Part shown: one piece after another, positions 1 through 64,000 of the stretch
Numbering within the stretch: the first letter of the stretch is position 1
Layout: each line of letters starts with the position of its first letter
Assembly (NCBI RefSeq): GCF_014844135.1
Contig: NZ_CP041403.1
Span: 248,001-312,000 of the forward strand
Origin: Arcobacter sp. FWKO B
GTDB lineage: Bacteria > Campylobacterota > Campylobacteria > Campylobacterales > Arcobacteraceae
DNA length: 64,000 nucleotides
Reading direction: 5' to 3'
Notes under the pieces: generated by a model
What the model was told of the DNA's origin: nothing
Database searches by the model: none
What the model saw: the letters and a program-made list of their open reading frames with translations, nothing else
Translations under genes and position numbers: made by a program

Positions 1-328
1 GAGTAAAAATATCAAAACTGACCAACAAGGCATAGCAAAATTTCACATCATAAAAGACTATTTTCCAAAATGGAATGAGTTTGATAAAAGATACAAAGAA
101 GATTTGCTTATTGCTATGACTTATGAACAAGATAGCCAAAATGAAAACTATTTTGTAGAAAAATATATTCTAACATACCCTATATCATTTTATCCTGCAA
201 CAAGTGATTATAAATCATACGCTTATGGGCTTTTTATAGGGTTTATTGTTTTATTGTTTGGAATATTTTTGGTTTACAAATCAAGAACACTTAAAAAAGA
301 TTATCAAAATGAGGTTGTAAATGATTGA
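1..328 (+). CDS. C-terminal part of a membrane-anchored protein (5' end outside window)
   Basis: The frame is open from base 2, so the gene starts before the window; the visible 108 residues end at TGA 326-328. It has a beta-rich extracytoplasmic stretch (TDQQGIAKFHI, resembling carboxypeptidase-regulatory or DUF4198-like Ig modules) and one C-terminal helix (GLFIGFIVLLFGIFLVYKS) with a short basic cytoplasmic tail. Its stop overlaps the start of the next gene by 8 bases, so it is translationally coupled to the ferredoxin/dehydratase operon. The exact family is not recognised; a membrane anchor or accessory subunit for that operon is an inference. Confidence 0.6.
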   Translation, partial: SKNIKTDQQGIAKFHIIKDYFPKWNEFDKRYKEDLLIAMTYEQDSQNENYFVEKYILTYPISFYPATSDYKSYAYGLFIGFIVLLFGIFLVYKSRTLKKDYQNEVVND

Positions 329-1301
329 AAGATTGAAAAGATTTATTAATAATGGTGATCTTAGAAAAGTTAGATTTTATACACAGCTTATAACATTTTT
401 ACTTTTTGTGTATGGTGGGTATTTTGCTATTAGTTTTGGTTCTAGTTTTCCTATATTTGTATGCCCTTTTAACTCTGAAAGTGCAGCAACATGTTATCTT
501 ATATCATTACAACATCAACTAGCCCGTCCAACAGAAGTGATATTTTCTATGGCAAGTCTTGGGGTACTTATTGGTCTAGTTACTTTTATAGCTTGGTTTG
601 CAGTGCTAAATAAAGCTTGGTGTGGATATATGTGCCCTTTTGGTACATTGCAAGATTGGATAACTGCTCTTAGAAAAAGAATGGGCATAAGATTTAGTAC
701 ATATACACAAAATGAGTTTGAAAATCTTTCAAAAATAAAATATATTTTTTTAGCCATCATTTTATTAGTCCCTTTATTTATGGGGCTTGGTATGCTTGAT
801 AGAGAGTGGTTTCATGCATTTTGTCAGATGTGTCCAGCTAGGATAATATCACCTATGTTTGTAGGGGATTTTTCTCAATGGATGATAGATTTTTCATCTG
901 TTACAATTATGATTTTGACTAGCATTGGAGTGGCATTTGCTGGATTGTTCTTCATAGGGAGTTTTGTTAAGAAAAGATTTTTTTGCTTTTTTTGCCCTAT
1001 GAGTGCATTGCATTATATATTTGCTAAATTTTCTATTATAAGATTTACAAAAGAAGGGGATAAATGTACTAGATGTGGGGATTGTTACGCAGTTTGTGAT
1101 ATGCAAATCAAAGATATAGCAGATGATGTAATAAGTAAAGATATACTAAGAGATGATTGTATCTTATGCCTTAAATGTGTAGCAGCTTGTCCTGAAGATG
1201 ACGCATTGCATTTTGATATATTTAATGTAAAGGCATTTTCATCAACAAAAGAGGGATTTGCAAAAAGAATGGGCATAGAAAAACCAAGGGATAAAAAATG
1301 A
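321..1301 (+). CDS. NapH/CcoG-like polytopic 4Fe-4S ferredoxin membrane protein
   Basis: 326 residues. An N-terminal membrane region of about five helices contains cysteine motifs at helix ends (CGYMCPFGTLQDW, CQMCPAR, FCFFCPMSALHY), as in NapH/CcoG/MauN-type proteins. A C-terminal cytoplasmic di-cluster ferredoxin follows (CTRCGDCYAVC and CILCLKCVAACP), enough for two [4Fe-4S] clusters. Such proteins pass electrons between the quinone pool or membrane and a soluble partner. It is followed with a 4-base ATGA overlap by the double-cubane-type dehydratase gene, so it is a good candidate electron donor for that system; the partner is inferred from operon structure only. It is not part of a nap operon here. 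Confidence 0.85.
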   Translation: MIERLKRFINNGDLRKVRFYTQLITFLLFVYGGYFAISFGSSFPIFVCPFNSESAATCYLISLQHQLARPTEVIFSMASLGVLIGLVTFIAWFAVLNKAWCGYMCPFGTLQDWITALRKRMGIRFSTYTQNEFENLSKIKYIFLAIILLVPLFMGLGMLDREWFHAFCQMCPARIISPMFVGDFSQWMIDFSSVTIMILTSIGVAFAGLFFIGSFVKKRFFCFFCPMSALHYIFAKFSIIRFTKEGDKCTRCGDCYAVCDMQIKDIADDVISKDILRDDCILCLKCVAACPEDDALHFDIFNVKAFSSTKEGFAKRMGIEKPRDKK

Positions 1302-2575
1302 GTACAAATATTCACCACAAAATAGAATCACCAAAAGATAGACAAAATAGACACAAAGCTATGGAAGCTATCAAACTAATCAATACCATCAAAGAAGATT
1401 TCAAATTTCCAATCAAAAGCATGGAGTATTTTTATGATTTATTTGAAAGGGTATATTGCAAGAACGAACCGCTTCACGGTGATAAAGTAAAAGTTGGAAC
1501 AATGTGTATCCAAATACCATCTGAAATCATATATGCTCTTGATGGAGTCCCTATTAGACTATGTAATGGGTTTTATACCGATGATGAGATAGGAAGCGAC
1601 CTGCTCCCACAAAAAGCTTGTCCTCTTGTAAAAGCTACGGTTGGACACTTTGCAAGTGGAAATTTTAGTGATAAGCCAGATATTGTATTTTCTCCAACAA
1701 CATGTGACCAAAAAACAAAAGCTGGAGCAATAATAGAAAAGTTTGGGCATGAGGTTATAGATGTGGATTTCCCAAGAACAAAAGAGAGTGAAGCAAGTAG
1801 GGAGTTTTTCAGAAAAAGCATAAGAGAATTTACAAGTAAACTATCCAAATTTCAAGGCAAAAAACTATCAAGAAAAAACTTAAAAGATTCTATCTCAAAA
1901 ATAGGATACGCCCAATCTCTTTATCATAAGCTAACTACTTACAGACAAAGTGACATAGTGCCAATTTTGGGAATAGATGTATTTTTGATTACAAATGCTT
2001 TTTTCTTTGACAAAATAGACAACTGGATAGATGCGATGGAAGCTTTACTAGAAGAGCTTGAGGTAAGATCAAAAGAAAAAATACATGTTGCTGGTAAAAT
2101 TAGCCCAAGAATAGTATATACAGGCTCACCTCCTATATTTCCAAACTATAAAATACCTCAAATCATAGAACAATCAGATGCCATAATAGTCGCAGATGAG
2201 ACTTGTAGCTCCAATAGGATGTTTAATGATATGGTTGCGGTTGATGAGTGGCTTGTGAATGATATGCTAGATTCCATATCGGATAAGTATCTAAAAGCTT
2301 GTACTTGCCCAATTTTTACAAAAAATGATGACAGAATAAGAAGAATAATCCATCTAGCCAAACAATACAAAGCTGATGGTGTGATATACCAAGCTTTTGC
2401 AGGATGTACAGTATATGAGATGGAGCAAAGAAGTGTACTTGAAGCTATGGAAAAAGCTGGTATTCCTATTTTATACATAGAAAGTGACTATAGCCCCTCA
2501 CAACATGGGCAATTAAGTACAAGAGTAGAAGCTTTTATAGAATCACTAAAAACAAGACGGAGAAACAAAAAATGA
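1298..2575 (+). CDS. 2-hydroxyacyl-CoA dehydratase family / double-cubane cluster protein
   Basis: 425 residues matching the HgdB/BcrB/FldB superfamily, in length and architecture closest to the single-subunit double-cubane cluster proteins. Nine cysteines occur at residues 54, 70, 89, 108, 136, 303, 335, 337 and 370; those in RLCNG, QKACPLVK, SPTTCDQKTK, ADETCSSNR and AFAGCTVYEME lie at positions typical of cluster ligands. Known family members bind iron-sulfur clusters and perform ATP-primed low-potential reductions or radical dehydrations. The activase is encoded immediately downstream with a 4-base overlap. Substrate unknown: no CoA transferase, acyl-CoA or benzoate gene is nearby, which argues against a classical amino-acid fermentation dehydratase. 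Confidence 0.8.
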   Translation: MSTNIHHKIESPKDRQNRHKAMEAIKLINTIKEDFKFPIKSMEYFYDLFERVYCKNEPLHGDKVKVGTMCIQIPSEIIYALDGVPIRLCNGFYTDDEIGSDLLPQKACPLVKATVGHFASGNFSDKPDIVFSPTTCDQKTKAGAIIEKFGHEVIDVDFPRTKESEASREFFRKSIREFTSKLSKFQGKKLSRKNLKDSISKIGYAQSLYHKLTTYRQSDIVPILGIDVFLITNAFFFDKIDNWIDAMEALLEELEVRSKEKIHVAGKISPRIVYTGSPPIFPNYKIPQIIEQSDAIIVADETCSSNRMFNDMVAVDEWLVNDMLDSISDKYLKACTCPIFTKNDDRIRRIIHLAKQYKADGVIYQAFAGCTVYEMEQRSVLEAMEKAGIPILYIESDYSPSQHGQLSTRVEAFIESLKTRRRNKK

Positions 2576-3378
2576 AATATTTTGCAGGTATAGACATAGG
2601 CTCAACTTCTATTAAAATAACACTAGCAGATGAAGCAAAAAATATAATTGGATTTAAAACAAGTGCAAGTGGAAGTATGTTTTATAAATATGCCCAAGAA
2701 ACACTTGATACACTTTTGGGTGAGCTAAATTTAGACAAAAAAGATTTAGCTTACATTGTAGCTACTGGTTATGGAAGAAAACTATATAAAGAAGCAGACG
2801 AAAACATAAGTGAAATCACAGCAAACGCTATAGGTGCAATAGCTGCAGCCAAAGAATATGGAGAGATAAAAACCATCATTAATATAGGTGGGCAAGATAG
2901 CAAAGCCATATCACTAGATAATGAAGGCAATGTAGTAAACTTTGCAATGAACGATAGATGTGCAGCTGGAACTGGAAAGTTTTTGGATGTAGTGGCTCTT
3001 AAGCTTGAAATTGGTGTAGATGAACTAGGTACAAGACACTTTCAAGCAACTGGAACTCCACTATCAGTTAGTAGTACTTGTGCGGTATTTGCAGAATCAG
3101 AGATAATAGGACTTCTTGGAAACAACCACAGCGTAGAAGATATAGTATGTGGAGTTCATTATTCTATAGCAAAAAGGATAGTAAAACTTGTAAAACGAGT
3201 TGGTGTCAAAGAAGGGATATATTTTGATGGAGGACCTGCTATGAATGAAGGTCTAGTAAATGCCATCGAAAATGAACTAGGATGCAAAATCTTTATCCCA
3301 AAACATCCACAAATTACCACTTCATATGGTGCAGCAATAATGGGTGTAGATTCATATAAATACGAACAAAACCAATGA
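2572..3378 (+). CDS. ATP-dependent acyl-CoA dehydratase activase (BadF/HgdC family)
   Basis: 268 residues, the usual size of HgdC-type activators. ASKHA ATPase signatures are present: N-terminal phosphate loop GIDIGSTSIKITLADE, the GGQDSKAI loop, and FDGGPAMNEG near the C-terminus. The two cysteines that bind the subunit-bridging [4Fe-4S] cluster of the homodimer are visible in NDRCAAGTGKF and SSTCAVFAESEI. The family drives electrons uphill from a ferredoxin to the partner dehydratase/reductase by ATP hydrolysis. It overlaps the partner gene upstream and the membrane-protein gene downstream (both ATGA), so the four genes are one translational unit. Confidence 0.9.
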   Translation: MKYFAGIDIGSTSIKITLADEAKNIIGFKTSASGSMFYKYAQETLDTLLGELNLDKKDLAYIVATGYGRKLYKEADENISEITANAIGAIAAAKEYGEIKTIINIGGQDSKAISLDNEGNVVNFAMNDRCAAGTGKFLDVVALKLEIGVDELGTRHFQATGTPLSVSSTCAVFAESEIIGLLGNNHSVEDIVCGVHYSIAKRIVKLVKRVGVKEGIYFDGGPAMNEGLVNAIENELGCKIFIPKHPQITTSYGAAIMGVDSYKYEQNQ

Positions 3379-4013
3379 TTTATCTTGGGATATTTTTTCT
3401 TGGACTTCAGCTTGGTGCAACAGCGTGTGCCATAAGCTGCATGCCTGTAATGAGCCCTATTTTGTTAGCCAATGGAGAAAATAAAACAAAAGCTTTTGCT
3501 ATATTGTCACAGTTTTTTGGGGCAAAAATAGTTGCATATACCACTATCTCAATATTTGGCTTTTTGGGTGCTGGTATTGTAAAAACTATGGTTGATGAGG
3601 TATTTTTCTCTCAAGCTTTGGGTGTAGTTATAATCTTTCTTGGGTTCACACTATTTCTATCATCACTCAAATCAAACAACAACTGTAATACATCTTGCAC
3701 AAACTCGAAACTATCAACATCAAGTTATTTAGCAATTGGTTTTTTGAGCTCTTTTAGCGTATGTACACCTTTGATTTCACTAGTTCTTTTTAGTTCAAGT
3801 GCCAATTCATTGTATATCTCTATGGCTTATGGACTTAGTTTTGGTCTTGGGGTAGTTTTGATACCATTTTTGTTTTTTTACTTTTTTATATTTCAGATAA
3901 GTTCTGGTATCACAAAAGAGCTATATAAGTACAAACAACATATTCAAGTTTTTGCCTCAATATTGCTTATCTTGATAGGATTTTTGGTATATTTTGGCTA
4001 TTTATCACTATAA
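3375..4013 (+). CDS. TauE/SafE or DsbD/CcdA-like integral membrane protein
   Basis: 212 residues with about six transmembrane helices. A conserved-looking N-terminal cysteine pair sits in helix 1 (TACAISCMPVMSP), similar to the CcdA/DsbD transmembrane reductant-transfer fold that also falls within 'sulfite exporter TauE/SafE' annotations. A short soluble loop (NNNCNTSCTN) carries a further CxxxC-like pair. Last gene of the overlapping operon that begins before the window. A role in moving reductant, or a sulfur or metal species, across the membrane for the neighbouring reductase is possible but not shown by the sequence. Confidence 0.65.
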   Translation: MIYLGIFFLGLQLGATACAISCMPVMSPILLANGENKTKAFAILSQFFGAKIVAYTTISIFGFLGAGIVKTMVDEVFFSQALGVVIIFLGFTLFLSSLKSNNNCNTSCTNSKLSTSSYLAIGFLSSFSVCTPLISLVLFSSSANSLYISMAYGLSFGLGVVLIPFLFFYFFIFQISSGITKELYKYKQHIQVFASILLILIGFLVYFGYLSL

Positions 4014-4041
4014 AATTAACGATTAATTAACACTTCTTTAC

Positions 4042-4047
4042 TATAAT
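4042..4047 (+). promoter_or_regulatory. Candidate -10 box for exbB-exbD-tonB
   Basis: TATAAT in the 122-bp gap after the TauE-like gene; Campylobacterota sigma-70 promoters rely mainly on an extended -10 in T-rich DNA. It leaves a leader of roughly 80 bases before exbB that contains the hairpin at 4081-4109. Confidence 0.5.
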
Positions 4048-4080
4048 AAACTTGAAATTTGTTCTCCTAAATTCAGCAAT

Positions 4081-4109
4081 CAACCAGCCACTTCCAAGTT
4101 GGTTGGTTG
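4081..4109 (+). other. Hairpin in the exbB leader
   Basis: CAACCAGCCA and TGGTTGGTTG can form a 10-bp stem (one G-U pair) around a 9-nt loop. Followed only by a weak, interrupted U run (ttatatactattttt), so it could be a weak terminator of the upstream operon or a leader structure of the TonB operon. Confidence 0.45.
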
Positions 4110-4135
4110 TTATATACTATTTTTAAAGGCATTTA

Positions 4136-4570
4136 ATGGATATTGATTTGATACACAAGATTACTGATTATGGGATTATTGGACTTTTAGGGCTTATGAG
4201 TTTTGTATCTGTTTGGCTTTGGATAGAAAGGATGATGTTTTATCGAAAAATAGATATCAAAAAGTACAATTCCAAAGAAGAACTAGAAATTGACCTCACA
4301 AACAATATCAATACAATAGCATCATTTGCATCAAATGCACCTTATATTGGGCTTTTGGGTACAGTTATAGGTATCATCATCACATTTTATATCATGGGTG
4401 AGAGTGGAAATATGGATGTCAAAAATATTATGACTTCCCTTGCCCTTGCCCTAAAAGCTACAGCTATGGGGCTTGTGGTGGCAATTCCTTCTATGTTTTT
4501 TTATAATCACTTATCAAGAAAAGTTGAAGTTATAGTTACAAAATGGGAAATCACTAATGGTAAAAATTAA
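4136..4570 (+). CDS. exbB: ExbB/TolQ-family proton channel subunit
   Basis: 144 residues, the short Campylobacterota ExbB form. N-terminal helix (YGIIGLLGLMSFVSVWLWIERMMF), then two further helices including the conserved segment APYIGLLGTVIGIIITF and ALALKATAMGLVVAIPSMFFYN typical of MotA/TolQ/ExbB proteins. It forms the inner-membrane proton channel that energises TonB. Overlaps exbD by 14 bases; exbD in turn overlaps tonB, so the three are translationally coupled. No TonB-dependent receptor or Pal gene is adjacent within the window. Confidence 0.93.
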   Translation: MDIDLIHKITDYGIIGLLGLMSFVSVWLWIERMMFYRKIDIKKYNSKEELEIDLTNNINTIASFASNAPYIGLLGTVIGIIITFYIMGESGNMDVKNIMTSLALALKATAMGLVVAIPSMFFYNHLSRKVEVIVTKWEITNGKN

Positions 4571-4943
4571 AAAGTTTGATTCTATCAATGTAGTACCTTT
4601 TATTGACATAATGTTAGTACTTCTTGTGATAGTTCTTACTACTGCATCGTTTGTCTCTCAAGGTATCATACCAGTAGAGCTTCCAGATGCTTCAAGTGCC
4701 TCTGAATTTGATCCAAAAGAAGAGCTTATTATCACAATAAACAAAGAAAATGAAGTATTCTTTGGGAAAGAAATTATTGATATAAATGATATATCAAACA
4801 AGCTTTCATCATATGACAAAAAAGCAAGTGTGTTTATAAACTGCGACAAAAGTGTCCCTTTTGAAAAGTTTGTACATATACTTGATATTGTCAAACTATA
4901 CTCTTTTGAAAATGTGGGGATTATTACCAATGACAACAAGTAG
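4557..4943 (+). CDS. exbD: ExbD biopolymer transport protein
   Basis: 128 residues with one N-terminal helix preceded by the conserved motif NVVPFIDIMLVLLVIVL, containing the aspartate (FIDI) needed for proton coupling, then a periplasmic domain of about 90 residues. Starts inside exbB and ends inside tonB. ExbD versus TolR is decided by the tonB neighbour. Confidence 0.93.
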   Translation: MVKIKKFDSINVVPFIDIMLVLLVIVLTTASFVSQGIIPVELPDASSASEFDPKEELIITINKENEVFFGKEIIDINDISNKLSSYDKKASVFINCDKSVPFEKFVHILDIVKLYSFENVGIITNDNK

Positions 4944-5601
4944 ATATTATAATTCATTTTTTATTACACTTTTTTTGTTTTCTTCACTTATTTTTGGTCT
5001 GTTTTTAATATTTCAAAATAAAACTATTTATGCTCAAAATATATCAAAAAATGAGCAAAAAATATCTTTTACTATCGTATCTCAAAAATCCAAGCCAATG
5101 GAGCAAAAAGTAGTAGAAAAACCAATAGAAAAGATTGAGCCAATTTTACCTCCAAAGCCAGTAGCAAAACAGCCACTAAAACAAGAAATAATAAAAGAAA
5201 CTCCAAAACCAATCCAACAAGAAGTCGTTGAGGAGTACACTCCCATGATAAAAGAGGATACTAAACCAACTCAAACAGTAATAGAAAAACAAGTATCACA
5301 AGCTTCACAAATAAATATAAATGCAATAAAAGAAGAATTCCTAAAAAATATAAAAATCCAAATAGACAAAAACAAAGTATACCCACAAAGGGCAATATCA
5401 AGAGGTATTCAAGGCACAGTTGATGTAAACTTTACATTACTTGCAAATGGAAATATATCAAACATAAATCTACATGGTCACAATATCTTTAAAAACTCTA
5501 TTGAAGATGCTCTGCTTAAAAGCTTCCCAGTCATAATACCGCAAGAACTTGATGTGTTTCCAATGGTTATAAACCTACAAGTTGCTTTCAATCTAAGATA
5601 G
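4930..5601 (+). CDS. tonB: TonB energy transducer
   Basis: 223 residues from ATG 4930, chosen because GGGG at 4916-4919 gives a ribosome site, it makes a typical 14-base overlap with exbD, and the first residues then lead straight into the signal-anchor helix (FFITLFLFSSLIFGLFLIF); the same frame extends upstream to 4852 but only over exbD sequence. Central Pro/Lys/Glu-rich spacer (PPKPVAKQPLKQEI and similar), then a C-terminal TonB domain with the YPQRAISRGIQGTVDVNFTL pattern (YP..A...G..G.V.V.F). Transduces proton-motive force to outer-membrane receptors. Confidence 0.93.
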   Translation: MTTSRYYNSFFITLFLFSSLIFGLFLIFQNKTIYAQNISKNEQKISFTIVSQKSKPMEQKVVEKPIEKIEPILPPKPVAKQPLKQEIIKETPKPIQQEVVEEYTPMIKEDTKPTQTVIEKQVSQASQININAIKEEFLKNIKIQIDKNKVYPQRAISRGIQGTVDVNFTLLANGNISNINLHGHNIFKNSIEDALLKSFPVIIPQELDVFPMVINLQVAFNLR

Positions 5602-5662
5602 GTTTTCAGGCTAAAATCTATATTTTTTGATATAATCATAGAAAAACTACTTGGAGAATATT

Positions 5663-6187
5663 TTGATACTTAAATTTAAAAACTGGTATCCACAAATTGG
5701 ACAAAACTCTTGGATAGCACCAAGTGCTGATGTGATAGGCAATGTAACTATTGGTGAAGATAGCTCTATTTGGTTTGGTACTGTTATAAGAGGTGATGTA
5801 CATAGGATTGAAATAGGTGATAGAACATCTATTCAAGACCTATCTATGGTACATGTAACCCACTACAAAAAAGAAGATATGAGCGATGGTCACCCTACTA
5901 TCATAGGCAATGATGTAACAATAGGACATAAAGTAATGCTTCATGGATGCACTATAGAAGATGGCTGCCTTATCGGTATGAGTGCTACTATACTTGATGG
6001 TGTAGTGATAGGAAAAGGCTCTATTGTAGGAGCACATTCTCTTGTAACTCAAGGCAAAAAATTCCCACCCAAATCACTTATTATGGGAAGCCCTGCGAAA
6101 GTGGTAAGAGAGTTAAGCGATGAAGAAGTAGAAGGGCTATTGGCTCACGCTGCTAGATATGTGAAATTTAAAAACGAGTATATTTAG
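5663..6187 (+). CDS. Gamma-carbonic anhydrase-like hexapeptide protein (YrdA/CaiE family)
   Basis: About 174 residues of left-handed beta-helix hexapeptide repeats, with VIRGDVHRIEIGDRTSIQD, MVHVTH and TIGHKVMLHGCTI, the segments containing the metal-binding histidines and the catalytic-site Gln/Asp of gamma-class carbonic anhydrases. The TTG at 5663 (MILKFKNWYPQ) is preferred over the TTG at 5651 because GGAG at 5653-5656 sits at ribosome-site spacing and homologues begin M(I/L)xKFK. Whether it hydrates CO2 cannot be told from sequence; many family members are uncharacterised transferase-like trimers. Confidence 0.85.
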   Translation: MILKFKNWYPQIGQNSWIAPSADVIGNVTIGEDSSIWFGTVIRGDVHRIEIGDRTSIQDLSMVHVTHYKKEDMSDGHPTIIGNDVTIGHKVMLHGCTIEDGCLIGMSATILDGVVIGKGSIVGAHSLVTQGKKFPPKSLIMGSPAKVVRELSDEEVEGLLAHAARYVKFKNEYI

Positions 6188-6191
6188 GGAG

Positions 6192-6240
6192 CGTAAGTCG
6201 TGAGTAGAAAAAGAAAAATACGACTCACGACTCACGATTT
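6192..6240. repeat. Intergenic heptamer repeat hairpin (site 1)
   Basis: Two 7-bp units CGTAAGT/CGTGAGT (6192-6205) face ACGACTC x2 plus ACGATTT (6220-6240); the arms 6192-6205 and 6223-6236 pair over 13 of 14 bases. The right arm overlaps the last bases of the convergent exonuclease gene. It probably works as a bidirectional terminator between convergent genes, and belongs to the 7-bp-period family described in the findings. Confidence 0.7.
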
Positions 6241-6987
6241 CGAAAAGGCTATCAAATCCTCAACACTCACCACATCTAGTGGTAGATTTTTCAAGCACTC
6301 ATCAAAAACCAACTTTGTACTTAGTGCATCACTATAAGCTCTATGATGTGTAGCTATATCAATACCAAGAAGTTCTTTTAGGGTGACTAGTCCATATCTT
6401 TCACTCTTAATTGTTCTTTTTGCTAAGTCTATAGTGCAAAGTTTTCTATTTTCAAGTTTGCCATAGTTATAAAGCTCTAAAGAATTTGATATAAAATTAT
6501 AGTCAAACTTTATGTCATGAGCCACAAATACACAATCTTCTAAAAAAATCTTAAACTCAAGTAACACATCTTTTAGAGTTGGCGCACTTTTAAGCATACA
6601 AGGTGTTATTGATGTTACTTCTTGTATATATTCAGGGATTTCTTTTGCATACACTAAGGATTCATAACTATCAATAATCTCTCCATTTTTTATCTTAATA
6701 GCAGCTATTTCTATAATTTGTCCATTTTGTACCTGTGAACCATTTGTTTCAATATCTATGATACAAAACTTTTGGTCTTTTATAGGTGTCGTTCTAGTTT
6801 TTAATCTAACCATATCACCTAGTATTTCCAAAGGCAAACCATTTGAAACTAAAAGCTGAAATTCAAGTTCTGGGTTTTCAAAAAAAGTATCTATTTTTTT
6901 TAAAATTTCATAAAATTCATCTTTTGGGATATCTTGTTTTTTTAATTTTTCTATTATATTTAATAAATCATTTTTCTTATGTTTCAA
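6232..6987 (-). CDS. DEDDh 3'-5' exonuclease (DnaQ/PolC epsilon-like)
   Basis: 251 residues. An N-terminal segment of about 75 residues precedes the exonuclease fold, which shows ExoI FCIIDIETNG (Asp/Glu), ExoII FVAHDIKFDYNFI and ExoIII HHRAYSDALST, the DEDDh arrangement with its catalytic histidine. Likely a proofreading-type or general 3'-5' DNA/RNA exonuclease; in Campylobacterota such a stand-alone protein is often annotated as DNA polymerase III epsilon. The name dnaQ is withheld because other paralogues usually exist. Confidence 0.85.
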   Translation of the reverse strand: MKHKKNDLLNIIEKLKKQDIPKDEFYEILKKIDTFFENPELEFQLLVSNGLPLEILGDMVRLKTRTTPIKDQKFCIIDIETNGSQVQNGQIIEIAAIKIKNGEIIDSYESLVYAKEIPEYIQEVTSITPCMLKSAPTLKDVLLEFKIFLEDCVFVAHDIKFDYNFISNSLELYNYGKLENRKLCTIDLAKRTIKSERYGLVTLKELLGIDIATHHRAYSDALSTKLVFDECLKNLPLDVVSVEDLIAFSKS

Positions 6988-7006
6988 AAAATTCCTTTAA
7001 TTTAAG

Positions 7007-7054
7007 GGAACACCAGTTTTAACTGGTAAAATCACCGATTAAAATCGGCGTTCC
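7007..7054. repeat. Two-hairpin palindromic element, copy A
   Basis: 48 bp: outer arms GGAACACC (7007-7014) and GGCGTTCC (7047-7054) enclose two mini-hairpins, CCAGTTTTAACTGG and CCGATTAAAATCGG. The element ends exactly at the stop codon of trpF (7055). Related copies are at 40433, 53878, 55961 and, inside a gene, 58957. Confidence 0.85.
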
Positions 7055-7642
7055 TTATATCTTACTATTTCTTATAAATGCCACCACTTTATCTCTATCT
7101 TTTTTGCCCTTACTTGCCTCTACACCACTACTTACATCAACCCCATAAAATCCATAAGGCTTTATTTCGGATAAATTTTCGTGCGTTAAGCCACCAGCAA
7201 GTATTATTTTAGAGCAGTCCACATCCTCAAACCATTCTAGTGCTACCCTTTTGCCTTCTCCGCCATAACTCTCCACAAAAGCATCTACCAAAATATACTC
7301 ATTTTTATATTTTACAATATCTTCTTTGCAAATTGCCCTAACTACTCTTATGTAAGGTGTTTTAAGTGATTCAAAAAACTCATCACTTGCTTCAAAGTGT
7401 ATTTGAGCCAAATCAAGCCCACAAAAATCACATATTTTATCCACATAATCAGCATCTACATTGACAAAAAGCCCTACCTTTTTTACAAATGGTGGCAGTG
7501 ATTTTGCAATTTCTCTCACTTGCTCTTTTGTTACAGCCCTTGGGGATTTATCATAAAACACAAATCCAAGTGCATCAGCCCCAGCTTCACAAGCAATCAA
7601 AGCATCTTCAAGATTTGTAATCCCACAAATTTTTGCTTTCAA
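7055..7642 (-). CDS. trpF: Phosphoribosylanthranilate isomerase
   Basis: 195 residues, a (beta/alpha)8 barrel. Starts MKAKICGITNLEDALIACEAGADALGFVFYDKSPR, the TrpF signature with catalytic Cys7; the general acid Asp lies in the ILVDAFVESYGGEGK segment, and the phosphate-binding loops ILAGGLTHENL and GVDVSSGVE are present. Acts in tryptophan biosynthesis. It is separate from other trp genes in this window and sits one base downstream of rpe, sharing its minus-strand operon. Confidence 0.95.
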   Translation of the reverse strand: MKAKICGITNLEDALIACEAGADALGFVFYDKSPRAVTKEQVREIAKSLPPFVKKVGLFVNVDADYVDKICDFCGLDLAQIHFEASDEFFESLKTPYIRVVRAICKEDIVKYKNEYILVDAFVESYGGEGKRVALEWFEDVDCSKIILAGGLTHENLSEIKPYGFYGVDVSSGVEASKGKKDRDKVVAFIRNSKI

Positions 7643-7643
7643 C

Positions 7644-8285
7644 TTATACCTTTAAAGACTCTATAGCTTTTTGGTAATCACCACTTCCAAAAACATAACT
7701 ACCAGCTACTACTATATCAACACCAGCATCTTTGAGTTCATGTATATTTTTATCGCTTACTCCACCATCTACTTCTATTAGACAATTTTTATTTCTTTTT
7801 TCTATCAAATCTTTTAATCTTTTTGATTTTTCAAGAACTGAGGGGATAAACTTTTGTCCACCAAAACCAGGATTTACACTCATAAGCAAAACCATATCCA
7901 AATCTTCTAGCAAGTATTCTATTGTCTCCACTGGAGTATGAGGGTTTAGCGTAATGGCTGGTTTTATCCCTAAACTTCTTATTTTTTGTATCAATCTATG
8001 CGGATGTTTTTCTTCTTCTATATGAAAAGATATATACCTAGGATTAAGAGGGGCAAACAAATCCACAAAAAATGTATTATTTTCTACCATTAGGTGAATA
8101 TCAAGGGGTTTTGTAGCTACTGTTGCTACAGCATTTACCACAACTGGTCCTATTGTCATATTTGGTACAAAATGCCCATCCATTACATCAACATGTATCA
8201 AATCACATCCTGCGTCACAAATCGCAGTAATTTCATCATTTAATCTTCCAAAGTCTGCACTTAAAATAGACGGTGCTACAAGCAT
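7644..8285 (-). CDS. rpe: Ribulose-phosphate 3-epimerase
   Basis: 213 residues. Start MLVAPSILSADFGRL is the standard family N-terminus; catalytic and metal residues lie in LIHVDVMDGHFVPN, DIHLMVE, LLMSVNPGFGGQKF and CLIEVDGGVSDKN. Interconverts ribulose-5-phosphate and xylulose-5-phosphate in the pentose phosphate pathway. First gene of an rpe-trpF pair. Confidence 0.96.
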   Translation of the reverse strand: MLVAPSILSADFGRLNDEITAICDAGCDLIHVDVMDGHFVPNMTIGPVVVNAVATVATKPLDIHLMVENNTFFVDLFAPLNPRYISFHIEEEKHPHRLIQKIRSLGIKPAITLNPHTPVETIEYLLEDLDMVLLMSVNPGFGGQKFIPSVLEKSKRLKDLIEKRNKNCLIEVDGGVSDKNIHELKDAGVDIVVAGSYVFGSGDYQKAIESLKV

Positions 8286-8391
8286 TTTATTCCTTTTTTG
8301 TAAATCGATATTAGTGAGTCTAGATTCATATTATGATGTAAGACTCAAAAATTAATTTGTAAAATCTTATCATACTTTAAGTTAATTTTGG

Positions 8392-8397
8392 TATAAT
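8392..8397 (+). promoter_or_regulatory. Candidate -10 box of rpmB
   Basis: TATAAT in the context TTTTGGTATAAT, followed by a short leader to rpmB at 8430. The rest of the 144-bp divergent gap to rpe is AT-rich with no recognisable gene. Confidence 0.65.
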
Positions 8398-8429
8398 TAC
8401 GCCTAAATTACAAATAACAAGGGTATATT

Positions 8430-8618
8430 ATGTCAAGAAAATGTCAAATATCTGGCAAAGGGCCAATGGTAGGAAACAATGTTAGCCACGCTAACAACAA
8501 AACAAAAAGAAGATTTTTACCAAATCTTAGAACTGTAAGATTAACTCTTGAAGATGGTACAACTGCAAGAATTAAAATATCTGCAAAAGAGCTTAGAACT
8601 CTTAAAAAACACTCATAA
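8430..8618 (+). CDS. rpmB: 50S ribosomal protein L28
   Basis: 62 residues, full length for bacterial L28. [34 protein letters not shown] carries the typical family start and the Asn/Lys/Arg-rich rRNA-binding segment. Only one N-terminal cysteine is seen, so a zinc ribbon is not supported. A small GGCAC-AAGA-GTGCC hairpin lies between it and the channel gene. Confidence 0.97.
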
Positions 8619-8639
8619 TAATGGCACAAGAGTGCCTTT

Positions 8640-9770
8640 ATGAGTAACTCTTTTAAAAAATTAGGTAAAATTTTAGGTTGGGACAGCACCAACCGTAAAC
8701 CTGAATATAACCTAAATCCTCAAATATATGAACAGCTAAAACCGTTTAGATTACCATTAATAATAATCCAAATCACAATGATTATAGGTACCTTAGGGTA
8801 TGTATATATAGAAGATTATACAATAATGCATGCAATTTTTCAAGCTGCATATACTTTTTCGACTACTGGTTTTGGCGCATTAAATGAAGGTAACTTTTCA
8901 AATGCTGGTATAATTTTTACAGTAACACTTATTATATTCGGCTTTGCTGTATTAACATTTTCTGTTGGGGTTTTACTTAAAGTTATAGCTGAAGGTACAC
9001 TATTTAGACTACTAAAGGAAAGAAGTATGTTATACAAAATCGCAAGACTTAGAAACCATTTTGTAGTATTTTATCACAATGAATACACAGCTCAACTTGC
9101 CAAACAATTCCGTGCTAACCATATACCATTTGTTGTGGTTGATCCTGATCCTTCGATTGAACAAATTGCAAAAGAAAACAACTATCCATACTTTTTACAA
9201 GAAGAGCCTTATACAGAAAAAGCTTTTTTAAAATCTCATTTATCTTCAGCAAAGGGTGTTATATCATTATCAAAAAATATATCAAATAATATTACGATAA
9301 TTGCCTCTATAAGACTTTTTGAAAAAGAGCTTGGAAGAAACCCTTATCTTATTATATGTAATGCTGAGACAAACAATGATATAGAAAAGTTAAAAAAACT
9401 AGGTGCTGACAAAGTTGTTGCACCTCCAACTCTAATGGCAAAAAGAGTAAGTGCAATGGCAATTAGACCAGATATGGAAAATGTACTAGAAGAGTTTTTA
9501 TATAAAAAAGATACCCCTATAGATATGGAAGAAATAGTAATAAAAGAAAATAGTTGGATTGTTGGCAAAGAGATAAAAGATGCTCATTTAAGGGATAAAA
9601 TCAAAGTGAGTGTTATAGGTATTACTGAAAAAAATGGAAAGTTTATAGAAATGCCAATGGGGACTACAATGCTAAGTGCTGGCTCAAAACTCCTTGTTGT
9701 TGGGAATCAGTCAAATATCATTAAAGCAAAAAGACTTCTTAGTAGAAGTGAAAAACCAAAAGATTTATAA
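8640..9770 (+). CDS. Two-helix potassium channel with RCK (TrkA-N/TrkA-C) domains
   Basis: 376 residues: two transmembrane helices flanking a pore loop (YTFSTTGFGAL, a TTGFG filter instead of TVGYG), then an RCK domain (about 125-260) and a TrkA-C domain (about 285-370; SWIVGKEIKDAHLRDK). Resembles MthK-type channels and the H. pylori KchA group. The usual GxGxxG nucleotide loop of the RCK domain is replaced by VVFYHNEYTAQL, so classical NAD binding is doubtful. Probably mediates K+ uptake or leak. Confidence 0.85.
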   Translation: MSNSFKKLGKILGWDSTNRKPEYNLNPQIYEQLKPFRLPLIIIQITMIIGTLGYVYIEDYTIMHAIFQAAYTFSTTGFGALNEGNFSNAGIIFTVTLIIFGFAVLTFSVGVLLKVIAEGTLFRLLKERSMLYKIARLRNHFVVFYHNEYTAQLAKQFRANHIPFVVVDPDPSIEQIAKENNYPYFLQEEPYTEKAFLKSHLSSAKGVISLSKNISNNITIIASIRLFEKELGRNPYLIICNAETNNDIEKLKKLGADKVVAPPTLMAKRVSAMAIRPDMENVLEEFLYKKDTPIDMEEIVIKENSWIVGKEIKDAHLRDKIKVSVIGITEKNGKFIEMPMGTTMLSAGSKLLVVGNQSNIIKAKRLLSRSEKPKDL

Positions 9771-9792
9771 CAAAATATTAAAGGAATAATAA

Positions 9793-10980
9793 ATGTTTAC
9801 AATTTTGCCACTTAAAGGTTATATAGACCAAATAGATGGTTTCTTCTGTGATGGAATTAGTGCTGGACTTAAAACAAATGGAAAGCCTGATATGGGTTTT
9901 ATTTATAGTGATACACTATGTGATGTTGAAGCGGTATTTACATTAAATAAATTTCAAGCAGCACCATTAAAACACTATCAAAGATACCCAAAAGACTTCA
10001 AAACAAATTTTGTTTTAATTAATTCTAAAAATGCAAATGCATTAACTGGTGAAGAGGGAATTAATGATATAGATATTTTATTTTCACAATTGTCTCAAAA
10101 AGTTAATTTTACAAATCCTATAATGAGTTCAACTGGGGTAATAGGTAATCGTCTACCTATGGATAAGCTTATAAATGGTGCAAATAAATTTGACTTAAAC
10201 GCTAAAAATGGTGAAAATCTTAGTCTTGCTATTATGACAACTGATGCTTACCCAAAAAGTGCTCTATACGAAGTAACATTAAGCAATGGTAAGAAATTTA
10301 AAATTGGTGCTGTAGCAAAAGGTGCTGGAATGATAAATCCAAACCTTGCAACAATGCTGTGCTTTATTGTAACAGATGCTGATGTACCAAAAAATGATAT
10401 GAAAGAACTTCTTACAAAAAATAGTGATACAACTTTTAATGCCATAAGTGTTGATGGTGATACATCTACAAATGATACAGTACTACTTTTGGCAAATCAC
10501 AAATCAAAAGCTTATGATAAAGACGCTTTTAGTGAAGCTCTTAGACTTGTGATGCACGACATGGCAATAGCAATAGTTAGTGATGGAGAAGGGGCAAAAA
10601 AATCAGTTGCATTTGAAGTTTTTGGTGCAGTAAGTGACCGTGATGCAGAAATTGCTGCAAAAGCATTGTCAAACTCTCTATTGGTTAAAACTGCACTTTT
10701 TGGTGAAGATCCAAATTATGGAAGAATAGCTTCTACTATTGGTGCAAGTAGAATAGCCTGTGATGAAACAAAACTTACAATTTCTTATAATGATATTGTT
10801 GTATATAATAAAGGGAAAATAGTATTTGACAAAGAGTGTGAGACAAAAGCCGCTGATGTACTTAAAAACCCTAGCTTCAAAATCAAATGTGACATAGGTC
10901 TAGGTAATGGTAAATTCACAGCCTACGGCTGCGACCTAGGGTATGAGTATGTCAAGATAAATGCTGATTATAGGACATAA
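9793..10980 (+). CDS. argJ: Glutamate N-acetyltransferase / amino-acid acetyltransferase (ArgJ)
   Basis: 395 residues. The autocleavage site GMINPNLATMLCF (cleavage before Thr) that produces the alpha and beta chains is present, as are the NAGS/OAT signatures SSTGVIGNRL and SVDGDTSTNDTVLLLA and the standard C-terminus VKINADYRT. Makes N-acetylglutamate and recycles acetyl from N-acetylornithine in arginine biosynthesis. A good AAGGA ribosome site precedes ATG 9793. Its 3' end is unusual: two further partial copies of the tail and terminator follow (see repeat at 10949-11130). Confidence 0.96.
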   Translation: MFTILPLKGYIDQIDGFFCDGISAGLKTNGKPDMGFIYSDTLCDVEAVFTLNKFQAAPLKHYQRYPKDFKTNFVLINSKNANALTGEEGINDIDILFSQLSQKVNFTNPIMSSTGVIGNRLPMDKLINGANKFDLNAKNGENLSLAIMTTDAYPKSALYEVTLSNGKKFKIGAVAKGAGMINPNLATMLCFIVTDADVPKNDMKELLTKNSDTTFNAISVDGDTSTNDTVLLLANHKSKAYDKDAFSEALRLVMHDMAIAIVSDGEGAKKSVAFEVFGAVSDRDAEIAAKALSNSLLVKTALFGEDPNYGRIASTIGASRIACDETKLTISYNDIVVYNKGKIVFDKECETKAADVLKNPSFKIKCDIGLGNGKFTAYGCDLGYEYVKINADYRT

Positions 10981-11130
10981 TGATATTTCAAGAGTGAGTT
11001 AATCTCACTCTTGGACATACGAAAATGTCAAGATAAATGCGGACTACCGTACATAATAGACTTTTCACAAGTGAGTTAATCTCACTTATGAACATACGAA
11101 AATGTCAAGAACAAGTAAACACTAACACAT
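10949..11130 (+). repeat. Tandem remnants of the argJ 3' end plus terminator (period 76-77 bp)
   Basis: The start of the argJ tail (ATGTCAAGATAA) at 10949 recurs at 11025, and as ATGTCAAGA at 11102. The copy at 11015-11056 reads TYENVKINADYRT-stop: the last nine residues equal those of ArgJ, but four codons are changed synonymously (GCT/GCG, GAT/GAC, TAT/TAC, AGG/CGT). The third copy reads TYENVKNK-stop and is more decayed. Each of the first two is followed by a hairpin with a TTAAT loop. Confidence 0.85.
10989..11013 (+). terminator. argJ terminator hairpin
   Basis: CAAGAGTGAG-TTAAT-CTCACTCTTG, a perfect 10-bp stem starting 8 bases after the argJ stop. No U run follows, so termination strength is uncertain. 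A diverged duplicate is at 11069-11087 (AAGTGAG-TTAAT-CTCACTT). Confidence 0.6.
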
Positions 11131-11192
11131 AATAAGCTTTTAAGTAACTATTGTGTAAAATACTCAAAAATATAACAACCTAAAGGACAAAC

Positions 11193-11420
11193 ATGTTTCA
11201 CGAATATAGAGATATAATAACTGAGTTAAAAACTTCAAATGCACATTTTACTAAAGTATTTGAAAAACACAATGAATTAGATGACAAAATAGATGCAGTA
11301 GAAGCAGGTAGAGAGCATATGGATCATTTTGAATTAGAAACAATGAAAAAAGAAAAACTAAAATTAAAAGATGAAGTACATCAAATGATTTTAGCTTACA
11401 AAAAAGAGCACAATAAATAA
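11193..11420 (+). CDS. YdcH/DUF465 family small protein
   Basis: 75 residues, all-helical and highly charged: MFHEYRDIITELKTSNAHFTKV, then HNELDDKID and LKKEKLKLKDEVHQMIL-like segments typical of DUF465 antiparallel coiled-coil proteins. Function unknown in the family. Own promoter likely in the AT-rich upstream stretch, AAAGGA ribosome site, and a strong intrinsic terminator 18 bases after the stop: a monocistronic gene. Confidence 0.85.
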   Translation: MFHEYRDIITELKTSNAHFTKVFEKHNELDDKIDAVEAGREHMDHFELETMKKEKLKLKDEVHQMILAYKKEHNK

Positions 11421-11437
11421 TCATACTCTCTGATTTT

Positions 11438-11470
11438 ACACCAAAGGATTCAAATACTTTGGTGTTTTTT
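11438..11470 (+). terminator. Intrinsic terminator of the DUF465 gene
   Basis: ACACCAAAG, a 10-nt loop, then CTTTGGTGT and TTTTT: a perfect 9-bp stem followed by a U run. Confidence 0.9.
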
Positions 11471-11602
11471 ACACTTCCTCTTTAATCTTTAGAAATATTA
11501 TCAAAACATTTACAATATAACTTCCCAAAATCAATTACTAACCATATTATAAGCTCTTTTAAGGTAAAATCATTGCAAATTTATTGCAGAGGTTAAATAT
11601 AT

Positions 11603-14140
11603 ATGGAAAATCTTTTTGACTCCCAAGATATTGTTGATGTAAATATAGAAGATTCTATCAAATCTTCATATTTAGACTATTCTATGAGCGTTATCATAGG
11701 AAGGGCTTTACCAGATGCTAAGGATGGACTAAAGCCTGTTCATAGAAGAATTCTTTATGCAATGCACGAATTAAATCTTACTTCAAAAGCTGCTTATAAA
11801 AAATCAGCTAGAATTGTCGGGGATGTTATAGGTAAGTACCATCCACATGGTGATTCATCTGTATATGATGCACTTGTTAGAATGGCTCAAAGTTTTTCTA
11901 TGAGAGCTCCATTAGTTGATGGACAAGGAAACTTCGGAAGTATAGATGGCGATAATGCTGCTGCTATGAGGTATACAGAAGCTAGAATGGCAAGAATTTC
12001 TGAAGAAATTTTAAAAGATTTAGAAAAAGATACAGTTAATTTTATATCAAACTATGATGATACAATGAAAGAACCAGCAGTTCTTCCTACTCGTGTTCCT
12101 ACACTTCTACTCAATGGAAGTGAAGGTATTGCTGTTGGTATGGCAACAAAAATACCACCACATAATCTTGGTGAACTTCTTGAGGCATTATTTCATTTAA
12201 TAGATAATCCTGAAGCAACTCCTGATGAATTAATGGAGTTTGTTCAAGGTCCAGATTTCCCAACTGGTGGTACTATATTTGGTAGAGGTGGGATTGTTCA
12301 AGCCTATAGAACTGGTCGTGGAAGATTAAAAATTAGAGCAAAACACCATATTGAAACAAAAAATAAAAAAGATGTAATTGTTCTTGATGAATTACCATAT
12401 CAAGTAAATAAAGCAAAACTAATAGAGCAAATTGCTGAACTTGCAAAAGATAAGCAAATAGATGGTATTTCTGAAGTTAGAGACGAAAGTGATAGAGAAG
12501 GTATGAGAGTTGTTATAGAACTCAAAAAAGATGCTATGAGCGAAATAGTATTAAACAACCTTTATAAATCAACACCGCTTGAAGTTACATTTGGAATTAT
12601 TTTACTTGCAGTACAAAATAAAGAACCTAAAATATTTAACCTAAGTGAAATCCTAACAACATTTTTGCACCATAGAAAAACTGTAATCATCAGAAGAACG
12701 ATTTTTGATTTGGAAAAATCTAAAGCTAGAGCACATATTTTAGAAGGTTTAAAAATTGCACTTGATAATATTGATGAAATAGTAAAAATTATTCGTGCAA
12801 GCGCAAATGACACTGAAGCAAAAGCAAATATGATGTCTAGATTTGGACTAAGTGAAATTCAATCTCAAGCAATCTTGGATATGAGATTAGGTAGATTAAC
12901 AGGACTTCAAAGAGAAAAGCTAGAAGCTGAGTATGCTGAACTTATGATATTAATAGCTGAACTTGAAGCAATACTAAAATCTGAAGACAAATTAAATGAA
13001 ATAATAAAAGAAGAATTAGCTGAAATAAAAGAAAAATATGCTACAAAAAGACTTACAGATATTGAAGATAGCTATGATGATATAGATATTGAAGATTTAA
13101 TCCCTAATGAGCCAATGGTTGTTACAATCACACATAATGGATATGTAAAAAGAGTACCAATAAAAGCTTATGAAAAACAACGCCGTGGAGGTAAAGGTAA
13201 AGTTGCCGTTACTACACATGATGATGACTTTATAGAGAGATTTTTCGTAAGTAATACTCATGACACACTTATGTTTGTTACTGACCAAGGACAACTATAC
13301 TGGCTAAAAGTATACAAAATCCCAGAAGGAAGTAGAACAGCTAAAGGAAAAGCAGTTGTAAATCTTATCAATTTAAGACCTGATGAGAAAATAAAAGCAA
13401 TTATTCCAACTTCAGATTTTGCACCAGATAAATCTCTAGCATTTTTTACAAGAAATGGTGTTGTAAAAAGAACTAAACTTGATGAGTTTTCTAATATAAG
13501 AAGTAATGGTGTAAGAGCTATAGTACTTGATGAAAATGATGAATTAGTAACTGCAAAAATTACACTTCCAGAATCGAAATACTTGATTATTTTTACAAGT
13601 CAAGGTCAATGTATAAGATTTGAAATTGAAAAAACGAGAGAACAAGGAAGAAGTACTAGAGGGGTTACTGGTATCAAATTTAAAATAGATGCTGATTATG
13701 TTGTTGATGCTGATGTTATTGAAAATGAAGAGCAAGAACTTTTAACTGTAAGTGAAAAAGGTATCGGGAAAAGAACAACAGTTGAAGAATATAGACTAAC
13801 AAACCGTGCAGGAACAGGTGTAATAGCTATGAAACTCAACAATAAAACAGGCACTATTGTTGGAAATGTAATAGTTGATGAGGGGCAAGATTTAATGCTT
13901 CTTACAAGTGTTGGTAAAATGATTAGAGTTGATATGCAATCAATCAGAAAAGCTGGTAGAAACACTAGTGGTGTTATTATTGTTAATGTTGATAAAGATG
14001 ACAAAGTAGTAAGTATTGCAAAATGTCCAAAAGAGGATGAAGAGTTAGATATAGAAGGTATTGAAATTCCTGATACTATAAATAATCCTATGCAAGATGT
14101 ACAAGATAGTTTAATTTTAGATGATGAGGATAATGAATAA
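11603..14140 (+). CDS. gyrA: DNA gyrase subunit A
   Basis: 845 residues. The breakage-reunion domain has the [24 protein letters not shown] and the active-site tyrosine in [11 protein letters not shown]. The C-terminal beta-pinwheel with the GyrA box QRRGGKG (about residue 530) marks it as gyrase rather than ParC, and an acidic tail (LILDDEDNE) closes the protein. The QRDR shows Thr replaced by Ser or equivalent at the usual first position (GDSSVYDA), a susceptible-looking version. Its TAA/ATG junction with asd overlaps by one base. Confidence 0.98.
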
Positions 14141-15177
14141 TGAGAAAGTATAATGTAGCAGTAGTTGGTGCAACTGGTGCAGTAGGTGAAGAGTTATTTA
14201 GAATTTTAGAAGAAGTAGATTTTCCTGTAGCAAATCTTCTGCCTCTTGCAAGTGCTAGAAGTGCTGGTAATATGATAGAGTTTAAAGGAAGTGAATATAA
14301 AGTATATGAACTTACAAATACTGTATTTGATGAGCATGAGGTAGATATTGCATTTTTTAGTGCTGGTGGAAGTATTTCAGCAGAATTTGCTAAATATGCA
14401 GTTGCAAGTGGTGCAGTTGTTATTGACAACACAAGCCATTTTAGAATGGAGCCAAATATTCCTTTGGTTGTACCTGAAGTAAATCCAGAAGATATAGCTC
14501 TTTGGAGAGAAAGTGGTATCATCGCAAATCCAAATTGTTCTACTATTCAGATGGTACAAGCTTTAAAAGCACTTGATAGTGTTTATCCTATCAAAAGAGT
14601 AGATGTAAGTACATATCAAGCTACAAGTGGAGCTGGTAAAAAAGGGATGGAAGAGCTTGTACAGCAAATGCAAGATTTCTTTGCATTTAGACTTGATGAA
14701 ACTGAAATCAAAGCATTCCCACACCAAATCGCATTAAATGTTATTCCACAAGTTGATAAAGCAATGCCAAGTGGTTTTACAAAAGAAGAAGAAAAAATGG
14801 TATATGAAACTCAAAAGATTATGCACAAACAGCTAAAAATTGCTGCAACTTGTGTAAGGGTTCCTGTTTTAAGAAGCCATAGTGAATCTGTTACTGTAAC
14901 TTTTGAAGATGGCATTGATGCAGATTTAGATAAATGTAAAGAAGCTTTAGAAAACTTTGAAAACTTAAAAGTAGTGGATGATTTACCAAATAAAATCTAC
15001 CCAATGCCTATTATTTCAACAGATACTGATTATACATATGTTGGCAGATTAAGAAAAGATATATATGATGCAAATATTATACATTTTTTCAATGTTGCTG
15101 ACCAAGTAAGAGTTGGAGCAGCTACAAATGCTGTAAGAATTGCATTAAAATGGATAAAACTTGAGGAGAACAACTAG
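14140..15177 (+). CDS. asd: Aspartate-semialdehyde dehydrogenase
   Basis: 345 residues. N-terminal Rossmann motif VVGATGAVGEELFRIL, catalytic cysteine in IIANPNCSTIQMV and the catalytic histidine region RSHSESV. Reduces aspartyl phosphate to the semialdehyde for lysine/diaminopimelate, threonine and methionine synthesis. Located directly after gyrA and directly before yqhA with no spacing, so probably cotranscribed. Confidence 0.97.
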   Translation: MRKYNVAVVGATGAVGEELFRILEEVDFPVANLLPLASARSAGNMIEFKGSEYKVYELTNTVFDEHEVDIAFFSAGGSISAEFAKYAVASGAVVIDNTSHFRMEPNIPLVVPEVNPEDIALWRESGIIANPNCSTIQMVQALKALDSVYPIKRVDVSTYQATSGAGKKGMEELVQQMQDFFAFRLDETEIKAFPHQIALNVIPQVDKAMPSGFTKEEEKMVYETQKIMHKQLKIAATCVRVPVLRSHSESVTVTFEDGIDADLDKCKEALENFENLKVVDDLPNKIYPMPIISTDTDYTYVGRLRKDIYDANIIHFFNVADQVRVGAATNAVRIALKWIKLEENN

Positions 15178-15696
15178 ATGTTTAACTTTTTAGGCAGTAG
15201 TTTATGGAAAAGTAGATTTATAGTACTTTTGGCTGTAGTTTTTGGCTTTGTTGGTGCGGTATTACTTTTTATAGTTGCAAGTATGGACATAATTAGTGTT
15301 GCTACATATGTCATTAAAACCATAATTACAGGAGCCCATCCTGAACACTTCCATGAAGATATTGTTGCTGGTATTATAGGTGCAGTTGATTTATACCTGA
15401 TTGCAATTGTAATGCTTATTTTTTCTTTTGGTATATATGAGCTTTTTATATCAAAAATTGATGCCGTATGTAATATAGAAAAAGAAAATTGTGATACTAT
15501 ATTATCTATAACATCATTAGATCAACTAAAAGACAAAATAGCTAAAGTTATAATAATGGTATTGGTTGTGAACTATTTTCAAAGAGTGCTACACACAACT
15601 TACGAAACACCATTAGAGTTATTATACTTTGCACTTGCTATTACTGCACTAGCTGTTGGGCTTTACTTTTTGGGTAAAGTTGGGAAGAAAGGTTAA
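15178..15696 (+). CDS. yqhA: YqhA/UPF0114 family inner-membrane protein
   Basis: 172 residues with about four helices: SRFIVLLAVVFGFVGAVLLFIVAS near the start and the family's IVAGIIGAVDLYLIAIVMLIFSFGIYELFIS segment, then LKDKIAKVIIMVLVVNYFQ. Family function is unknown. Starts at the base following the asd stop. Its own stop (15694-15696) lies inside the first unit of a heptamer array, which suggests that the array has replaced or trimmed the native 3' flank. Confidence 0.88.
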   Translation: MFNFLGSSLWKSRFIVLLAVVFGFVGAVLLFIVASMDIISVATYVIKTIITGAHPEHFHEDIVAGIIGAVDLYLIAIVMLIFSFGIYELFISKIDAVCNIEKENCDTILSITSLDQLKDKIAKVIIMVLVVNYFQRVLHTTYETPLELLYFALAITALAVGLYFLGKVGKKG

Positions 15697-15764
15697 AGGT
15701 TAAAGGTTAAAGGATGAAGGTAGAATCAAAAAACCTTCATCCTTCGCCCTTCATCCTTCATCCT
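15691..15764. repeat. Heptamer repeat pair (site 2)
   Basis: GGTTAAA x3 then GGATGAA (15691-15718); after about 14 bases, CCTTCAT, CCTTCGC, CCTTCAT, CCTTCAT (15734-15761). GGATGAAGG can pair with CCTTCATCC, forming a hairpin between yqhA and hemE. Units are exactly 7 bp on each side but different in sequence. Confidence 0.85.
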
Positions 15765-15785
15765 AAATAAAAAAAGGAATAATAA

Positions 15786-16832
15786 ATGTCAAAAATTTTT
15801 GTAGATGCATGTTTGAGAAAACCAACTCCATATACTCCTGTATGGATGATGAGACAAGCTGGAAGATACCTTCCAGAATATATGGCTGTTAGAAAACAAG
15901 CTGGTAATTTTTTAAATCTATGTCACAATCCAGCCTTAGCTGCTGAAGTCACTATTCAACCACTTGATATTGTTGGTGTTGATGCTGCTATTTTATTTAG
16001 TGATATTTTAGTAGTGCCAAATGAAATGGGTATGAAACTAGAATTTCTAGCAGGCGAAGGTCCTGTGTTTGAAAAACCTGTAAAAACAGAAGCTGATGTA
16101 GATGCACTTCTTGGTGGAGAAGAAGCTGCAAATAAACTAACATATGTGTATGATACTATCAAACTTTTAAAAGAACAACTTGACGCTAGAGGTGATGAAA
16201 AAGCTCTTATAGGTTTTACTGGTGCTCCTTGGACACTTGCAACTTACATGATAGAAGGGCAAGGGACAAAAACATACAATATTTGCAAAAAAATGATGTA
16301 CTCAAACCCTACCCTACTTCACAAAATCTTGCGAAAAGTAACTGAAGTAGTAAAACTTTATATGGAAAAACAAATCCAAAGTGGTGTGGATGTAGTTCAG
16401 ATATTTGACTCATGGGCAGCTGCAATTGAGCCATCTAAATATGATGAGTTTAGCTGGTCTTATATGGTAGAAATTGCTGAGTATTTAAAAGAAAAATATC
16501 CTCATATCCCTGTAATCATGTTCCCTAAAGGAATCTCTGCGTTTATCGAAAGAGGTCTTGTATATGGAAACTTTGATGTATTTGGTGTTGATTGGGGTAC
16601 TCCTATGGCTATGGCAAAAGAAAAACTTGGAAACAAATATGTATTACAAGGAAATATGGAACCATGCCGTTTATACGATAAAGAAGCAACAACTAAATGT
16701 GTACAAGGAATCCAAAGCATTATGCAAGGTGAAGGTCACATATTCAATCTAGGTCATGGAATACTTCCTGATGTTCCTGTAGAAAATGCAATCCACTTTG
16801 TGAAAGAGTGCCAAAGAGTATCTAAAAAGTAA
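15786..16832 (+). CDS. hemE: Uroporphyrinogen decarboxylase
   Basis: 348 residues. Opens with the family signature [16 protein letters not shown] containing the catalytic Arg residues, followed by [12 protein letters not shown] with the active-site Asp, [16 protein letters not shown], and [10 protein letters not shown]. Converts uroporphyrinogen III to coproporphyrinogen III in haem biosynthesis. The gene is bracketed by two heptamer repeat elements, so it probably has its own transcription unit. Confidence 0.97.
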
Positions 16833-16942
16833 AATCTAAAATCTAAAAGGGCTAATAATGGTGTGGCTATGCCACATTATTTATTAGTCGCTATTGCGAC
16901 ACTTCCATACCTTTTACTTTTTAGATTTTAGATTTTAGATTA
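16832..16942. repeat. Heptamer repeats enclosing a second two-hairpin palindrome (site 3)
   Basis: Outer units AAATCTA x2 (16832-16845) face TAGATTT x2 plus TAGATTA (16922-16942), giving long complementary arms. The core 16861-16902 has arms GTGTGGC and GCGACAC around two mini-hairpins, TGGC-TAT-GCCA and TCGC-TATT-GCGA, the same plan as the GGAAC elements with unrelated sequence. Confidence 0.8.
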
Positions 16943-16959
16943 ATTATATCGGAGATTTA

Positions 16960-17898
16960 ATGCAAGTTCAAAAAAAGTCAAATTTAGTATCGGGTATAGT
17001 TTTTGGTCCTGTTCCTTCACGACGATTTGGTGTAAGTCTAGGTATTGATTTATCTCCTAATATTAAACAATGCAATTTTGACTGTCTTTATTGTGAGCTT
17101 AAAGCGGCTAAGACTGTTGATAAAATGACAAAATACCCAAGTGTTGAAGAGCTTGTAAATGCAGTCAAAGAAAAACTTTTACATACCCATACAAAAATAG
17201 ATGTTCTTACTATCACGGCAAATGGTGAGCCAACTTTGTATCCACACTTAAAAGAACTAGTAATTGAACTAAATAAAATTAAAAATAATTCAAAACTTTT
17301 AATACTTTCAAATGGAAGTACAATTTACAATAGCGAAATTCAAGAAGCTTTACTAGATATTGATATAGTTAAACTTTCTCTTGATTGTATCTCTAAAGAG
17401 TGTTTTACTAAGCTTGATCGTGCAGATAAAAGCATAGAAATAGATAAAATAGTTTCGGGTATGGTTGATTTTAAAAAGATATTCAAAAACCAACTTATAA
17501 TAGAAATTCTTTTTGTAGATACCCTAAACAACAAAGAAAATGAAATCTCCCTACTTCGTGGTGCACTATCAAAAATAAATCCTAATCGTGTAGATATAGG
17601 TACAATTGACAGACCACCTGCATACAAAGTAAACCCTATAAGTTATGAAGAGTTAGAGAGTTTATCAAAAAAACTAAACTATCCTTACATCAATATTGCA
17701 TACAAAAATCGTCCAATATTTGAGGAGTATTATTCAAATGAAGATATACTAACCCTACTCTCAAGAAGAGCCTTAAGTGAATATGATATAGAACACACCT
17801 TCGATAAAACAAGCAAAGAAAACTTGTCGCAACTCATACTACAACAAAAAGTTGAAATTATAGATAATTGTGGCGTTAAATTTTATAGATTTTTATGA
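16960..17898 (+). CDS. Radical SAM protein (COG0731-like)
   Basis: 312 residues. The SAM/[4Fe-4S] motif appears as CNFDCLYC (CxxxCxxC), preceded by FGPVPSRRFGVSLGIDLSP, the typical opening of the COG0731 'Fe-S oxidoreductase' group, with ITANGEPTLYPHL (GGE-like) and LSNGS further on. The C-terminal 70 residues form a small winged-helix-like segment (LSRRALSEYDIEHTF). Substrate unknown. GGAG at 16951-16954 supports ATG 16960. Confidence 0.85.
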   Translation: MQVQKKSNLVSGIVFGPVPSRRFGVSLGIDLSPNIKQCNFDCLYCELKAAKTVDKMTKYPSVEELVNAVKEKLLHTHTKIDVLTITANGEPTLYPHLKELVIELNKIKNNSKLLILSNGSTIYNSEIQEALLDIDIVKLSLDCISKECFTKLDRADKSIEIDKIVSGMVDFKKIFKNQLIIEILFVDTLNNKENEISLLRGALSKINPNRVDIGTIDRPPAYKVNPISYEELESLSKKLNYPYINIAYKNRPIFEEYYSNEDILTLLSRRALSEYDIEHTFDKTSKENLSQLILQQKVEIIDNCGVKFYRFL

Positions 17899-17915
17899 AT
17901 TTAGCCCCAATACAC

Positions 17916-17944
17916 TTGACAAAAAAGGTTTTTTTTACTATAAT
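17916..17944 (+). promoter_or_regulatory. Sigma-70 promoter of the tRNA-Asn pair
   Basis: TTGACA (17916-17921), 17-bp spacer, TATAAT (17939-17944): a full consensus promoter, unusual in this T-rich genome where -35 boxes are mostly absent, and suited to a stable RNA. Predicted start is about 18 bases before the mature tRNA. Confidence 0.9.
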
Positions 17945-17968
17945 TCCACCCTATTTATTCAAATAGAT

Positions 17969-18043
<75 letters not shown>

Positions 18044-18079
18044 CTCTTTTTAGAATAAATTGATTTACTTTTTATATGT

Positions 18080-18154
<75 letters not shown>

Positions 18155-18276
18155 CTTTTTTAATAAACTCTTTCACACTTAGATTACTTATTTTATTATT
18201 TACCAATAGCAACTTTAAGGTGTTTTAATATCTATTTAGTTACAATTATGTAATACATTGTAATATAGGTTGTTAT

Positions 18277-19188
18277 ATGAAATTTTTTCTTACTATTATC
18301 CTACTCAGTAGTACTTTTGTGTTGGCTGAGCCAATCACACCTATTCCTACAAATATTGAGAATATAGACAAAAATAAAGTAAAACTAGGCTCAAAGCTTT
18401 TTTTTGACCCAATATTATCAAAAGATGGTACAGTCTCATGTGCCACATGTCATGATCTTAATGCTGGTGGAGTTGATGGATTACAATTTTCTATTGGGAT
18501 AGATGGTAAAGTGGGAGATATCAATTCTCCTACAGTCTTTAATGCTGTATATAATTTTACTCAATTTTGGAATGGTAGAGCAAGAAATTTACAAGAACAA
18601 GCAGTTGGTCCAATTGAAAATCACATTGAAATGGGTAATACTTTTGAAAACCTAATAGCAACCCTTAGTAATACTCCCTACAAAAAAGATTTTGAAAAAA
18701 TATATAGTGATGGTATAACAAAAAACAATATTACAGATGCTTTGGCAGAATTTGGAAAAACACTTATTACACCTAATGCACCTTTTGATAAATATTTAAA
18801 AGGTGATGAGTATGCACTTACCAAATCACAAAAAGAGGGGTATGAACTCTTTAAATCACATGGATGTATTGCTTGTCATCATGGTATCAATATAGGTGGC
18901 AACTTATATGCAAAATTTGGTGTTATGAAAGATGTAAAAAGTAAGTCTCTTGGTAGATATGAAGTAACTAAAAATGAACTTGACAAGTACTACTTTAAGG
19001 TCCCTACTCTTAGAAACATCGAACTTACATCACCTTACCTACATGATGGAAGAATTACTGAACTTGAAGAAGTAGTTAAATTTATGTCACACTTTCAATT
19101 AGGCAAAACCTTAACAGATAGTGATATATCAAAAATTGTAGATTTTTTAAAATCTTTAACTGGAGAACTGATAAGATATGATCAATAA
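18277..19188 (+). CDS. Di-heme cytochrome c peroxidase (CcpA/MauG family)
   Basis: 303 residues. Signal peptide MKFFLTIILLSSTFVLA exports it to the periplasm. Two c-type haem sites, CATCH (about residue 57) and CIACHH (about 199), with SPTVFNAVYNFTQFWNGRA between, the family hallmark. Uses cytochrome c electrons to reduce hydrogen peroxide. Has its own AT-rich upstream region after the tRNAs; overlaps the following GGDEF/EAL gene by 11 bases, so the two are translationally coupled. Confidence 0.93.
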   Translation: MKFFLTIILLSSTFVLAEPITPIPTNIENIDKNKVKLGSKLFFDPILSKDGTVSCATCHDLNAGGVDGLQFSIGIDGKVGDINSPTVFNAVYNFTQFWNGRARNLQEQAVGPIENHIEMGNTFENLIATLSNTPYKKDFEKIYSDGITKNNITDALAEFGKTLITPNAPFDKYLKGDEYALTKSQKEGYELFKSHGCIACHHGINIGGNLYAKFGVMKDVKSKSLGRYEVTKNELDKYYFKVPTLRNIELTSPYLHDGRITELEEVVKFMSHFQLGKTLTDSDISKIVDFLKSLTGELIRYDQ

Positions 19189-21667
19189 TAATAACAACAA
19201 GAAAAATATTTTTAAAATTTTAGATCCTGTTATCTTATTTCTAATAATGTTTATTGCCTTTTTAACTTTTCTTATTTATCATTTGGTATCAATAAATGAT
19301 AAGATAAGAAACTATAGTAATTTTCAGACGACTATTAATGAATTAAAAATTCTAGATAGTGAATTTGACAACTTATTATCCAATAAAGCTACTTTTATAA
19401 ATTATGATAGTGTCACAAAAAAAGTTGATTTGTTCTATTCTAAACTAGATAACATAAGTAGCAATAAACTCTATAATGAATTTGGTCATTATCTTGAATA
19501 TATTACTAATACATTAAATCACCAATGGTTTGAGAAACATCAGCATATTGAGAGGTTTAAGTCACATAATGCTTCTATAGTTGGCTCTTTAAACTATTTG
19601 ATAGAGCTTACAAAAACTGTTAAAAACAGATACCTTTATAATGAATATGAAGATATATATTTACTTGATGGAATAATCAACAATCTATTCAAACTTTTTA
19701 TTAATGTAGATTTGGATGAGGATACAGCAATAACTGACCGTATTAATTTAGAAATGTTACAAAATAAATATCTTAGTCCAGAATTTCACTTTTTGTATCT
19801 TAGATACAATTCTACCATTCAAGATACAGCTAGATTAATTCAAATAAAAGAAGAATTCTCATCTGTTGATATCAAAACAACTTTAGAAGAGTTGGAAAAC
19901 TTGATTAATTTAACCTATAATAGCAATATAAACTCACAAAAAAATATGGCATTTATATTTTTCATTATCTCATCCATTTTATTAATTGTTTTAATATCTT
20001 CATATCTTAAGTCACTAAAAATAAAAAAAGAGTTATCTGCTTTTAGATATGCTGTAGAAAATAGTGATAATTCTATAGTAATAACAGATAAAAATAGAAA
20101 TATTACTTATGCTAATGAAGCTTTTGAAAATATTACTGGTTATAAAAGAGAAGAGATCATGGGTAAAAATCCTAGTATCCTAAAATCTGGAAAAATGCCA
20201 AGCGAGTTTTACAATAATATGAATAATATATTAAACAAAGGTGAGAAATGGCATGGTGAGTTTATAAATGTCAATAAAAATGGTGAGGTATATTATGAAA
20301 CAGCTTCCATAACCCCTATAATGGAAGACAACCAAATAACTGGATATCTAGCAATAAAACTAAATGTTACTGATTATATAAGAGAGCAAGAAAAAGTAGA
20401 GTTTTTAGCATTTCATGATAGTTTAACACTATTGCCAAATAGAAGAAGTCTTGAACATGAAATGGAAAAAGCTTTGAAATATGCAATAAGAAACAATTCA
20501 TTTTTAGCTATTTTTTTTATTGATTTAGATGGATTCAAAACTATTAATGATGCTTTGGGTCACGATGTTGGAGATTTACTATTAAAAGAGGTAGCCTTAA
20601 GATTTAGACAATCACTAAGACCGTATGATGAAGTATTTAGAATTGGTGGTGATGAATTTGCTGTATTAATAAAATCAAATAACAACAATGATGACTTAGG
20701 TCAAATAGCAAATAAATTAATTACAATAGCTAATAAACCAATTATAATTAAAAAGCATACTCTTCATGTTGGTTGTAGTATTGGTATTGCTCAATATCCA
20801 AAAGATGGTAGTGATTTTGTAACCCTGTTAAAACATTCAGATACAGCCATGTATAAAGCAAAACAAGATGGCAAAAATATGTTTCATTTTTATGATGCAA
20901 ATTTATCAAGTACTGTTCATACAAGATTAAATATTGAACAAGCTCTTGCTATAGCATTAGACAACAATGAATTTTACATGGTGTACCAACCGAAATATAA
21001 TCTTAAAGACCATACAGCTATAAGTATTGAAGCACTTATTAGATGGGAAAGTGCTAGTTTGGGAAATGTTGAGCCAAAAGATTTTATCTATATTGCTGAA
21101 GAGACTACATTGATAAATAAAATTGGTTTTTTTGTATTTAAAAAAGCTTGTGAAGATTTTGCTATATTGAAGAAAAAATTAACAACACTACAAATGATAA
21201 CAATAAATATTTCACCTATACAATTAACAAATAAGAATTTTGTTAATGAACTATTGAAAATTACAAAAAAAACTAAAATTCCAACATCAAGTATTGGTCT
21301 AGAAATTACAGAGAGTAATATTATGAAGAATATTGATGAAGTTTGTAAAGTACTAAAAGAACTGAGAGAACATGGATTTAAAATAATTATAGATGATTTT
21401 GGAACAGGATATTCATCTATGAGTTATCTTCAAAAACTTCCAATAGACACACTGAAAATTGACAAATCATTTGTAGATGATTTAAATACCACTACAAATA
21501 ATACAACAATTATTAAAGCTATTGTTGCTATTTCCAAAAGCTTTGGATATACAACTGTTGCTGAAGGTATAGAAAGAGCTGAACAAGAAGAGTTTTTATT
21601 AAATCTAGAAGTTGATTATGGGCAAGGCTTTTTATTCTCAAAACCTAAAAGGGTGACAGAGTTATAA
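19178..21667 (+). CDS. Membrane PAS-GGDEF-EAL cyclic-di-GMP protein
   Basis: 829 residues. Transmembrane helix at about 17-37, a periplasmic helical sensor of about 220 residues, second helix about 256-275, a PAS domain (about 285-395; NRNITYANEAFENITGYKREEIMGKNP), a GGDEF domain with intact FRIGGDEFAVL, and a C-terminal EAL domain with intact ISIEALIRW and DDFGTGYSSMSYL. Both catalytic motifs are present, so it could synthesise or degrade c-di-GMP. It is coupled to the peroxidase gene, hinting at an oxidative or redox stimulus. Ends overlapping the convergent ftsK gene by 6 bases. Confidence 0.93.
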   Translation: MINNNNNKKNIFKILDPVILFLIMFIAFLTFLIYHLVSINDKIRNYSNFQTTINELKILDSEFDNLLSNKATFINYDSVTKKVDLFYSKLDNISSNKLYNEFGHYLEYITNTLNHQWFEKHQHIERFKSHNASIVGSLNYLIELTKTVKNRYLYNEYEDIYLLDGIINNLFKLFINVDLDEDTAITDRINLEMLQNKYLSPEFHFLYLRYNSTIQDTARLIQIKEEFSSVDIKTTLEELENLINLTYNSNINSQKNMAFIFFIISSILLIVLISSYLKSLKIKKELSAFRYAVENSDNSIVITDKNRNITYANEAFENITGYKREEIMGKNPSILKSGKMPSEFYNNMNNILNKGEKWHGEFINVNKNGEVYYETASITPIMEDNQITGYLAIKLNVTDYIREQEKVEFLAFHDSLTLLPNRRSLEHEMEKALKYAIRNNSFLAIFFIDLDGFKTINDALGHDVGDLLLKEVALRFRQSLRPYDEVFRIGGDEFAVLIKSNNNNDDLGQIANKLITIANKPIIIKKHTLHVGCSIGIAQYPKDGSDFVTLLKHSDTAMYKAKQDGKNMFHFYDANLSSTVHTRLNIEQALAIALDNNEFYMVYQPKYNLKDHTAISIEALIRWESASLGNVEPKDFIYIAEETTLINKIGFFVFKKACEDFAILKKKLTTLQMITINISPIQLTNKNFVNELLKITKKTKIPTSSIGLEITESNIMKNIDEVCKVLKELREHGFKIIIDDFGTGYSSMSYLQKLPIDTLKIDKSFVDDLNTTTNNTTIIKAIVAISKSFGYTTVAEGIERAEQEEFLLNLEVDYGQGFLFSKPKRVTEL

Positions 21668-23851
21668 AATAATCTCTCTATCACCTTTTGTATTTGGAGC
21701 AGATAAAACTCCTTTTGCTTCAAGTTGTTCTACTATATTAGCAGCTCTATTATACCCTATTCTAAGTCTTCTTTGAATATGGCTAATAGATGTCTTTCTA
21801 TCTGTATACACTACATCTTTAGCATCTTCATAAAGTTCATCAAGCTCAAGTAAGTCTCCATTAGAACCGTTTGAACCACCAGAAAGTGATGTGTTTTTAT
21901 CTTTTAAAAATTCTATATCATATACAACTTCTCTTTGGTTTTTAAGAAATTGAACAACTTGATCTATTTCATCTTCCGTACTCCAAGGAGCATGAATACG
22001 AACAATATTTGAGCTTCCAGGAGGAGTAAATAGCATATCACCACGCCCTAAAAGTGACTCAGCACCCATTGCATCAAGAATAATCTTACTATCAACCCTT
22101 TGCCCTACTTTGTAGCTTATTCTACTTGGAAGATTTGCTTTTATTAATCCTGTTACAACATCAACACTCGGTCTTTGTGTAGCTACAATTAGGTGAATAC
22201 CACTAGCTCTAGCCATCTGAGCAAGTCTAGCAATAGAAAGTTCTACTTCTTTACCACTAGTCATCATAAGATCAGCTAACTCATCTATAATTACCACAAT
22301 ATAAGGAATAGGATCAAACCCCTCTTTTTTTGCTTTTTCATTATAGCTTTCTATATTTTTGGTTTTAGTTTTACTCATTAGAGTATATCGTCTTTCCATT
22401 TCAGCAACCATATTAGCTAAAGCATTTATAGCTTGTGCTGGTTTTGTAATAACAGGAGTTAAAAGGTGTGGTATATCATTGTATATTGAAAACTCAAGCA
22501 TTTTTGGGTCTATCATGATAAGTTTTAGGTTATCTGGTGAATTTTTATATAATAAAGATAAAATCATAGAATTAATACCAACACTTTTACCACTACCAGT
22601 TGTTCCTGCAATAAGTAAATGTGGAAGTTTTTTAAGGTCAGTAATAAAAGGTTTCCCAACTATATCTTTACCTAGTATCATTGTAAGCGGAGAGGTTGAG
22701 TTTTGAAATATTTCACTTTCTAATATTTCTCTTAGATATATAGTCTGTAAGCTTTCATTTGGTACTTCAATACCTACAACATCTTTCCCAGGTATTGGAG
22801 CTTGTATCCTTATAGTTTGGGCTTTTAATGCCATTGCCAAATCATCTTGTAAATTAAGTATTTTAGATACTTTTACATTTGGTGCTGGTTTAAACTCAAA
22901 GGTGGTTACAACTGGTCCCGTATAAGTTCTTACAACATCCCCTTCTATTTTAAACATTGCTAGTTTATCAAGTAAATTTTCTATATTCCTATCAATTGCT
23001 GCTTCATTTACCTTATTATTTTTACCATCTTCTTTTGGTGAACTTTGAAATATCTCAACAGGAGGTAACATAAAATCTTTTGGTTTTTCACTAACACCAA
23101 GTTCTATTTCATCAAGTAGTTTTTTATTTTCTTCAAGTTCTTCTACTAATAAAGGATGACAAATTTTATCATCAGTCTTAATCTCTTCTTCTGAAGAACT
23201 CTCATCAACAACATTTAACTCCATAGGTTCAATTGTATTATCTAAAAATGGTTTTACAACTTCATTATTATCATCAGGACTTAGTGTAATAGTAGCTTTA
23301 CCTTTTTCTTCTTTTACAACCACTTTTTCTTTTACTTTTGGAGAAGGCACTTGAACTTTTTGAATATATTTCGTCTTTACTTTATTGTCTTTTGACTTTT
23401 TGACATAAAATAAGAACTTTTCAATCAAATCTTCTAAATACTCTTCAAATAATATTGTAGAAGCAACAATATAGCCTATCAAAACAAACATCCAAAGCCC
23501 AGCTTGACCAATATATGGATGTAGATAAGTTATGATATTGTTTCCAATTTCACCTTTTAACCCATCATTTATTATTAAAGCTTGAGAAATCAAGGTAGCA
23601 ATAAGAGCAAATAAACCAGCAACTGTATTAAGTACTATATTAATAACATCAAATTTTTTAGTGTTAAGTTTATAAAGTGGAATTAATAATACAAGAAGTA
23701 AAATGTATGCAATATAACCAAAGTATTCTAAAGCAAAATTTGCATACATAAAACCTAACTTACCAACAACTGCATTATCAATGACAAATACACCTATTGT
23801 TAAGTAAATAAAAATAAAAGCTATAATAATAGAAAAAATTTTAGTAGCTAT
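21662..23851 (-). CDS. ftsK: DNA translocase FtsK, probably starting at a non-canonical AUA/AUC codon
   Basis: 695 residues from the first ATG (23749), or about 729 if the in-frame upstream stretch is used. That stretch encodes a perfect membrane helix (FSIIIAFIFIYLTIGVFVI), which with three later helices makes the four expected of FtsK. No ATG, GTG or TTG exists between the upstream stop and 23749; AAAGGG at 23858-23863 precedes ATC 23854 and ATA 23851, only a few bases after the lpxD stop. The motor shows Walker A LLIAGTTGSGKSVGIN, Walker B VVIIDELADLMM and a C-terminal gamma winged helix (RRLRIGYNRAANIVEQLE). Coordinates given assume ATA 23851. Confidence 0.85.
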   Translation of the reverse strand: MATKIFSIIIAFIFIYLTIGVFVIDNAVVGKLGFMYANFALEYFGYIAYILLLVLLIPLYKLNTKKFDVINIVLNTVAGLFALIATLISQALIINDGLKGEIGNNIITYLHPYIGQAGLWMFVLIGYIVASTILFEEYLEDLIEKFLFYVKKSKDNKVKTKYIQKVQVPSPKVKEKVVVKEEKGKATITLSPDDNNEVVKPFLDNTIEPMELNVVDESSSEEEIKTDDKICHPLLVEELEENKKLLDEIELGVSEKPKDFMLPPVEIFQSSPKEDGKNNKVNEAAIDRNIENLLDKLAMFKIEGDVVRTYTGPVVTTFEFKPAPNVKVSKILNLQDDLAMALKAQTIRIQAPIPGKDVVGIEVPNESLQTIYLREILESEIFQNSTSPLTMILGKDIVGKPFITDLKKLPHLLIAGTTGSGKSVGINSMILSLLYKNSPDNLKLIMIDPKMLEFSIYNDIPHLLTPVITKPAQAINALANMVAEMERRYTLMSKTKTKNIESYNEKAKKEGFDPIPYIVVIIDELADLMMTSGKEVELSIARLAQMARASGIHLIVATQRPSVDVVTGLIKANLPSRISYKVGQRVDSKIILDAMGAESLLGRGDMLFTPPGSSNIVRIHAPWSTEDEIDQVVQFLKNQREVVYDIEFLKDKNTSLSGGSNGSNGDLLELDELYEDAKDVVYTDRKTSISHIQRRLRIGYNRAANIVEQLEAKGVLSAPNTKGDREIIL

Positions 23852-23861
23852 GATATACCCT

Positions 23862-24827
23862 TTATTTTAGTAAGTTAGAAATTTTTGCTTGCAATTTAAG
23901 CCAAGTTTTATGCTCCATTAAAGGAAATCCAGCCCATATTTTTCCACCATCTTTTATGCTTTTTGTTACTCCACCACGAGCAGCAATTGTAGTAAATGGA
24001 GCTATTTCAAGATGTCCAGAGGTTGCACTTTGTCCACCCATAACCACATTTCTTCCTAAAATTGTAGAACCTGATATACCAACATGTGATACAATAATGC
24101 TATACTCTCCAATTATACAGTTATGACCAATTTGCACAAGATTATCTATTTTTACACCATCACAAATTTTTGTAGTTCCAAAAACAGCTCTGTCTATTGA
24201 TGTGTTGCTTCCAATTTCTACATCATTACCAATTACAACATTTCCATTTTGATAAATCTTAATATGTTTACCATCTTTTGTGTGTGCAAATCCAAAACCA
24301 TCACTTCCAATTACACTGTTTGCGTGTACAATACAACCTAAACCGATTTTACAATCTCTGTAAACTGTAACATTTGGATAAATTACACAATCATTACCTA
24401 TAGATACATTATCACCAATAAATGCTCCACTCATAATTACGCAATTATCACCTATGATTGTATTTTTCCCCAAATATACATTATCCATTATTGTACAATC
24501 TTGTCCAATTTTTGGATTATTTCCATCAGTTTCCACTAATTTAGGAGCAAAAAGTTTTGTTGCATAAGCAAGTAATAAGTAAGGTTCTTGAGATGTAATA
24601 GCTATTGTCCCATTTGGTACACTATCTATAAATTCGTTTTTTAATAATACTGCTTTTGCTTTTGTACTTTTTAAATCATTTATATACTTTGGATTGTCAA
24701 AAAAGGAAAGTTCGTTTTCTGAAGCATCTTTGAGTGTATTGATGCCACTGATATTACAATCAGGGACATCACTACTATCAAGTTTGATATATTCTAGTAT
24801 TTCTTTTAATGTAACTATTTTTTTCAA
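23862..24827 (-). CDS. lpxD: UDP-3-O-acylglucosamine N-acyltransferase
   Basis: 321 residues. N-terminal uridine-binding domain (about 1-100; ENELSFFDNPKY), then a left-handed beta-helix of hexapeptide repeats containing the catalytic histidine segment GSDGFGFAHTKDGKHIKI and IGHNCIIGEYSIIVSHVGISGS. Third step of lipid A synthesis at the inner membrane. Between ilvH and ftsK in a minus-strand operon; its stop overlaps the ftsK ribosome-binding site. Confidence 0.96.
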   Translation of the reverse strand: MKKIVTLKEILEYIKLDSSDVPDCNISGINTLKDASENELSFFDNPKYINDLKSTKAKAVLLKNEFIDSVPNGTIAITSQEPYLLLAYATKLFAPKLVETDGNNPKIGQDCTIMDNVYLGKNTIIGDNCVIMSGAFIGDNVSIGNDCVIYPNVTVYRDCKIGLGCIVHANSVIGSDGFGFAHTKDGKHIKIYQNGNVVIGNDVEIGSNTSIDRAVFGTTKICDGVKIDNLVQIGHNCIIGEYSIIVSHVGISGSTILGRNVVMGGQSATSGHLEIAPFTTIAARGGVTKSIKDGGKIWAGFPLMEHKTWLKLQAKISNLLK

Positions 24828-24830
24828 AAG

Positions 24831-25331
24831 TTATCTCTCCATTGCAACAACACCACTTCTTACAATTTCAAGTGGGTGAAATCTTTTTTGGATAACTTTA
24901 ATAAAATTCATTATTCTACTTGGCTCATCAGTAGCTGAAACAACAATAGCATCTTCAGTAACATTTTGGATAGAACCTCTATAAGCTGCTGCAAGGGCTG
25001 CAACATCACTTAAGTTTTGATCTATTGGAATTTTTATTAAAACTGTATCTTTTTCAATCACATTTGAGTGCTCATTAACTTTTAAAACAGGAATCAGTTT
25101 ATTTAACTGTTTTACAATTTGATCAATCACTCTTTTGCTTCCGACAGTAACAATAGTAATTCTTGAATACTCGCTATCAGGAATAGGAGCTACTGTTAAA
25201 CTATCTATATTATATCCACGAGCAGAAAAAAGTCCAACAATTCTTGATAATACACTATCTTCATTTATTACAATAACAGATATTACTCTTCTTGTTTCTA
25301 TAGAATCATAGTAATGGTTAAAATTATTCAT
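24831..25331 (-). CDS. ilvH: Acetolactate synthase small (regulatory) subunit
   Basis: 166 residues. N-terminal ACT domain (VISVIVINEDSVLSRIVGLFSARGYNIDSLTVAPIPDSEYSRITIV) binding valine, and a C-terminal ACT-like domain (PSRIMNFIKVIQKRFHPLEIVRSGVVAMER). Confers feedback control on the large subunit encoded four bases upstream. Confidence 0.96.
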   Translation of the reverse strand: MNNFNHYYDSIETRRVISVIVINEDSVLSRIVGLFSARGYNIDSLTVAPIPDSEYSRITIVTVGSKRVIDQIVKQLNKLIPVLKVNEHSNVIEKDTVLIKIPIDQNLSDVAALAAAYRGSIQNVTEDAIVVSATDEPSRIMNFIKVIQKRFHPLEIVRSGVVAMER

Positions 25332-25335
25332 ATAT

Positions 25336-27021
25336 TTAATCCTTTAATAAATGCATTTCATTTAGTGCATGTCCATTTGGAACCATAGGAAGAACATTTT
25401 CTCTTCTATCAACAATAACTTCAATAAATGCAACCTTTTTAGCTTCAACTGCTTTATGTAAAGCTTCATCAAATTGTTCTTTTGTACTTACTCTATACCC
25501 TACTCCACCAAAAGCTTCAATAAGCTTAACAAAATCTGGTTGTGTAGAAAGATCTGTTTCAGCTAGTCTATCATCATAAAACATAGTTTGCCATTGTCTA
25601 ACCATACCAAGATAATTGTTATTTAAAATTATATTGATAACTGGCAATTTATATTCTACACATGTCATAAGCTCTTGAATATTCATTAAAATAGAACCAT
25701 CACCAGTAAAGTTGATACTAACTTTATCCTCTTTGCCTCTTGCAACACCCATAGCAGCTGGTAAACCAAATCCCATCGTTCCAAGTCCACCACTAGTTAC
25801 AAATTGTCTTGCAAAATCAAACGGATAAAACTGTGCAGTCCACATTTGATGTTGCCCAACATCTGTTGTAACTATAGCTTTATAACCTAAAAGCTCACCA
25901 GTTCTTTTTACAACCCATTGAGGTTTTATTACTTCATCACTATCTACAAATCTTAAAGGTTGTTCTTTTTGGTACTCTTTTAATCTTGAAACCCAAGATG
26001 CATAGTCATTAAACTCAAAATCATGAACCATCTCATTCAAGTCTTCCATTACTAACTTCAAATCACCAACTATTGGATAATGTGGAACAACAATTTTACC
26101 TATACTTGCTGGATCTACATCAACATGAACGATAGTTGCACTTTTTGCAAACTGGTCTAATCTTCCAGTAACTCTATCGTCAAATCTTGCGCCTAAAGAA
26201 ATTATCAAATCAGTTTCATACATTGCCATATTTGCAGAGTATTCACCATGCATACCTAACATACCCATTAATAATGGATTGTCCGCACCCATTACACCTC
26301 TTGCCATTAATGTCTCAACAACAGGAATATTTGTTTTTTTTGCAAATTCTCTGATATCAACAAATGCATTACTTAATACTGCTCCACCACCTACATAAAT
26401 AAGAGGTTTTTTTGCTTGTGCAATTGCTTCTAAAGCTTTTTTAATTTGTCTTTTATTCCCTTTTGTTGTAGGTTTATAAGTAGGCATATTGATCTCTTTT
26501 TCATAATCAAAATCACCCATTGTAGCCGTCACATCTTTTGGTATATCAACATGAACAGGACCTGGCCTACCACTTCTTGCCACATAAAAAGCTTCTTTCA
26601 ATATTCTTGGTAGCTCTTCAATATTTTGAACTAAATAATTATGTTTTGTACAAGGTCTACTAATGCCAACTGCATCTATTTCTTGGAAACCATCTGTTCC
26701 TATTATTGATGTTGGAACTTGTCCACTTATTACAACCATTGGAATTGAATCCATATATGCAGTTGCAAGTCCTGTTACAGCATTTGTAAATCCTGGACCA
26801 CTTGTTACTATAGCAACACCAACTTTTCCTGTAGCTCTTGAATATCCATCAGCAGCATGGATTGCAGCTTGTTCATGTCTTGTTAATATATGCTGAAAAT
26901 GATTTTGCTTGTAAATTTCGTCATAGACATTCATAATAGCGCCGCCTGGGTATCCAAATACTACATCAACCCCTTCATGTCTTATGGCTTCTATTACCAT
27001 TCTTGCGCCATTTATTTTCAC
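25336..27021 (-). CDS. ilvB: Acetolactate synthase large subunit
   Basis: 561 residues. ThDP enzyme: N-terminal VVFGYPGGAIMNVYDEIY with the HEQAAIHAADGYSRATGKVGV activating glutamate, a central FAD-binding domain, and C-terminal GDGSILMNIQELMTCVEYKLPVINIILNNN, the GDG...NN diphosphate/Mg site. First committed step of valine, leucine and isoleucine synthesis. First gene of ilvB-ilvH-lpxD-ftsK; its promoter must lie in 27022-27230, next to the mobile element's left end. Confidence 0.97.
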   Translation of the reverse strand: MKINGARMVIEAIRHEGVDVVFGYPGGAIMNVYDEIYKQNHFQHILTRHEQAAIHAADGYSRATGKVGVAIVTSGPGFTNAVTGLATAYMDSIPMVVISGQVPTSIIGTDGFQEIDAVGISRPCTKHNYLVQNIEELPRILKEAFYVARSGRPGPVHVDIPKDVTATMGDFDYEKEINMPTYKPTTKGNKRQIKKALEAIAQAKKPLIYVGGGAVLSNAFVDIREFAKKTNIPVVETLMARGVMGADNPLLMGMLGMHGEYSANMAMYETDLIISLGARFDDRVTGRLDQFAKSATIVHVDVDPASIGKIVVPHYPIVGDLKLVMEDLNEMVHDFEFNDYASWVSRLKEYQKEQPLRFVDSDEVIKPQWVVKRTGELLGYKAIVTTDVGQHQMWTAQFYPFDFARQFVTSGGLGTMGFGLPAAMGVARGKEDKVSINFTGDGSILMNIQELMTCVEYKLPVINIILNNNYLGMVRQWQTMFYDDRLAETDLSTQPDFVKLIEAFGGVGYRVSTKEQFDEALHKAVEAKKVAFIEVIVDRRENVLPMVPNGHALNEMHLLKD

Positions 27022-27068
27022 AATAATTCTCCTAAATAGATTAATAAAAAGCTTATTTTAGTGAATTT

Positions 27069-27087
27069 ATGATTAATCTAATATAAA
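27069..27087 (+). repeat. Candidate attL direct repeat
   Basis: ATGATTAATCTAATATAAA; one mismatch to the copy at 32113-32131. It lies about 50 bp upstream of ilvB and about 145 bp before the integrase start. Confidence 0.4.
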
Positions 27088-27231
27088 GTGATTTATTTAA
27101 TCTCAATGGCTCATTTTTAGGCACTTCTCAAAAAATACTCAATTTTATATATTAAAAGTTCGAAAAATCAGTACAAAACATTTTGACATTCCTTAAAACC
27201 AAGTTTATCAAACTTGAAAGGTAAAAAGAAA

Positions 27232-28377
27232 ATGAAAAATTTGAACAAAGAATATAGATATTACAGAAAAGCAATTCCAGAACAATATAGGGAACAATTA
27301 GGTCTAACAGAATATAAGGTTTCACTAAAAGATATTAATAAAAATCATAGGATACATGTAAAATCTACTTTTGAATTGATATTTGAAAAATTGTTTAATA
27401 ATGTTGATGAATTCATTTCAGTAAATGGAGATTTAAAAGAATATCTAAATATAGAATTTATGCACATGCAATTTAAATTATATGGGATTAATTATCCCAT
27501 ATTGGATAAATATATTGAAGTAAAAGAAAAAGAGTCTAAACTAATTACTTTAAAACAATGTAGGGAATTATACGAAAAATATAAAAATAAACCACTATCG
27601 GCTAATTACAAGAGTTACTACAAGAAGCTAATTGAACATTTTGGGGAAGATTTCAATATACAAGACTTATCAGAGGATAATCTTTATACTTTCAAAAATG
27701 AAGCACTTGGAAATCTTAATAGTGGAACATACAACCAACACATAACGCTTTATAGTAATATTATTGAAGAACTTATTAATAAGAAAAAACTGATCGATAA
27801 TCCTTTTACAATATTAAATAGAGCAGATTATAATCCAATAATTGAAGGCTTTACTAATGAAGAGGTAGAAAAGTTAATTGCTAACGCAAGCGGAGACATT
27901 AAAACCGCTATTATAACTCAAGCCTTTACTGGTGCAAGAATTGGGGAAGTTTTAAATATTAAAATCGGTGATATAGATACAGAAAAGCATTCAATCAATA
28001 TTAACATAGAAAACACTACTACAAAAAACCATAAAAGAGATATACCGATACATTTGGAATTACAGAAATATCTATACCCATTAATAAAAAATTTAAATAA
28101 AGGCGATTATCTACTCAAACCAAAGAACAGAAGAGAGCATACTATTAATACTTATATCAAAAATACTCTCAATGGTAAAAAAACAAGTCACAGCTTTAAG
28201 CATGCATTTGTGCAAAAACTACAAACGAAACAGAAACGCGATGAAAATGGAATTTATATTAAAGTTTTAGCAGCTCATAGTATTAACGATATAACTTATA
28301 AAACATATGGTAAAGGGTCAATAAACTGGGATATATTAGTATCTATAATAGCAAGACTTGACTATAAGGTGGCGTAA
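27232..28377 (+). CDS. Phage-type tyrosine recombinase/integrase
   Basis: About 381 residues from ATG 27232; the frame runs back to a TTG at 27214, but AAAGG upstream of 27232 favours the ATG. N-terminal DNA-binding segment, a core-binding SAM-like domain (LITLKQCRELYEKYKNKPLS), and a catalytic domain with box I FTGARIGEVLNIK (Arg), SHSFKHAF in place of the usual HxLRH (the second catalytic Arg is Lys), and LAAHSINDITYKTYGK with the nucleophilic Tyr. The Arg-to-Lys change may be a family variant or lower activity. First gene at the left end, reading inward. Confidence 0.9.
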   Translation: MKNLNKEYRYYRKAIPEQYREQLGLTEYKVSLKDINKNHRIHVKSTFELIFEKLFNNVDEFISVNGDLKEYLNIEFMHMQFKLYGINYPILDKYIEVKEKESKLITLKQCRELYEKYKNKPLSANYKSYYKKLIEHFGEDFNIQDLSEDNLYTFKNEALGNLNSGTYNQHITLYSNIIEELINKKKLIDNPFTILNRADYNPIIEGFTNEEVEKLIANASGDIKTAIITQAFTGARIGEVLNIKIGDIDTEKHSININIENTTTKNHKRDIPIHLELQKYLYPLIKNLNKGDYLLKPKNRREHTINTYIKNTLNGKKTSHSFKHAFVQKLQTKQKRDENGIYIKVLAAHSINDITYKTYGKGSINWDILVSIIARLDYKVA

Positions 28378-28468
28378 GATATTAACAAATTTGATATAAA
28401 TCCACAAAATACGCTCTAAAATTAAAGCGTAGTTTATAATTAAATAGTATCAAATGAAAAGGCAACAA

Positions 28469-29791
28469 ATGAAAAACTACATCAGCGTAAACGCCAAATA
28501 TTACACAAGCGAGCGAATCAGTCGAATCGCTCGCCATAATTATAGATTATCAAATATTGATTATTTACTGGAAAAAGGTGAAGAATTAGGCAAGAATATA
28601 GATATTATATATTCAAGAAGCTCCACACAAATCGATCTAAATCTCAACCCTTTAGATAAAGCCACCATATTCAAAAAAGAATTTGAGCAACAAGAAGCAG
28701 ACAAGAGAGCAATGCAAATTAAAAAAGGGTATCACCCACCTAAAGGTGCTAAAAATAAAGATAACTCTATCGTTGAAATGGTAGTGGCTCTATCAGAAGA
28801 ACAAGCAAAGGAATATATAAATTCAGGGGTAGATATATCTGTAGGATTTGATAAGTTTGCTCAAAATATTAAAGCAGTTTATGGATTTGAACCTTTAAGC
28901 GTTAGCCTTCACCTTGATGAGGGTTACAAAGATACAAATGGAGACATTAAATATAATATACATGCCCATATAACCTTGCATAATTTTGATTTTAAAACAG
29001 GTAACACAATATTAAGAAAGCTCAAAAAATCAGCATTTTCTGATATGCAAGACTTGGCAGAAAAGAGTTTTCAAGAAGTGGGATTAAATTTTTCAAGGGG
29101 TCAGAGTAAAGAAGTTACCAATAAAAAACACCTTGAACGCAATGCCTATATATCACAACAGCAAACCTTACACATTCAAGAATTAGCTAACGCTATAGAT
29201 ATAAAGCAAGATAGGCTTAAAGACACTAACGGCAATATGTTTATTTTAGAAAAATCTATAAAACAGCTTCAAGTGCAAAAAGACACTTTAATGTCAGAAT
29301 ATGAAGAATTAACCGCAAAGCTACTTAACGCAAAGGATAAAGTTCAAAAAATAGATATTGAAGTAGAAAATACGACCAAATGGAAAGAAGAATTAAAAAA
29401 AGATATAAAAAAATATCTATCAAAAAATACTTATAAGACAGATGATAATAAATATCAAATAAAAAATATTAATACTATGTATAGTGACCTTATAGGATTG
29501 GCAGAAGATTTTAGTAATGTTGAATTGAAAATTCAACAAATAGATGAATTAAATCAAGAAAATATAAATCTGAAATCTAAAATAAATATATATCAGAATG
29601 ATATAGATACATTAAAAAAAGAAAATGCACTTATTGAGTCAAAGCTACAAATTGAACTCAATAAAAAATATAAATTGGAAGATACCAATTACGCTTTTAA
29701 TAGTTTTATCAATGATGAGAATTTATCAGATAAATTCAAAAGCTACATTGACAGCACTATTACGCATAATGTTGAAGATATTGGGAAGTAA
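28469..29791 (+). CDS. MobV/Pre-family mobilization relaxase
   Basis: About 440 residues from ATG 28469, chosen because AAGG lies 8 bases ahead; an in-frame ATG at 28454 lacks a ribosome site. Motif I RHNYR puts a histidine at residue 23, matching the nucleophilic His22 (HNxR) of pMV158 MobM; motif III is SVSLHLDEG...YNIHAHITLHNFD, the HxDE...HxH metal site. Residues about 250-420 are long coiled coil. Expected to nick an oriT and pilot DNA in mobilization. The stop codon lies in the left arm of a 12-bp terminator-like hairpin. Confidence 0.85.
   Translation: MKNYISVNAKYYTSERISRIARHNYRLSNIDYLLEKGEELGKNIDIIYSRSSTQIDLNLNPLDKATIFKKEFEQQEADKRAMQIKKGYHPPKGAKNKDNSIVEMVVALSEEQAKEYINSGVDISVGFDKFAQNIKAVYGFEPLSVSLHLDEGYKDTNGDIKYNIHAHITLHNFDFKTGNTILRKLKKSAFSDMQDLAEKSFQEVGLNFSRGQSKEVTNKKHLERNAYISQQQTLHIQELANAIDIKQDRLKDTNGNMFILEKSIKQLQVQKDTLMSEYEELTAKLLNAKDKVQKIDIEVENTTKWKEELKKDIKKYLSKNTYKTDDNKYQIKNINTMYSDLIGLAEDFSNVELKIQQIDELNQENINLKSKINIYQNDIDTLKKENALIESKLQIELNKKYKLEDTNYAFNSFINDENLSDKFKSYIDSTITHNVEDIGK
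28509..28534 (+). other. GC-rich hairpin inside the start of the relaxase gene
   Basis: GCGAGCGA and TCGCTCGC form a perfect 8-bp stem around a 10-nt loop, 40 bases into the coding sequence and far richer in G+C than its surroundings. It may throttle translation or be part of oriT. Confidence 0.5.
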
Positions 29792-29807
29792 TTTCTTACT
29801 TCCCAAT
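29780..29807 (+). terminator. Hairpin over the relaxase stop codon
   Basis: ATTGGGAAGTAA-TTTC-TTACTTCCCAAT: a perfect 12-bp stem whose left arm contains the last codons and TAA stop. No U run follows directly. Confidence 0.6.
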
Positions 29808-29868
29808 TTAAGAATTAAGAGGCGGATTTAGCTTACTTCCCAATTTAAGAATTAAGAGGCGGATTTAG
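29795..29868 (+). repeat. Two exact tandem copies of a 37-bp unit
   Basis: The unit beginning CTTACTTCCC and ending GGCGGATTTAG occurs at 29795-29831 and 29832-29868 without mismatch. The first copy shares its start with the relaxase hairpin. The rest of the gap to 30033 holds a CACCCC-CTACA-GGGGTG hairpin (about 29886-29902) and no gene; this non-coding stretch is a candidate oriT or replication region. Confidence 0.85.
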
Positions 29869-30033
29869 CTCACTAAAGCACATCCACCCCCTACAGGGGT
29901 GAATATGCTACCGTTCGCAAGAAAAAAAGATCTAAATCCTACACATAAAAAGAAAATATTGATTGTAGCTTAATTTTAAAGCACATCAAAAGAGTGATTT
30001 AAATTAAAGCATACGCAACAAAAGGAGCAACAC

Positions 30034-30207
30034 ATGGAAGACATAATTCAGATTTTACATGATGTTAGATTTGCAAATCTAACACCTGAAAAAAGTATAA
30101 AACCCAACAACATAGAAAACGAAGAATATAAAAAATATTATGAAAAATTGAAAGAATATCAAACTCAACAAAAGGACAAACATGATAACAATCACGATAA
30201 TTTTTAA
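30034..30207 (+). CDS. Small hypothetical protein of the mobile element (57 aa)
   Basis: ATG 30034 with a perfect AAGGAG ribosome site at 30022-30027. Reads MEDIIQILHDVRFANLTPEK and then a Lys/Glu/Tyr-rich helical tail to TAA 30205-30207. Overlaps the next small gene by 26 bases in another frame. Not recognised; a DNA- or protein-binding accessory factor of the element is possible. Confidence 0.55.
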   Translation: MEDIIQILHDVRFANLTPEKSIKPNNIENEEYKKYYEKLKEYQTQQKDKHDNNHDNF

Positions 30208-30430
30208 TATATTGAAAAAACATAATAATAAAATAGACAGTAGCAATATTAAGCAGTTTATAAAAGATTTACAACTTGCAGAATTGGAACAAATGGAAAG
30301 GAACAATGAACTATATAAAAGAACATTTGACGCTTTTGAATATCAAAAAAAAGATAGGGAGCATAGCTCACTTAGTAGAAAAAAAGCAGATGAACTTGTA
30401 GAATCAATGGAGCAAGAACATGAATTATAA
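30182..30430 (+). CDS. Small hypothetical coiled protein (82 aa)
   Basis: Starts at ATG 30182 behind AAAGGAC. A hydrophobic first ten residues (MITITIIFNILKK) is followed by a charged helical body rich in Glu/Lys (LQLAELEQMERNNELYKR). Overlaps its neighbours on both sides (26 and 11 bases), so the three small genes form a coupled set. No family recognised. Confidence 0.55.
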   Translation: MITITIIFNILKKHNNKIDSSNIKQFIKDLQLAELEQMERNNELYKRTFDAFEYQKKDREHSSLSRKKADELVESMEQEHEL

Positions 30431-30758
30431 AAATAAACTTATTGAAGAACTCAAATACATAGACTTAAAGCCATATATTAAAGAGTCTCAAATGATACGG
30501 GAAGAAATGGAAATATCACAGAAAAGATTTGATAAATCTGTAAAAGAAGCATTTAATGAATTAGTAGCGTTGCAAATAGTTCAAAAAGAGATAAAAAGCA
30601 ACCGTTCAGCGTTTACACCCCAACAACAAAAAGAAGTGGCTAAATTATCAAATATGGAGGTTGATTTGGATAAATCATTAAATCAACTTACACAAACATT
30701 TCAAAAAACTATAAAAAATATAGAGAGAAGCTATTTCCGAGATTTCGAGGACTTATAA
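30420..30758 (+). CDS. Small hypothetical helical protein (112 aa)
   Basis: 112 residues, highly charged and helical (ELKYIDLKPYIKESQMIREEM, KSLNQLTQTFQKTIKNIER), no membrane segment or catalytic motif visible. It resembles in composition the accessory MobC/plasmid-stability-type proteins, but that is not a homology claim. Last gene before a double hairpin. Confidence 0.6.
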   Translation: MNYKNKLIEELKYIDLKPYIKESQMIREEMEISQKRFDKSVKEAFNELVALQIVQKEIKSNRSAFTPQQQKEVAKLSNMEVDLDKSLNQLTQTFQKTIKNIERSYFRDFEDL

Positions 30759-30776
30759 TAAGGATTTAATAGACAT

Positions 30777-30841
30777 AAAAAAAGGCAAGTGTACAAAACT
30801 TGCCTAAGAGAGTTATACTTATTATTTTAACTAACTCTCTT
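30777..30841. terminator. Double hairpin after the small-gene set
   Basis: Seven A's then GGCAAGT-N7-ACTTGCC (30784-30804), which on the minus strand reads as stem plus U7; next AAGAGAGTTA ... TAACTCTCTT (30806-30815, 30832-30841), a perfect 10-bp stem followed by A's. Likely insulates the HUH-motif gene from upstream transcription and blocks antisense reading. Confidence 0.65.
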
Positions 30842-30869
30842 AAAAAAACACATCAAAAGAGAGTTATAT

Positions 30870-31583
30870 ATGAAAAATTTACTAAATAATACACAAATAG
30901 AACAATCAGCAGAAGATTTTATCAAAGATTTTTTTAATGATTTGATTCCTACAGAAGAAACACCCCCAACAAATACAGAACAAGACCACTTTTATAATGA
31001 AACTCATACATTTCAAAAAATAAAATCAACCAGTTCCAATTTTAAACCTGCTCAATATGATAAAACACACACATTATTGAAATATTTTAAAAATAATGGC
31101 TTCACTATCAACACCCAACAGATAGAAAGATATGGGTATAGATATACACAAGCCTATTTTTTAACAATAGTATATGAAAACAGACACAACAAACAAGAGA
31201 TTCTTAAAGATATATATAGAAAATTACCGCCTGATACTGTAATAATAAATATACTTTGCGGCACTAAAAGGAAATTTAAACATAAAAATGAACACAAAAG
31301 GAAACAACATGCCCATATTTTAATATTTACTAATACAATAATTGAAGATATAGAAGTCCCAAAAAGAAAGCTTGATATAGATTTTCAAGAAATTACTAAT
31401 TTAAGAAGTCTTTTATATGGGTATATTTTAGATGGTCATCACATAATCAAGGATTATTATATCAAAATCAAAAAATCAATCAAAAAAATATCATCAATAA
31501 TAGAACAAATAAGCAACTGTTTTATAAATAAAGCAATCACCATGATATTATCAATCCCATCAGTAAGCCGCCCACCCTCTTAA
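30870..31583 (+). CDS. Hypothetical protein with HUH-endonuclease/Rep-like motifs
   Basis: 237 residues. In order: YFLTIVYEN (96-104, resembling the FLTLT motif 1 of rolling-circle Rep proteins), QHAHILIF (146-153, an HUH motif) and YYIK (196-199, a possible YxxK nucleophile motif), spaced as in small Rep/relaxase-like HUH enzymes. The acidic N-terminal 60 residues look disordered. Purine-rich GAGAG upstream could serve as ribosome site. Placed at the right end of the mobile element. Family membership is inferred from three short motifs only. Confidence 0.5.
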   Translation: MKNLLNNTQIEQSAEDFIKDFFNDLIPTEETPPTNTEQDHFYNETHTFQKIKSTSSNFKPAQYDKTHTLLKYFKNNGFTINTQQIERYGYRYTQAYFLTIVYENRHNKQEILKDIYRKLPPDTVIINILCGTKRKFKHKNEHKRKQHAHILIFTNTIIEDIEVPKRKLDIDFQEITNLRSLLYGYILDGHHIIKDYYIKIKKSIKKISSIIEQISNCFINKAITMILSIPSVSRPPS

Positions 31584-31839
31584 AAAGTCCATAATTGACA
31601 TAATTCCACACGAAACCATAACCCAACACAATAAACTAATGCCTAAAAACTCACATATTGATATTTATTATCATATTCTTATTTAATTTTTAATGTTTGT
31701 TCAATTTTTTTAGTCTAATAAGTTTAATTTTAGTTCGTTCATTCCATTAGTTTCAAAATTTTTATAGGTATTTATCAATTTTTTGATGAATTAGGGTAAA
31801 AACTTTTAAAACTAATAACTTTGTAAAAAGTTCAAGTTA

Positions 31840-31871
31840 AAATATGAGCTATTGGTCAATAGCTCATATTT
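31840..31871. terminator. Long perfect palindrome, probable bidirectional terminator
   Basis: AAATATGAGCTATTG and its complement CAATAGCTCATATTT (15-bp arms, 2 bases between). It ends in T's on both strands, so it could stop transcription leaving the element in either direction, or be a dimer binding site. Confidence 0.6.
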
Positions 31872-32112
31872 CAATATCTACATATTTCTTATACTTTTTG
31901 ATATATTTAATTATTTCATTTATCTTAGTATAATAGTTTTTAATAAATCTTATTATGTCAAATTAGTACAAACTTATATAATCTATTTATTTAATATCTT
32001 TTTAATAAATTTTATGTTATTGTGCCTCTGTATTTGTATGTTTTTCTTATTTTTAATATTATTTAATTATGGGAAATGCCTTAATTTAGTTCAAAAAATT
32101 ATAAATTACCAA

Positions 32113-32131
32113 ATGATTAATTTAATATAAA
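32113..32131 (+). repeat. Candidate attR direct repeat
   Basis: ATGATTAATTTAATATAAA; matches 27069-27087 at 18 of 19 positions. Confidence 0.4.
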
Positions 32132-32177
32132 TTAGTATTTAAAAATGTTTAAATCACCTATTTTTAATAAATTATGG

Positions 32178-32183
32178 TATAAT
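32178..32183 (+). promoter_or_regulatory. Extended -10 promoter of the flagellin-like gene
   Basis: TATAAT in ATTATGGTATAAT, about 37 bases before the GGAGG ribosome site (32209-32213) of the gene at 32220. A sigma-28 type site was not recognised. Confidence 0.6.
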
Positions 32184-32219
32184 ATACAAAAGTTAAGTAT
32201 TTATAAATGGAGGTTTATT

Positions 32220-33023
32220 ATGGAAGTTGGAAGTATCACTCAAAATGTAAATAGTACGGTTCCGTTAGTAAATCCATCTGACTCGCAACTTTCATCACAA
32301 GTTCAAAAAACACAAAGTGCTGTACTACACAAAGATAAAGATGCAGCAGTAGTTACACTTTCTCAGACACTTGATAATAGAAAAAGTGGCATATTTGAAA
32401 ATGTTTCAATGCTAAACAATACCTTTGCTATTACTCAAATAGCTCAAAAAGGGCTTGATAAACAAGAAGAAATTTTAAAAAAAATGGAGAATGTTATATT
32501 AGCTGATAATGAAACAAAAAGTGTTGATGTTAAAAAAAGTGAACTAATTGATTTGGTAAAAGATTTTAATAAAAGTATTCAAAACACTAGGTTTAATAAT
32601 GAAATGCTTTTGACAACTGAAAAAAGTTTTGAAGAAATTACTATGGTAACTAATGATGATACTTTTTTTATTCAAACACCTGATATGCAATCAACCATGG
32701 AGAATATTGCTAAGATTGTTGTTAAGTATGATGGTTCTGTAGATACAAATGAAAAACTAGCCCAAGAGATAAATAAAGGGTTAGAAAATATCAATAATTA
32801 TAGTAATACATATGATAGTGTACAAAAACATATAACAAGCAATCCATTATCAAATTTAATTCCAAATTTTGACACATCAAACTTAAATGCAAATACATTG
32901 TTTGTTGATTTTGGAAAAGATATGACAGATTTTAATAAAACAAATATCACATCACAGTTGGGATATTTAGCTGCTGCTCAAGCCAACATACTACAAGAAC
33001 ATACATCTAAGCTATTAGTTTAA
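32220..33023 (+). CDS. Flagellin-domain-like protein
   Basis: 267 residues from ATG 32220, selected by GGAGG six bases upstream; the frame continues back to 32145 without signal. The C-terminal helix FNKTNITSQLGYLAAAQANILQEHTSKLL matches the flagellin D0 pattern (..N...Q.g..a..QAN....L.LL), and an internal helix region (FAITQIAQKGLDKQEEILKKMENVIL) resembles flagellin/hook-associated D1 heptads. It is shorter than normal flagellins and lacks the classical N-terminal D0 helix. It may be a flagellar accessory protein or secreted flagellin-like protein. It stands alone, next to the mobile element. Confidence 0.6.
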   Translation: MEVGSITQNVNSTVPLVNPSDSQLSSQVQKTQSAVLHKDKDAAVVTLSQTLDNRKSGIFENVSMLNNTFAITQIAQKGLDKQEEILKKMENVILADNETKSVDVKKSELIDLVKDFNKSIQNTRFNNEMLLTTEKSFEEITMVTNDDTFFIQTPDMQSTMENIAKIVVKYDGSVDTNEKLAQEINKGLENINNYSNTYDSVQKHITSNPLSNLIPNFDTSNLNANTLFVDFGKDMTDFNKTNITSQLGYLAAAQANILQEHTSKLLV

Positions 33024-33032
33024 TACTATAGC

Positions 33033-33845
33033 TTATTTGTCATTTACTTTTTGTTGTAAATAATCACTTATTTGAATTAGACAAAAAGTGACTAAAAATA
33101 TCATTAACCCTGGGAAAAAACTAACCCATGGTGCTATATCCATAACCTCTTTTCCAGAACTAAGTAAACTACCCCAACTCATTTGTGGAGGATTTATTCC
33201 AAGCCCCAAAAAACTAAGCCCAGATTCTGCTAAGATAGCCCCACCTACTCCAAAAGTGAATGATACCAAAAAGATTGGTGCCAACAATGGAGCATAGTAT
33301 TTTAAAATAATCTTTGATTTAGATACTTTTGCAAGGTTTAAAATTTTAATAAACGGTTTATTGGTTATGGCAAAACTTTCACTTCTAATAAGTCTTGCCA
33401 TTCCCATCCATCCAGTAATTGATATTACTACAATCAGTACAAATATTGATGCACTCATATAACTAACCAAAGCCAATAAAAGGAAAAATGTAGGAAATGT
33501 TAAAAATAAATCAATAATAATAGTAATAGCACCATCAACCTTACCCCTAAAATAACCAGCTGTTATACCAATTATCAGACCTATCATCGATGCTATCAAA
33601 GCACTTAAAAATCCTATTATAAGTGATGTTTGTCCACCTACTAAAATTCTAGCAAAAATATCTCTGCCTAGTCTATCTGTACCAAAAGGATTTTCAAATG
33701 ATGGAGGAAGTAAAATTGCACTAGGATTTAATTCGTAAGGTGATACCGTATAAACAAACGGGAAAAAAAACATAATACCTACTATAATAAATAACAAAAT
33801 AGAAAAAAATCTTATGCTTTTTGTATTCTTATTCAATAATATCAC
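33033..33845 (-). CDS. Dipeptide/oligopeptide ABC transporter permease (DppC/OppC type)
   Basis: 270 residues, about six helices. The N-terminal OppC signature NPFGTDRLGRDIFARILVGGQTSL is present, and the EAA cytoplasmic loop appears as KILNLAKVSKSKIILKYYAPLLAP. Ends with LGLGINPPQMSWGSLLSSGKEVM, typical of DppC. No DppB, binding protein or ATPase is adjacent, so its partners must be encoded elsewhere. Twenty bases downstream of the rsmD-like gene on the same strand. Confidence 0.9.
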   Translation of the reverse strand: MILLNKNTKSIRFFSILLFIIVGIMFFFPFVYTVSPYELNPSAILLPPSFENPFGTDRLGRDIFARILVGGQTSLIIGFLSALIASMIGLIIGITAGYFRGKVDGAITIIIDLFLTFPTFFLLLALVSYMSASIFVLIVVISITGWMGMARLIRSESFAITNKPFIKILNLAKVSKSKIILKYYAPLLAPIFLVSFTFGVGGAILAESGLSFLGLGINPPQMSWGSLLSSGKEVMDIAPWVSFFPGLMIFLVTFCLIQISDYLQQKVNDK

Positions 33846-33864
33846 CTTCTTTGTCTAACTAATT

Positions 33865-34440
33865 TTATTTTTTTGTATAATATGATAACGAACTCTTACC
33901 AAATTTTTTTGTTTTTAAAAAAATGAAGTTCCCCATATTTTCTGGCATTTGTAATTTTGAATAGTGTTCAAAAACTACCAATACAATATTTTCATTTTCA
34001 AATGACTCAACCATCTTAAATGCTTTTTGATAAATTTCTTCCATTCCATCACGAAAATCAAATGGTGGATCAAGATATATAATAACATCATCACCAGAAA
34101 AACTACTCTTATTTAACAATTCTGGTAATGTTACAAAACTATCGCCAAATATTGATACTGAATTTTGTGGATCAATATTTTTAATATTTTTTTGTAAAAT
34201 TTTATATGAATTCCTATCTATCTCACAAAAATATGCTTTTTTTGCACCACGACTTAATGCTTCAAGCCCTATTGAACCACTTCCACCAAAACCTTCTATA
34301 AATATAGTATCAATTACATCTTGCTGTAAAGTATCAAATAATGAGCCTTTAAGTATAGACTTAGAACTTCTTGTAACTTCTAAAGATGGTAATTCTATTT
34401 TTTTACCTTTATATTTTCCTGCAATTATATTACTATGCAT
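33865..34440 (-). CDS. rsmD: 16S rRNA (guanine-N2) methyltransferase, RsmD-like
   Basis: 191 residues. Opens with IIAGKYKGKKIELP, the RsmD start; SAM-binding loop FIEGFGGSGSIGLEALSRGAKKAYFCEID and catalytic DPPF (IIYLDPPFDFR). Methylates G966 of 16S rRNA in characterised members. Clustered with the permease and followed upstream by a heptamer array and rny. Confidence 0.92.
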   Translation of the reverse strand: MHSNIIAGKYKGKKIELPSLEVTRSSKSILKGSLFDTLQQDVIDTIFIEGFGGSGSIGLEALSRGAKKAYFCEIDRNSYKILQKNIKNIDPQNSVSIFGDSFVTLPELLNKSSFSGDDVIIYLDPPFDFRDGMEEIYQKAFKMVESFENENIVLVVFEHYSKLQMPENMGNFIFLKTKKFGKSSLSYYTKK

Positions 34441-34460
34441 ATTTTCCTTTCTTCTTTAAT

Positions 34461-34515
34461 CATAAGTCGTAAACTGTAAAAACTCCACACTATCAACTAT
34501 CAACTATCAACTATC
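34461..34515. repeat. Heptamer repeat pair (site 4)
   Basis: CATAAGT, CGTAAAC, TGTAAAA (34461-34481), then CTATCAA x3 plus CTATC (34490-34515). The second array runs into the stop codon of rny. The two arrays do not pair with each other. Confidence 0.8.
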
Positions 34516-36055
34516 TAGCATAACTTTGTGCTCTAAGTTCTCTTATAACATTAACTTTAATTTCACCTGGGTATTGTACTTTTTGTTCTATTTCAGATGC
34601 TATTTCAGTGGCAACTTTTATTGCTTCATCATCATTTACAAGTTCGGCATTTACAATAACCCTTATTTCACGCCCAGCATTTATTGCATAAGCATTTGTA
34701 ACTCCTAATTTACTTGTAGCGATACTTTCAATCTCTTCTACACGCTTCAAGAAACTTTCAAGCACTTCTCTTCTAGCCCCTGGTCTTGCTGCACTTAATG
34801 CATCAGCTGCACATACACTTGCACTTTCAATACAGCTAGGTTCTTCATGCCCATGATGGGCATAAATAGCATTTATTACAACATCAGGCTCGTCATACCT
34901 TTTACACATCATAGCACCCAAATCAACATGACTTCCAGGCATCTCATGAGTAAGAGCTTTACCAATATCATGTAAAAGCCCAGCACGACGAGCAAGAATA
35001 GGATCTCCTCCCATTTGTGCAGCAATAAGACCAGACAAATGTGCAACTTCAAGCGTGTGAGCTAAAGCATTTTGTCCATAACTTGCACGATATCTTAACT
35101 TTCCAACAAGTTTGATAAGCTCTGGATGCATAGACTTAATACCAAGTTCTAATACAACATCCTCACCCTCTTTTTGTATATTTTGATCAAACTCATTTTT
35201 AACTTTTTTGTATATCTCTTCAATTCTTGCAGGCTGAATTCTTCCATCTTCAATCAAAAGCTCTATTGTTTTTGTTGCAACTGCTCTTCTATAAAGATTA
35301 AAAGAACTTATTGTGATAGTATTAGGTGTGTCATCAATAATAATATCAACCCCTAATAACATCTCTAAAGTTTTGATATTTCTTCCTTCTTTACCAATAA
35401 TCTTACCTTTAGTTTCTTCATCCTTTAAAGGTAATGTATTTATCAATCTTTCAGCAGCAAACTCTCCTGCATATCTTGTAACAGCTTGTGAAAGCATATT
35501 ATTTATCTCAGATTGAGAATTTTTTTCTGCTAATTTATATTCTTTTCTAAAAATTGAAGCTATTTGTGCCCTTGAGTCTTCTTTTGTTTTTTGAAGCATT
35601 AATTCTTTTGCTTCTTCTTGCGTAAGCCCGCTTACATTTTCAAGAACTTTTAATGCTTTAGCTATTTTCTCTTCATAAATCTTTTTCTGATTTTCAAGTC
35701 CAATTTTTAATGTTTCTAACTCTTTTTTATTAGAAATTAATTCATTTTTTTCTGACTTTATCTCTCTTAGCTCTGATTCAAGATGTTCGTTTAGCTCTTT
35801 TTCCTTTCTTTCAATTTGTCTAAACATCTCATCATATTCTCTTTTAATATCACGAAATTCTCTTTCATACTCTTTTCTTGCTTTTAACTGAGCATCTTTT
35901 AGCAAAACTTCTGCTTCGTGCTCAATTACCTTTGCTTTTGCTTTTGCTTGTTCAATATATATCTCAAACTTAGCACTATTTAACTTTTTAAATACAATAA
36001 CCGTAACAATGGCTGATAAAACAGCTACAATTACCCCTACTATTAGATATTCCAT
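34511..36055 (-). CDS. rny: Ribonuclease Y
   Basis: 514 residues: N-terminal membrane anchor (YLIVGVIVAVLSAIVTVIVF), a coiled coil of about 150 residues, a KH domain (GKIIGKEGRNIKTLEMLLGVDIIIDDTP) and an HD hydrolase domain (LLHDIGKALTHEMPGSHVDLG, NAIYAHHGHEEP). Endoribonuclease that initiates mRNA decay at the membrane. The final codons sit within the CTATCAA repeats, so the C-terminus (LRAQSYAR) may be partly repeat-derived. Confidence 0.96.
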   Translation of the reverse strand: MEYLIVGVIVAVLSAIVTVIVFKKLNSAKFEIYIEQAKAKAKVIEHEAEVLLKDAQLKARKEYEREFRDIKREYDEMFRQIERKEKELNEHLESELREIKSEKNELISNKKELETLKIGLENQKKIYEEKIAKALKVLENVSGLTQEEAKELMLQKTKEDSRAQIASIFRKEYKLAEKNSQSEINNMLSQAVTRYAGEFAAERLINTLPLKDEETKGKIIGKEGRNIKTLEMLLGVDIIIDDTPNTITISSFNLYRRAVATKTIELLIEDGRIQPARIEEIYKKVKNEFDQNIQKEGEDVVLELGIKSMHPELIKLVGKLRYRASYGQNALAHTLEVAHLSGLIAAQMGGDPILARRAGLLHDIGKALTHEMPGSHVDLGAMMCKRYDEPDVVINAIYAHHGHEEPSCIESASVCAADALSAARPGARREVLESFLKRVEEIESIATSKLGVTNAYAINAGREIRVIVNAELVNDDEAIKVATEIASEIEQKVQYPGEIKVNVIRELRAQSYAR

Positions 36056-36103
36056 ATTAAAACCTTTTTATATTTTTATCACAGGCTTTTAGGTTTTACA
36101 AGC

Positions 36104-36628
36104 TTAAAAAGCTATTACTACATCTGCTTGAATATCATGATTTTGAGATAAGATTTTATCTGTTTTACAAAGTTCTCTTTGCACAAATACAATTAAAGGT
36201 TTTTTTGTCAATTTAGAAAAAAATCTATCATACATACCCTTACCAAAACCTATTCTTTTATATAAACCATCTATTCCTACGACTGGAACCACTGCTAACT
36301 CAATATCATGGTATAGTGTAGAAAAATTTGGTTGTCTTATTCCAAAAACAGATTCCACTAAAGGAAGTCTATACAAAACTGGTACGAAATGATCATTTTT
36401 TATGTATGGTACAAAAACTTTAATCCCTCTTTTTCTAAGCTTTATTATTAAAGGCTTTACATCAACTTCTATATCCATAGGAATATATAGTAAAACTGTT
36501 TTGACTTTTAAATCTTCAATCAAATTAAATATCTTTTGACTGATCACTTTATCTTTTTTGTATTTTGTAAAATTTGAAAACTTTTTTAATCTACTCAAAC
36601 ATGATTTTCTAAAATCACTTTTATTCAC
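36104..36628 (-). CDS. 5-formyltetrahydrofolate cyclo-ligase
   Basis: 174 residues. N-terminal KSDFRKSCLSRLKKF, the VLLYIPMDIEVDVKPLI substrate region, and the C-terminal signature RIGFGKGMYDRFFSKL that binds ATP. Converts 5-formyl-THF to 5,10-methenyl-THF. Upstream of rny on the minus strand; divergent from the TlpA gene across a 68-bp promoter region. Confidence 0.92.
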   Translation of the reverse strand: MNKSDFRKSCLSRLKKFSNFTKYKKDKVISQKIFNLIEDLKVKTVLLYIPMDIEVDVKPLIIKLRKRGIKVFVPYIKNDHFVPVLYRLPLVESVFGIRQPNFSTLYHDIELAVVPVVGIDGLYKRIGFGKGMYDRFFSKLTKKPLIVFVQRELCKTDKILSQNHDIQADVVIAF

Positions 36629-36696
36629 GAGGCCACCTTAAGCCAACTTTAGGTAAAATTCAAACCTAAAATAGATTTTACCACTAAGGAATTAAA

Positions 36697-37251
36697 ATGA
36701 AGTTTAAAAAATTAGCATTTTTAACAATTTTATCAATTTTACTATTTGGAGGGTGTGATAGTAAAGATGGCATTGACTCAAGTGCAGTAGCTAAAAAATC
36801 ACAAAAAGCTCCAGAATTCAACCTAATTACAACAAATCAAGAACAAATTCTTGTAAAAGTAGTTGATGATAAGTGGGTTTTTCAAGGATTAGAAAATAAA
36901 GTAATCTTATTAAACTTTTTTGCTACTTGGTGTCCACCATGTAAAGCTGAAATTCCACATTTAATTAGCCTTAAAAACAAATATCCTCAATTTGAAGTAG
37001 TTGCAGTCCTTGTAGAACAAGATAAATCAAATGATGAAATAAATTCATTTATAGCTGAACACAATATTAACTATCCAGTTACAAATAGTAATATGAATTT
37101 TATTCTTGCTGATGCAGTTGGTGGAGTAAGTACAATACCTACTATGTTTTTATTTGATTCAGAAGGAACACCTTATCAAAAATATGTAGGTATGGTTCCT
37201 GAAGAGATGCTTGCAAGCGATATCCAAAAAGCAACTATAACTAAAGAGTAA
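36697..37251 (+). CDS. TlpA-family thioredoxin-like lipoprotein
   Basis: 184 residues. Lipobox LLFGGC at the end of the signal peptide indicates a membrane-anchored periplasmic lipoprotein. The thioredoxin fold carries [16 protein letters not shown] (CPPC redox pair) and the cis-proline loop [12 protein letters not shown]. Likely a periplasmic thiol-disulfide reductase, for example in cytochrome c maturation. Five bases upstream of ftsY, same operon. Confidence 0.93.
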
Positions 37252-37256
37252 TCTAT

Positions 37257-38201
37257 ATGTTTGGCTTATTCAAAAAAGAAACTCCAAAAGAACCTATAGC
37301 TGAAGAGATAGTTCAAGAGGCTAAAGAGGAGGAAAAAGAGAGTTTTTTTAAAAAAGCTTTTTCAAAAACAATATCAAATATCAAATCAATAGTACCTCAA
37401 AAACAAGAGAAAATTGATTTTGATATAATAGAAGAGATGCTAATTGAAGCAGATATGGAATATGATATTATCCAAAAAGCCATGGATGGACTTGATGAAA
37501 GTATCTCAAAAAAAGCATTAAGACATAGATTAATATCACTTTTTGAACATGTTCCTAATTTTGAGCTTGAATTACAAAGTCCTGAAGTAATACTTATTAT
37601 AGGTGTTAATGGGGCTGGTAAAACAACAACTATTGCAAAACTTGCAAATATGTATAAAAAACAGGGAAAATCAGTAATACTTGGTGCGGGAGATACTTTT
37701 AGAGCTGCAGCTATTGAACAACTTAGTACTTGGGCAGAAAAACTAAATGTTCCTATCATAAAAACAAAACAAGGGCATGACCCAAGTGCAGTAGCTTATG
37801 ACACTATTTCTTCAGCATTAGCAAAAAATATAGATGTTTGTATAATAGATACTGCGGGAAGACTTCAAACACAAACAAACTTAAGCAATGAACTCAAAAA
37901 AATATCAAAAGTGTGTGCTAAAGCATTAGGTGATAAACCATTTAAAAAATTTATGATATTAGATGGAACCCAAGGTAACAGTGCTATTGCACAAGCTAAA
38001 GCATTTAATGAAATGATACAAATAGATGGTATAATTGTTACTAAACTAGATGGTACTGCAAAAGGTGGAGCTTTATTTTCTATAGCAAATAGACTAGAAC
38101 TTCCTATTTATTATATTGGGATTGGCGAAAAAGCTGACGATTTAATGAAATTTAGTCCAGACTATTTTGTTGATTCTATTTTAGATGAGATTTATACATA
38201 A
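37257..38201 (+). CDS. ftsY: Signal recognition particle receptor FtsY
   Basis: 314 residues with a short acidic A region (to about 40), then the N and GTPase G domains: [15 protein letters not shown] (G1), [23 protein letters not shown] (G3), [10 protein letters not shown] (G4) and a C-terminal amphipathic helix. Docks SRP-ribosome complexes at SecYEG. Cotranscribed with the TlpA gene and probably the FeS gene 12 bases downstream. Confidence 0.97.
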
Positions 38202-38213
38202 AAGGTATAGAAA

Positions 38214-39491
38214 TTGAAAAATGAAATTTTTGACTTCACAAAAATTAGTGATGATTGCATCAAATGTGGTAAATGTAAACCTGTATGTACTATTTTTAAT
38301 ATAAACCAAGACGAAACCACAAGTCCTAGGGGTTTTATTGACTTATTGGGGGCTTATAAAAGAGGTGAGCTAGAACTTGATAAGAATGCAAAAGATATAT
38401 TTGAAAGCTGTTTTTTGTGTACAAATTGCGTAGAAGCATGTCCAAATGACTTACCAACAGATATGATAATAGAGCAAGTAAGAAGTGATATTGCCAAAAA
38501 ATATGGAATTGCATGGTACAAAAGAGCGTTTTTTTGGCTTCTTAGAAATAGAACTATCATGGATATTGCTGCAAAATTTGGGTGGGTATTTCAAACTTGC
38601 AGTATCAAAATAAACGAAGCAAAACAAAGTGCGGTAGCAAGATTTGATTTAGGTTTACCTCTTATAAAAAACCGTGCCTTACCATTTGCTAAAAGAATCT
38701 CATTTTTAAATAAATATGCTGAAAATTTGGATAATCACGGAGATAAGAAAGTAGCTATATTTATAGGATGTATGGCAAATTATAGCTATACAAATATAGG
38801 TGATAGCTTGGTAGAAATCCTAAAAGAGCTAAAAATCAATGCCTTTATCCCTAAAAAACAGCTTTGTTGTGGAGCACCTGCATATTTTACTGGTGATTTT
38901 GATACTGTTGATTATTTGGTAAAGAAAAATATAGAATATTTTGAAAGCTGGATAGATGATGTAGAAGCTATCATAATACCTGAAGCTACTTGTAGTGCTA
39001 TGATAAAAATAGACTGGGAACACTATCTTCACGACCAACCAGAATGGTTGGAAAGAGCAAAAAAAATAGCACCAAAAATATATATGGCAACTGAATATCT
39101 AGCCAACAAAACAAACCTAAAAGAAATACTAGAGAAAAAAGGTAAAAAGTTTGATGAGCTAGTCACTTATCATGACCCATGTCATGCCAAAAAAATGCAA
39201 GGTATACACAAAGAACCTAGAACTCTTATATCTAAAAACTATGTACTAAAAGAGATGAGTGACCCAAATAGATGTTGTGGTTTTGGTGGTGTTACAATGC
39301 AAAGCGAAAAATACCATTTTGCAGTTGCAGCAGGACTTCCAAAAGCATCTATGATAAAAGAGACAAAAGCACAAATAGTAAGTGCAGAGTGTAGTGCTTG
39401 TAGAATGCAAATAACAAACTCACTCCACCAAGCAGGTGTTGATGTGGTGTTTAAAAACCCGATAGAGTTGATAGCTGAAGCTATTAAATAA
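38214..39491 (+). CDS. GlcF/GlpC/LutA-type (Fe-S)-binding oxidoreductase subunit
   Basis: 425 residues from TTG 38214 (AAAGG ten bases upstream; no in-frame ATG nearby). N-terminal di-cluster ferredoxin (CIKCGKCKPVC, CFLCTNCVEACP), then two CCG cysteine-rich domains (QLCCGAPAYF; TYHDPCHAKK...RCCGFGG), the heterodisulfide-reductase/glycolate-oxidase FeS-subunit plan. Usually passes electrons from an FAD dehydrogenase to the quinone pool; no FAD partner is adjacent in this window, so the substrate (glycolate, lactate, other) is undecided. Confidence 0.88.
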   Translation: MKNEIFDFTKISDDCIKCGKCKPVCTIFNINQDETTSPRGFIDLLGAYKRGELELDKNAKDIFESCFLCTNCVEACPNDLPTDMIIEQVRSDIAKKYGIAWYKRAFFWLLRNRTIMDIAAKFGWVFQTCSIKINEAKQSAVARFDLGLPLIKNRALPFAKRISFLNKYAENLDNHGDKKVAIFIGCMANYSYTNIGDSLVEILKELKINAFIPKKQLCCGAPAYFTGDFDTVDYLVKKNIEYFESWIDDVEAIIIPEATCSAMIKIDWEHYLHDQPEWLERAKKIAPKIYMATEYLANKTNLKEILEKKGKKFDELVTYHDPCHAKKMQGIHKEPRTLISKNYVLKEMSDPNRCCGFGGVTMQSEKYHFAVAAGLPKASMIKETKAQIVSAECSACRMQITNSLHQAGVDVVFKNPIELIAEAIK

Positions 39492-39492
39492 T

Positions 39493-39562
39493 AAGGGTTA
39501 AGGGTTAAGATAGCTATTGAGGGTTTTATTTTTCTGAAACCTGAAACCTTAACCCTGAAACC
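39493..39562. repeat. Heptamer repeat pair (site 5)
   Basis: AAGGGTT x2 (39493-39506) and CTGAAAC, CTGAAAC, CTTAACC, CTGAAAC (39534-39561). AGGGTTAAG pairs with CTTAACCCT, so it can fold and is followed by T8, making a good terminator for the ftsY operon. Confidence 0.85.
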
Positions 39563-39583
39563 TTTTTTTTAAAAAGGATTCCA

Positions 39584-40411
39584 TTGAACAATTGGCAAAA
39601 TATTTACAATACATTTGACCCAGTAGCATTTCATATAGGCTCGTTACCTGTTTTTTGGTATGGAATAATGTATGCTACTGCTTTAATTATAGCTATATTA
39701 GTAGCTAAATATATTGTTAAAAAAGATAAACTTCCGATAAAAGAAGATATATTTGATGGGTATATCTGGTGGGCTGAGATTGGTGTGATACTTGGAGCTA
39801 GGCTTGGATATATCATAATATATGATAAAAATACTTGGTATTATATGACTCATCCTTGGCAGATATTCAACCCTTTTATAGATGGGATGTATGCTGGAAT
39901 TAGTGGGATGAGCTATCATGGGGCAATTATAGGATTTGTAATAGCTACTTATTTATACTGCAAAAAACACAAAATTTCATTTTGGTATATGAGTGATATT
40001 GCTGTTATTGCTATTCCTCTTGGATATATTTTTGGAAGAATTGGAAATTTCTTAAATCAAGAGCTTATTGGAAGAGCTACTGATATGCCATGGGGTATCT
40101 ATGTAGGCTCAATTCTTCGCCATCCATCGCAATTATATGAAGCTATACTTGAAGGGTTGTTTGTATTTATTATCCTTTATTGGTATAGAAATAGAAAAAA
40201 ATTCAATGGTGAACTTACCCTTTTGTATGGAATATTATACTCAATAGGAAGAATAATAGCTGAGTTTTACAGAGAACCTGATTTTCATATAGGTTTTATT
40301 ATGAATACCAAATGGCTAACAATGGGGATGATTACATCTTTTATAGTGCTTGTATTGGCTATTGTTTTATATGTGGTGATAAGTAAGCGAATTGTTAGTC
40401 GTAAATCATAA
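39584..40411 (+). CDS. lgt: Prolipoprotein diacylglyceryl transferase
   Basis: 275 residues starting at TTG 39584 (MNNWQNIYNTFDPVAFHIGSL) with AAAAAGG upstream. About seven helices; the Lgt signature GRIGNFLNQELIGRATDMPWG with the conserved Arg, and GGxxxxHG-like GMSYHGAIIGF. Attaches diacylglyceryl to lipobox cysteines (for example the TlpA and 48-kb lipoproteins here). Flanked by repeat elements on both sides. Confidence 0.95.
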   Translation: MNNWQNIYNTFDPVAFHIGSLPVFWYGIMYATALIIAILVAKYIVKKDKLPIKEDIFDGYIWWAEIGVILGARLGYIIIYDKNTWYYMTHPWQIFNPFIDGMYAGISGMSYHGAIIGFVIATYLYCKKHKISFWYMSDIAVIAIPLGYIFGRIGNFLNQELIGRATDMPWGIYVGSILRHPSQLYEAILEGLFVFIILYWYRNRKKFNGELTLLYGILYSIGRIIAEFYREPDFHIGFIMNTKWLTMGMITSFIVLVLAIVLYVVISKRIVSRKS

Positions 40412-40432
40412 TTGTCTTGTGGATTTTATTAA

Positions 40433-40453
40433 ACCAGATAAATCTGGTGTTCC
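40433..40453. repeat. Half palindromic element, copy B, with two heptamers
   Basis: A single CCAGATAAATCTGG mini-hairpin with the right arm GTGTTCC; the left half is missing. Immediately followed by CCTTCAC, CCTTCAA (40456-40469), so the two repeat families abut here between convergent lgt and priA. Confidence 0.75.
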
Positions 40454-40479
40454 TTCCTTCACCCTTCAAACCTTAATAA

Positions 40480-42321
40480 CTAAATAGTATCCATATCAAT
40501 ACTTGCACAATTTGAATTGATATGATACAATGCATTTAAAAGGGCTTTTGGGCTTTTACTTCTTAACATTATTTTATATCTATATTTATTTGCAACTTTA
40601 AAAACTCCCTCTTCACCAAAACCAATGACTTGTATATCTTGATTTTTCATTAGAGTTTCAATATTATATTCCATTTGCTTATACGCAATATTATGATTAG
40701 TATGGGCAAAAGTAACTTTTGCCAATTTCATAAATGGAGGGTATAATTCTTTTCTAAATTCAAGTTCATCTTTTAAAAAAGTTTCATAATCATCTTGTAG
40801 CATATAATTAGAAAAGAATTCTTTATTTTGAGTTTGGATAATAACTTCACCAAAACCTTTTCTTCCACTTCTACCAGCAATCTGTAAAAGTAAAGAAAGA
40901 GCATTTTCTCTTGCTCTGTAACTATTCATACTTAAAACCGAATCAATACCCAAAACAATAGCGAGTTTTACATTATGATAATCATGCCCCTTGCTTAACA
41001 TCTGAGTGCCAACTAATATATCAATTTTACCATCATTAAATTCATTCAGTACAGTTTTTAATTTTGTCTCTGTAGTTATCTCATCCCTATCAAATCTTTT
41101 TATTACTTTGTCACTAAATTTCTCTTCTAAAATCTGTACAACTTCAGCTGTACCCAAACGATAGTTTTTTATTAAACCAATTTTACAAGATGGGCAGTGT
41201 TCTGGTATTTCTTGAGTATAGCCACAGTAATGACACTTTAAGGCTTTCAGATTTTTATGCAAACTCATACTAACGCTACAATATGGACATTCTACAGCCT
41301 TTGCACAAGTATCACATATTTGATATTTAAAATTTGCTCTTGTAGGAAGAAAAACTATTATTTGATGGTTATGAGTTAAGGCATTAGAAATTTTATTTAA
41401 AATAAGCTCATTGATACTTAATTTACTTTCATCAAAAATAAACTCTTTTTGAGTATCAAAATAAGTTTCTTGAAGCCTAATATATGGAATCTTATAATAT
41501 GAGCCTATAGATGGTGTAGCACTTCCAAGCACAACAGTTTTATCAAATGTTCTACCTACAAATATAGCCAAATCTTTTGCATTATACTTTGGACTTTGAT
41601 CACTTTTATATGAGTCATCATGCTCTTCATCAACTATAATAACACCTAAATTAGAAAAAGGTAAAAATAAAGATGATCTTGCACCTGCTATGATTTTAAT
41701 TTCACCGCTTAGTAGCCCTTGTAAAATTTTATCTTTTTTTATTTTTGATATTTTAGAGTGCCATAATGCAACACTATCACCAAAAACAGCTTTAAGTCTT
41801 TTTTGCATTTGTGGTGTTAAAGAAATTTCTGGCATCATTAAAAGTGCTTGTTCCCCTTTTTCAAGAGCATCTTTTATAAGCTTGATATAAATTTCTGTTT
41901 TACCACTACCTGTATTGGCAAATAGCAAAGCCAATTTATTTTCTTTGATAAATGAATATGCATTTTCTTGGCTATTACTTAGTTCTATCTTATCATCTAT
42001 CATTTGGATTGGTTGATGATACTCAATATTTTTATCAAATGGGGTAAATAAAGACAATGAAATACCAAGATGTGATACATAATAACTTGATATAAAATAT
42101 CCTAATTGCAACATTTGCTTAGATAAGAATAAATTTGTAATTTCTGTGATTTCCAAACATTCAAAATCTGGCTTTTGAACTGTAGATATTACAACACCTT
42201 GTTTTATCTTATTTCTTAGCTTTATATTAACAATATCTCCTATGGGAATGTTTTGAGTACTTTGATAAGTAAGTGGTTGAAGATTTGAGCCTAATACCGC
42301 TATTTCATAAAAATATATCAT
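40480..42321 (-). CDS. priA: Primosomal protein N' (replication restart helicase PriA)
   Basis: 613 residues, the shorter epsilon form. Walker A LLFANTGSGKTEIYIKL, DEEHD box, and two zinc-binding cysteine clusters in CDTCAKAVECPYC...CHYCG...CPSC. Helicase C motif IAGRSGRKGFGEVIIQTQ. Restarts stalled replication forks. Overlaps the pseudopilin gene by 4 bases (ATGA), with translational coupling. Confidence 0.96.
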   Translation of the reverse strand: MIYFYEIAVLGSNLQPLTYQSTQNIPIGDIVNIKLRNKIKQGVVISTVQKPDFECLEITEITNLFLSKQMLQLGYFISSYYVSHLGISLSLFTPFDKNIEYHQPIQMIDDKIELSNSQENAYSFIKENKLALLFANTGSGKTEIYIKLIKDALEKGEQALLMMPEISLTPQMQKRLKAVFGDSVALWHSKISKIKKDKILQGLLSGEIKIIAGARSSLFLPFSNLGVIIVDEEHDDSYKSDQSPKYNAKDLAIFVGRTFDKTVVLGSATPSIGSYYKIPYIRLQETYFDTQKEFIFDESKLSINELILNKISNALTHNHQIIVFLPTRANFKYQICDTCAKAVECPYCSVSMSLHKNLKALKCHYCGYTQEIPEHCPSCKIGLIKNYRLGTAEVVQILEEKFSDKVIKRFDRDEITTETKLKTVLNEFNDGKIDILVGTQMLSKGHDYHNVKLAIVLGIDSVLSMNSYRARENALSLLLQIAGRSGRKGFGEVIIQTQNKEFFSNYMLQDDYETFLKDELEFRKELYPPFMKLAKVTFAHTNHNIAYKQMEYNIETLMKNQDIQVIGFGEEGVFKVANKYRYKIMLRSKSPKALLNALYHINSNCASIDMDTI

Positions 42322-42782
42322 TGCCTAAGCTCTTTACACAAATCTATAGCGTAATCACACTCAAAAGAATTATCTAAAGAATTATATTTAAAATCAATAA
42401 AATCATTTTTTGATACATAAGCTCTATATGTATCGTTTGACATTTTAACCCAATTACCACCAACAGCATCTTTAGATGTTGAAGATATAATAGGATATGA
42501 TAAAAGTTTTATATCATCAAATCCTGTAAAAAGATTTTCATTTGGTATATTTATTTGAGCATTATCTAAAGATTTTATTTGGAAAAACTCATTCTTCAAT
42601 ACTGACGCAGTTTTTGCATCACTTAAAGCAAGTCTTATTAATGATATATCAGATTTAATTTTTGCTGTGTGAATGACTGGTTGAGTGTAGTAAAATTTAG
42701 ATATACCAACACCAGCTACTATTGACAATATTAAAACAACTACTACTACCTCTAGTACTGTAAATCCATTTTGTTTATTCAT
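42318..42782 (-). CDS. Prepilin-type pseudopilin (type II secretion/transformation-like)
   Basis: 154 residues. Prepilin peptidase site NGFTVLEVVVVVLILSIVAGVG: cleavage after Gly, Glu5, and a hydrophobic alpha1 helix. The C-terminal globular part contains DAVGGNWVKMSN and a late Cys pair (FECDYAIDLC). Could be a type II secretion or competence pseudopilin; no other pilus gene is nearby. Confidence 0.88.
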   Translation of the reverse strand: MNKQNGFTVLEVVVVVLILSIVAGVGISKFYYTQPVIHTAKIKSDISLIRLALSDAKTASVLKNEFFQIKSLDNAQINIPNENLFTGFDDIKLLSYPIISSTSKDAVGGNWVKMSNDTYRAYVSKNDFIDFKYNSLDNSFECDYAIDLCKELRQ

Positions 42783-42784
42783 TA

Positions 42785-42994
42785 CTACAATTTTGGTAAT
42801 TTTGAAGAAATCTTCTCTACTTCAGTTTTAATACTCAAGCACTCTTGAGACTTTCTTACATAAGCAGCAAGCAATTCCTGTACACTTAAGTTTATATCTT
42901 TTGGTAAAAATTTAGTCATCTCTTTTTCAAGTGAATCATCTACTTCAAATGAGTATGCTAAATGATTAATATGAAATACTATCTTTTTTTTCAC
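42785..42994 (-). CDS. Small conserved-looking hypothetical protein (69 aa)
   Basis: 69 residues, MKKKIVFHINHLAYSFEVDDSLEKEM... then a helical tail. The layout (short beta hairpin then long helix) recalls ZapA-like cell-division proteins, but no diagnostic residue is seen. It overlaps the coiled-coil gene upstream by 29 bases and ends two bases before the pseudopilin start, so the set is cotranscribed with priA. Confidence 0.65.
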   Translation of the reverse strand: MKKKIVFHINHLAYSFEVDDSLEKEMTKFLPKDINLSVQELLAAYVRKSQECLSIKTEVEKISSKLPKL

Positions 42995-43184
42995 TTATAG
43001 CCTTTGAAATCGCCAATGCTCTATCTATGTTTAAAAGCATATCTTCATTATTTCTGAGTAATTCATCATTAACATCTTTTAGTTTTTCTACCTGAACTTT
43101 TAAAGTTAAATTTTCAAACTTTAATTCTTCATAATCGTGTAATAGCTTATCTATTTGTTGGTTTAGCGTTTCTACAATTTCCAT
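42966..43184 (-). CDS. Small coiled-coil protein (72 aa)
   Basis: 72 residues, almost entirely a heptad coiled coil (LNQQIDKLLHDYEELKFENLTLKVQVEKLKDVNDELL), like ZapB in size and character. Together with the overlapping 69-residue gene it may be a two-component structural pair; this is inference from shape only. Confidence 0.65.
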   Translation of the reverse strand: MEIVETLNQQIDKLLHDYEELKFENLTLKVQVEKLKDVNDELLRNNEDMLLNIDRALAISKAISEKKDSISY

Positions 43185-43206
43185 AATGATATTTTACCAA
43201 AAAAAC

Positions 43207-44643
43207 TTAAATAGTAGGTATACTAATTAAAAATTTTGCACCATTTTGTGTATTTGATACTTGAATATTACCATTATGATGTTTATATATAATCTCTTTA
43301 CACATATATAAGCTCACACCTATACCTTGTTTTTTATGTTTAGTTGTAAAATAAGGATCGAAAATTCTATCAAGATACTCTTGTGGAATACCACCAGCAT
43401 TGTCTTCTATAACAATTGATATGGTTCCTCCATCGTTTTTTGCCCACAATCTTATCTCTTTTTGGATATCTGAAAAATTTCCATCATATGCTTCAATAGC
43501 ATTATGTATTAAATTTAGTAAAACTTGATAAAATTCGTTTTGAAAACCATATATATTAATATCATCTTTAATATTGACTAAAAGTTTAATATTCTTTTCT
43601 TTTAAGATTGCCCCAATAATTGGTTCTAATTTTGCTACAGTTTCTTTTAAATTAAATTCTATTTTCTTATTTTGTTGTTCTTCAATAAAAAACTTTCTAA
43701 AATCATCTATTGTAGAAGATAATTTTTTTGTTTGAGCCATAATAAAATCTATCGAACTTATAAAATCACTATCATCTAATGTACCAAATTCTTTTTGAAG
43801 TTTCATTCCAGATGCAGTTGAGCTTATTGCACTAAGTGGCTGTCTCCAATGATGTGCTATATTACTTATCATTTCACCCATTTGGATAAATTTTGATTGA
43901 GAATATATTTCTTTTTCTTTTTGAGAGTTCTTATCTACTTCTATTTTTATTTTTTGTTCTAGATTTTCATTCAATTCTGCTAATTCATCTAATGATTTTT
44001 TTAGATTATGTTTCATATTATTAAATTCATCTGCTAAAAATTTAAACTCATCATTACTTTTTATATGTATCTCTTTATCAAAATCTTTTGTTTGTGAGAA
44101 CTCAGATATAGATTTTGTTAAAAGTTTTAAATGTTGTAAAACAAATTTATTAATAGCTATTTTAAACACTACTGCAACAAATACTAAAACAAACAAAAAT
44201 TGCATAAAAAAAGTTAAAAAATTGTTTTTCAATCTATCATAAACAAACTCTTTATCAAGAAGAATATAAACATTAGCAATATGTTCATCCATAAATACAA
44301 CTGAAAACTTTTTATAATCATTTTCCCTTTTCATAATACCATTTTTTGATGTATTAGCAATTATATTTCCATCAATATCATTTATAAGTATTGCATTTAT
44401 GTATTGATCTTGAATTTCTATATCTATTATTTGTTGTACAAGCTCATAGTGAAGATTCCAAATAGGCGATGCTATAGATAGATTTAACCTCTGCTCTAAT
44501 ATTTCAGCTTTATGTTCTAAATCATTAAGATACCTTTTTTTAGTATCAACATAATTAATTGGAGCTCTTATTAAAAAAACAATACTAATAGCAAATAAAA
44601 GGATTAAAATAAGTTTTGTTGATATTGTATTTATTTTCATCAT
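43207..44643 (-). CDS. Membrane sensor histidine kinase
   Basis: 478 residues. Two helices (about 10-26 and 145-165) enclose a periplasmic sensor of about 120 residues; then a HAMP-like segment (EFSQTKDFDKEIHIKSNDEFKFLADEFNNM), a coiled linker, the phospho-acceptor motif NIAHHWRQPLSAISS and an ATPase domain with N (NLIHNAIEAY), G1 (EDNAGGIP) and G2 (KQGIGVSLYMCKEI). No response regulator gene is adjacent, so it is an orphan kinase here. Confidence 0.92.
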   Translation of the reverse strand: MMKINTISTKLILILLFAISIVFLIRAPINYVDTKKRYLNDLEHKAEILEQRLNLSIASPIWNLHYELVQQIIDIEIQDQYINAILINDIDGNIIANTSKNGIMKRENDYKKFSVVFMDEHIANVYILLDKEFVYDRLKNNFLTFFMQFLFVLVFVAVVFKIAINKFVLQHLKLLTKSISEFSQTKDFDKEIHIKSNDEFKFLADEFNNMKHNLKKSLDELAELNENLEQKIKIEVDKNSQKEKEIYSQSKFIQMGEMISNIAHHWRQPLSAISSTASGMKLQKEFGTLDDSDFISSIDFIMAQTKKLSSTIDDFRKFFIEEQQNKKIEFNLKETVAKLEPIIGAILKEKNIKLLVNIKDDINIYGFQNEFYQVLLNLIHNAIEAYDGNFSDIQKEIRLWAKNDGGTISIVIEDNAGGIPQEYLDRIFDPYFTTKHKKQGIGVSLYMCKEIIYKHHNGNIQVSNTQNGAKFLISIPTI

Positions 44644-44746
44644 CCACCTTATAATATAAGAACATTATAGGACAAAAAAAATAAAAGTAAGATAAAATTT
44701 ATTATAAGTATTTATTATATTATTTTATACAAAAAAGTTACAAGTA

Positions 44747-44777
44747 TAAACAAGAGGTTGTTACCCCTCTTTGTTTA
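44747..44777 (-). terminator. acnB terminator
   Basis: Read on the minus strand, TAAACAAAGAGG and CCTCTTGTTTA form an 11-bp stem with one bulged base directly after the acnB stop; a T6 run occurs a little further on. Confidence 0.65.
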
Positions 44778-47351
44778 TTAACTATGTACTAAATATTTAA
44801 GCTCATCAGCACCAAACTCATGGAAGTTTAGGTATTTGTAGATTTTAGATTTTTTATCATCTGTTATTTTCTTAGTTACTATATCATAGTACTCTTTTGC
44901 TGTTGGGATTCTTCCAAGCATTGCACAAACAGCTGCAAGTTCAGCACTTCCTAGATAACACTGTGCATCTTTACCCATTCTGTTATCAAAGTTTCTTGTA
45001 CTTGTACTAAAAATCACCGCTTTATCAGCAACTCTTGCTTGGTTACCCATACATAAGCTACATCCTGGAACTTCCAATCTTGCACCTGCTGTTCCAAATA
45101 CTGAATAATAACCCTCTTCTGTAAGTTGTTTTTGATCCATTTTTGTAGGAGGACATACCCATAGTCTTGTAGGCACTGCACCCTCACCTCTTAAAACTTC
45201 ACCTAAAGCTCTAAACAAACCAATATTTGTCATACAACTACCAACAAATACTTCGTCTATATTTTTAGGTCTTTTTGGATCATTTAATATTTCACTCAAA
45301 GTTGCTACATCATCTGGATCATTTGGACAAGCTAAAATTGGCTCTGTAATTTCATTTAAGTCAATTTCTATCACAGTTTTGTATTCAGCATCTTTATCTG
45401 CTTCCATTAATGATGGATTAGCCAACCACTCTTTCATTTTCTCAGCTCTTCTAGCTAATGTTCTAGCATCTTGGTAGCCTTCAGCTATCATTTGCTCTAT
45501 AAGCTTAACATTTGAGCTTAAATACTCTTTTACTGGCTCAATTCCTAGTTTTACAGTACAAGCTGCTGCACTTCTTTCTGCACTTGCATCACTTAGCTCA
45601 AACGCTTGTTCTACTTTAAGGTCATCAAGTCCTTCAATTTCTAAAACAGTTCCATCAAAAATATTCTTTTTACCTTTTTTCTCTACTGTTAAAAGTCCTG
45701 CTTTTATAGCGTAGTAAGGAATAGCATTTACAAGGTCTCTTAGAGTAATACCTGGTTGCATTTTACCTTTGAATCTAACAAGTACAGATTCTGGCATATT
45801 AAGAGGCATTGCACCTGTAACTCCTGCAAATGCAACAAGTCCTGATCCAGCTGGGAAAGATATACCTATTGGGAATCTTGTATGACTATCTCCTCCTGTT
45901 CCTACTGTATCAGGTAAACAAAGTCTATTCAACCATGAGTGAATAACACCATCACCTGGTCTTAGTATCACTCCACCTCTGCTTGTGATAAACTCTGGTA
46001 ATGTGTGTTGTAATTTAATATCAGCTGGTTTTGGATAAGCTGCTGTATGACAGAATGATTGCATAACCATATCTGCACTAAAGCTAAGTGCTGAAAGTTC
46101 TTTTATCTCATCTCTTGTCATTGGTCCTGTTGTATCTTGACTTCCAACTGTTGTACAAATTGGCTCTACATACATACCAGGTCTTACACCTGCTACGCCA
46201 CAAGCCTTACCTACCATTTTTTGTGCTAGTGTATAACCTTTACCACTATCTGCTGGCTGTTCTGGTCTAGCAAATATTGTATCTTCACCCATACCAAGAA
46301 CTGTTCTTGCTTTTGTAGTCAAACCTCTACCTATGATAAGTGGGATTCTTCCCCCAGCTCTTACTTCATCAGCTATAGTATTTGGCTCAGCTTTAAACTC
46401 ACTTATTACTGCACCATCTTTGTAAATTTTACCTTCATAAAACTTAACAGTGATAACATCACCAGTTTCCATATTTGAAACATCAGCTTTGATTGGTAAA
46501 CAACCACTATCTTCTGCTGTGTTGAAGAAAATTGGAGCGATAATAGAACCTATTACAACACCACCTGTTCTTTTATTTGGAACACCTGGAATATCTACAC
46601 CCATATGCCATTGAACAGAGTTGATACCTGATTTTCTACTACTTCCAGTTCCTACAACATCACCAACATAAGCTATTGAGTGACCTTTATCTTTCAATGA
46701 CTTGATAGTGTTAAGTGGGTCATTCATTCTTGCACCAAGCATAGAATTAGCATGTAAAGGAATATCACTTCTTGTAAAAGCCTCTCCAGCTGGACTTAAA
46801 TCATCTGTATTTGTCTCACCTGGAACTTTATATACAGTTAATGTCATTTCTTCAGCGATTGCAGCTTTATTAGTAAACCACTCTGCATTTGCCCAAGATG
46901 TAATAACCTCTTTTGCAAAGCTATTTCCAGCATCCATCAAATCTTTTACATCATTAAATGCATCGTATACCAATAGAGTATTTTTTAGTTCATTTGCAGC
47001 AGCTTGTGCTGTTTGAGCATCAAGTTTAAGAGCATCTACAAGTGGTGTTACATTGTATCCACCCATCATTTTACCAAGTATTTCAATAGCTTTGATTTTT
47101 GAAATAGCTTTTGAAGTAGCTTTTCCTTGAACGATATCATTCAAAAATGCAGCTTTTACATATGCAGCATCATCAACACCAGGATTGATTCTATTTTCTA
47201 AAAGATCCATAAGATAATCAGCTTCTACTATACTATCAGCTTTTAATAATTCTACTAAATCAGCAGTTTGTTTAACTGTTAGTGGAAGTGGTGGAACACC
47301 TAGTGTTTCTCTTTCACTTGTGTGTACTTTGTATTCTTCTATTAAAGCCAT
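44778..47351 (-). CDS. acnB: Aconitate hydratase B
   Basis: 857 residues with the AcnB domain order: N-terminal HEAT-like domain (1-160), swivel domain (about 165-380; [20 protein letters not shown]), then the catalytic domains. Fe-S ligand cysteines lie in [10 protein letters not shown] and [12 protein letters not shown], substrate residues in [19 protein letters not shown]. Isomerises citrate to isocitrate in the oxidative or reductive TCA cycle. Monocistronic between its own terminator and an upstream heptamer array. Confidence 0.98.
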
Positions 47352-47374
47352 TAAAATTCTCCTTGTTTTTTATA

Positions 47375-47438
47375 GGTAAAAGGTAAAAGGTAAAAGGCAA
47401 TAACTACCATCTACGACCTACAATCTACCAACTATTTT
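47375..47438. repeat. Heptamer repeat pair (site 6)
   Basis: GGTAAAA x3 (47375-47395), then CTACCAT, CTACGAC, CTACAAT, CTACCAA, CTATTTT (47404-47438). The period is strictly 7 although the variable bases of each unit differ. Lies in the leader region of acnB. Confidence 0.85.
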
Positions 47439-47502
47439 TATGTAAAGTAATGATAGCAAAAAATGATTTTTTTAAAAAGAGATTTAATATTAAGAAAAGA
47501 AA

Positions 47503-47538
47503 AAAGTGTAACTAATGAGTTGTTTGGTTACACTTTTA
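47503..47538 (-). terminator. dedA-operon terminator
   Basis: Perfect 11-bp stem (AAAAGTGTAAC with GTTACACTTTT) 8 bases past the dedA stop, followed on the minus strand by a T-rich run; usable in both directions. Confidence 0.85.
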
Positions 47539-47546
47539 TTATTGAG

Positions 47547-48077
47547 TTATATTCGTTTGTAGAGATATGAAACAAATAACACAATAGCAAGGATAACTGC
47601 TACACCATAGTATTTGTATTCTTCTGCATAAGTAAGCACTATTTCACCAAGCATATACGATACAGTACCTATTACAACTGCCCATAAAATAGAAGCAAAA
47701 ACATTATAAAAAGCAAATCTTGTAAAACTATATTTTGTAAGCCCAATAGCAAGTGGCACTAAAGTTTTCACACCATAGAGATATTTTTGGATAAATATAG
47801 CTACATATCCATACTTTCTCATAAGCAAATGTGTATATGCTACTTTTCTACCATATTTTTGCATTATATCTTTTGCAAAATGTTTATTGGTCCTTGCCAT
47901 ATAAAACAAAAACTGATCACCTATAAAGTTTGCAACAGCAGCTACTGCAATAGTCATATAAATATTAAGCTCACCACTAAAGCTAAGAACACCAGCAGCC
48001 ACAAGTGCTACAAAACCACCACCAAAGGAATATAAAAATAGTATTATATATCCCCAGTCTCTTATCAATTCTTCCAT
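47547..48077 (-). CDS. DedA/SNARE-associated family membrane protein
   Basis: 176 residues, about five helices including re-entrant loops. Family motif GGFVALVAAGVLSFSGEL and FLFYMARTNKHF...; the basic KYLYGVKTLVPLAIGL segment corresponds to the conserved R(F/Y)xPG..R region of DedA proteins (here K/V variants). Members flip undecaprenyl phosphate or act in membrane homeostasis. Last gene of the minus-strand run that starts with the RadC-MTase gene. Confidence 0.85.
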   Translation of the reverse strand: MEELIRDWGYIILFLYSFGGGFVALVAAGVLSFSGELNIYMTIAVAAVANFIGDQFLFYMARTNKHFAKDIMQKYGRKVAYTHLLMRKYGYVAIFIQKYLYGVKTLVPLAIGLTKYSFTRFAFYNVFASILWAVVIGTVSYMLGEIVLTYAEEYKYYGVAVILAIVLFVSYLYKRI

Positions 48078-48089
48078 AAATACCCTAAT

Positions 48090-48668
48090 TTACTTTTCGT
48101 AATAATCACGATTTGATTCTCTTGAAAAATACCCTTCAAAAAAATTTCTATCAATCAAACTTTTATCTATTCTTTCATTAAACTGTATTGATTTATCAAG
48201 TAAATAACATTCATCACAAATTTTTGTTACAAAACTGCCATCATAATCTATCAAAAACAAATCACTACTCACATCATAAGTATGAACAAAATAAAACTCT
48301 TTGCCATCTTTGGCATACAAGAAGATATTGTACTTATCTTTTTTGAAAGTCTTGATTAATTGTAATTTCTTAATGTTTAAATTCAGGAAGTTTTGATAAA
48401 AGCTACTTGATAATCCATTCCATTGACACTGAGAATGAAGTTTTATATACTCAAGGTGAAGATTGACATCATCTATAGTAAATCCATCAAACACACAAGA
48501 GTCAAATCTATGGATTTTCTTTGGATTTTTGAGTTCTATTATATTTGTACTATCTTTATCAGTTATATATATGGCATTTTGCGAAAACTGCATATAAGGA
48601 GTATGGCTACAACCACTTAACAAAAGTATAAACATTAATATAGCAAAGATTTTTACTATTTTTATCAT
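48090..48668 (-). CDS. Hypothetical lipoprotein (192 aa)
   Basis: 192 residues. Signal peptide with lipobox MFILLLSGCSHTPYMQF, so exported and lipid-anchored. The mature part has two Cys near FVTKICDECYLL and no recognised domain. Overlaps the DNA methyltransferase gene by 4 bases, which puts a surface/periplasmic lipoprotein in the same transcript as a restriction system; the pairing may be accidental. Confidence 0.7.
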   Translation of the reverse strand: MIKIVKIFAILMFILLLSGCSHTPYMQFSQNAIYITDKDSTNIIELKNPKKIHRFDSCVFDGFTIDDVNLHLEYIKLHSQCQWNGLSSSFYQNFLNLNIKKLQLIKTFKKDKYNIFLYAKDGKEFYFVHTYDVSSDLFLIDYDGSFVTKICDECYLLDKSIQFNERIDKSLIDRNFFEGYFSRESNRDYYEK

Positions 48669-49444
48669 TTCATAAGCCTATCTTCTATGATTTTAATATA
48701 TTTTTCCTCTTTTTCTATACCAATATATTTTCTATTGTATTTTTTAGCAACTGCTACAGTTGTGCCACTTCCACAAAAAGGGTCAAGTATTATATCATTT
48801 TCATTTGAAAACCCAAGTACAATTCTTTTTAACATTTCTTCTGGTTTTTGAGTGGGATGGGCGGCTTTATTGGTTTCTTTATCTCTTATTCTCTCTTTAC
48901 CTTGAACCAAAGGTAAATTCCAAACATCTTTCATTTGTTTATTTGTTCCGTCTTGTTGTTTGTCAGGATTTAGTTCTTTTAAAATATCATAATTAAAAAC
49001 CCAACCCTTACCCTTAACTGCCCAAATCACAAACTCTGTACTATGAGTTAAGACTCTTCTTGTAACATTTGGCATTGCGTTTGTTTTGTTCCAAGTGATT
49101 ATATTTTTAACTTCCAAACCGTTAGCTTTTAGGCTCATTATTGATTCACCGATATTATGATAACTACAAGCTATAAATATAGACCCATTTGGTTTTAAAA
49201 TATTTCTACAAGCTTTTACCCAATCATTGGTAAAATGGATAAATTCTGTTTCATCCATTTTATCCCAGTCCTCATTTACCATTGACCAATCGCCACCTGT
49301 TTTGCTACCTACCGTTTTAAGTCCATTTCCTGATAAATTATATGGGGGGTCAGCAAATATTAACTGGATACTCTCTTTTTCAATTTTGTTTATATTGTTT
49401 AAAACCTCAAGGCAATCACCTTGGTATATTTGATTTAACTGCAT
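48665..49444 (-). CDS. Beta-class N6-adenine/N4-cytosine DNA methyltransferase
   Basis: 259 residues. Catalytic motif IV FADPPYNLSGNG comes first (residues 31-40), motif I (DPFCGSGTTVAVAKKYNRKYIGIE) last (about 220-243), the beta-group order; AHPTQKPEEMLKRIV is motif X-like. Short central target-recognition region. Partner of the AlwI-family endonuclease gene it overlaps by 10 bases; expected to protect one strand of the recognition site. Confidence 0.93.
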   Translation of the reverse strand: MQLNQIYQGDCLEVLNNINKIEKESIQLIFADPPYNLSGNGLKTVGSKTGGDWSMVNEDWDKMDETEFIHFTNDWVKACRNILKPNGSIFIACSYHNIGESIMSLKANGLEVKNIITWNKTNAMPNVTRRVLTHSTEFVIWAVKGKGWVFNYDILKELNPDKQQDGTNKQMKDVWNLPLVQGKERIRDKETNKAAHPTQKPEEMLKRIVLGFSNENDIILDPFCGSGTTVAVAKKYNRKYIGIEKEEKYIKIIEDRLMK

Positions 49445-51867
49445 AATAACTCTTGCTTAAAATTATTGAGTACTGTAGGTATTGTTCTTAACCATTCATC
49501 TGAGTTAGCAACGCTATTTTTTAATCCAACAATTTCATCCAAAAATTGTTTAAACATTAGATGAGAAAATGATTTATTTTGTAGTTTTAATGTTTTAATA
49601 GTTTCAAGGATTTGGATAATCTGAGAAATATTCAAAGGTATAATTTTTTGAGGATTACCCTCATATTCATATTTTACCGACATCCAAAAAGTATTGATTG
49701 TATCACGGTGCATAGAAGGAGCCACAAATAAGCAGTAATTATCTTGATGACTAGAAACATTTTCAAAATCCCTAAAGTGTCTCATAACTGGTTGCCCTTC
49801 ATTATGCCATTGGTCACGATTTATAAGCATAGTAACTTCACATACAGAATTAAAGCTTTCATAAAAACATTCAATATCAGGCTTATTTGCAGGTGCTGTA
49901 AAAATAAAATCATTATCATCACTTAAAATAGAATTAGCTTTAATCTCATTTGCATCGTTAATAATATTTAAAGCGTGTGTAATGTATTTTTCAAGTGCAA
50001 TGCTCGGTTTTAAATCTTGAGTTCTAATATTAGTTAGTTTATCTATTACTTCATCTATTTGTGATACATCTTGTAACTGTTGTTTTAATTCAATATTTTG
50101 TAACTTATGTCTATATTCCCTTAGCTTTTCTATCTCTGATTTTAAATACTCTATCTCTTCATTTTCAAGAGAAAATGGATAAGTGTCCATTGACATTTGT
50201 GCTTCCAAGTTTCTTATATCATCTAGTGTGCTACGATAAATTTTTAGAAGTTCATTTTTTTCCTCCCAAGGCAATATTGGCTGATTAATATCTGACATAT
50301 AGGCGATATAGTCATCTCTTGTAAATTCTTTAGCACTTGCATTATCTGTTTCTAAAAGCTTTTGAATCTCTATCATTCTTCTAGGTTCTAAATCTATATA
50401 AAATCCACCACCTCTAACAGTAATATATCTTGTAAGCCTAAAATATCTTATTGTATTGTCAGCATAATCGTGTAGATTGCCATCCGTGGCATTATCAAAT
50501 TCACTCAAAAAATTAGCTATATAATTAATAATATATTCTTTTTTCTCATCACTATTTTGCAGTGAGTCAAGAGTAATTCTAAACTCTACAAGTCTTTCAG
50601 CTTGTAAGCTTATATCTTGATAGTGTAGTAAACTTTGCCCAAAAATCATAAATTCTTGTTTTGAAATACCTTTAACTCTTAAATTTCTTTGTTCACATAT
50701 CTTATTAACTTCATTTATAAGATGTAAAGTAGCAATAAATGGTTTTATGTTATAAATACTTTGATTACTAAAATCCCTTGATTCTGGATTTGGATATTGC
50801 CATTTAATAAAACTTCTAAAAAATATTTCTCCAATATCATAATTATCACCTAGTAAATAATTTCCCAAGGAAGAGATTTTAATTTTGCCATTTTGTATAA
50901 ATGCAAGTCCAACTTTTTCAAGCGGTTTATATGAAGTTCTTCCTCGAATAGCAAAACCTTCAGGATAGTTTTTTTCTCGTAAAATATTAAATGCCTCGGT
51001 TAGTGAAATGTGATGATTTAAATTTTCTATTAATTGCACTGTTGCTTGGGACAGAGTAGAATAAAACTGTCCATTTGAATATCCATAAAATCTATTTTTT
51101 ACAAGTCTTGCTTGAAATTCTTCTTGCGATTGTGAATTCCAAACTTCTCCCTCCATTTCTTTTAGAGTTATTAAAAAATTTCTTAATCTTTCAGGGTTTC
51201 TTACTGCTGTTGCAATTGACCAAAGTTTTTTCATAGATTTCCTTTGTTTTCTAAATTTTAATAACTCTTTTTTTAATTGAGGTAAATTATTATTCAACTC
51301 TTGGAATTTTTCGTTGAAGAAGTTTAAATCATCTAAACCAAACCAATCGATATTAGAAATAATAAAAAGTTGACGATTTCTTTTGATTTCCAAGTATTCT
51401 TGAAAATTAATCAGTTGACTAACTTGTATCAATTTTATTGTATGGAAGCATAATTTAAGTCTCTTATCATCTTCTTTTAGAATACTATTACCATATATGC
51501 TATTTATTAATTTCATCATAAATTGATAGTTAACTATCAATTTATCTATTAAAGTATTTAAATCAATGTTAGACATATTTTGAATTTGTTTAATATATTT
51601 TTCAACATTTATATATTCTTCTTTTTTTAAATTAATAAAAACAAATCTTTGTTTTCTGTAATCTAATTTACTAAAAGAATATATACTTAGTAATGATAAA
51701 TCAAATTTAATACTATTATCATTTTTTGAAAAAAACTTATACTGTTTATTGAAAGATTGAAAGTTATAAAAAAACACATAAGTTAAATTTATTTTATGAA
51801 GTTTATTTGAGGAATTTAATTTTTCAAATACATCATTTAATTTTTGTAGATAAGGGTCTACTTTCAT
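49435..51867 (-). CDS. AlwI-family type II restriction endonuclease
   Basis: 810 residues. The segment SIATAVRNPERLRNFLITLK and EMEGEVWNSQSQEEFQARLV followed by NRFYGYS is characteristic of AlwI-type enzymes. The PD-(D/E)xK-like core is near residue 664: NKPDIECFYESFNSVCEVTM and QWHNEGQPVMRHFRDF. AlwI recognises asymmetric GGATC and cuts outside it; specificity here is not proven. Longer than typical members because of an N-terminal region of about 200 residues without recognised domain. Flanked by two methyltransferase genes with overlaps. Confidence 0.85.
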   Translation of the reverse strand: MKVDPYLQKLNDVFEKLNSSNKLHKINLTYVFFYNFQSFNKQYKFFSKNDNSIKFDLSLLSIYSFSKLDYRKQRFVFINLKKEEYINVEKYIKQIQNMSNIDLNTLIDKLIVNYQFMMKLINSIYGNSILKEDDKRLKLCFHTIKLIQVSQLINFQEYLEIKRNRQLFIISNIDWFGLDDLNFFNEKFQELNNNLPQLKKELLKFRKQRKSMKKLWSIATAVRNPERLRNFLITLKEMEGEVWNSQSQEEFQARLVKNRFYGYSNGQFYSTLSQATVQLIENLNHHISLTEAFNILREKNYPEGFAIRGRTSYKPLEKVGLAFIQNGKIKISSLGNYLLGDNYDIGEIFFRSFIKWQYPNPESRDFSNQSIYNIKPFIATLHLINEVNKICEQRNLRVKGISKQEFMIFGQSLLHYQDISLQAERLVEFRITLDSLQNSDEKKEYIINYIANFLSEFDNATDGNLHDYADNTIRYFRLTRYITVRGGGFYIDLEPRRMIEIQKLLETDNASAKEFTRDDYIAYMSDINQPILPWEEKNELLKIYRSTLDDIRNLEAQMSMDTYPFSLENEEIEYLKSEIEKLREYRHKLQNIELKQQLQDVSQIDEVIDKLTNIRTQDLKPSIALEKYITHALNIINDANEIKANSILSDDNDFIFTAPANKPDIECFYESFNSVCEVTMLINRDQWHNEGQPVMRHFRDFENVSSHQDNYCLFVAPSMHRDTINTFWMSVKYEYEGNPQKIIPLNISQIIQILETIKTLKLQNKSFSHLMFKQFLDEIVGLKNSVANSDEWLRTIPTVLNNFKQELLCS

Positions 51868-53699
51868 CGTTCAACCTCCACAAAAAATACTCTCTCTTTA
51901 TTGTCCCCTCTATCGCTCTTACCAGTTGTAAATTCTTTATAATCTTGTTCAAATATCTCTGGCGTTCCTCTTTTGCTTAAAATATACATGATGTCCTCAT
52001 CTTTTATTCTTGCATTAGAACGGTTATTTCCCTTGTCTGCCATATTATTATATGAGAAAAGGATATACTTACACTTGGCATTTTGTATCAGGTCAGCAAA
52101 TGCTTTTGTTGCAGTTTTTAGGCTATATTCACTTTTGAGATGAGTTCTATCAAATTTTTTGGCTTCACCATGAACTTCAGGTTTTTCCCATCGCATTATA
52201 TTTTCGAGTAAATGATAAGAGTCACTATATTGTCTTGAATTGTATGGAGGGTCTATGTATAGTACATCACACTCTATTTGTCTAATCAATGTGTTTGCGT
52301 CAAGATTATAAATCTCATTTTTAGTATTGAAGTCATAATGAATATTTGGCATTTTTAAAACAAAGTTTTCGACCTTGATTTCTTTTTTGATATAAGCATC
52401 ATAATGACCTACCGTATTTGCTATCCTATCCATAGCATATAACAATGATGTTAGTAAAATTGATTTTTCATCAAAATTTATTTTTCCAGATAAAAAAAGT
52501 TGATTTATTTTTTCTCTTATTTCACCTATTTTTTTTGAAGTTTCTAAACTAAAATATCTATCACCGAAATTTTCTGATACATAGTTATTACCCAATGTGC
52601 TTATACTGTTAAGTTCTTGTAAAATTCCCAATATTTTAGACTCATCAATATTCTTAGAACCTAAAAATGAATGTAATGACAAATAATTGCTATACAATAA
52701 ATCATTAGTAATTATTTTATTGGTTTTTGTATTGTAATGATGACCAACTACACCTGTACCGCCGAAAATATCGCAAAAACTTTCAAAATAAGGTATTTTA
52801 GATTTTACAACTTTATCTATCAAATTCAAAACATTATACTTATTGCCTAAATATCTTCTTTGATTAATATTGATTTTGTTTTCATTGGTTACTTTTATTT
52901 TAATACTAGTTGATGAAATAATAGATTTGATTGATATAGGCTCGTCATAATAAAAATCAAATAAAGATTTCTGAACAGCACCTTGTCTTACATAAAAATC
53001 GTTATTACTACATTCTATATTGTTTTCTTTTGCTAAACTTTCTTTTAAGCTTAAAATCCCATCAGATGATACTATAAGATGGTCAATCAAAGCTATACCC
53101 ATAATCTTACAAGCTTCATCTATAGTTTTAGTAATCATAATATCTTTTTCTGATGGATTTGAATCTCCAAAAGGATGGTTATGTGCCAAAATAATAGCTG
53201 TAGCTCTATGCTCCAACGCTGGTGCTATTATCTCTCTAGGATGAATTAAACTTGTATCTACAGTACCTATACTAATAACCTCTTTAAAAAGAAGATGATT
53301 AGTAGGACTAAGATAAAAAGCTATTAAATGCTCCTTTTTAAGATTTTTATATTCCTGCAAGTCAGTTTCTAGGTCTTTTGGTGATGTTATTTGTTTTTTT
53401 ATAGTATCAGTGATTAACATTCGTTTTGCTAACTCAAATGAACACTCTAGCAACATAGCCTTGACTTCACCTATGCCTTTTTCTTTCATAAGTTCTTTGT
53501 AGCTCGTATTTACAAGATTAGAGGAATATTTTTTTATAATTGTTTTTGAAATCTCAGATACATTCTTGCCTTCTATTCCAGAACCTAAAAGAATAGCCAA
53601 TAGTTCATCATTTGTTAAAGCATTTACACCATATTTTTTAAATTTCTCTCTAGGACGCAAAGCAAATGGTATCTCTTTTATTGTTGAGTGTTTTGTCAC
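51864..53699 (-). CDS. RadC-D12-class adenine methyltransferase fusion
   Basis: 611 residues. Residues 1-225 form a full RadC/UPF0758 protein: helix-hairpin-helix (MKEKGIGEVKAMLLECSFELAKR) and JAB/MPN metal site LAHNHPFGDSNPSEKD (H173, H175, D186). After a linker (225-275), residues 278-611 are an alpha-class D12 (Dam-like) methyltransferase: NQRRYLGNKYNVL, FCDIFGGTGVVG (motif I) and YIDPPYNSRQYSDSYH (motif IV). First gene of the restriction operon; overlaps the endonuclease gene by 4 bases. The MTase half probably modifies the second strand; what RadC adds is unknown. Confidence 0.9.
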   Translation of the reverse strand: MTKHSTIKEIPFALRPREKFKKYGVNALTNDELLAILLGSGIEGKNVSEISKTIIKKYSSNLVNTSYKELMKEKGIGEVKAMLLECSFELAKRMLITDTIKKQITSPKDLETDLQEYKNLKKEHLIAFYLSPTNHLLFKEVISIGTVDTSLIHPREIIAPALEHRATAIILAHNHPFGDSNPSEKDIMITKTIDEACKIMGIALIDHLIVSSDGILSLKESLAKENNIECSNNDFYVRQGAVQKSLFDFYYDEPISIKSIISSTSIKIKVTNENKININQRRYLGNKYNVLNLIDKVVKSKIPYFESFCDIFGGTGVVGHHYNTKTNKIITNDLLYSNYLSLHSFLGSKNIDESKILGILQELNSISTLGNNYVSENFGDRYFSLETSKKIGEIREKINQLFLSGKINFDEKSILLTSLLYAMDRIANTVGHYDAYIKKEIKVENFVLKMPNIHYDFNTKNEIYNLDANTLIRQIECDVLYIDPPYNSRQYSDSYHLLENIMRWEKPEVHGEAKKFDRTHLKSEYSLKTATKAFADLIQNAKCKYILFSYNNMADKGNNRSNARIKDEDIMYILSKRGTPEIFEQDYKEFTTGKSDRGDNKERVFFVEVER

Positions 53700-53877
53700 T
53701 AATAAACCTTATTTACAATATTGCAGTATAAATATTTGTAAAACATACACATACAATTGATTATTTGTTAAAAGTATATATTTAATAAAGGATTATACTA
53801 TAATATATATAAAAATATAAGAAGTAAGATTAAAAAGTAATAAAAAGTTTTATTTTATGCATTGGGTTACCTTTAAT

Positions 53878-53936
53878 GGAACGCCAGTTTTAACTGGTGA
53901 TTTAATGTTTATTTGACCAGATAAATCTGGCGTTCC
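53878..53936. repeat. Two-hairpin palindromic element, copy C
   Basis: Arms GGAACGCC and GGCGTTCC enclose CCAGTTTTAACTGG (53884-53897) and CCAGATAAATCTGG (53917-53930); 59 bp. Ends 10 bases before the htpG stop, in the 247-bp gap between htpG and the restriction operon; the rest of the gap is plain AT-rich DNA. Confidence 0.85.
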
Positions 53937-53946
53937 TTAAGTTTTA

Positions 53947-55815
53947 TTAAAACACTTTAGCCATAACGCTATTTAGTCTTTTTGCAAAACCTATAGGGTC
54001 TTTTATCTCTATACCTTCACTTATTTTTGCATTATCAAGCAATAGCCAAGAAATATCAGCTATCAAGCTATCATCCGCACAACCGTTTAATTTTTTGATT
54101 ATATCATGTTCTGGGTTTATTTCAAGTATTGGTGCAGATTCTGGCATCTCTTGTCCCATAGCTCTAAACATATGAGCCATAGAAGCCATAGGGTCGTTGC
54201 CATCTTTTACTACACAACTTGGACTATCGCTTAATCTATTTGTTACTTTTACATCTTTTACAGCGTCACCAAGATTTGATTTGATTTTTTCTACGATTGA
54301 TTTGTATTTTTCTTCAATCTCTTTTTTCTCTTCTTCGCTTTGTTCAGTTGAAGGTGCTTCACAAGATGTAATATCTTTGAACTGCCACTCTTGATATGCT
54401 CCAAAAGCGGGAGTGATAATATCATCTATCTCTTTGTCATCAAGGATAAGTACTTCAATGTCTGCTTTTTTGTAGCTTTCAAGTAATGGTGAACTTCTCA
54501 AAATCTTCTCATTTTCACCTACGATATAATAAATAGCCTTCTGTTCAGTAGAAGCTCTATCTTTATACTCTGCAAAAGATGTCATACCTTCTACTTTTGT
54601 TGATTTATATCTTAAAAGTTCTAAAATAGCCTCTTTATTTGTAAAGTCTTGATACGCACCCTCTTTTAAAGCTCTACCAAACTCTTTATAAAACTTCTCG
54701 TATTTCTCTTTATCTTCACTAAGCTTTTTGAACTCGCCAAGAAGTTTTTTTACACTTGATTGTTTGATATTTGCTAGGATTCTATTTTCTTGTAGTATTT
54801 CTCTACTTACATTTAGAGGTAAATCTTCGCTATCTATAATACCTCTTACAAATCTTAAGTATGTAGGAAGAAGCTCTTTATCATCATCTGTGATAAATAC
54901 CCTTTTTACATAAAGCTTCACGCCACTTTGATAATCTACTCTATACATATCAAAAGGTGCTTTTTGCGGTACATAAAATAGCGTAGTATAGTTATTTACC
55001 CCTTCAGCTTTTGTATGTACATGAAGCAATGGATCAGAGCTATCATGAGAAATAGACTTATAAAACTCATTATATTCTTCAGGTTTTACTTTTGATTTAG
55101 GTAGTGTCCAAAGAGCTGTTGCAGCGTTTATTTGCTCTTTTTTGCTCTCAAGAGTTTTTTCTTTTGTTTCTTCGTTTTCTACTTCTTCTTTATAGTTTAA
55201 GAATATTGGATAAGCTATGTGATTTGAATATTTTTTGATGATTGTTTCAATTCTATGTTTACTTGCAAAATCTTCCACCTCATCATCTTTTAGCTTGATG
55301 TAGATTACTGTTCCTTGTGATTCTTTTGTAACAGGTTTGATTTCAAACTCACCTCTTCCGTCACTACTCCATTTGTAAGCTTGCTCACTTCCAGCTTTTT
55401 TGGTAATTACATCTACATAGTCAGCTACCATAAATACTGAATAAAACCCTACTCCAAATTGACCTATTAGGTTGCTATCTTTTTTTGCATCACCTGTTAG
55501 TTTTTCTACAAATGATTTTGTACCACTTTTTGCAATAGTTCCGATATTATTGATAAGATCAGTTTCATCCATACCAATACCATTATCAACGATTGTCAAA
55601 GATTTATCATCCTTATCAAAACTGATGCTTATTTGTGGAGTCCACTCTAAGCTTTTTAGTGACTCATCTGTTAGAGTAAGATATTTTAATTTATCAATAG
55701 CATCACTACTGTTTGATACAAGTTCTCTTATGAAAATCTCTTTATTTGAGTAAAGCGAATGTGTCATAAGATATAATAGTTGCCCTACTTCTGTTTGAAA
55801 TTGTTGTTTTGCCAT
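53947..55815 (-). CDS. htpG: Chaperone HtpG (Hsp90)
   Basis: 622 residues. N-terminal GHKL ATPase: EIFIRELVSNSSDAIDKLKYL, IVDNGIGMDETDLI, GQFGVGFYSVFMVAD; middle domain with GIIDSEDLPLNVSREILQ; C-terminal dimerisation domain. ATP-dependent cytosolic chaperone. The preceding 355-bp region has no gene but carries palindromic copy D and, further up, a CIRCE-like operator. Confidence 0.97.
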   Translation of the reverse strand: MAKQQFQTEVGQLLYLMTHSLYSNKEIFIRELVSNSSDAIDKLKYLTLTDESLKSLEWTPQISISFDKDDKSLTIVDNGIGMDETDLINNIGTIAKSGTKSFVEKLTGDAKKDSNLIGQFGVGFYSVFMVADYVDVITKKAGSEQAYKWSSDGRGEFEIKPVTKESQGTVIYIKLKDDEVEDFASKHRIETIIKKYSNHIAYPIFLNYKEEVENEETKEKTLESKKEQINAATALWTLPKSKVKPEEYNEFYKSISHDSSDPLLHVHTKAEGVNNYTTLFYVPQKAPFDMYRVDYQSGVKLYVKRVFITDDDKELLPTYLRFVRGIIDSEDLPLNVSREILQENRILANIKQSSVKKLLGEFKKLSEDKEKYEKFYKEFGRALKEGAYQDFTNKEAILELLRYKSTKVEGMTSFAEYKDRASTEQKAIYYIVGENEKILRSSPLLESYKKADIEVLILDDKEIDDIITPAFGAYQEWQFKDITSCEAPSTEQSEEEKKEIEEKYKSIVEKIKSNLGDAVKDVKVTNRLSDSPSCVVKDGNDPMASMAHMFRAMGQEMPESAPILEINPEHDIIKKLNGCADDSLIADISWLLLDNAKISEGIEIKDPIGFAKRLNSVMAKVF

Positions 55816-55960
55816 GCTTAACTCTCCTTCGTTTTTTTGTTGTCATTTAAGTTTGTGCATATCTATTAAATATACTCTTCGGAGACTGGATAAATCGCTA
55901 AAGCGATGTATGCCATTTAAACACTCCTTTTGTTAAAGCTAATGATGCTCAATTCTATTT

Positions 55961-56017
55961 GGAACCCCAGATTTATCTGGGCTTGTCTTACTTATGACCA
56001 GATAAATCTGGTGTTCC
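55961..56017. repeat. Two-hairpin palindromic element, copy D
   Basis: 57 bp: GGAACCCC arm, CCAGATTTATCTGG, spacer, CCAGATAAATCTGG, arm GGTGTTCC. Lies in the 355-bp gene-free region upstream of htpG (55816-56170), within the probable htpG leader. Confidence 0.85.
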
Positions 56018-56147
56018 AAGCACTTAATTTAAAGGCACTAACACCAAGAGTATTAAGTTTTTCATCTGGAACTCAGTACCTAAGTCACTCATTAGTTACG
56101 AATTTTAACACAAACTTTATAAAAGTTCACTAAAGTTTTTTAAATAA

Positions 56148-56174
56148 TTAGCAGTTTATTAACTGGAGTGCTAA
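56148..56174 (-). promoter_or_regulatory. CIRCE-like HrcA operator
   Basis: TTAGCAGTT-N9-GAGTGCTAA against the consensus TTAGCACTC-N9-GAGTGCTAA: right half perfect, left half 7 of 9, spacing exact. It overlaps the stop codon of the upstream SDR gene and lies about 330 bp before htpG on the same strand; a candidate -10 (TAAAAT) occurs about 40 bp downstream of it. Suggests heat-shock control of htpG by HrcA. Confidence 0.6.
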
Positions 56175-57586
56175 TTAGTAGCTTTTTTTATAATATTTTC
56201 TATCATATTTCCAAAAATAAGCCAATGTATAGGGATAAGTAGATACCAATACAATCTTCCCCATAACCCTTTTGGATAAAAATATGCACTTTGGATAAGT
56301 TTATCATCTTCTATTACAAACTCTAGCCAAGCATTTCCAGGGAGTTTCATCTGTGCAAAAAGCAAAAGCCTTTTATTTTCCACCACATCTGCAACTTTCC
56401 AAAAATCTATACTATCTCCAATCCTTACACTACAGCTATCTCTTCTTCCTCTATTTAGTCCATATCCACCTATAAACTTATCTATAACACCCCTTAAACT
56501 CCAAAGCCAATCATATCCAAACCATCCATTTTGCCCACCTATACACATAAAAGACTCAAATACTTTTTGTTTATCTAAATTTTTTATATCTCTTATTTGT
56601 CTATCTATAAAAACTGCATTTGCTATATCTTTGGTATGATCTTTTTCCCAAACATCACCAAAACTATCACTCCATCTACTAATAACTTGATTATTTTCTA
56701 TTTCTTTGATGGCTTGGTCCACACTTTGGGCAAAAGTTTTTGGTTTTATATCAAAAAACTTTTTTGCATTATCATTTTGTACGATTACTTCACTTTTTAG
56801 CCCTTCAATCAAAGATGAAGCAACACTATAAGGTACTGGTGTAAATAGCGTGAGCCAATAAGATGATATTTTGGGTGTCATAAAAGAAACTGGTATCAAA
56901 TACCTCTTAAGCCCCATACTTTTAGCTGTATTTTTCATCATATCTCCATATGACATTTGCTGCGAACCTATATCAACTACTAGGTTTTGAGTGTATTGAA
57001 GATTAATACCGTTATATAAATACTCTATTACATCATCTACACCTATTGGTTGAGCCATAGTATCTACCCATTTAGGGGTAATCATAACTGGAAGTTTTTG
57101 AACCAAATTTCTAATAATCTCAAAACTTGCACTTCCTGAACCAATAATAACACCCGCTCTAAACCATATGGTCTGTATCTTATCACTATAAGAAGACAAT
57201 ATTTCACCAGTTTCTATTCTACTTCTTAGATGCGTTGAAGCACTATCTTTTTGACCAAGTCCACCAAGATATATAACCCTTTTTACACCACATTCTATAG
57301 CAGTTTCTATAAAATTTTGTGCACTTATTCTATCTTTTTGTTCATAATCTTTTGAAGCAAGACTATGTATAAGATAATAGACCGTATGAACCCCATCAAG
57401 TGCTTTTTTAAGTGAGTCTATATCAAATGTAGAACCCTCAACTATTTCAATATCATTTGAAATAGTTTTATTTAAAGAATCTTTATTTCTTACCATTACT
57501 CTAAGAGACACTTCACTATCTTGTAAAAGTCTATGCTTTAACCTACGCCCAATATAACCATTTGCACCAGTAAGTAAAACTTTCAT
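56171..57586 (-). CDS. Atypical SDR (NAD(P)-binding) protein with C-terminal DUF2867
   Basis: 471 residues. Residues 1-290 are an atypical short-chain dehydrogenase: MKVLLTGANGYIGRRL nucleotide loop, YYLIHSLASKDYEQKD, and GVKRVIYLGGLGQ. Residues 300-470 form a DUF2867 domain (GYDWLWSLRGVIDKFIGGYGLNRGRRDS, WGRLYWYLLIPIHWLIFGNMI) with a hydrophobic C-terminus that may bind membrane or lipid. Resembles UDP-glucose 4-epimerase-like 'DUF2867' proteins of unknown substrate. 36 bases after the glycosyltransferase operon. Confidence 0.82.
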   Translation of the reverse strand: MKVLLTGANGYIGRRLKHRLLQDSEVSLRVMVRNKDSLNKTISNDIEIVEGSTFDIDSLKKALDGVHTVYYLIHSLASKDYEQKDRISAQNFIETAIECGVKRVIYLGGLGQKDSASTHLRSRIETGEILSSYSDKIQTIWFRAGVIIGSGSASFEIIRNLVQKLPVMITPKWVDTMAQPIGVDDVIEYLYNGINLQYTQNLVVDIGSQQMSYGDMMKNTAKSMGLKRYLIPVSFMTPKISSYWLTLFTPVPYSVASSLIEGLKSEVIVQNDNAKKFFDIKPKTFAQSVDQAIKEIENNQVISRWSDSFGDVWEKDHTKDIANAVFIDRQIRDIKNLDKQKVFESFMCIGGQNGWFGYDWLWSLRGVIDKFIGGYGLNRGRRDSCSVRIGDSIDFWKVADVVENKRLLLFAQMKLPGNAWLEFVIEDDKLIQSAYFYPKGLWGRLYWYLLIPIHWLIFGNMIENIIKKATN

Positions 57587-57622
57587 GTAAGCCCTTTTAT
57601 ATTTTATTACAAATATTATAGC

Positions 57623-58456
57623 TTAATTTATAATTTTTAGTAGATTGTTTTTATACTGTTGATATGTAAAATTCAATGAAGTTTGTCTATTTTGTTCACC
57701 TATTAGTTTAAGATCATTTTCACTATGCAATATACTATCTATTTTAAAAACTACGCTTATATCATTATGTGAGTGCATTAAAGAAAAAGTATCTAGTATT
57801 TCGCTAGCATCGTTCTCTACTGAAGTAAAAACAACATTTTCATAAGACATAGCTTTTAGTATATTTGTATTAAATGTTTTCTTTTGAGTTGGTGAGATAA
57901 ATACATCACTAGCTTGTAATACCATATCAAGCTTTTCTTCTTCTATCAATAAAAACCTATGTTTTGTTTTGAGTCTTGCTATAAATAGCCTTATTGTATC
58001 TAATGATTTAGTATCTCCAATGATACAAGCTTTTGCAAATTTGAAATTAAGATTATTGACCATAGAGATAAACTCTTTTATTCCGCCATTTTTAAAGTCA
58101 CTATCATAAAATGTAACAAATCGTGTTTCAGTTCTTAAACCATATATATCACACATATCTTGTTTTGCTTGAGCCTTAGAAAACTCTTCATTAGCATCGA
58201 TACAAGGGTAAATTAGCTCAATTTGTTTATTTTCATATCTTGATGCAAGTATATTTTTTATTCTTTTTGAATTTACTATTATTACCTTTGCATGATTACT
58301 CAAAGAGTCTTTGTCTTTATCTGTTGAGTTATAAAAATAAATATCAGCATATGATTTTTTTGAAAATAATCTCTTAAGTCCATTTTGTTTTTTAAATTCT
58401 TCTAAATTCTCAATAGTATCTATAAAATCTATCTTTGTTGATGAATAATAAGTCAT
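57623..58456 (-). CDS. Glycosyltransferase-like protein (GT4/GT1 type)
   Basis: 277 residues. C-terminal GT-B half: ASDVFISPTQKKTFNTNILKAMSYENVVFTS corresponds to the nucleotide-sugar binding region of GT4 (ExxP...EAM). The N-terminal half is short, so the protein is smaller than typical GT4 enzymes (350-400). Overlaps waaF by 4 bases; last gene of the LOS core operon. Confidence 0.75.
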   Translation of the reverse strand: MTYYSSTKIDFIDTIENLEEFKKQNGLKRLFSKKSYADIYFYNSTDKDKDSLSNHAKVIIVNSKRIKNILASRYENKQIELIYPCIDANEEFSKAQAKQDMCDIYGLRTETRFVTFYDSDFKNGGIKEFISMVNNLNFKFAKACIIGDTKSLDTIRLFIARLKTKHRFLLIEEEKLDMVLQASDVFISPTQKKTFNTNILKAMSYENVVFTSVENDASEILDTFSLMHSHNDISVVFKIDSILHSENDLKLIGEQNRQTSLNFTYQQYKNNLLKIIN

Positions 58457-59445
58457 AATCTCTCCAATACATCACTGGATTTTATTTGTTTCATACAGTT
58501 ATGGTGTGAAAGTGGACAAACCCTTTTCATACACGGTGCACATTCAATCTCTTTTCTTATGATTATTTCGTTTGGGTTATTCCATTGGTGAGTTTCTATG
58601 TGTTTTGTGGGTCCAAAAATTGCTACTGTTTTGATTTTGAAAGCCGCTGCTAAGTGCATTGGACCACTATCATTTGTGATAAATAAATCTAAATTTTTGA
58701 TATATTCTATAAGTTCAGTTACAGTTGTTTTTCCAGCAAGGTTTGTATAATTTGTGACACCAAACTCTTGTAGATATTTTTCTATTTCTCCAGCTTGTTC
58801 TACTTCTGTAGGGCCACCAAAAATAAGGATGTCATAATCTTTGCTTAACTCTTTTGCTGTTAGAGCGAATTCTTTTGGATACCATCTTTTGGCACTGCCA
58901 TATGTTGCACCTGGGTTTAGACCTAATAGCTTAGGTGATAGTGAAGAATTTTTGAGACCAGATAAATCTGGTGTTCCAGATTTTGGAACGCCGATTTTAA
59001 TCGGTGATGATTTTGTATAGATTTTTAAATCACCTGCTTTATAGTTTGTTTTTAGTGAGTGATTTACGAAGTCGTTATATCTTAGCACTAGATGAATTTG
59101 CTCAGATGTGAGTCTTTTATATCCATATTTTCTCTTTGTATTTACAAAAAACTGCAAAATCCTAGCACTAAAAGACCTTCTAAAAGAGAAAAATGTATCA
59201 ACTCTACCAAAAGATTTGGCAAGATTATAGATATTTAGATACCGAAATCCCCCTTTTTTAGTATCATCTACTATAATTTGTGATATTTTAGGATGAAATT
59301 CAAAGATTTTTACAGATACATTAGAGCCAAGTATTATATATTTATAATCATCTCCAAAATGCCCTATTATATTTTCTATTGCAGGTGTTGCCATTACAGC
59401 ATCGCCAAGCCATGTAGGTATTTGTATAACTATCTTTTTATCCAT
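58453..59445 (-). CDS. waaF: Lipopolysaccharide heptosyltransferase II (GT9) with an in-frame palindromic insert
   Basis: 330 residues from ATG 59445 (MDKKIVIQIPTWLGDAVMATPAI; ATGGATAA overlap with the upstream stop); the frame is open to 59469. GT9 features: LGLNPGATYGSAKRWYP (donor binding), FGGPTEVEQAGEI, LFITNDSGPMHLAAAF and HQWNNPN. Adds the second heptose of the LOS inner core. Between the two lobes, PIKIGVPKSGTPDLSGL (about residues 147-163) is encoded by the palindromic element at 58957-59007, an apparent insertion that keeps the frame. Confidence 0.9.
   Translation of the reverse strand: MDKKIVIQIPTWLGDAVMATPAIENIIGHFGDDYKYIILGSNVSVKIFEFHPKISQIIVDDTKKGGFRYLNIYNLAKSFGRVDTFFSFRRSFSARILQFFVNTKRKYGYKRLTSEQIHLVLRYNDFVNHSLKTNYKAGDLKIYTKSSPIKIGVPKSGTPDLSGLKNSSLSPKLLGLNPGATYGSAKRWYPKEFALTAKELSKDYDILIFGGPTEVEQAGEIEKYLQEFGVTNYTNLAGKTTVTELIEYIKNLDLFITNDSGPMHLAAAFKIKTVAIFGPTKHIETHQWNNPNEIIIRKEIECAPCMKRVCPLSHHNCMKQIKSSDVLERL
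58957..59007. repeat. Palindromic element, copy E, inside waaF
   Basis: ACCAGATAAATCTGG with arm TGTTCC, 7 bases (AGATTTT), then GGAACG with CCGATTTTAATCGG: two half-elements joined at GTTCC...GGAAC, built from the same hairpin sequences as copies A and D. The whole lies in frame in the heptosyltransferase gene. Confidence 0.85.
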
Positions 59446-60493
59446 TTTGAACCATCTTTTTAAACTCATAAAATGCTTTTGTTTTGATTATCTTGCCATC
59501 ACGGTTATCTACAAGACCATACCCAGGTGCAACTAGCTGATGCCAAAAAACTTTAGATATTTTGCCACTTTTTTTGGCTATATCATAATACTCCACCATA
59601 TATTTTGCATATTCATCATATCCAACACACTCTTTTTCGCTTGTAGGGGCATATGGTGCAGTATTTGATAATGGCCAGTTCACTTCTGTGATATATATAT
59701 CATCACTTTTTGTTTTTGGGCTTAGTCTTGTCATAGCATAGAGCAAATCTATTTTATTTGCTGTATCAAATATCCCCATTTGAGTATTATAAGGGCTTCC
59801 TCTTCTATCAACATAAAGCAAACTTGATAGTTTGTCATATTTTATATCATAGCCATTAAACAAAGCTCGTACAGTATAATAGTACTCAAAATCTATAACA
59901 CTAGGCCCTATAAGTTTAATATCACTATAGCTTGTATCTCTTATATCTTGTAAACACTTATAGAACTTTAAATACTCACCAATACTAAAAAATCCCCATT
60001 TGGTTCTATTAATTGCGTTGCCTATTTGAAACTCATTTGTAATAGTCTTAAATGTATTAAATATTATACTAATATCTTTCTTTAAAAGTTCCAAATCATC
60101 AATATGCTCTCTATCTTGCAAAATATTTATAACTATACTCTTTTTATCATTTTGTATAAATTTGAGTGCGAAATCGTAGTATTTTTGTATATTTTGTATA
60201 TCACTTAAAGGGAGTCTGATTAACAAATTTTTCACTCCAAGCTCTTCTATAAGCTCTACTTGTATATCACCTTTATCAAGATTGACTCCCATACCATATA
60301 TATCACTTCCTTTTGGTGTAGTTGGTTTGAAAAGTTTCATGGCAAGTGTTGCAAAAGGAAATACAAAAGCAGTTGTAATACCAAGTTTTATATAATCAAA
60401 ACTATGCTTTTTTTTCATCTGTTTTTTGTATGCTTTATCTTGTATCACATGTGGTTGGTCTGAATAGTTATCCCAAATAAATGGTGTTCTCAT
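59438..60493 (-). CDS. Glycoside-hydrolase-like TIM-barrel protein
   Basis: 351 residues. One membrane helix (LGITTAFVFPFATLAMKLF, about 37-55), then a barrel-like domain with strands such as NLLIRLPLSDI, KSIVINILQD and DIYITEVNWPLSN; the acidic residue in ITEVNW resembles the nucleophile strand of GH39/GH5-like enzymes. Probably anchored at the inner membrane in the LOS cluster; substrate not predictable. Confidence 0.65.
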   Translation of the reverse strand: MRTPFIWDNYSDQPHVIQDKAYKKQMKKKHSFDYIKLGITTAFVFPFATLAMKLFKPTTPKGSDIYGMGVNLDKGDIQVELIEELGVKNLLIRLPLSDIQNIQKYYDFALKFIQNDKKSIVINILQDREHIDDLELLKKDISIIFNTFKTITNEFQIGNAINRTKWGFFSIGEYLKFYKCLQDIRDTSYSDIKLIGPSVIDFEYYYTVRALFNGYDIKYDKLSSLLYVDRRGSPYNTQMGIFDTANKIDLLYAMTRLSPKTKSDDIYITEVNWPLSNTAPYAPTSEKECVGYDEYAKYMVEYYDIAKKSGKISKVFWHQLVAPGYGLVDNRDGKIIKTKAFYEFKKMVQNG

Positions 60494-61422
60494 GATACTA
60501 TCTCAATAAGTGTATTTTTGATTTTATCAAAAGTTTGCTCTGAATAATTTGCATTTATCATAAAATTATGCTGTTTATCGGTATCATTGATACTTGACCA
60601 TCTTTTACTACTAGCAAATAAATTATCACCAAAGAATGAGAGTGTTTTGATATTTACAGCACCAGCTAGATGCATAGGTCCCGTGGAAGTACTTACAAAA
60701 AGCTCACAGCCACTTAAAAACTGGCAAAACTCTATCAAACTCATCTTTGATTCTAAAATAGTAGCTTCAAAGTCAAGATGGGTGCTTATGTACTCTTTTG
60801 AAATCGTATCATCTGGACCAAAAGTAAAAACAACCTCTACACTAGGTAACTTTGAAGCAACTTTGCCAAGGGCTAAATAATCATCAAGCTTTAAGTTTCC
60901 ATCACTACTACCACCAAAACCAGGGTGGAAAACTATTTTTTTGATTGCTGATTGCTTGGTGCTAAGTGCTAAAGAAAGAAGAGGTTTTGAAAATTCTAGG
61001 TTTAAATTTGGAAATAAAACTTTGCCTAAGTCCATATTGTACTGCCACTCTGTTTTTTCTACTTTACTTCTTCTTTGGACTATTTTTTTATTAAAAAATA
61101 TTTGTGCTATTTTGGTAGCTGGTGCAATTCTTGTTTTTATACCACTTAAAAAAAGCAAAAAGCCAAGCCTTGTATCTATAAATGCACTTATACTTGCATC
61201 AAATTTGTGTTCTTTTATCTTTTTTAAAGTACCAAAAAAATCTTCTTTATCATAAAGTATTACACCATCTATAAAATCGATATTTTCGGCAAAATTGAAA
61301 TTTACTTTTGATACAAGTGCAATGATAGAAGTTGTAGGGTATTGTTCTTTTATAGCTTTAAAAAGAGGAAGTGTTACGCAAAAATCCCCTATTTTATCAT
61401 GCCTAGTTATTAGTATTTTCAT
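60490..61422 (-). CDS. Glycosyltransferase family 9 heptosyltransferase-like protein
   Basis: 310 residues. Starts MKILITRHDKIGDFCVTLPLF, the GT9 opening, with the donor-site strand IVFHPGFGGSSDGNLK and the conserved ELFVSTSTGPMHLAGAV. A second GT9 in the cluster; possibly heptosyltransferase I or III. Overlaps both neighbours by 4 bases. Confidence 0.88.
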   Translation of the reverse strand: MKILITRHDKIGDFCVTLPLFKAIKEQYPTTSIIALVSKVNFNFAENIDFIDGVILYDKEDFFGTLKKIKEHKFDASISAFIDTRLGFLLFLSGIKTRIAPATKIAQIFFNKKIVQRRSKVEKTEWQYNMDLGKVLFPNLNLEFSKPLLSLALSTKQSAIKKIVFHPGFGGSSDGNLKLDDYLALGKVASKLPSVEVVFTFGPDDTISKEYISTHLDFEATILESKMSLIEFCQFLSGCELFVSTSTGPMHLAGAVNIKTLSFFGDNLFASSKRWSSINDTDKQHNFMINANYSEQTFDKIKNTLIEIVS

Positions 61423-62168
61423 TTTTTTAACTCTTTATTAGCTTCATAAAGTTTTATATATTTATAAAAGTTTGTCACCATATGTGAATATGCTATTATT
61501 AAACCTACATAACCATCCCTAAAGCCTTGTTTAAATACATATGTACGGATAAATGAGTACATACCATTAAAAAAAGCTTTTGTTGGACTTGATCTCTTTT
61601 TACCAACATTATTCAAAGCAAAAAGTGTAGAATATCTATCAGCTTTGATTACAAACTCTGATATACTATGATAGCTGTAATGCTCCACATTACCCTTTAA
61701 AACTTCTATTTTCAAGCCATCAGTTATAATATCTTCATGAACATCATTGCTATTATATGATGTAGTTTTTCTATTGTATAGTCTTTTTATTTTTTGATTA
61801 TTCCATCCGCAGTGTTTTACTTGTATATCTTTGTAAAAAGCTTTGAAATTGAGCTTATATACACAAACTTTATCTAAATTTTTCGATTTTAGCTCATTTA
61901 AAAGCTCACTATCAACTACCTCATCACTATCTATTATCAAAATCCAATCATTCTTTGCATAGCTTGCAGCTTTGTTTTTGCTCCAGCCAAAGCCTCTAAA
62001 TTCACCTTCTATTAAATTTACATTAGAAAAGCTTTTAGCTATATTTATAGTTTCATCAACAGAGCCATTGTCATACACTACCACATCATCAAAACTTTCT
62101 AGGCTTTTTAGAGTATTACCTATTGTTTTTTCATTGTTTTTTGCTAATACTACTGCACTTATATTCAT
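61419..62168 (-). CDS. Family 2 glycosyltransferase (WaaE/KdtX-like)
   Basis: 249 residues. GT-A signature: ISAVVLAKNNEKTIGNTLKSL, VVVYDNGSVDETI, and the metal-binding DxD as IIDSDEVVD. The EFRGFGWSKNKAASYA and HCGWNNQKIKRLY segments match the LOS beta-1,4-glucosyltransferase (WaaE) branch. Likely extends the inner core. Confidence 0.88.
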   Translation of the reverse strand: MNISAVVLAKNNEKTIGNTLKSLESFDDVVVYDNGSVDETINIAKSFSNVNLIEGEFRGFGWSKNKAASYAKNDWILIIDSDEVVDSELLNELKSKNLDKVCVYKLNFKAFYKDIQVKHCGWNNQKIKRLYNRKTTSYNSNDVHEDIITDGLKIEVLKGNVEHYSYHSISEFVIKADRYSTLFALNNVGKKRSSPTKAFFNGMYSFIRTYVFKQGFRDGYVGLIIAYSHMVTNFYKYIKLYEANKELKK

Positions 62169-62890
62169 TTTTTTCCTAATCGTTTAATAAAACCTTTAAA
62201 TTTATACTTAAGCAATTTCTTAAACCCAAATATCTCATCAGGAGTTTTAAGCCCATCTCCATCAACTCTATATATAACACCATTTATTCCATCAAAGTCT
62301 TTATGGATGGCATTACCTATTCTAAATGAGTATTTATAGTATTTTTGGGAATGCTTTAGTACTTCTTGATTGTATTTACCAAAAGGGAATACAAAGCTAT
62401 TTACTTCTGTACCAAGTTTACTCTCTAATATCTCTTTTGAGTGTCTCAATTCAAGCTCCAAATCAACACCACTAGCTGTCAAATCAATATGAGAGTGTGA
62501 ATGTGAGCCAATTTGAACTAAACCACTATCAAGCATCTCTTTTAGCTCTTTAAATGTACAAAAAGTCCCTTGTTCATAATTGATAAATAAATCATTATGC
62601 TCAAACCCCATCCTTAAGGTAGGATCTTTGTCGCAATCATCTAATATATATCTACTAGGAACTGCCAATAAAGCTTTTAATCCATATTTTTGAAGCAAAG
62701 GATAAATCAAAAAATAAAAATCAGCATAAGCATCATCAAATGTAAGGCAAACACATTTACCTTTTATTTCTTCACCTGGGAAAATTGTAGTAAAGTTTTG
62801 TTTGATATATTTAAGATGCTCTTCAAAAATAGCTAAATCATTACTACATCTATCACTATTTACATGATGATACATAATACTAATCAACAA
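62165..62890 (-). CDS. Polysaccharide deacetylase (CE4/NodB family)
   Basis: 241 residues. NodB motifs: CLTFDDAYADFYFL (the metal Asp), IGSHSHSHIDLT (HxxxH) and FVFPFGKYNQEVL. No signal peptide, so possibly cytoplasmic-facing, deacetylating a sugar of the LOS core or a lipid-linked intermediate. ATG overlaps the stop of the kinase gene by 11 bases. Confidence 0.88.
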   Translation of the reverse strand: MLISIMYHHVNSDRCSNDLAIFEEHLKYIKQNFTTIFPGEEIKGKCVCLTFDDAYADFYFLIYPLLQKYGLKALLAVPSRYILDDCDKDPTLRMGFEHNDLFINYEQGTFCTFKELKEMLDSGLVQIGSHSHSHIDLTASGVDLELELRHSKEILESKLGTEVNSFVFPFGKYNQEVLKHSQKYYKYSFRIGNAIHKDFDGINGVIYRVDGDGLKTPDEIFGFKKLLKYKFKGFIKRLGKK

Positions 62891-63638
62891 CTTTTATCCC
62901 TTTTAATCTTTTTTTGAAATTTATCCTAGCCTTATGAGCATGAGAATATTTCAAAGCATCTTCAACTGCTCTTCTTTCATACATTCCTGCACTTTTGGCA
63001 TATGATTTTATAATAGTAATCAAATCTTCATCTTTTGCCCAAAGTTTTGAGAAGTTTTGAAGTCTTTGCTCATAATAAAGTTCTTTAAACTCCATTCTGT
63101 TAATATCTACTATACTAAACACATAATTATCATCTACTTTTTTTATAAGAATATTTCCAGGTGAATAATCTTTATGAAATACCCCTTTGTTATGTAAATC
63201 ATTAGTAAACTTTCCAAATTCACTAAGTATCTCTTCTTTATCTACAAAGTTTTTATCTAGAAGTGGTTCCCTTATTGTAAAATCATATTCAAACAATATA
63301 GAAACAAAAAAACTCTCTTTTATCATACCTTTTTCAAAAAACTCTATATAACCTACAGGCTTAGGGGTATTTATATTTAATTGTTCTAATTTAATAGCAT
63401 TATCATATGATTTTTTTGCTTTTGAGTCTTTAAGATATGAATATACAACCTTATTTAACATATTAGGAACTTTAAAAGATTTGACTACAAGCATAATGTT
63501 ATTATACTCTATAACTTTTATCTCATTTCTTGCTTTGTGTATAGTTGATGTGTTTTCATTGAAGTAATCTTTTATATTAATTAAGAAATTCTCAAAACCA
63601 GAAAAAGAATCATTTAGTACATATTTAAACTGTGACAA
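62880..63638 (-). CDS. Lipopolysaccharide core kinase-like protein (WaaP/KdkA/RIO fold)
   Basis: 252 residues. Kinase catalytic loop HNKGVFHKDYSPGNILIKK (HxDxxxxN with HKD) and FSIVDINRMEF (DFG-equivalent DIN). Such proteins phosphorylate heptose or Kdo of the core. First gene of the LOS operon (63638 to 57623, with short overlaps between genes). Confidence 0.85.
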   Translation of the reverse strand: MSQFKYVLNDSFSGFENFLINIKDYFNENTSTIHKARNEIKVIEYNNIMLVVKSFKVPNMLNKVVYSYLKDSKAKKSYDNAIKLEQLNINTPKPVGYIEFFEKGMIKESFFVSILFEYDFTIREPLLDKNFVDKEEILSEFGKFTNDLHNKGVFHKDYSPGNILIKKVDDNYVFSIVDINRMEFKELYYEQRLQNFSKLWAKDEDLITIIKSYAKSAGMYERRAVEDALKYSHAHKARINFKKRLKGIKVVD

Positions 63639-63716
63639 TAAAATACCTTTATATTATTTGGTATTATTTTAGCCAAAAGTAGATTAAAAAGAAAAAATAG
63701 AACCTTTTAGATGGTT

Positions 63717-64000
63717 TTACTTTTTCCCTTTTTTAATAAAATGAAGTAGAGGTATTTTATATGTAATAAATACAAATTGTTTTATCAGATATGCTATAAA
63801 TCCTTTTAATTTTACTACTCCATACAAATCACAAACAGCATATTTTCCACCAAGGGCTATTAAAACACCTTGTAGTTTTGGCTCACATGGTATTAAAGGC
63901 TTTTTATGTATCATATTTAATACATTTTTTGCGGCACTTATACCAGTAGCCCTTGCTACTGTAACATTTGCTGGCATTTTATTACCTTGTTTATCTTTTA
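63717..64000 (-). CDS. C-terminal part of type II NADH dehydrogenase (NDH-2)
   Basis: Open from the window edge (minus strand) to the stop at 63717; the visible 94 residues include KDKQGNKMPANVTVARATGISAAKN and GVLIALGGKYAVCDLYGVVKLKGFIAYLIKQFVFITYKI, the FAD-domain end and C-terminal membrane-binding helices of NDH-2. The start lies outside the window. Confidence 0.8.
   Translation of the reverse strand, partial: KDKQGNKMPANVTVARATGISAAKNVLNMIHKKPLIPCEPKLQGVLIALGGKYAVCDLYGVVKLKGFIAYLIKQFVFITYKIPLLHFIKKGKK

Follow-up and report, generated by a model that had tools for sequence, protein, structure and literature searches.

RadC occurs widely among bacteria, and what it does has been a matter of dispute for decades. 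Several described systems come close to the locus analysed here. The AlwI- and N.BspD6I-type (Type IIS) restriction systems combine an AlwI-family endonuclease with two methyltransferases, as this locus does, and plasmids of Staphylococcus, Priestia and Helicobacter carry D12 relatives next to AlwI endonucleases; in those three plasmid systems, however, D12 stands alone or within a longer methyltransferase protein, and RadC is present in none (0/3). A RadC domain is joined to a DNA-acting enzyme, a helicase, in RadC-like DinG (PMC11981726), and RadC also occurs in polyvalent proteins, which are multi-domain proteins of mobile elements (PMC5512222), but neither is the modification enzyme of a restriction system with a clamp-like motif. 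Modification is tied to replication in M.BceJIII and M.EcoGIX, which partner DNA polymerase I (PMC7736820). These enzymes differ from the protein described below in being single-strand specific and plasmid-borne, and the available part of that source makes no mention of RadC and only suggests a link to the clamp.

In the 64,000-nucleotide window from Arcobacter sp. FWKO B, a single open reading frame joins RadC to a DNA methyltransferase through a linker of ~50 aa (Table 1), and the ORF list and Pfam confirmed the coordinates, strand and domains that the preliminary description had given for this fusion. The RadC part matches UPF0758_N (residues 7-82, 8e-21) and RadC/JAB (residues 105-220, 4e-36) and exceeds the cut-offs of PF04002, PF20582 and the equivalog NF000642 (206.8 bits vs a cut-off of 180 bits). 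The JAMM-type ligands H173, H175, S183 and D186 are present and do not vary across 21 aligned RadCs, in agreement with the earlier claim of a complete RadC with an intact metal site. The intact ligands suggest that the JAB domain is active. A model of the RadC part, built with viral RadC rows in the alignment, has a pLDDT mostly about 90 and its best PDB match is the RadC 2qlc (Z 18.9), while the full-length model, made without a useful alignment for RadC, has a pLDDT of about 35 there and is meaningless in that part. With both domains, an equivalog score above the cut-off and the 2qlc fold, this part belongs to the RadC (UPF0758) family. However, the 44 stand-alone RadC frames end near residue 222 whereas this protein runs on past the JAB domain into a linker and a methyltransferase; thus it is classed as a fusion that contains RadC and not as a plain RadC. 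The methyltransferase matches MethyltransfD12 at residues 283-541 (1e-28; 100.7 bits vs the PF02086 cut-off of 22 bits), and its best Foldseek match is E. coli Dam; the description of a complete Dam-like enzyme also holds. A sequence search with the D12 profile found no solved relative.

Table 1. Features of the fusion gene and its cassette; positions are those of the window.
Feature	Position	Strand	Remarks
RadC-linker-D12 methyltransferase fusion	51864..53699	-	611 aa, GTG start 53699, first cassette gene
RadC part, UPF0758_N/HhH (residues 7-82) and JAB/JAMM (residues 105-220)	53040..53681	-	Pfam, NCBIfam
Linker, residues 222-273	52881..53036	-	low model confidence, probably flexible
Conserved island, residues 236-249, with QKSLF at residues 243-247	52953..52994 (QKSLF 52959-52973)	-	putative sliding-clamp-binding peptide
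D12 class N6-adenine DNA methyltransferase part, residues 274-611	51867..52880	-	DPPY 483-486; Pfam, Foldseek
AlwI-family restriction/nicking endonuclease	49435..51867	-	810 aa; PF09491 1.7e-73, 248.6 bits
Second methyltransferase, N6/N4 class, CcrM-like	48665..49444	-	PF01555 7.8e-61
Inserted cassette between lipoprotein gene and htpG	48671..53845	.	edges +/- about 20 bases

Two objections raised in the preliminary description, an internal start that would yield a separate methyltransferase and a frame error joining two genes, both failed. Start-like codons near the junction are ATG at codon 200 and TTG at codon 204, and a scan of codons 205-290 found no ATG, GTG or TTG. The next one, TTG at codon 291, lies beyond the conserved methyltransferase block RRYLGNK (residues 281-287), which rules out a separate methyltransferase with a usual start codon inside the linker. 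The same junction is open in the genomes G093 (612 codons), G071 (614 codons) and L003/G310 (590 codons to the contig end), and the genome of the window is one contig. We therefore rejected a sequencing or frame artefact as extremely improbable, given an open frame in four assemblies, a conserved junction, no usual start for a separate methyltransferase and no point that supports it.

The fusion gene is followed on the same strand by the AlwI-family endonuclease and an N6/N4 methyltransferase, as expected from its earlier placement in a restriction operon, and these three genes make up an AlwI-type cassette of ~5.2 kb. The first 4 bases of the endonuclease gene lie within the fusion gene, with GGAGGT a short way upstream of the endonuclease start, and the second methyltransferase gene start overlaps the endonuclease gene by 10 bases. 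The endonuclease matches the Type II nicking endonuclease model of PADLOC (8e-116) as well as N.BspD6I (1.8e-26); the second methyltransferase scores under the cut-off of NF050803. One endonuclease is thus paired with two methyltransferases (D12 and N6/N4), as an asymmetric site would require. The cassette is missing from the same junction in three same-genus genomes (G001, G002 and G003). No terminal repeats were seen at its edges, and an ORF and Pfam survey found no phage or conjugation genes within it. The best explanation of these sequence features is that the cassette is a mobile restriction-modification system of Type IIS-like kind and that the fusion is its modification enzyme. The possibility that a host RadC acquired a methyltransferase downstream was rejected, as the three same-genus genomes have no RadC and the cassette is an insertion.

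Three further RadC-methyltransferase fusions are present in Campylobacterota, two with D12 and one with a cytosine-5 enzyme, so that the four fusions (D12 in three, cytosine-5 in one) represent four families of one order; two of these four loci are truncated by contig ends. The 104 genomes from the family of the window organism hold no fusion besides that of the window, and the families of G093 (3 genomes), G310 (44) and G071 (2) hold none beyond those three. Across 397 genomes of the phylum no other strong RadC match lies within a frame of >337 codons, the weak matches (about 18-22 bits) to longer frames belonging to other proteins. Plasmid and phage records gave no fusion match covering 80% of the query. 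A first profile scan of IMG/VR confirmed no fusion, and in a second scan of 80 RadC loci none of the 69 frames recognised by pattern has a tail of >40 residues; RadC precedes D12 in none of the 19 IMG/VR loci with D12 relatives. We found no paper on a RadC-methyltransferase fusion in the open-licence literature. In a tree of 47 RadCs those of the four fusions group together in a single clade (support 99/99), but monophyly of the three fused D12 domains is rejected (AU p 0.00056), showing that a single RadC lineage has combined with different methyltransferases.

All four fusion linkers keep a Q-x-[ST]-L-F island, and the rest of the linker is unconserved. Specifically, the island of the window's fusion has 71, 79 and 64% identity to the three other fusions, as compared with 4-25% in its flanks. 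Because the four linkers share their ancestry with one RadC clade, this conservation counts as one history and not as four. The published clamp-binding consensus is QL[S/D]LF, in which positions 1, 4 and 5 matter most (PMC3919608), and Q, L and F are present at these positions in 4/4 linkers with S or T at position 3. A short Q-x-x-L-F peptide is likewise found in DnaE/PolC and in IS transposases (PMC3919608, PMC4549789), but position 2 of the fusion motif is K or R, vs the consensus L, and its clamp binding is putative. Since position 2 is not Leu, the fusion is classed only as resembling a clamp-binding protein, although in DnaE1, too, the second position is the one that is not conserved (PMC3919608). 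The pattern Q.[STD]LF occurs six times in the 92,721 ORF residues searched, four of them in the fusion linkers, and none of the 44 stand-alone RadC frames has a motif-bearing tail. At the likely motif place, seven of nine host DnaEs examined, including that of the window genome, have SLFG with the Q absent in all seven; in the other two, from G074 and from the fusion host G071, nothing like SLFG was found there. In the structure model the island appears as a low-confidence helix, and residues 243-271, which overlap it, have a pLDDT of <50. The island is thus a candidate that resembles a sliding-clamp-binding motif.

Taken together, it is possible, at a little under an even chance, that the fusion is a restriction-modification cassette enzyme with a RadC module and a flexible linker, whose island holds the methyltransferase at the clamp. 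The linker island would bind the DNA sliding clamp, the clamp-bound methyltransferase would be held at freshly replicated DNA, the RadC HhH domain may help to hold the DNA, and new sites would be methylated before the partner endonuclease could cut. Docking of the methyltransferase at the replication clamp by the fused form is probable judging from the linker motif. If so, this would also show a way in which a selfish restriction system can protect host DNA that has just been copied.

Structural comparisons bear on two other roles, both raised in part by the preliminary description as processing of breaks or de-modification of proteins; these are possible and neither is favoured, the conserved linker motif pointing rather to the putative clamp docking. 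The HhH domain of RadC is structurally like the HhH domains of XPF/Hef (Z about 7.5), and this likeness, the intact metal ligands and the restriction-modification neighbourhood of RadC would all fit a domain that processes DNA (ends, nicks or branched intermediates left by the endonuclease, or replication structures) such that the host survives restriction breaks. We consider this unlikely, as nuclease activity of RadC is not reported in the literature consulted, fold matches of the JAB domain beyond RadC are mainly JAMM/MPN proteins (Z 9.1 or less), normal DNA-damage sensitivity of E. coli radC mutants is reported (PMC11981726), and the linker island is left unexplained. The other role is that of a JAMM-type peptidase or isopeptidase that would control restriction-modification proteins, for example by freeing the methyltransferase or turning over the endonuclease: JAMM ligands are present, the closest non-RadC folds are BubCD and JAMM peptidases, and E2-like and ThiF genes are found in the neighbourhood of one plasmid RadC. 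However, Iyer and colleagues judge a ubiquitin-tail groove unlikely in RadC (PMC5512222) and an ORF survey of the cassette found no ubiquitin-like gene, making this role very unlikely.

Stand-alone RadCs of Campylobacterota have restriction-modification genes, mostly Type I, adjoining in 31 of 40 loci, which were hand-picked for contig room from the RadC lists of the genome searches and are non-random and redundant (nine are of one genus, and two windows are truncated by contig ends). The seed proteins came from three of these loci (L265, L275 and L276), without which the count is 28/37. Control windows were positive in 0/34 cases when displaced by about 100-300 kb and in 4/32 cases when centred on hand-picked integrases of middling score; Fisher values for these counts take related genomes as independent. 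The nearest restriction-modification gene is downstream on the same strand as RadC in 25 of the 31. The four fusions, two unrelated methyltransferase classes and 31/40 loci support the earlier view that RadC is tied to DNA modification. A defence-island passenger, with the fusion as a tolerated read-through that has no role in modification, would fit the presence of fusions in just 4 of 74 RadC-bearing genomes (398 surveyed) and the occurrence of RadC on mobile elements with antirestriction genes (PMC12458937). This is nonetheless distinctly unlikely given that the RadC ligands and linker island are conserved but the linker flanks are not, that unrelated methyltransferases are met by the same RadC lineage, that integrase-centred windows are so seldom positive and that stand-alone RadC has an orientation preference.

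The best reading is that RadC is a restriction-modification partner in Campylobacterota. The stronger claim, that RadC in this phylum is a dedicated partner and not a housekeeping repair protein, with the fused lineage coupling modification to replication via a clamp-binding linker, is doubtful. If true, it would provide RadC with its first concrete function in the cell and bacteria with a counterpart of clamp-guided maintenance methylation. Clamp docking cannot explain the RadC link generally, because this tail is absent from the stand-alone RadCs that adjoin Type I systems. Six plasmid-entry records of RadC from other phyla, hand-picked from 40 listed, have no annotated restriction-modification gene within 6 kb, so the association may be special to Campylobacterota; their contexts are coaBC (four), metabolic genes (one) and the E2-like and ThiF genes (one). 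The fusion, the docking-like motif and the strong Type I and Type IIS neighbourhood link give direct tests of RadC.

The ten weakest or most distant restriction-modification matches all match restriction-modification models in PADLOC (10/10). They are Type I endonucleases except in L249, where a cytosine methylase 5 kb from RadC matches best to a DISARM methylase. Finally, a scan of ten neighbours from the nine RadC loci that are negative for restriction-modification genes gave some defence matches, such as HKD+Snf2 in L273 and an IetA-like protein in L274.

We found that the fusion of RadC to a D12 adenine methyltransferase, proposed in the preliminary description to be a single protein, is real, recurrent and suggestive of function. 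The domains of both partners lie in a single frame and the usual starts are missing from the junction: codons 205-290 contain no ATG, GTG or TTG, and the methyltransferase is therefore made as a fusion, barring an unusual start. The first part of the protein exceeds the RadC equivalog cut-off (NCBIfam), and it is the sole RadC match in the source genome (one contig, 2.24 Mb).

Features of the fusion and its cassette (window coordinates, or residues of the fusion)
Feature	Position	Strand	Source	Remark
RadC-methyltransferase fusion	51864-53699	minus		one uninterrupted frame, 611 codons
RadC N-terminal domain	residues 7-82	minus	Pfam	
RadC JAB domain	residues 105-220	minus	Pfam	
D12 adenine methyltransferase	residues 283-541	minus	Pfam	
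AlwI-family endonuclease	49435-51867	same as fusion		downstream of fusion; overlaps preceding gene by 4 bases
N6/N4 methyltransferase		same as fusion		follows endonuclease; overlaps preceding gene by 10 bases

RadC is present in 74 of 398 genomes of the order. Four of the RadC matches sit in frames 590-614 codons long, and the next longest RadC frame has 299; none of the four fusion genomes has a second RadC match. A search of 100 relatives gave two more JAB-D12 fusions, both full-length, in genomes G093 (69% identity, residues 2-610) and G071 (44%, residues 5-610). The fourth, at locus L003 (JAFGFU010000035.1), has a cytosine-5 methyltransferase (PF00145, 4e-64) as the partner of its RadC (67% identity). 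The G071 fusion is followed by another D12 methyltransferase and by an endonuclease that is AlwI-like. The gene behind the G093 fusion, broken off by the contig end, shares 35% identity with an AlwI-family endonuclease of Priestia; at L003 the contig stops. A ThiF-family gene (L003:5283-6001), possibly an ordinary housekeeping gene, ends immediately before the latter fusion.

In a tree of 47 RadCs, four of them fused and 43 solo (a set of 48 frames less one that was too short), the fused RadCs form a single clade (99/99), in which the G071 branch is long. Monophyly of the three fused D12 domains is rejected in a tree of 22 methyltransferase domains (AU p 0.00056), where the G071 D12 enzyme groups as sister to a solo enzyme (100/99). 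One RadC lineage has thus been combined with at least three methyltransferase lineages, cytosine-5 included, via repeated fusion or domain exchange.

The restriction operon context also holds, as the endonuclease and second methyltransferase overlap in series behind the fusion on the same strand. In three same-genus genomes, each lacking a RadC match, htpG directly adjoins the lipoprotein gene located behind the cassette, indicating that ~5.2 kb (48671-53845), containing precisely these three genes, was inserted in the window genome. The endonuclease is close to Type II nicking enzymes and N.BspD6I (PADLOC and PDB comparison). The cassette is a known kind of system, Type IIS restriction-modification (R-M), and the novelty lies in its RadC module and the clamp-like linker that comes with it. 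About 205 N-terminal residues of the endonuclease are missing from AlwI homologues and match no Pfam family.

Within the linker, identity of the window fusion to G093, L003 and G071 is 7, 14 and 21% over residues 222-235, rises to 71, 79 and 64% over residues 236-249, and is 21, 4 and 25% over residues 250-273. This island contains QKSLF, QRSLF, QKSLF and QKTLF in the four fusions, and four of the six occurrences of Q.[STD]LF among 92,721 ORF residues of fetched loci are fusion linkers. Published work gives QL[S/D]LF as the consensus for binding the replication sliding clamp, with greatest weight on positions 1, 4 and 5 (PMC3919608), and QLxLF as a transposase clamp motif (PMC4549789). Among nine host DnaEs examined, seven have SLFG without the Q at the likely motif place and in two no such string was found there; no tail able to carry the motif is present in any of 44 solo RadC frames. 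A putative clamp-binding motif is therefore a reasonable reading of the linker sequence. Residues 243-271 have pLDDT <50 in the model, partly drawn as helix, and the RadC domains are mostly ~90.

Most of the solo RadC genes examined in Campylobacterota also keep R-M company. Using blastp seeds and ~14 kb windows, R-M genes were found around 31 of 40 solo RadCs, versus 0/34 shifted windows (Fisher 7e-13) and 4/32 integrase-centred windows (Fisher 2.5e-8) of the same genomes, p-values that overstate independence because the sampled genomes are related. At least one positive locus occurs in 16 of 19 genera. At 25 of the 31 positive loci the closest R-M gene follows RadC in the same orientation, and at 10 it is within 300 bases. 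Examples by Pfam are HsdM, a Schlafen-type gene and HsdS behind RadC at locus L046, HsdR behind it at L048, and HsdM close to it at L050. No annotated R-M neighbour accompanies six RadCs, picked by hand, from plasmid records of other phyla. Other defence-like genes occur at RadC loci lacking an R-M seed match (L273:8465-11740, HKD plus Snf2 helicase; L274:7563-9320, IetA-like).

In most solo loci, as in the fusion, RadC precedes the methyltransferase or endonuclease, and we interpret the fusion as a stable form of a functional RadC/R-M partnership. To judge from its clamp-like peptide, the fused enzyme could track the replication fork and mark new sites ahead of endonuclease action, which would matter for cassettes that kill cells if modification lags. 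RadC may bind DNA through its HhH domain and process some substrate through its JAB domain; rival readings are that the RadC part processes DNA, exerts peptidase control or is a passenger. Earlier work associates RadC with antirestriction genes (PMC12458937) and with ArdC-N and helicases (PMC5512222, PMC11981726), and we found no link to modification enzymes in the open-licence literature consulted. The RadC/R-M link across Campylobacterota makes the RadC question testable.

On a Cytobacillus plasmid (L323:1929-6621), radC lies ~1 to 4 kb downstream of annotated ThiF adenylyltransferase and prokaryotic E2 genes, which suggests a ubiquitin-like context. Finally, D12 relatives of 672 aa (L041:7523-9541, genome G090) and 636 aa (L051:6605-8515, G035) are apparently joined to a further methyltransferase domain, and another on Helicobacter pylori plasmid pY95 (L092:4265-5290) is mostly unannotated along its length.

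What the first reader, a model, noticed from the sequence alone, without database searches (positions are those of the whole stretch)
58957..59007. Palindromic element inserted in frame within a heptosyltransferase gene
The same GGAAC/GTTCC hairpin sequences found in intergenic copies A-D occur inside waaF, adding PIKIGVPKSGTPDLSGL between the two GT-B lobes without breaking the frame. This parallels the Rickettsia palindromic elements, in which selfish repeats invade ORFs and contribute tolerated peptide segments.
Basis: partly seen in the sequence, partly recalled or inferred. Interest (0 to 1): 0.75.

Follow-up and report, generated by a model that had tools for sequence, protein, structure and literature searches.

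The report
REP hairpin pair inside heptosyltransferase gene
A pair of short mobile hairpin repeats (REP elements, with their likely transposase elsewhere in the genome) has landed in frame in a bacterial sugar-transferase gene and now encodes a floppy 17-residue loop that sister species lack; in-frame REP insertions are already known, but this family carries an unusual recognition tag.

Summary
Confirmed. In an Arcobacteraceae genome (2.24 Mb), waaF (58453-59469, minus) carries two GGAAC-tagged hairpins placed tail to tail (58957-58977, 58985-59005). They lie exactly where the protein is 17 residues longer than in both sister species and 17-20 longer than in other genera. AlphaFold gives that stretch no confident structure (pLDDT <50), between the two GT-B lobes.

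The hairpins belong to a genome-wide REP/REPIN family: about 125 units in 71 places, with compensatory stem changes. 2 of 71 places are inside genes, although about 91% of the DNA is coding. The other is the linker of a FolK-MnmA fusion. One REP-associated tyrosine transposase (RAYT) gene sits in the densest REP array. Its relatives in about a dozen other Campylobacterales genomes are also flanked by hairpins with a GGA(A/T/G) foot, not the usual GTAG or CGTC. So this is a REP family with a non-standard tag, not a Rickettsia palindromic element, although the outcome (tolerated in-frame peptide) is the same and is published for other REPs.

Extras: in both sister species the waaF site holds a 7-bp tandem repeat instead, and one neighbouring REPIN is inverted in place between species. 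Mobilisation by the RAYT is inferred, not shown.

The parts
58453..59469 (-). waaF, ADP-heptose:LPS heptosyltransferase II, 338 aa, host gene of the insertion
   Evidence: TIGR02195 148.7 bits over a cut-off of 134.6; PF01075; profile match to 1psw heptosyltransferase II
58957..58977 (-). REP unit 1, GGAACACCAGATTTATCTGGT (tag GGAAC, 7-bp stem, 2-nt loop)
   Evidence: one of 6 identical copies in the genome
58978..58984 (.). 7-nt spacer AGATTTT between the two GGAAC tags (tail-to-tail junction)
   Evidence: junction spacers of 4-8 nt recur elsewhere in the genome
58985..59005 (+). REP unit 2, GGAACGCCGATTTTAATCGGT
   Evidence: one of 4 identical copies
58954..59005 (-). in-frame peptide-coding stretch, about residues 155-172 ((S)PIKIGVPKSGTPDLSGL), disordered loop in the model
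   Evidence: 17-aa difference to sister species; pLDDT <50 over residues 160-176; exact borders uncertain because the site itself has diverged
7007..7054 (.). intergenic REPIN with stems AGTT / GATT, 6-nt inner spacer
40433..40453 (-). intergenic single REP, stem AGAT
53878..53936 (.). intergenic REPIN, stems AGTT / AGAT; present but inverted at the same place in both sister species
   Evidence: folds as one hairpin, -29.3 kcal/mol, z -9.0
55961..56017 (.). intergenic REPIN with the CTTGTCTT inner motif
   Evidence: z -6.5

Best explanation
The element is a pair of REP units of a GGAAC-tagged REP/REPIN family that spread in this Arcobacteraceae lineage, most likely mobilised in trans by the single RAYT (a Y1 HuH single-strand transposase) at C1:1660639-1661169. 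Such an enzyme would recognise the foot tag plus hairpin on single-stranded DNA and copy or move the small element. In waaF the insertion fell in the linker between the two GT-B lobes. It was tolerated because it added a multiple of three bases, happened to be stop-free in the coding frame, and the linker is a flexible surface segment. It now encodes about 17 extra, probably disordered, residues with no evident function of their own. Shown: the insertion, its family, its absence in relatives, the open frame, the disordered-loop prediction, and the association of the RAYT clade with GGA-tagged hairpins. Inferred: mobilisation by the RAYT, neutrality, and that WaaF remains active.
For: REP anatomy: 125 units in 71 clusters. 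Of 74 exact hits to a pattern that does not require pairing, 70 have fully complementary inner stems, of 7 different sequences, against 1 in 256 by chance; pattern controls read backwards give 0. 37 of 54 neighbouring pairs are REPINs with the tag outward and mostly 13-21 nt between. Cognate transposase: one PF01797 protein, NF047646 'REP-associated tyrosine transposase' at 79.2 bits (cut-off 80), intact HuH (NHIH) and Y153, profile match to E. coli TnpA-REP 4er8, inside a REP array. RAYT relatives at 41-51% identity in 20 other genomes; across all 21 loci 56 of 66 perfect hairpins carry GGA[ATG] at the foot against 2 of 66 in reversed controls. Insertion: absent in both sister species and all other genera aligned; exact 24-nt identity to an intergenic copy. 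Tolerance: pLDDT <50 at residues 160-176, flanked by confident lobes; the only other internal case is also an interdomain linker.
Against: The two waaF units are tail to tail, not a standard REPIN, so the insertion was not one ordinary REPIN copy. No clean pre-insertion site survives: the sisters have a 7-bp tandem repeat there, so borders and any target duplication cannot be read. RAYT activity, expression and WaaF activity are untested. The RAYT score is 0.8 bits under the curated cut-off. The foot is not the GT[AG]G of canonical REPs.
Confidence: 0.87

Rival explanations
1. It is a relative of the Rickettsia palindromic elements: a selfish palindrome that preferentially inserts in protein genes and has no transposase of its own.
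For: Same outcome: an in-frame palindrome encoding a tolerated peptide. Single units are mostly open in 4-5 of 6 frames.
Against: 2 of 71 places inside genes against about 91% coding DNA; cognate RAYT present and REPIN architecture; only 2 of 67 non-internal places lie between divergent genes, the REP-typical avoidance of promoters.
Confidence: 0.04
2. The loop is an ancestral or independently evolved part of WaaF and the hairpins are coincidence.
For: The sisters also have a slightly longer linker than other genera.
Against: 24-nt exact identity to an intergenic copy, 10 hairpins against 0.58 expected; absent in all relatives aligned.
Confidence: 0.01
3. The REP pair was not transposed into waaF but arrived by recombination or template switching, for example exchange with another REP array or slippage at the 7-bp repeat that occupies this site in the sisters.
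For: Sisters carry (TTGAATG)3.6 and (AACTCAA)4.6 at the site; the tail-to-tail order resembles junctions inside tandem REPIN arrays; one REPIN is inverted in place between species, so recombination acts on these elements.
Against: Tandem junctions join an a-type (C-G-closed) to a b-type (G.T or A-T-closed) arm, whereas the waaF pair joins two b-type arms; no second 7-bp array flanks the element.
Confidence: 0.25
4. The hairpins act as a conserved regulatory or terminator signal within the waaF operon, the peptide being a by-product.
For: The 63-nt stretch folds well as RNA (z -4.9).
Against: Absent from sisters, in mid-gene, no U-run after either hairpin; REP-like folding is shared by the other copies folded.
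Confidence: 0.03

Closest known systems
Intragenic REPs (GTAG and CGTC super-families; PMC3733652, section 15)
   Same: Short tagged palindromes, mostly intergenic, co-directional or convergent placement, occasional in-frame insertion of dimers encoding 20-30 residues; the authors suggest insertions are neutral in modular proteins.
   Different: Foot is GGAAC (GGA[ATG] in relatives), not GTAG or CGTC; no Arcobacter or GGAAC family appears in that paper's main text.
REPINs with RAYT (P. fluorescens SBW25, PMC3116915)
   Same: REP doublets in inverted orientation with a spacer, folding as one hairpin, one cognate RAYT, predominantly extragenic.
   Different: Two arm types (C-G-closed with CTTGTCTT, and G.T or A-T-closed); the waaF pair is tail to tail instead.
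TnpA-REP subclass 2.4 of PMC6006769 (NH[IFV]H, WQ, YIxNNP)
   Same: Own RAYT has NHIH and WQ; the clade consensus is YIKNNP.
   Different: Own RAYT has YIFYNP; that subclass is described with canonical GT[AG]G double-foot REPs, not GGA-foot hairpins. Subclass 2.6 is the one described with atypical structures, in Bacteroidetes.
Rickettsia palindromic elements
   Same: Palindromic repeats adding a tolerated in-frame peptide.
   Different: There insertion in ORFs is a habit of the family; here 2 of 71 places, with a RAYT present.

Membership tests
REP / REPIN | short palindromic unit in many copies | tested here: met
   125 units in 71 clusters; 74 exact pattern hits against 0 control hits
REP / REPIN | hairpin maintained by compensatory change | tested here: met
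   70 of 74 fully paired, 7 inner stem sequences
REP / REPIN | predominantly extragenic | tested here: met
   60 intergenic, 9 at gene edges, 2 internal
REP / REPIN | inverted doublets with a spacer | tested here: met
   37 outward-tag pairs of 54; 37 clusters are singlets. The waaF pair itself is tail to tail and does not meet this
REP / REPIN | cognate RAYT flanked by the same REPs | tested here: met
   RAYT at C1:1660639-1661169 with units at 1660613 and 1661307 on either side
REP / REPIN | GT[AG]G (or CGTC) tag at the hairpin foot, as in the two described super-families | tested here: not met
   Foot is GGAAC; GGA[ATG] in RAYT relatives
REP / REPIN | mobilisation by the RAYT | not testable with these tools
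   needs biochemistry or population sequencing
RAYT (TnpA-REP) | Y1 HuH domain with catalytic tyrosine | tested here: met
   PF01797 47.7 bits, NHIH and Y153 conserved; 4er8 profile match E 1.8e-5
RAYT (TnpA-REP) | passes NCBIfam NF047646 cut-off | tested here: inconclusive
   79.2 bits against 80
Rickettsia palindromic element | frequent insertion inside ORFs | tested here: not met
   2 of 71 places
Rickettsia palindromic element | sequence homology to RPE families | not tested
   no RPE sequences were fetched

The most novel reading that the evidence does not exclude
The waaF pair is a circularly permuted REPIN. An excised circular intermediate, its two tagged ends joined as GTTCC-N7-GGAAC, was opened between the hairpins rather than at the junction and inserted that way round. 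It and the other isolated tail-to-tail pair (C1:940178-940223) both consist of two b-type arms, as do some of the genome's own REPINs (C1:255007 and 301878), and unlike the a/b junctions of tandem arrays. This would be a genomic footprint of a REPIN circle.
Probability: 0.08. Interest if true: 0.65.

Novelty: new variant of a known kind. Interest (0 to 1): 0.42.

Why it matters
It gives a clean example of a REP insertion becoming protein sequence in an LPS-core enzyme, with sister species that lack it. It also points to a Campylobacterales clade of RAYTs whose REPs carry a GGA[ATG] foot. Because guide tag and transposase should co-vary, that clade is a ready test of how RAYTs read their guide sequence. 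The in-place inversion of a REPIN between species suggests these elements keep recombining after insertion.

Tried and rejected
First DNA alignment used mixed strands and was discarded (redone). Several short ORFs overlapping REPs (orf146 with stops inside; orf170, orf111, orf142) and N-terminal extensions (bioA, flgE, orf432, orf546) were not counted as coding insertions because the likely start lies downstream or the ORF is probably spurious. The idea that REPs created the FolK-MnmA fusion in this genome was dropped: the fusion is also open in two sister species. Association of REPs with 7-bp tandem repeats was only suggestive (5 of 130 flanks against 1 of 128 control stretches). Literature searches for Arcobacter or Campylobacterota REP/RAYT systems found nothing specific.

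Full report
What was claimed and what is there. The sequence bears this out: two hairpin units, 58957-58977 and 58985-59005, lie in the 338-aa ORF 58453-59469 on the minus strand, with their GGAAC tags facing each other across 7 nt. Part of unit 2 with its flank matches 7031-7054 over 24 nt without a mismatch. The window has 10 matches to a loose hairpin pattern where shuffles give 0.58. The host gene is heptosyltransferase II by TIGR02195 and by profile match to 1psw.

Insertion. The genome is a single 2.24-Mb contig; named relatives place it in Arcobacteraceae. Two species of its genus have WaaF at 88-89% identity but 17 aa shorter, the gap falling on the hairpins; all other aligned relatives are also short here. 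AlphaFold2 (mean pLDDT 85.4) models two confident lobes and gives residues 160-176 pLDDT below 50, between helix 127-139 and strand 180-185. The extra peptide is thus an apparently disordered linker loop. In the sisters the same site holds 7-bp tandem repeats, (TTGAATG)3.6 and (AACTCAA)4.6, so the exact insertion borders cannot be read off.

The family. Pattern searches of the whole genome and stretches fetched around the hits gave 125 units in 71 clusters; a few degenerate units may be false or missed. The unit is GGAAC, a 7-bp stem and a 2-3-nt loop. Among 74 hits to a pattern that left the inner stem free, 70 are fully complementary, with seven different stems: strong covariation. The closing pair is mostly C-G, A-T or G.T. 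Most neighbouring units form REPINs with tags outward, mostly 13-21 nt apart, usually with CTTGTCTT beside the C-G-closed arm; tail-to-tail junctions with 4-8 nt occur in tandem arrays and in two isolated pairs, waaF and C1:940178-940223. REPINs fold as single long hairpins. 60 clusters are intergenic, 9 touch gene ends and 2 are internal, against a coding fraction of 0.915 estimated from the window; only 2 of 67 non-internal clusters lie between divergent genes. Sister genomes hold far fewer copies (8 and 2 exact hits against 74), but those assemblies are fragmentary (86% complete), so the expansion is likely rather than proven.

Transposase. One Y1 transposase gene lies in a dense REP array (C1:1659-1667.5 kb), with REPs on both sides. 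It scores 79.2 bits to the RAYT model NF047646 (cut-off 80), keeps the HuH and tyrosine residues, and its alignment matches E. coli TnpA-REP 4er8 and IS200-type transposases. Relatives at 41-51% identity occur in 20 of 398 other genomes of the order. In the flanks of all 21 loci 56 of 66 perfect hairpins carry GGA[ATG] at the foot, against 2 of 66 in reversed sequence. About a dozen of the 20 other loci have such hairpins; the rest have none within 1.5 kb. This links the GGA foot to the RAYT clade. It is not the GT[AG]G foot used to define REPs in PMC6006769, nor CGTC of PMC3733652.

Second coding case. C1:491989-493626 is an open 545-aa fusion of FolK and MnmA, with three REP units in the linker (the two names are my reading of the sequence, not a family search). 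The fusion is open in two sisters too, and their linkers carry one REP or degenerate REP each, with different stems. So both internal insertions lie in interdomain linkers, fitting neutral tolerance.

Mechanism. Best reading: REP units, mobilised by the RAYT, entered the waaF linker; survival required a net multiple of three and a stop-free frame. Single units are mostly open in 4-5 of 6 frames, and the waaF pair in 3 of 6. RAYT action and retained WaaF activity are inferred. Recombination is a real alternative for the final arrangement, since the REPIN at 53878-53936 is inverted in place relative to both sisters.

Known or new. In-frame REP dimers encoding 20-30 residues were catalogued in 2013 (PMC3733652, section 15), which also assigns Rickettsia RPE-4 and RPE-6 to REPs. 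The waaF case is a further instance; the GGA-foot RAYT/REP group appears undescribed in the papers I could search, but that library is partial.

Noticed in passing
window 53878-53936 (G000:C1:301878-301936) vs G001:C11 and G002:C8: An orthologous REPIN is inverted in place: its reverse complement aligns arm for arm with the copies in both sister species.
   Followed up: partly
G000:C1:491989-493626: FolK and MnmA fused in one ORF in this genus; the linker carries REP units that differ between species. A second, separate MnmA-like gene is at C1:726885-727901.
   Followed up: partly
L062 (G000:C1:1655001-1672000): The RAYT lies in an array of small toxin-antitoxin-like genes (DUF4160/DUF2442, ParE, HigB-like, Unstab_antitox, nucleotidyltransferase) separated by REPIN clusters; 1.4 kb of it is 99.9% identical to a G001 contig although orthologues elsewhere are about 90%: recent transfer or bin contamination.
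   Followed up: partly
window 6220, 15688-15764, 16820-16941, 34489-34515, 39492-39563, 47374-47397: Period-7 tandem repeats are unusually common, with different unit sequences; the same kind occupies the waaF site in the sister species.
   Followed up: partly
G001:C23 about 2850-2940 (aligned to own C1:491915): Where this genome and G002 carry a REP, G001 has GGAAC followed by a different palindrome, GATCCTGAGTCAAGCTCAGGATGAC.
   Followed up: no
G000:C1:462458-463005, 1294210, 2125573-2129225 and L201: REPs at these places are embedded in longer repeats of about 130-240 bp shared with G001 at 80-97% identity, possibly a larger mobile element.
   Followed up: no
window 17963-18166: Two nearly identical tandem tRNA-Asn-like genes (95% over 93 nt).
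   Followed up: no
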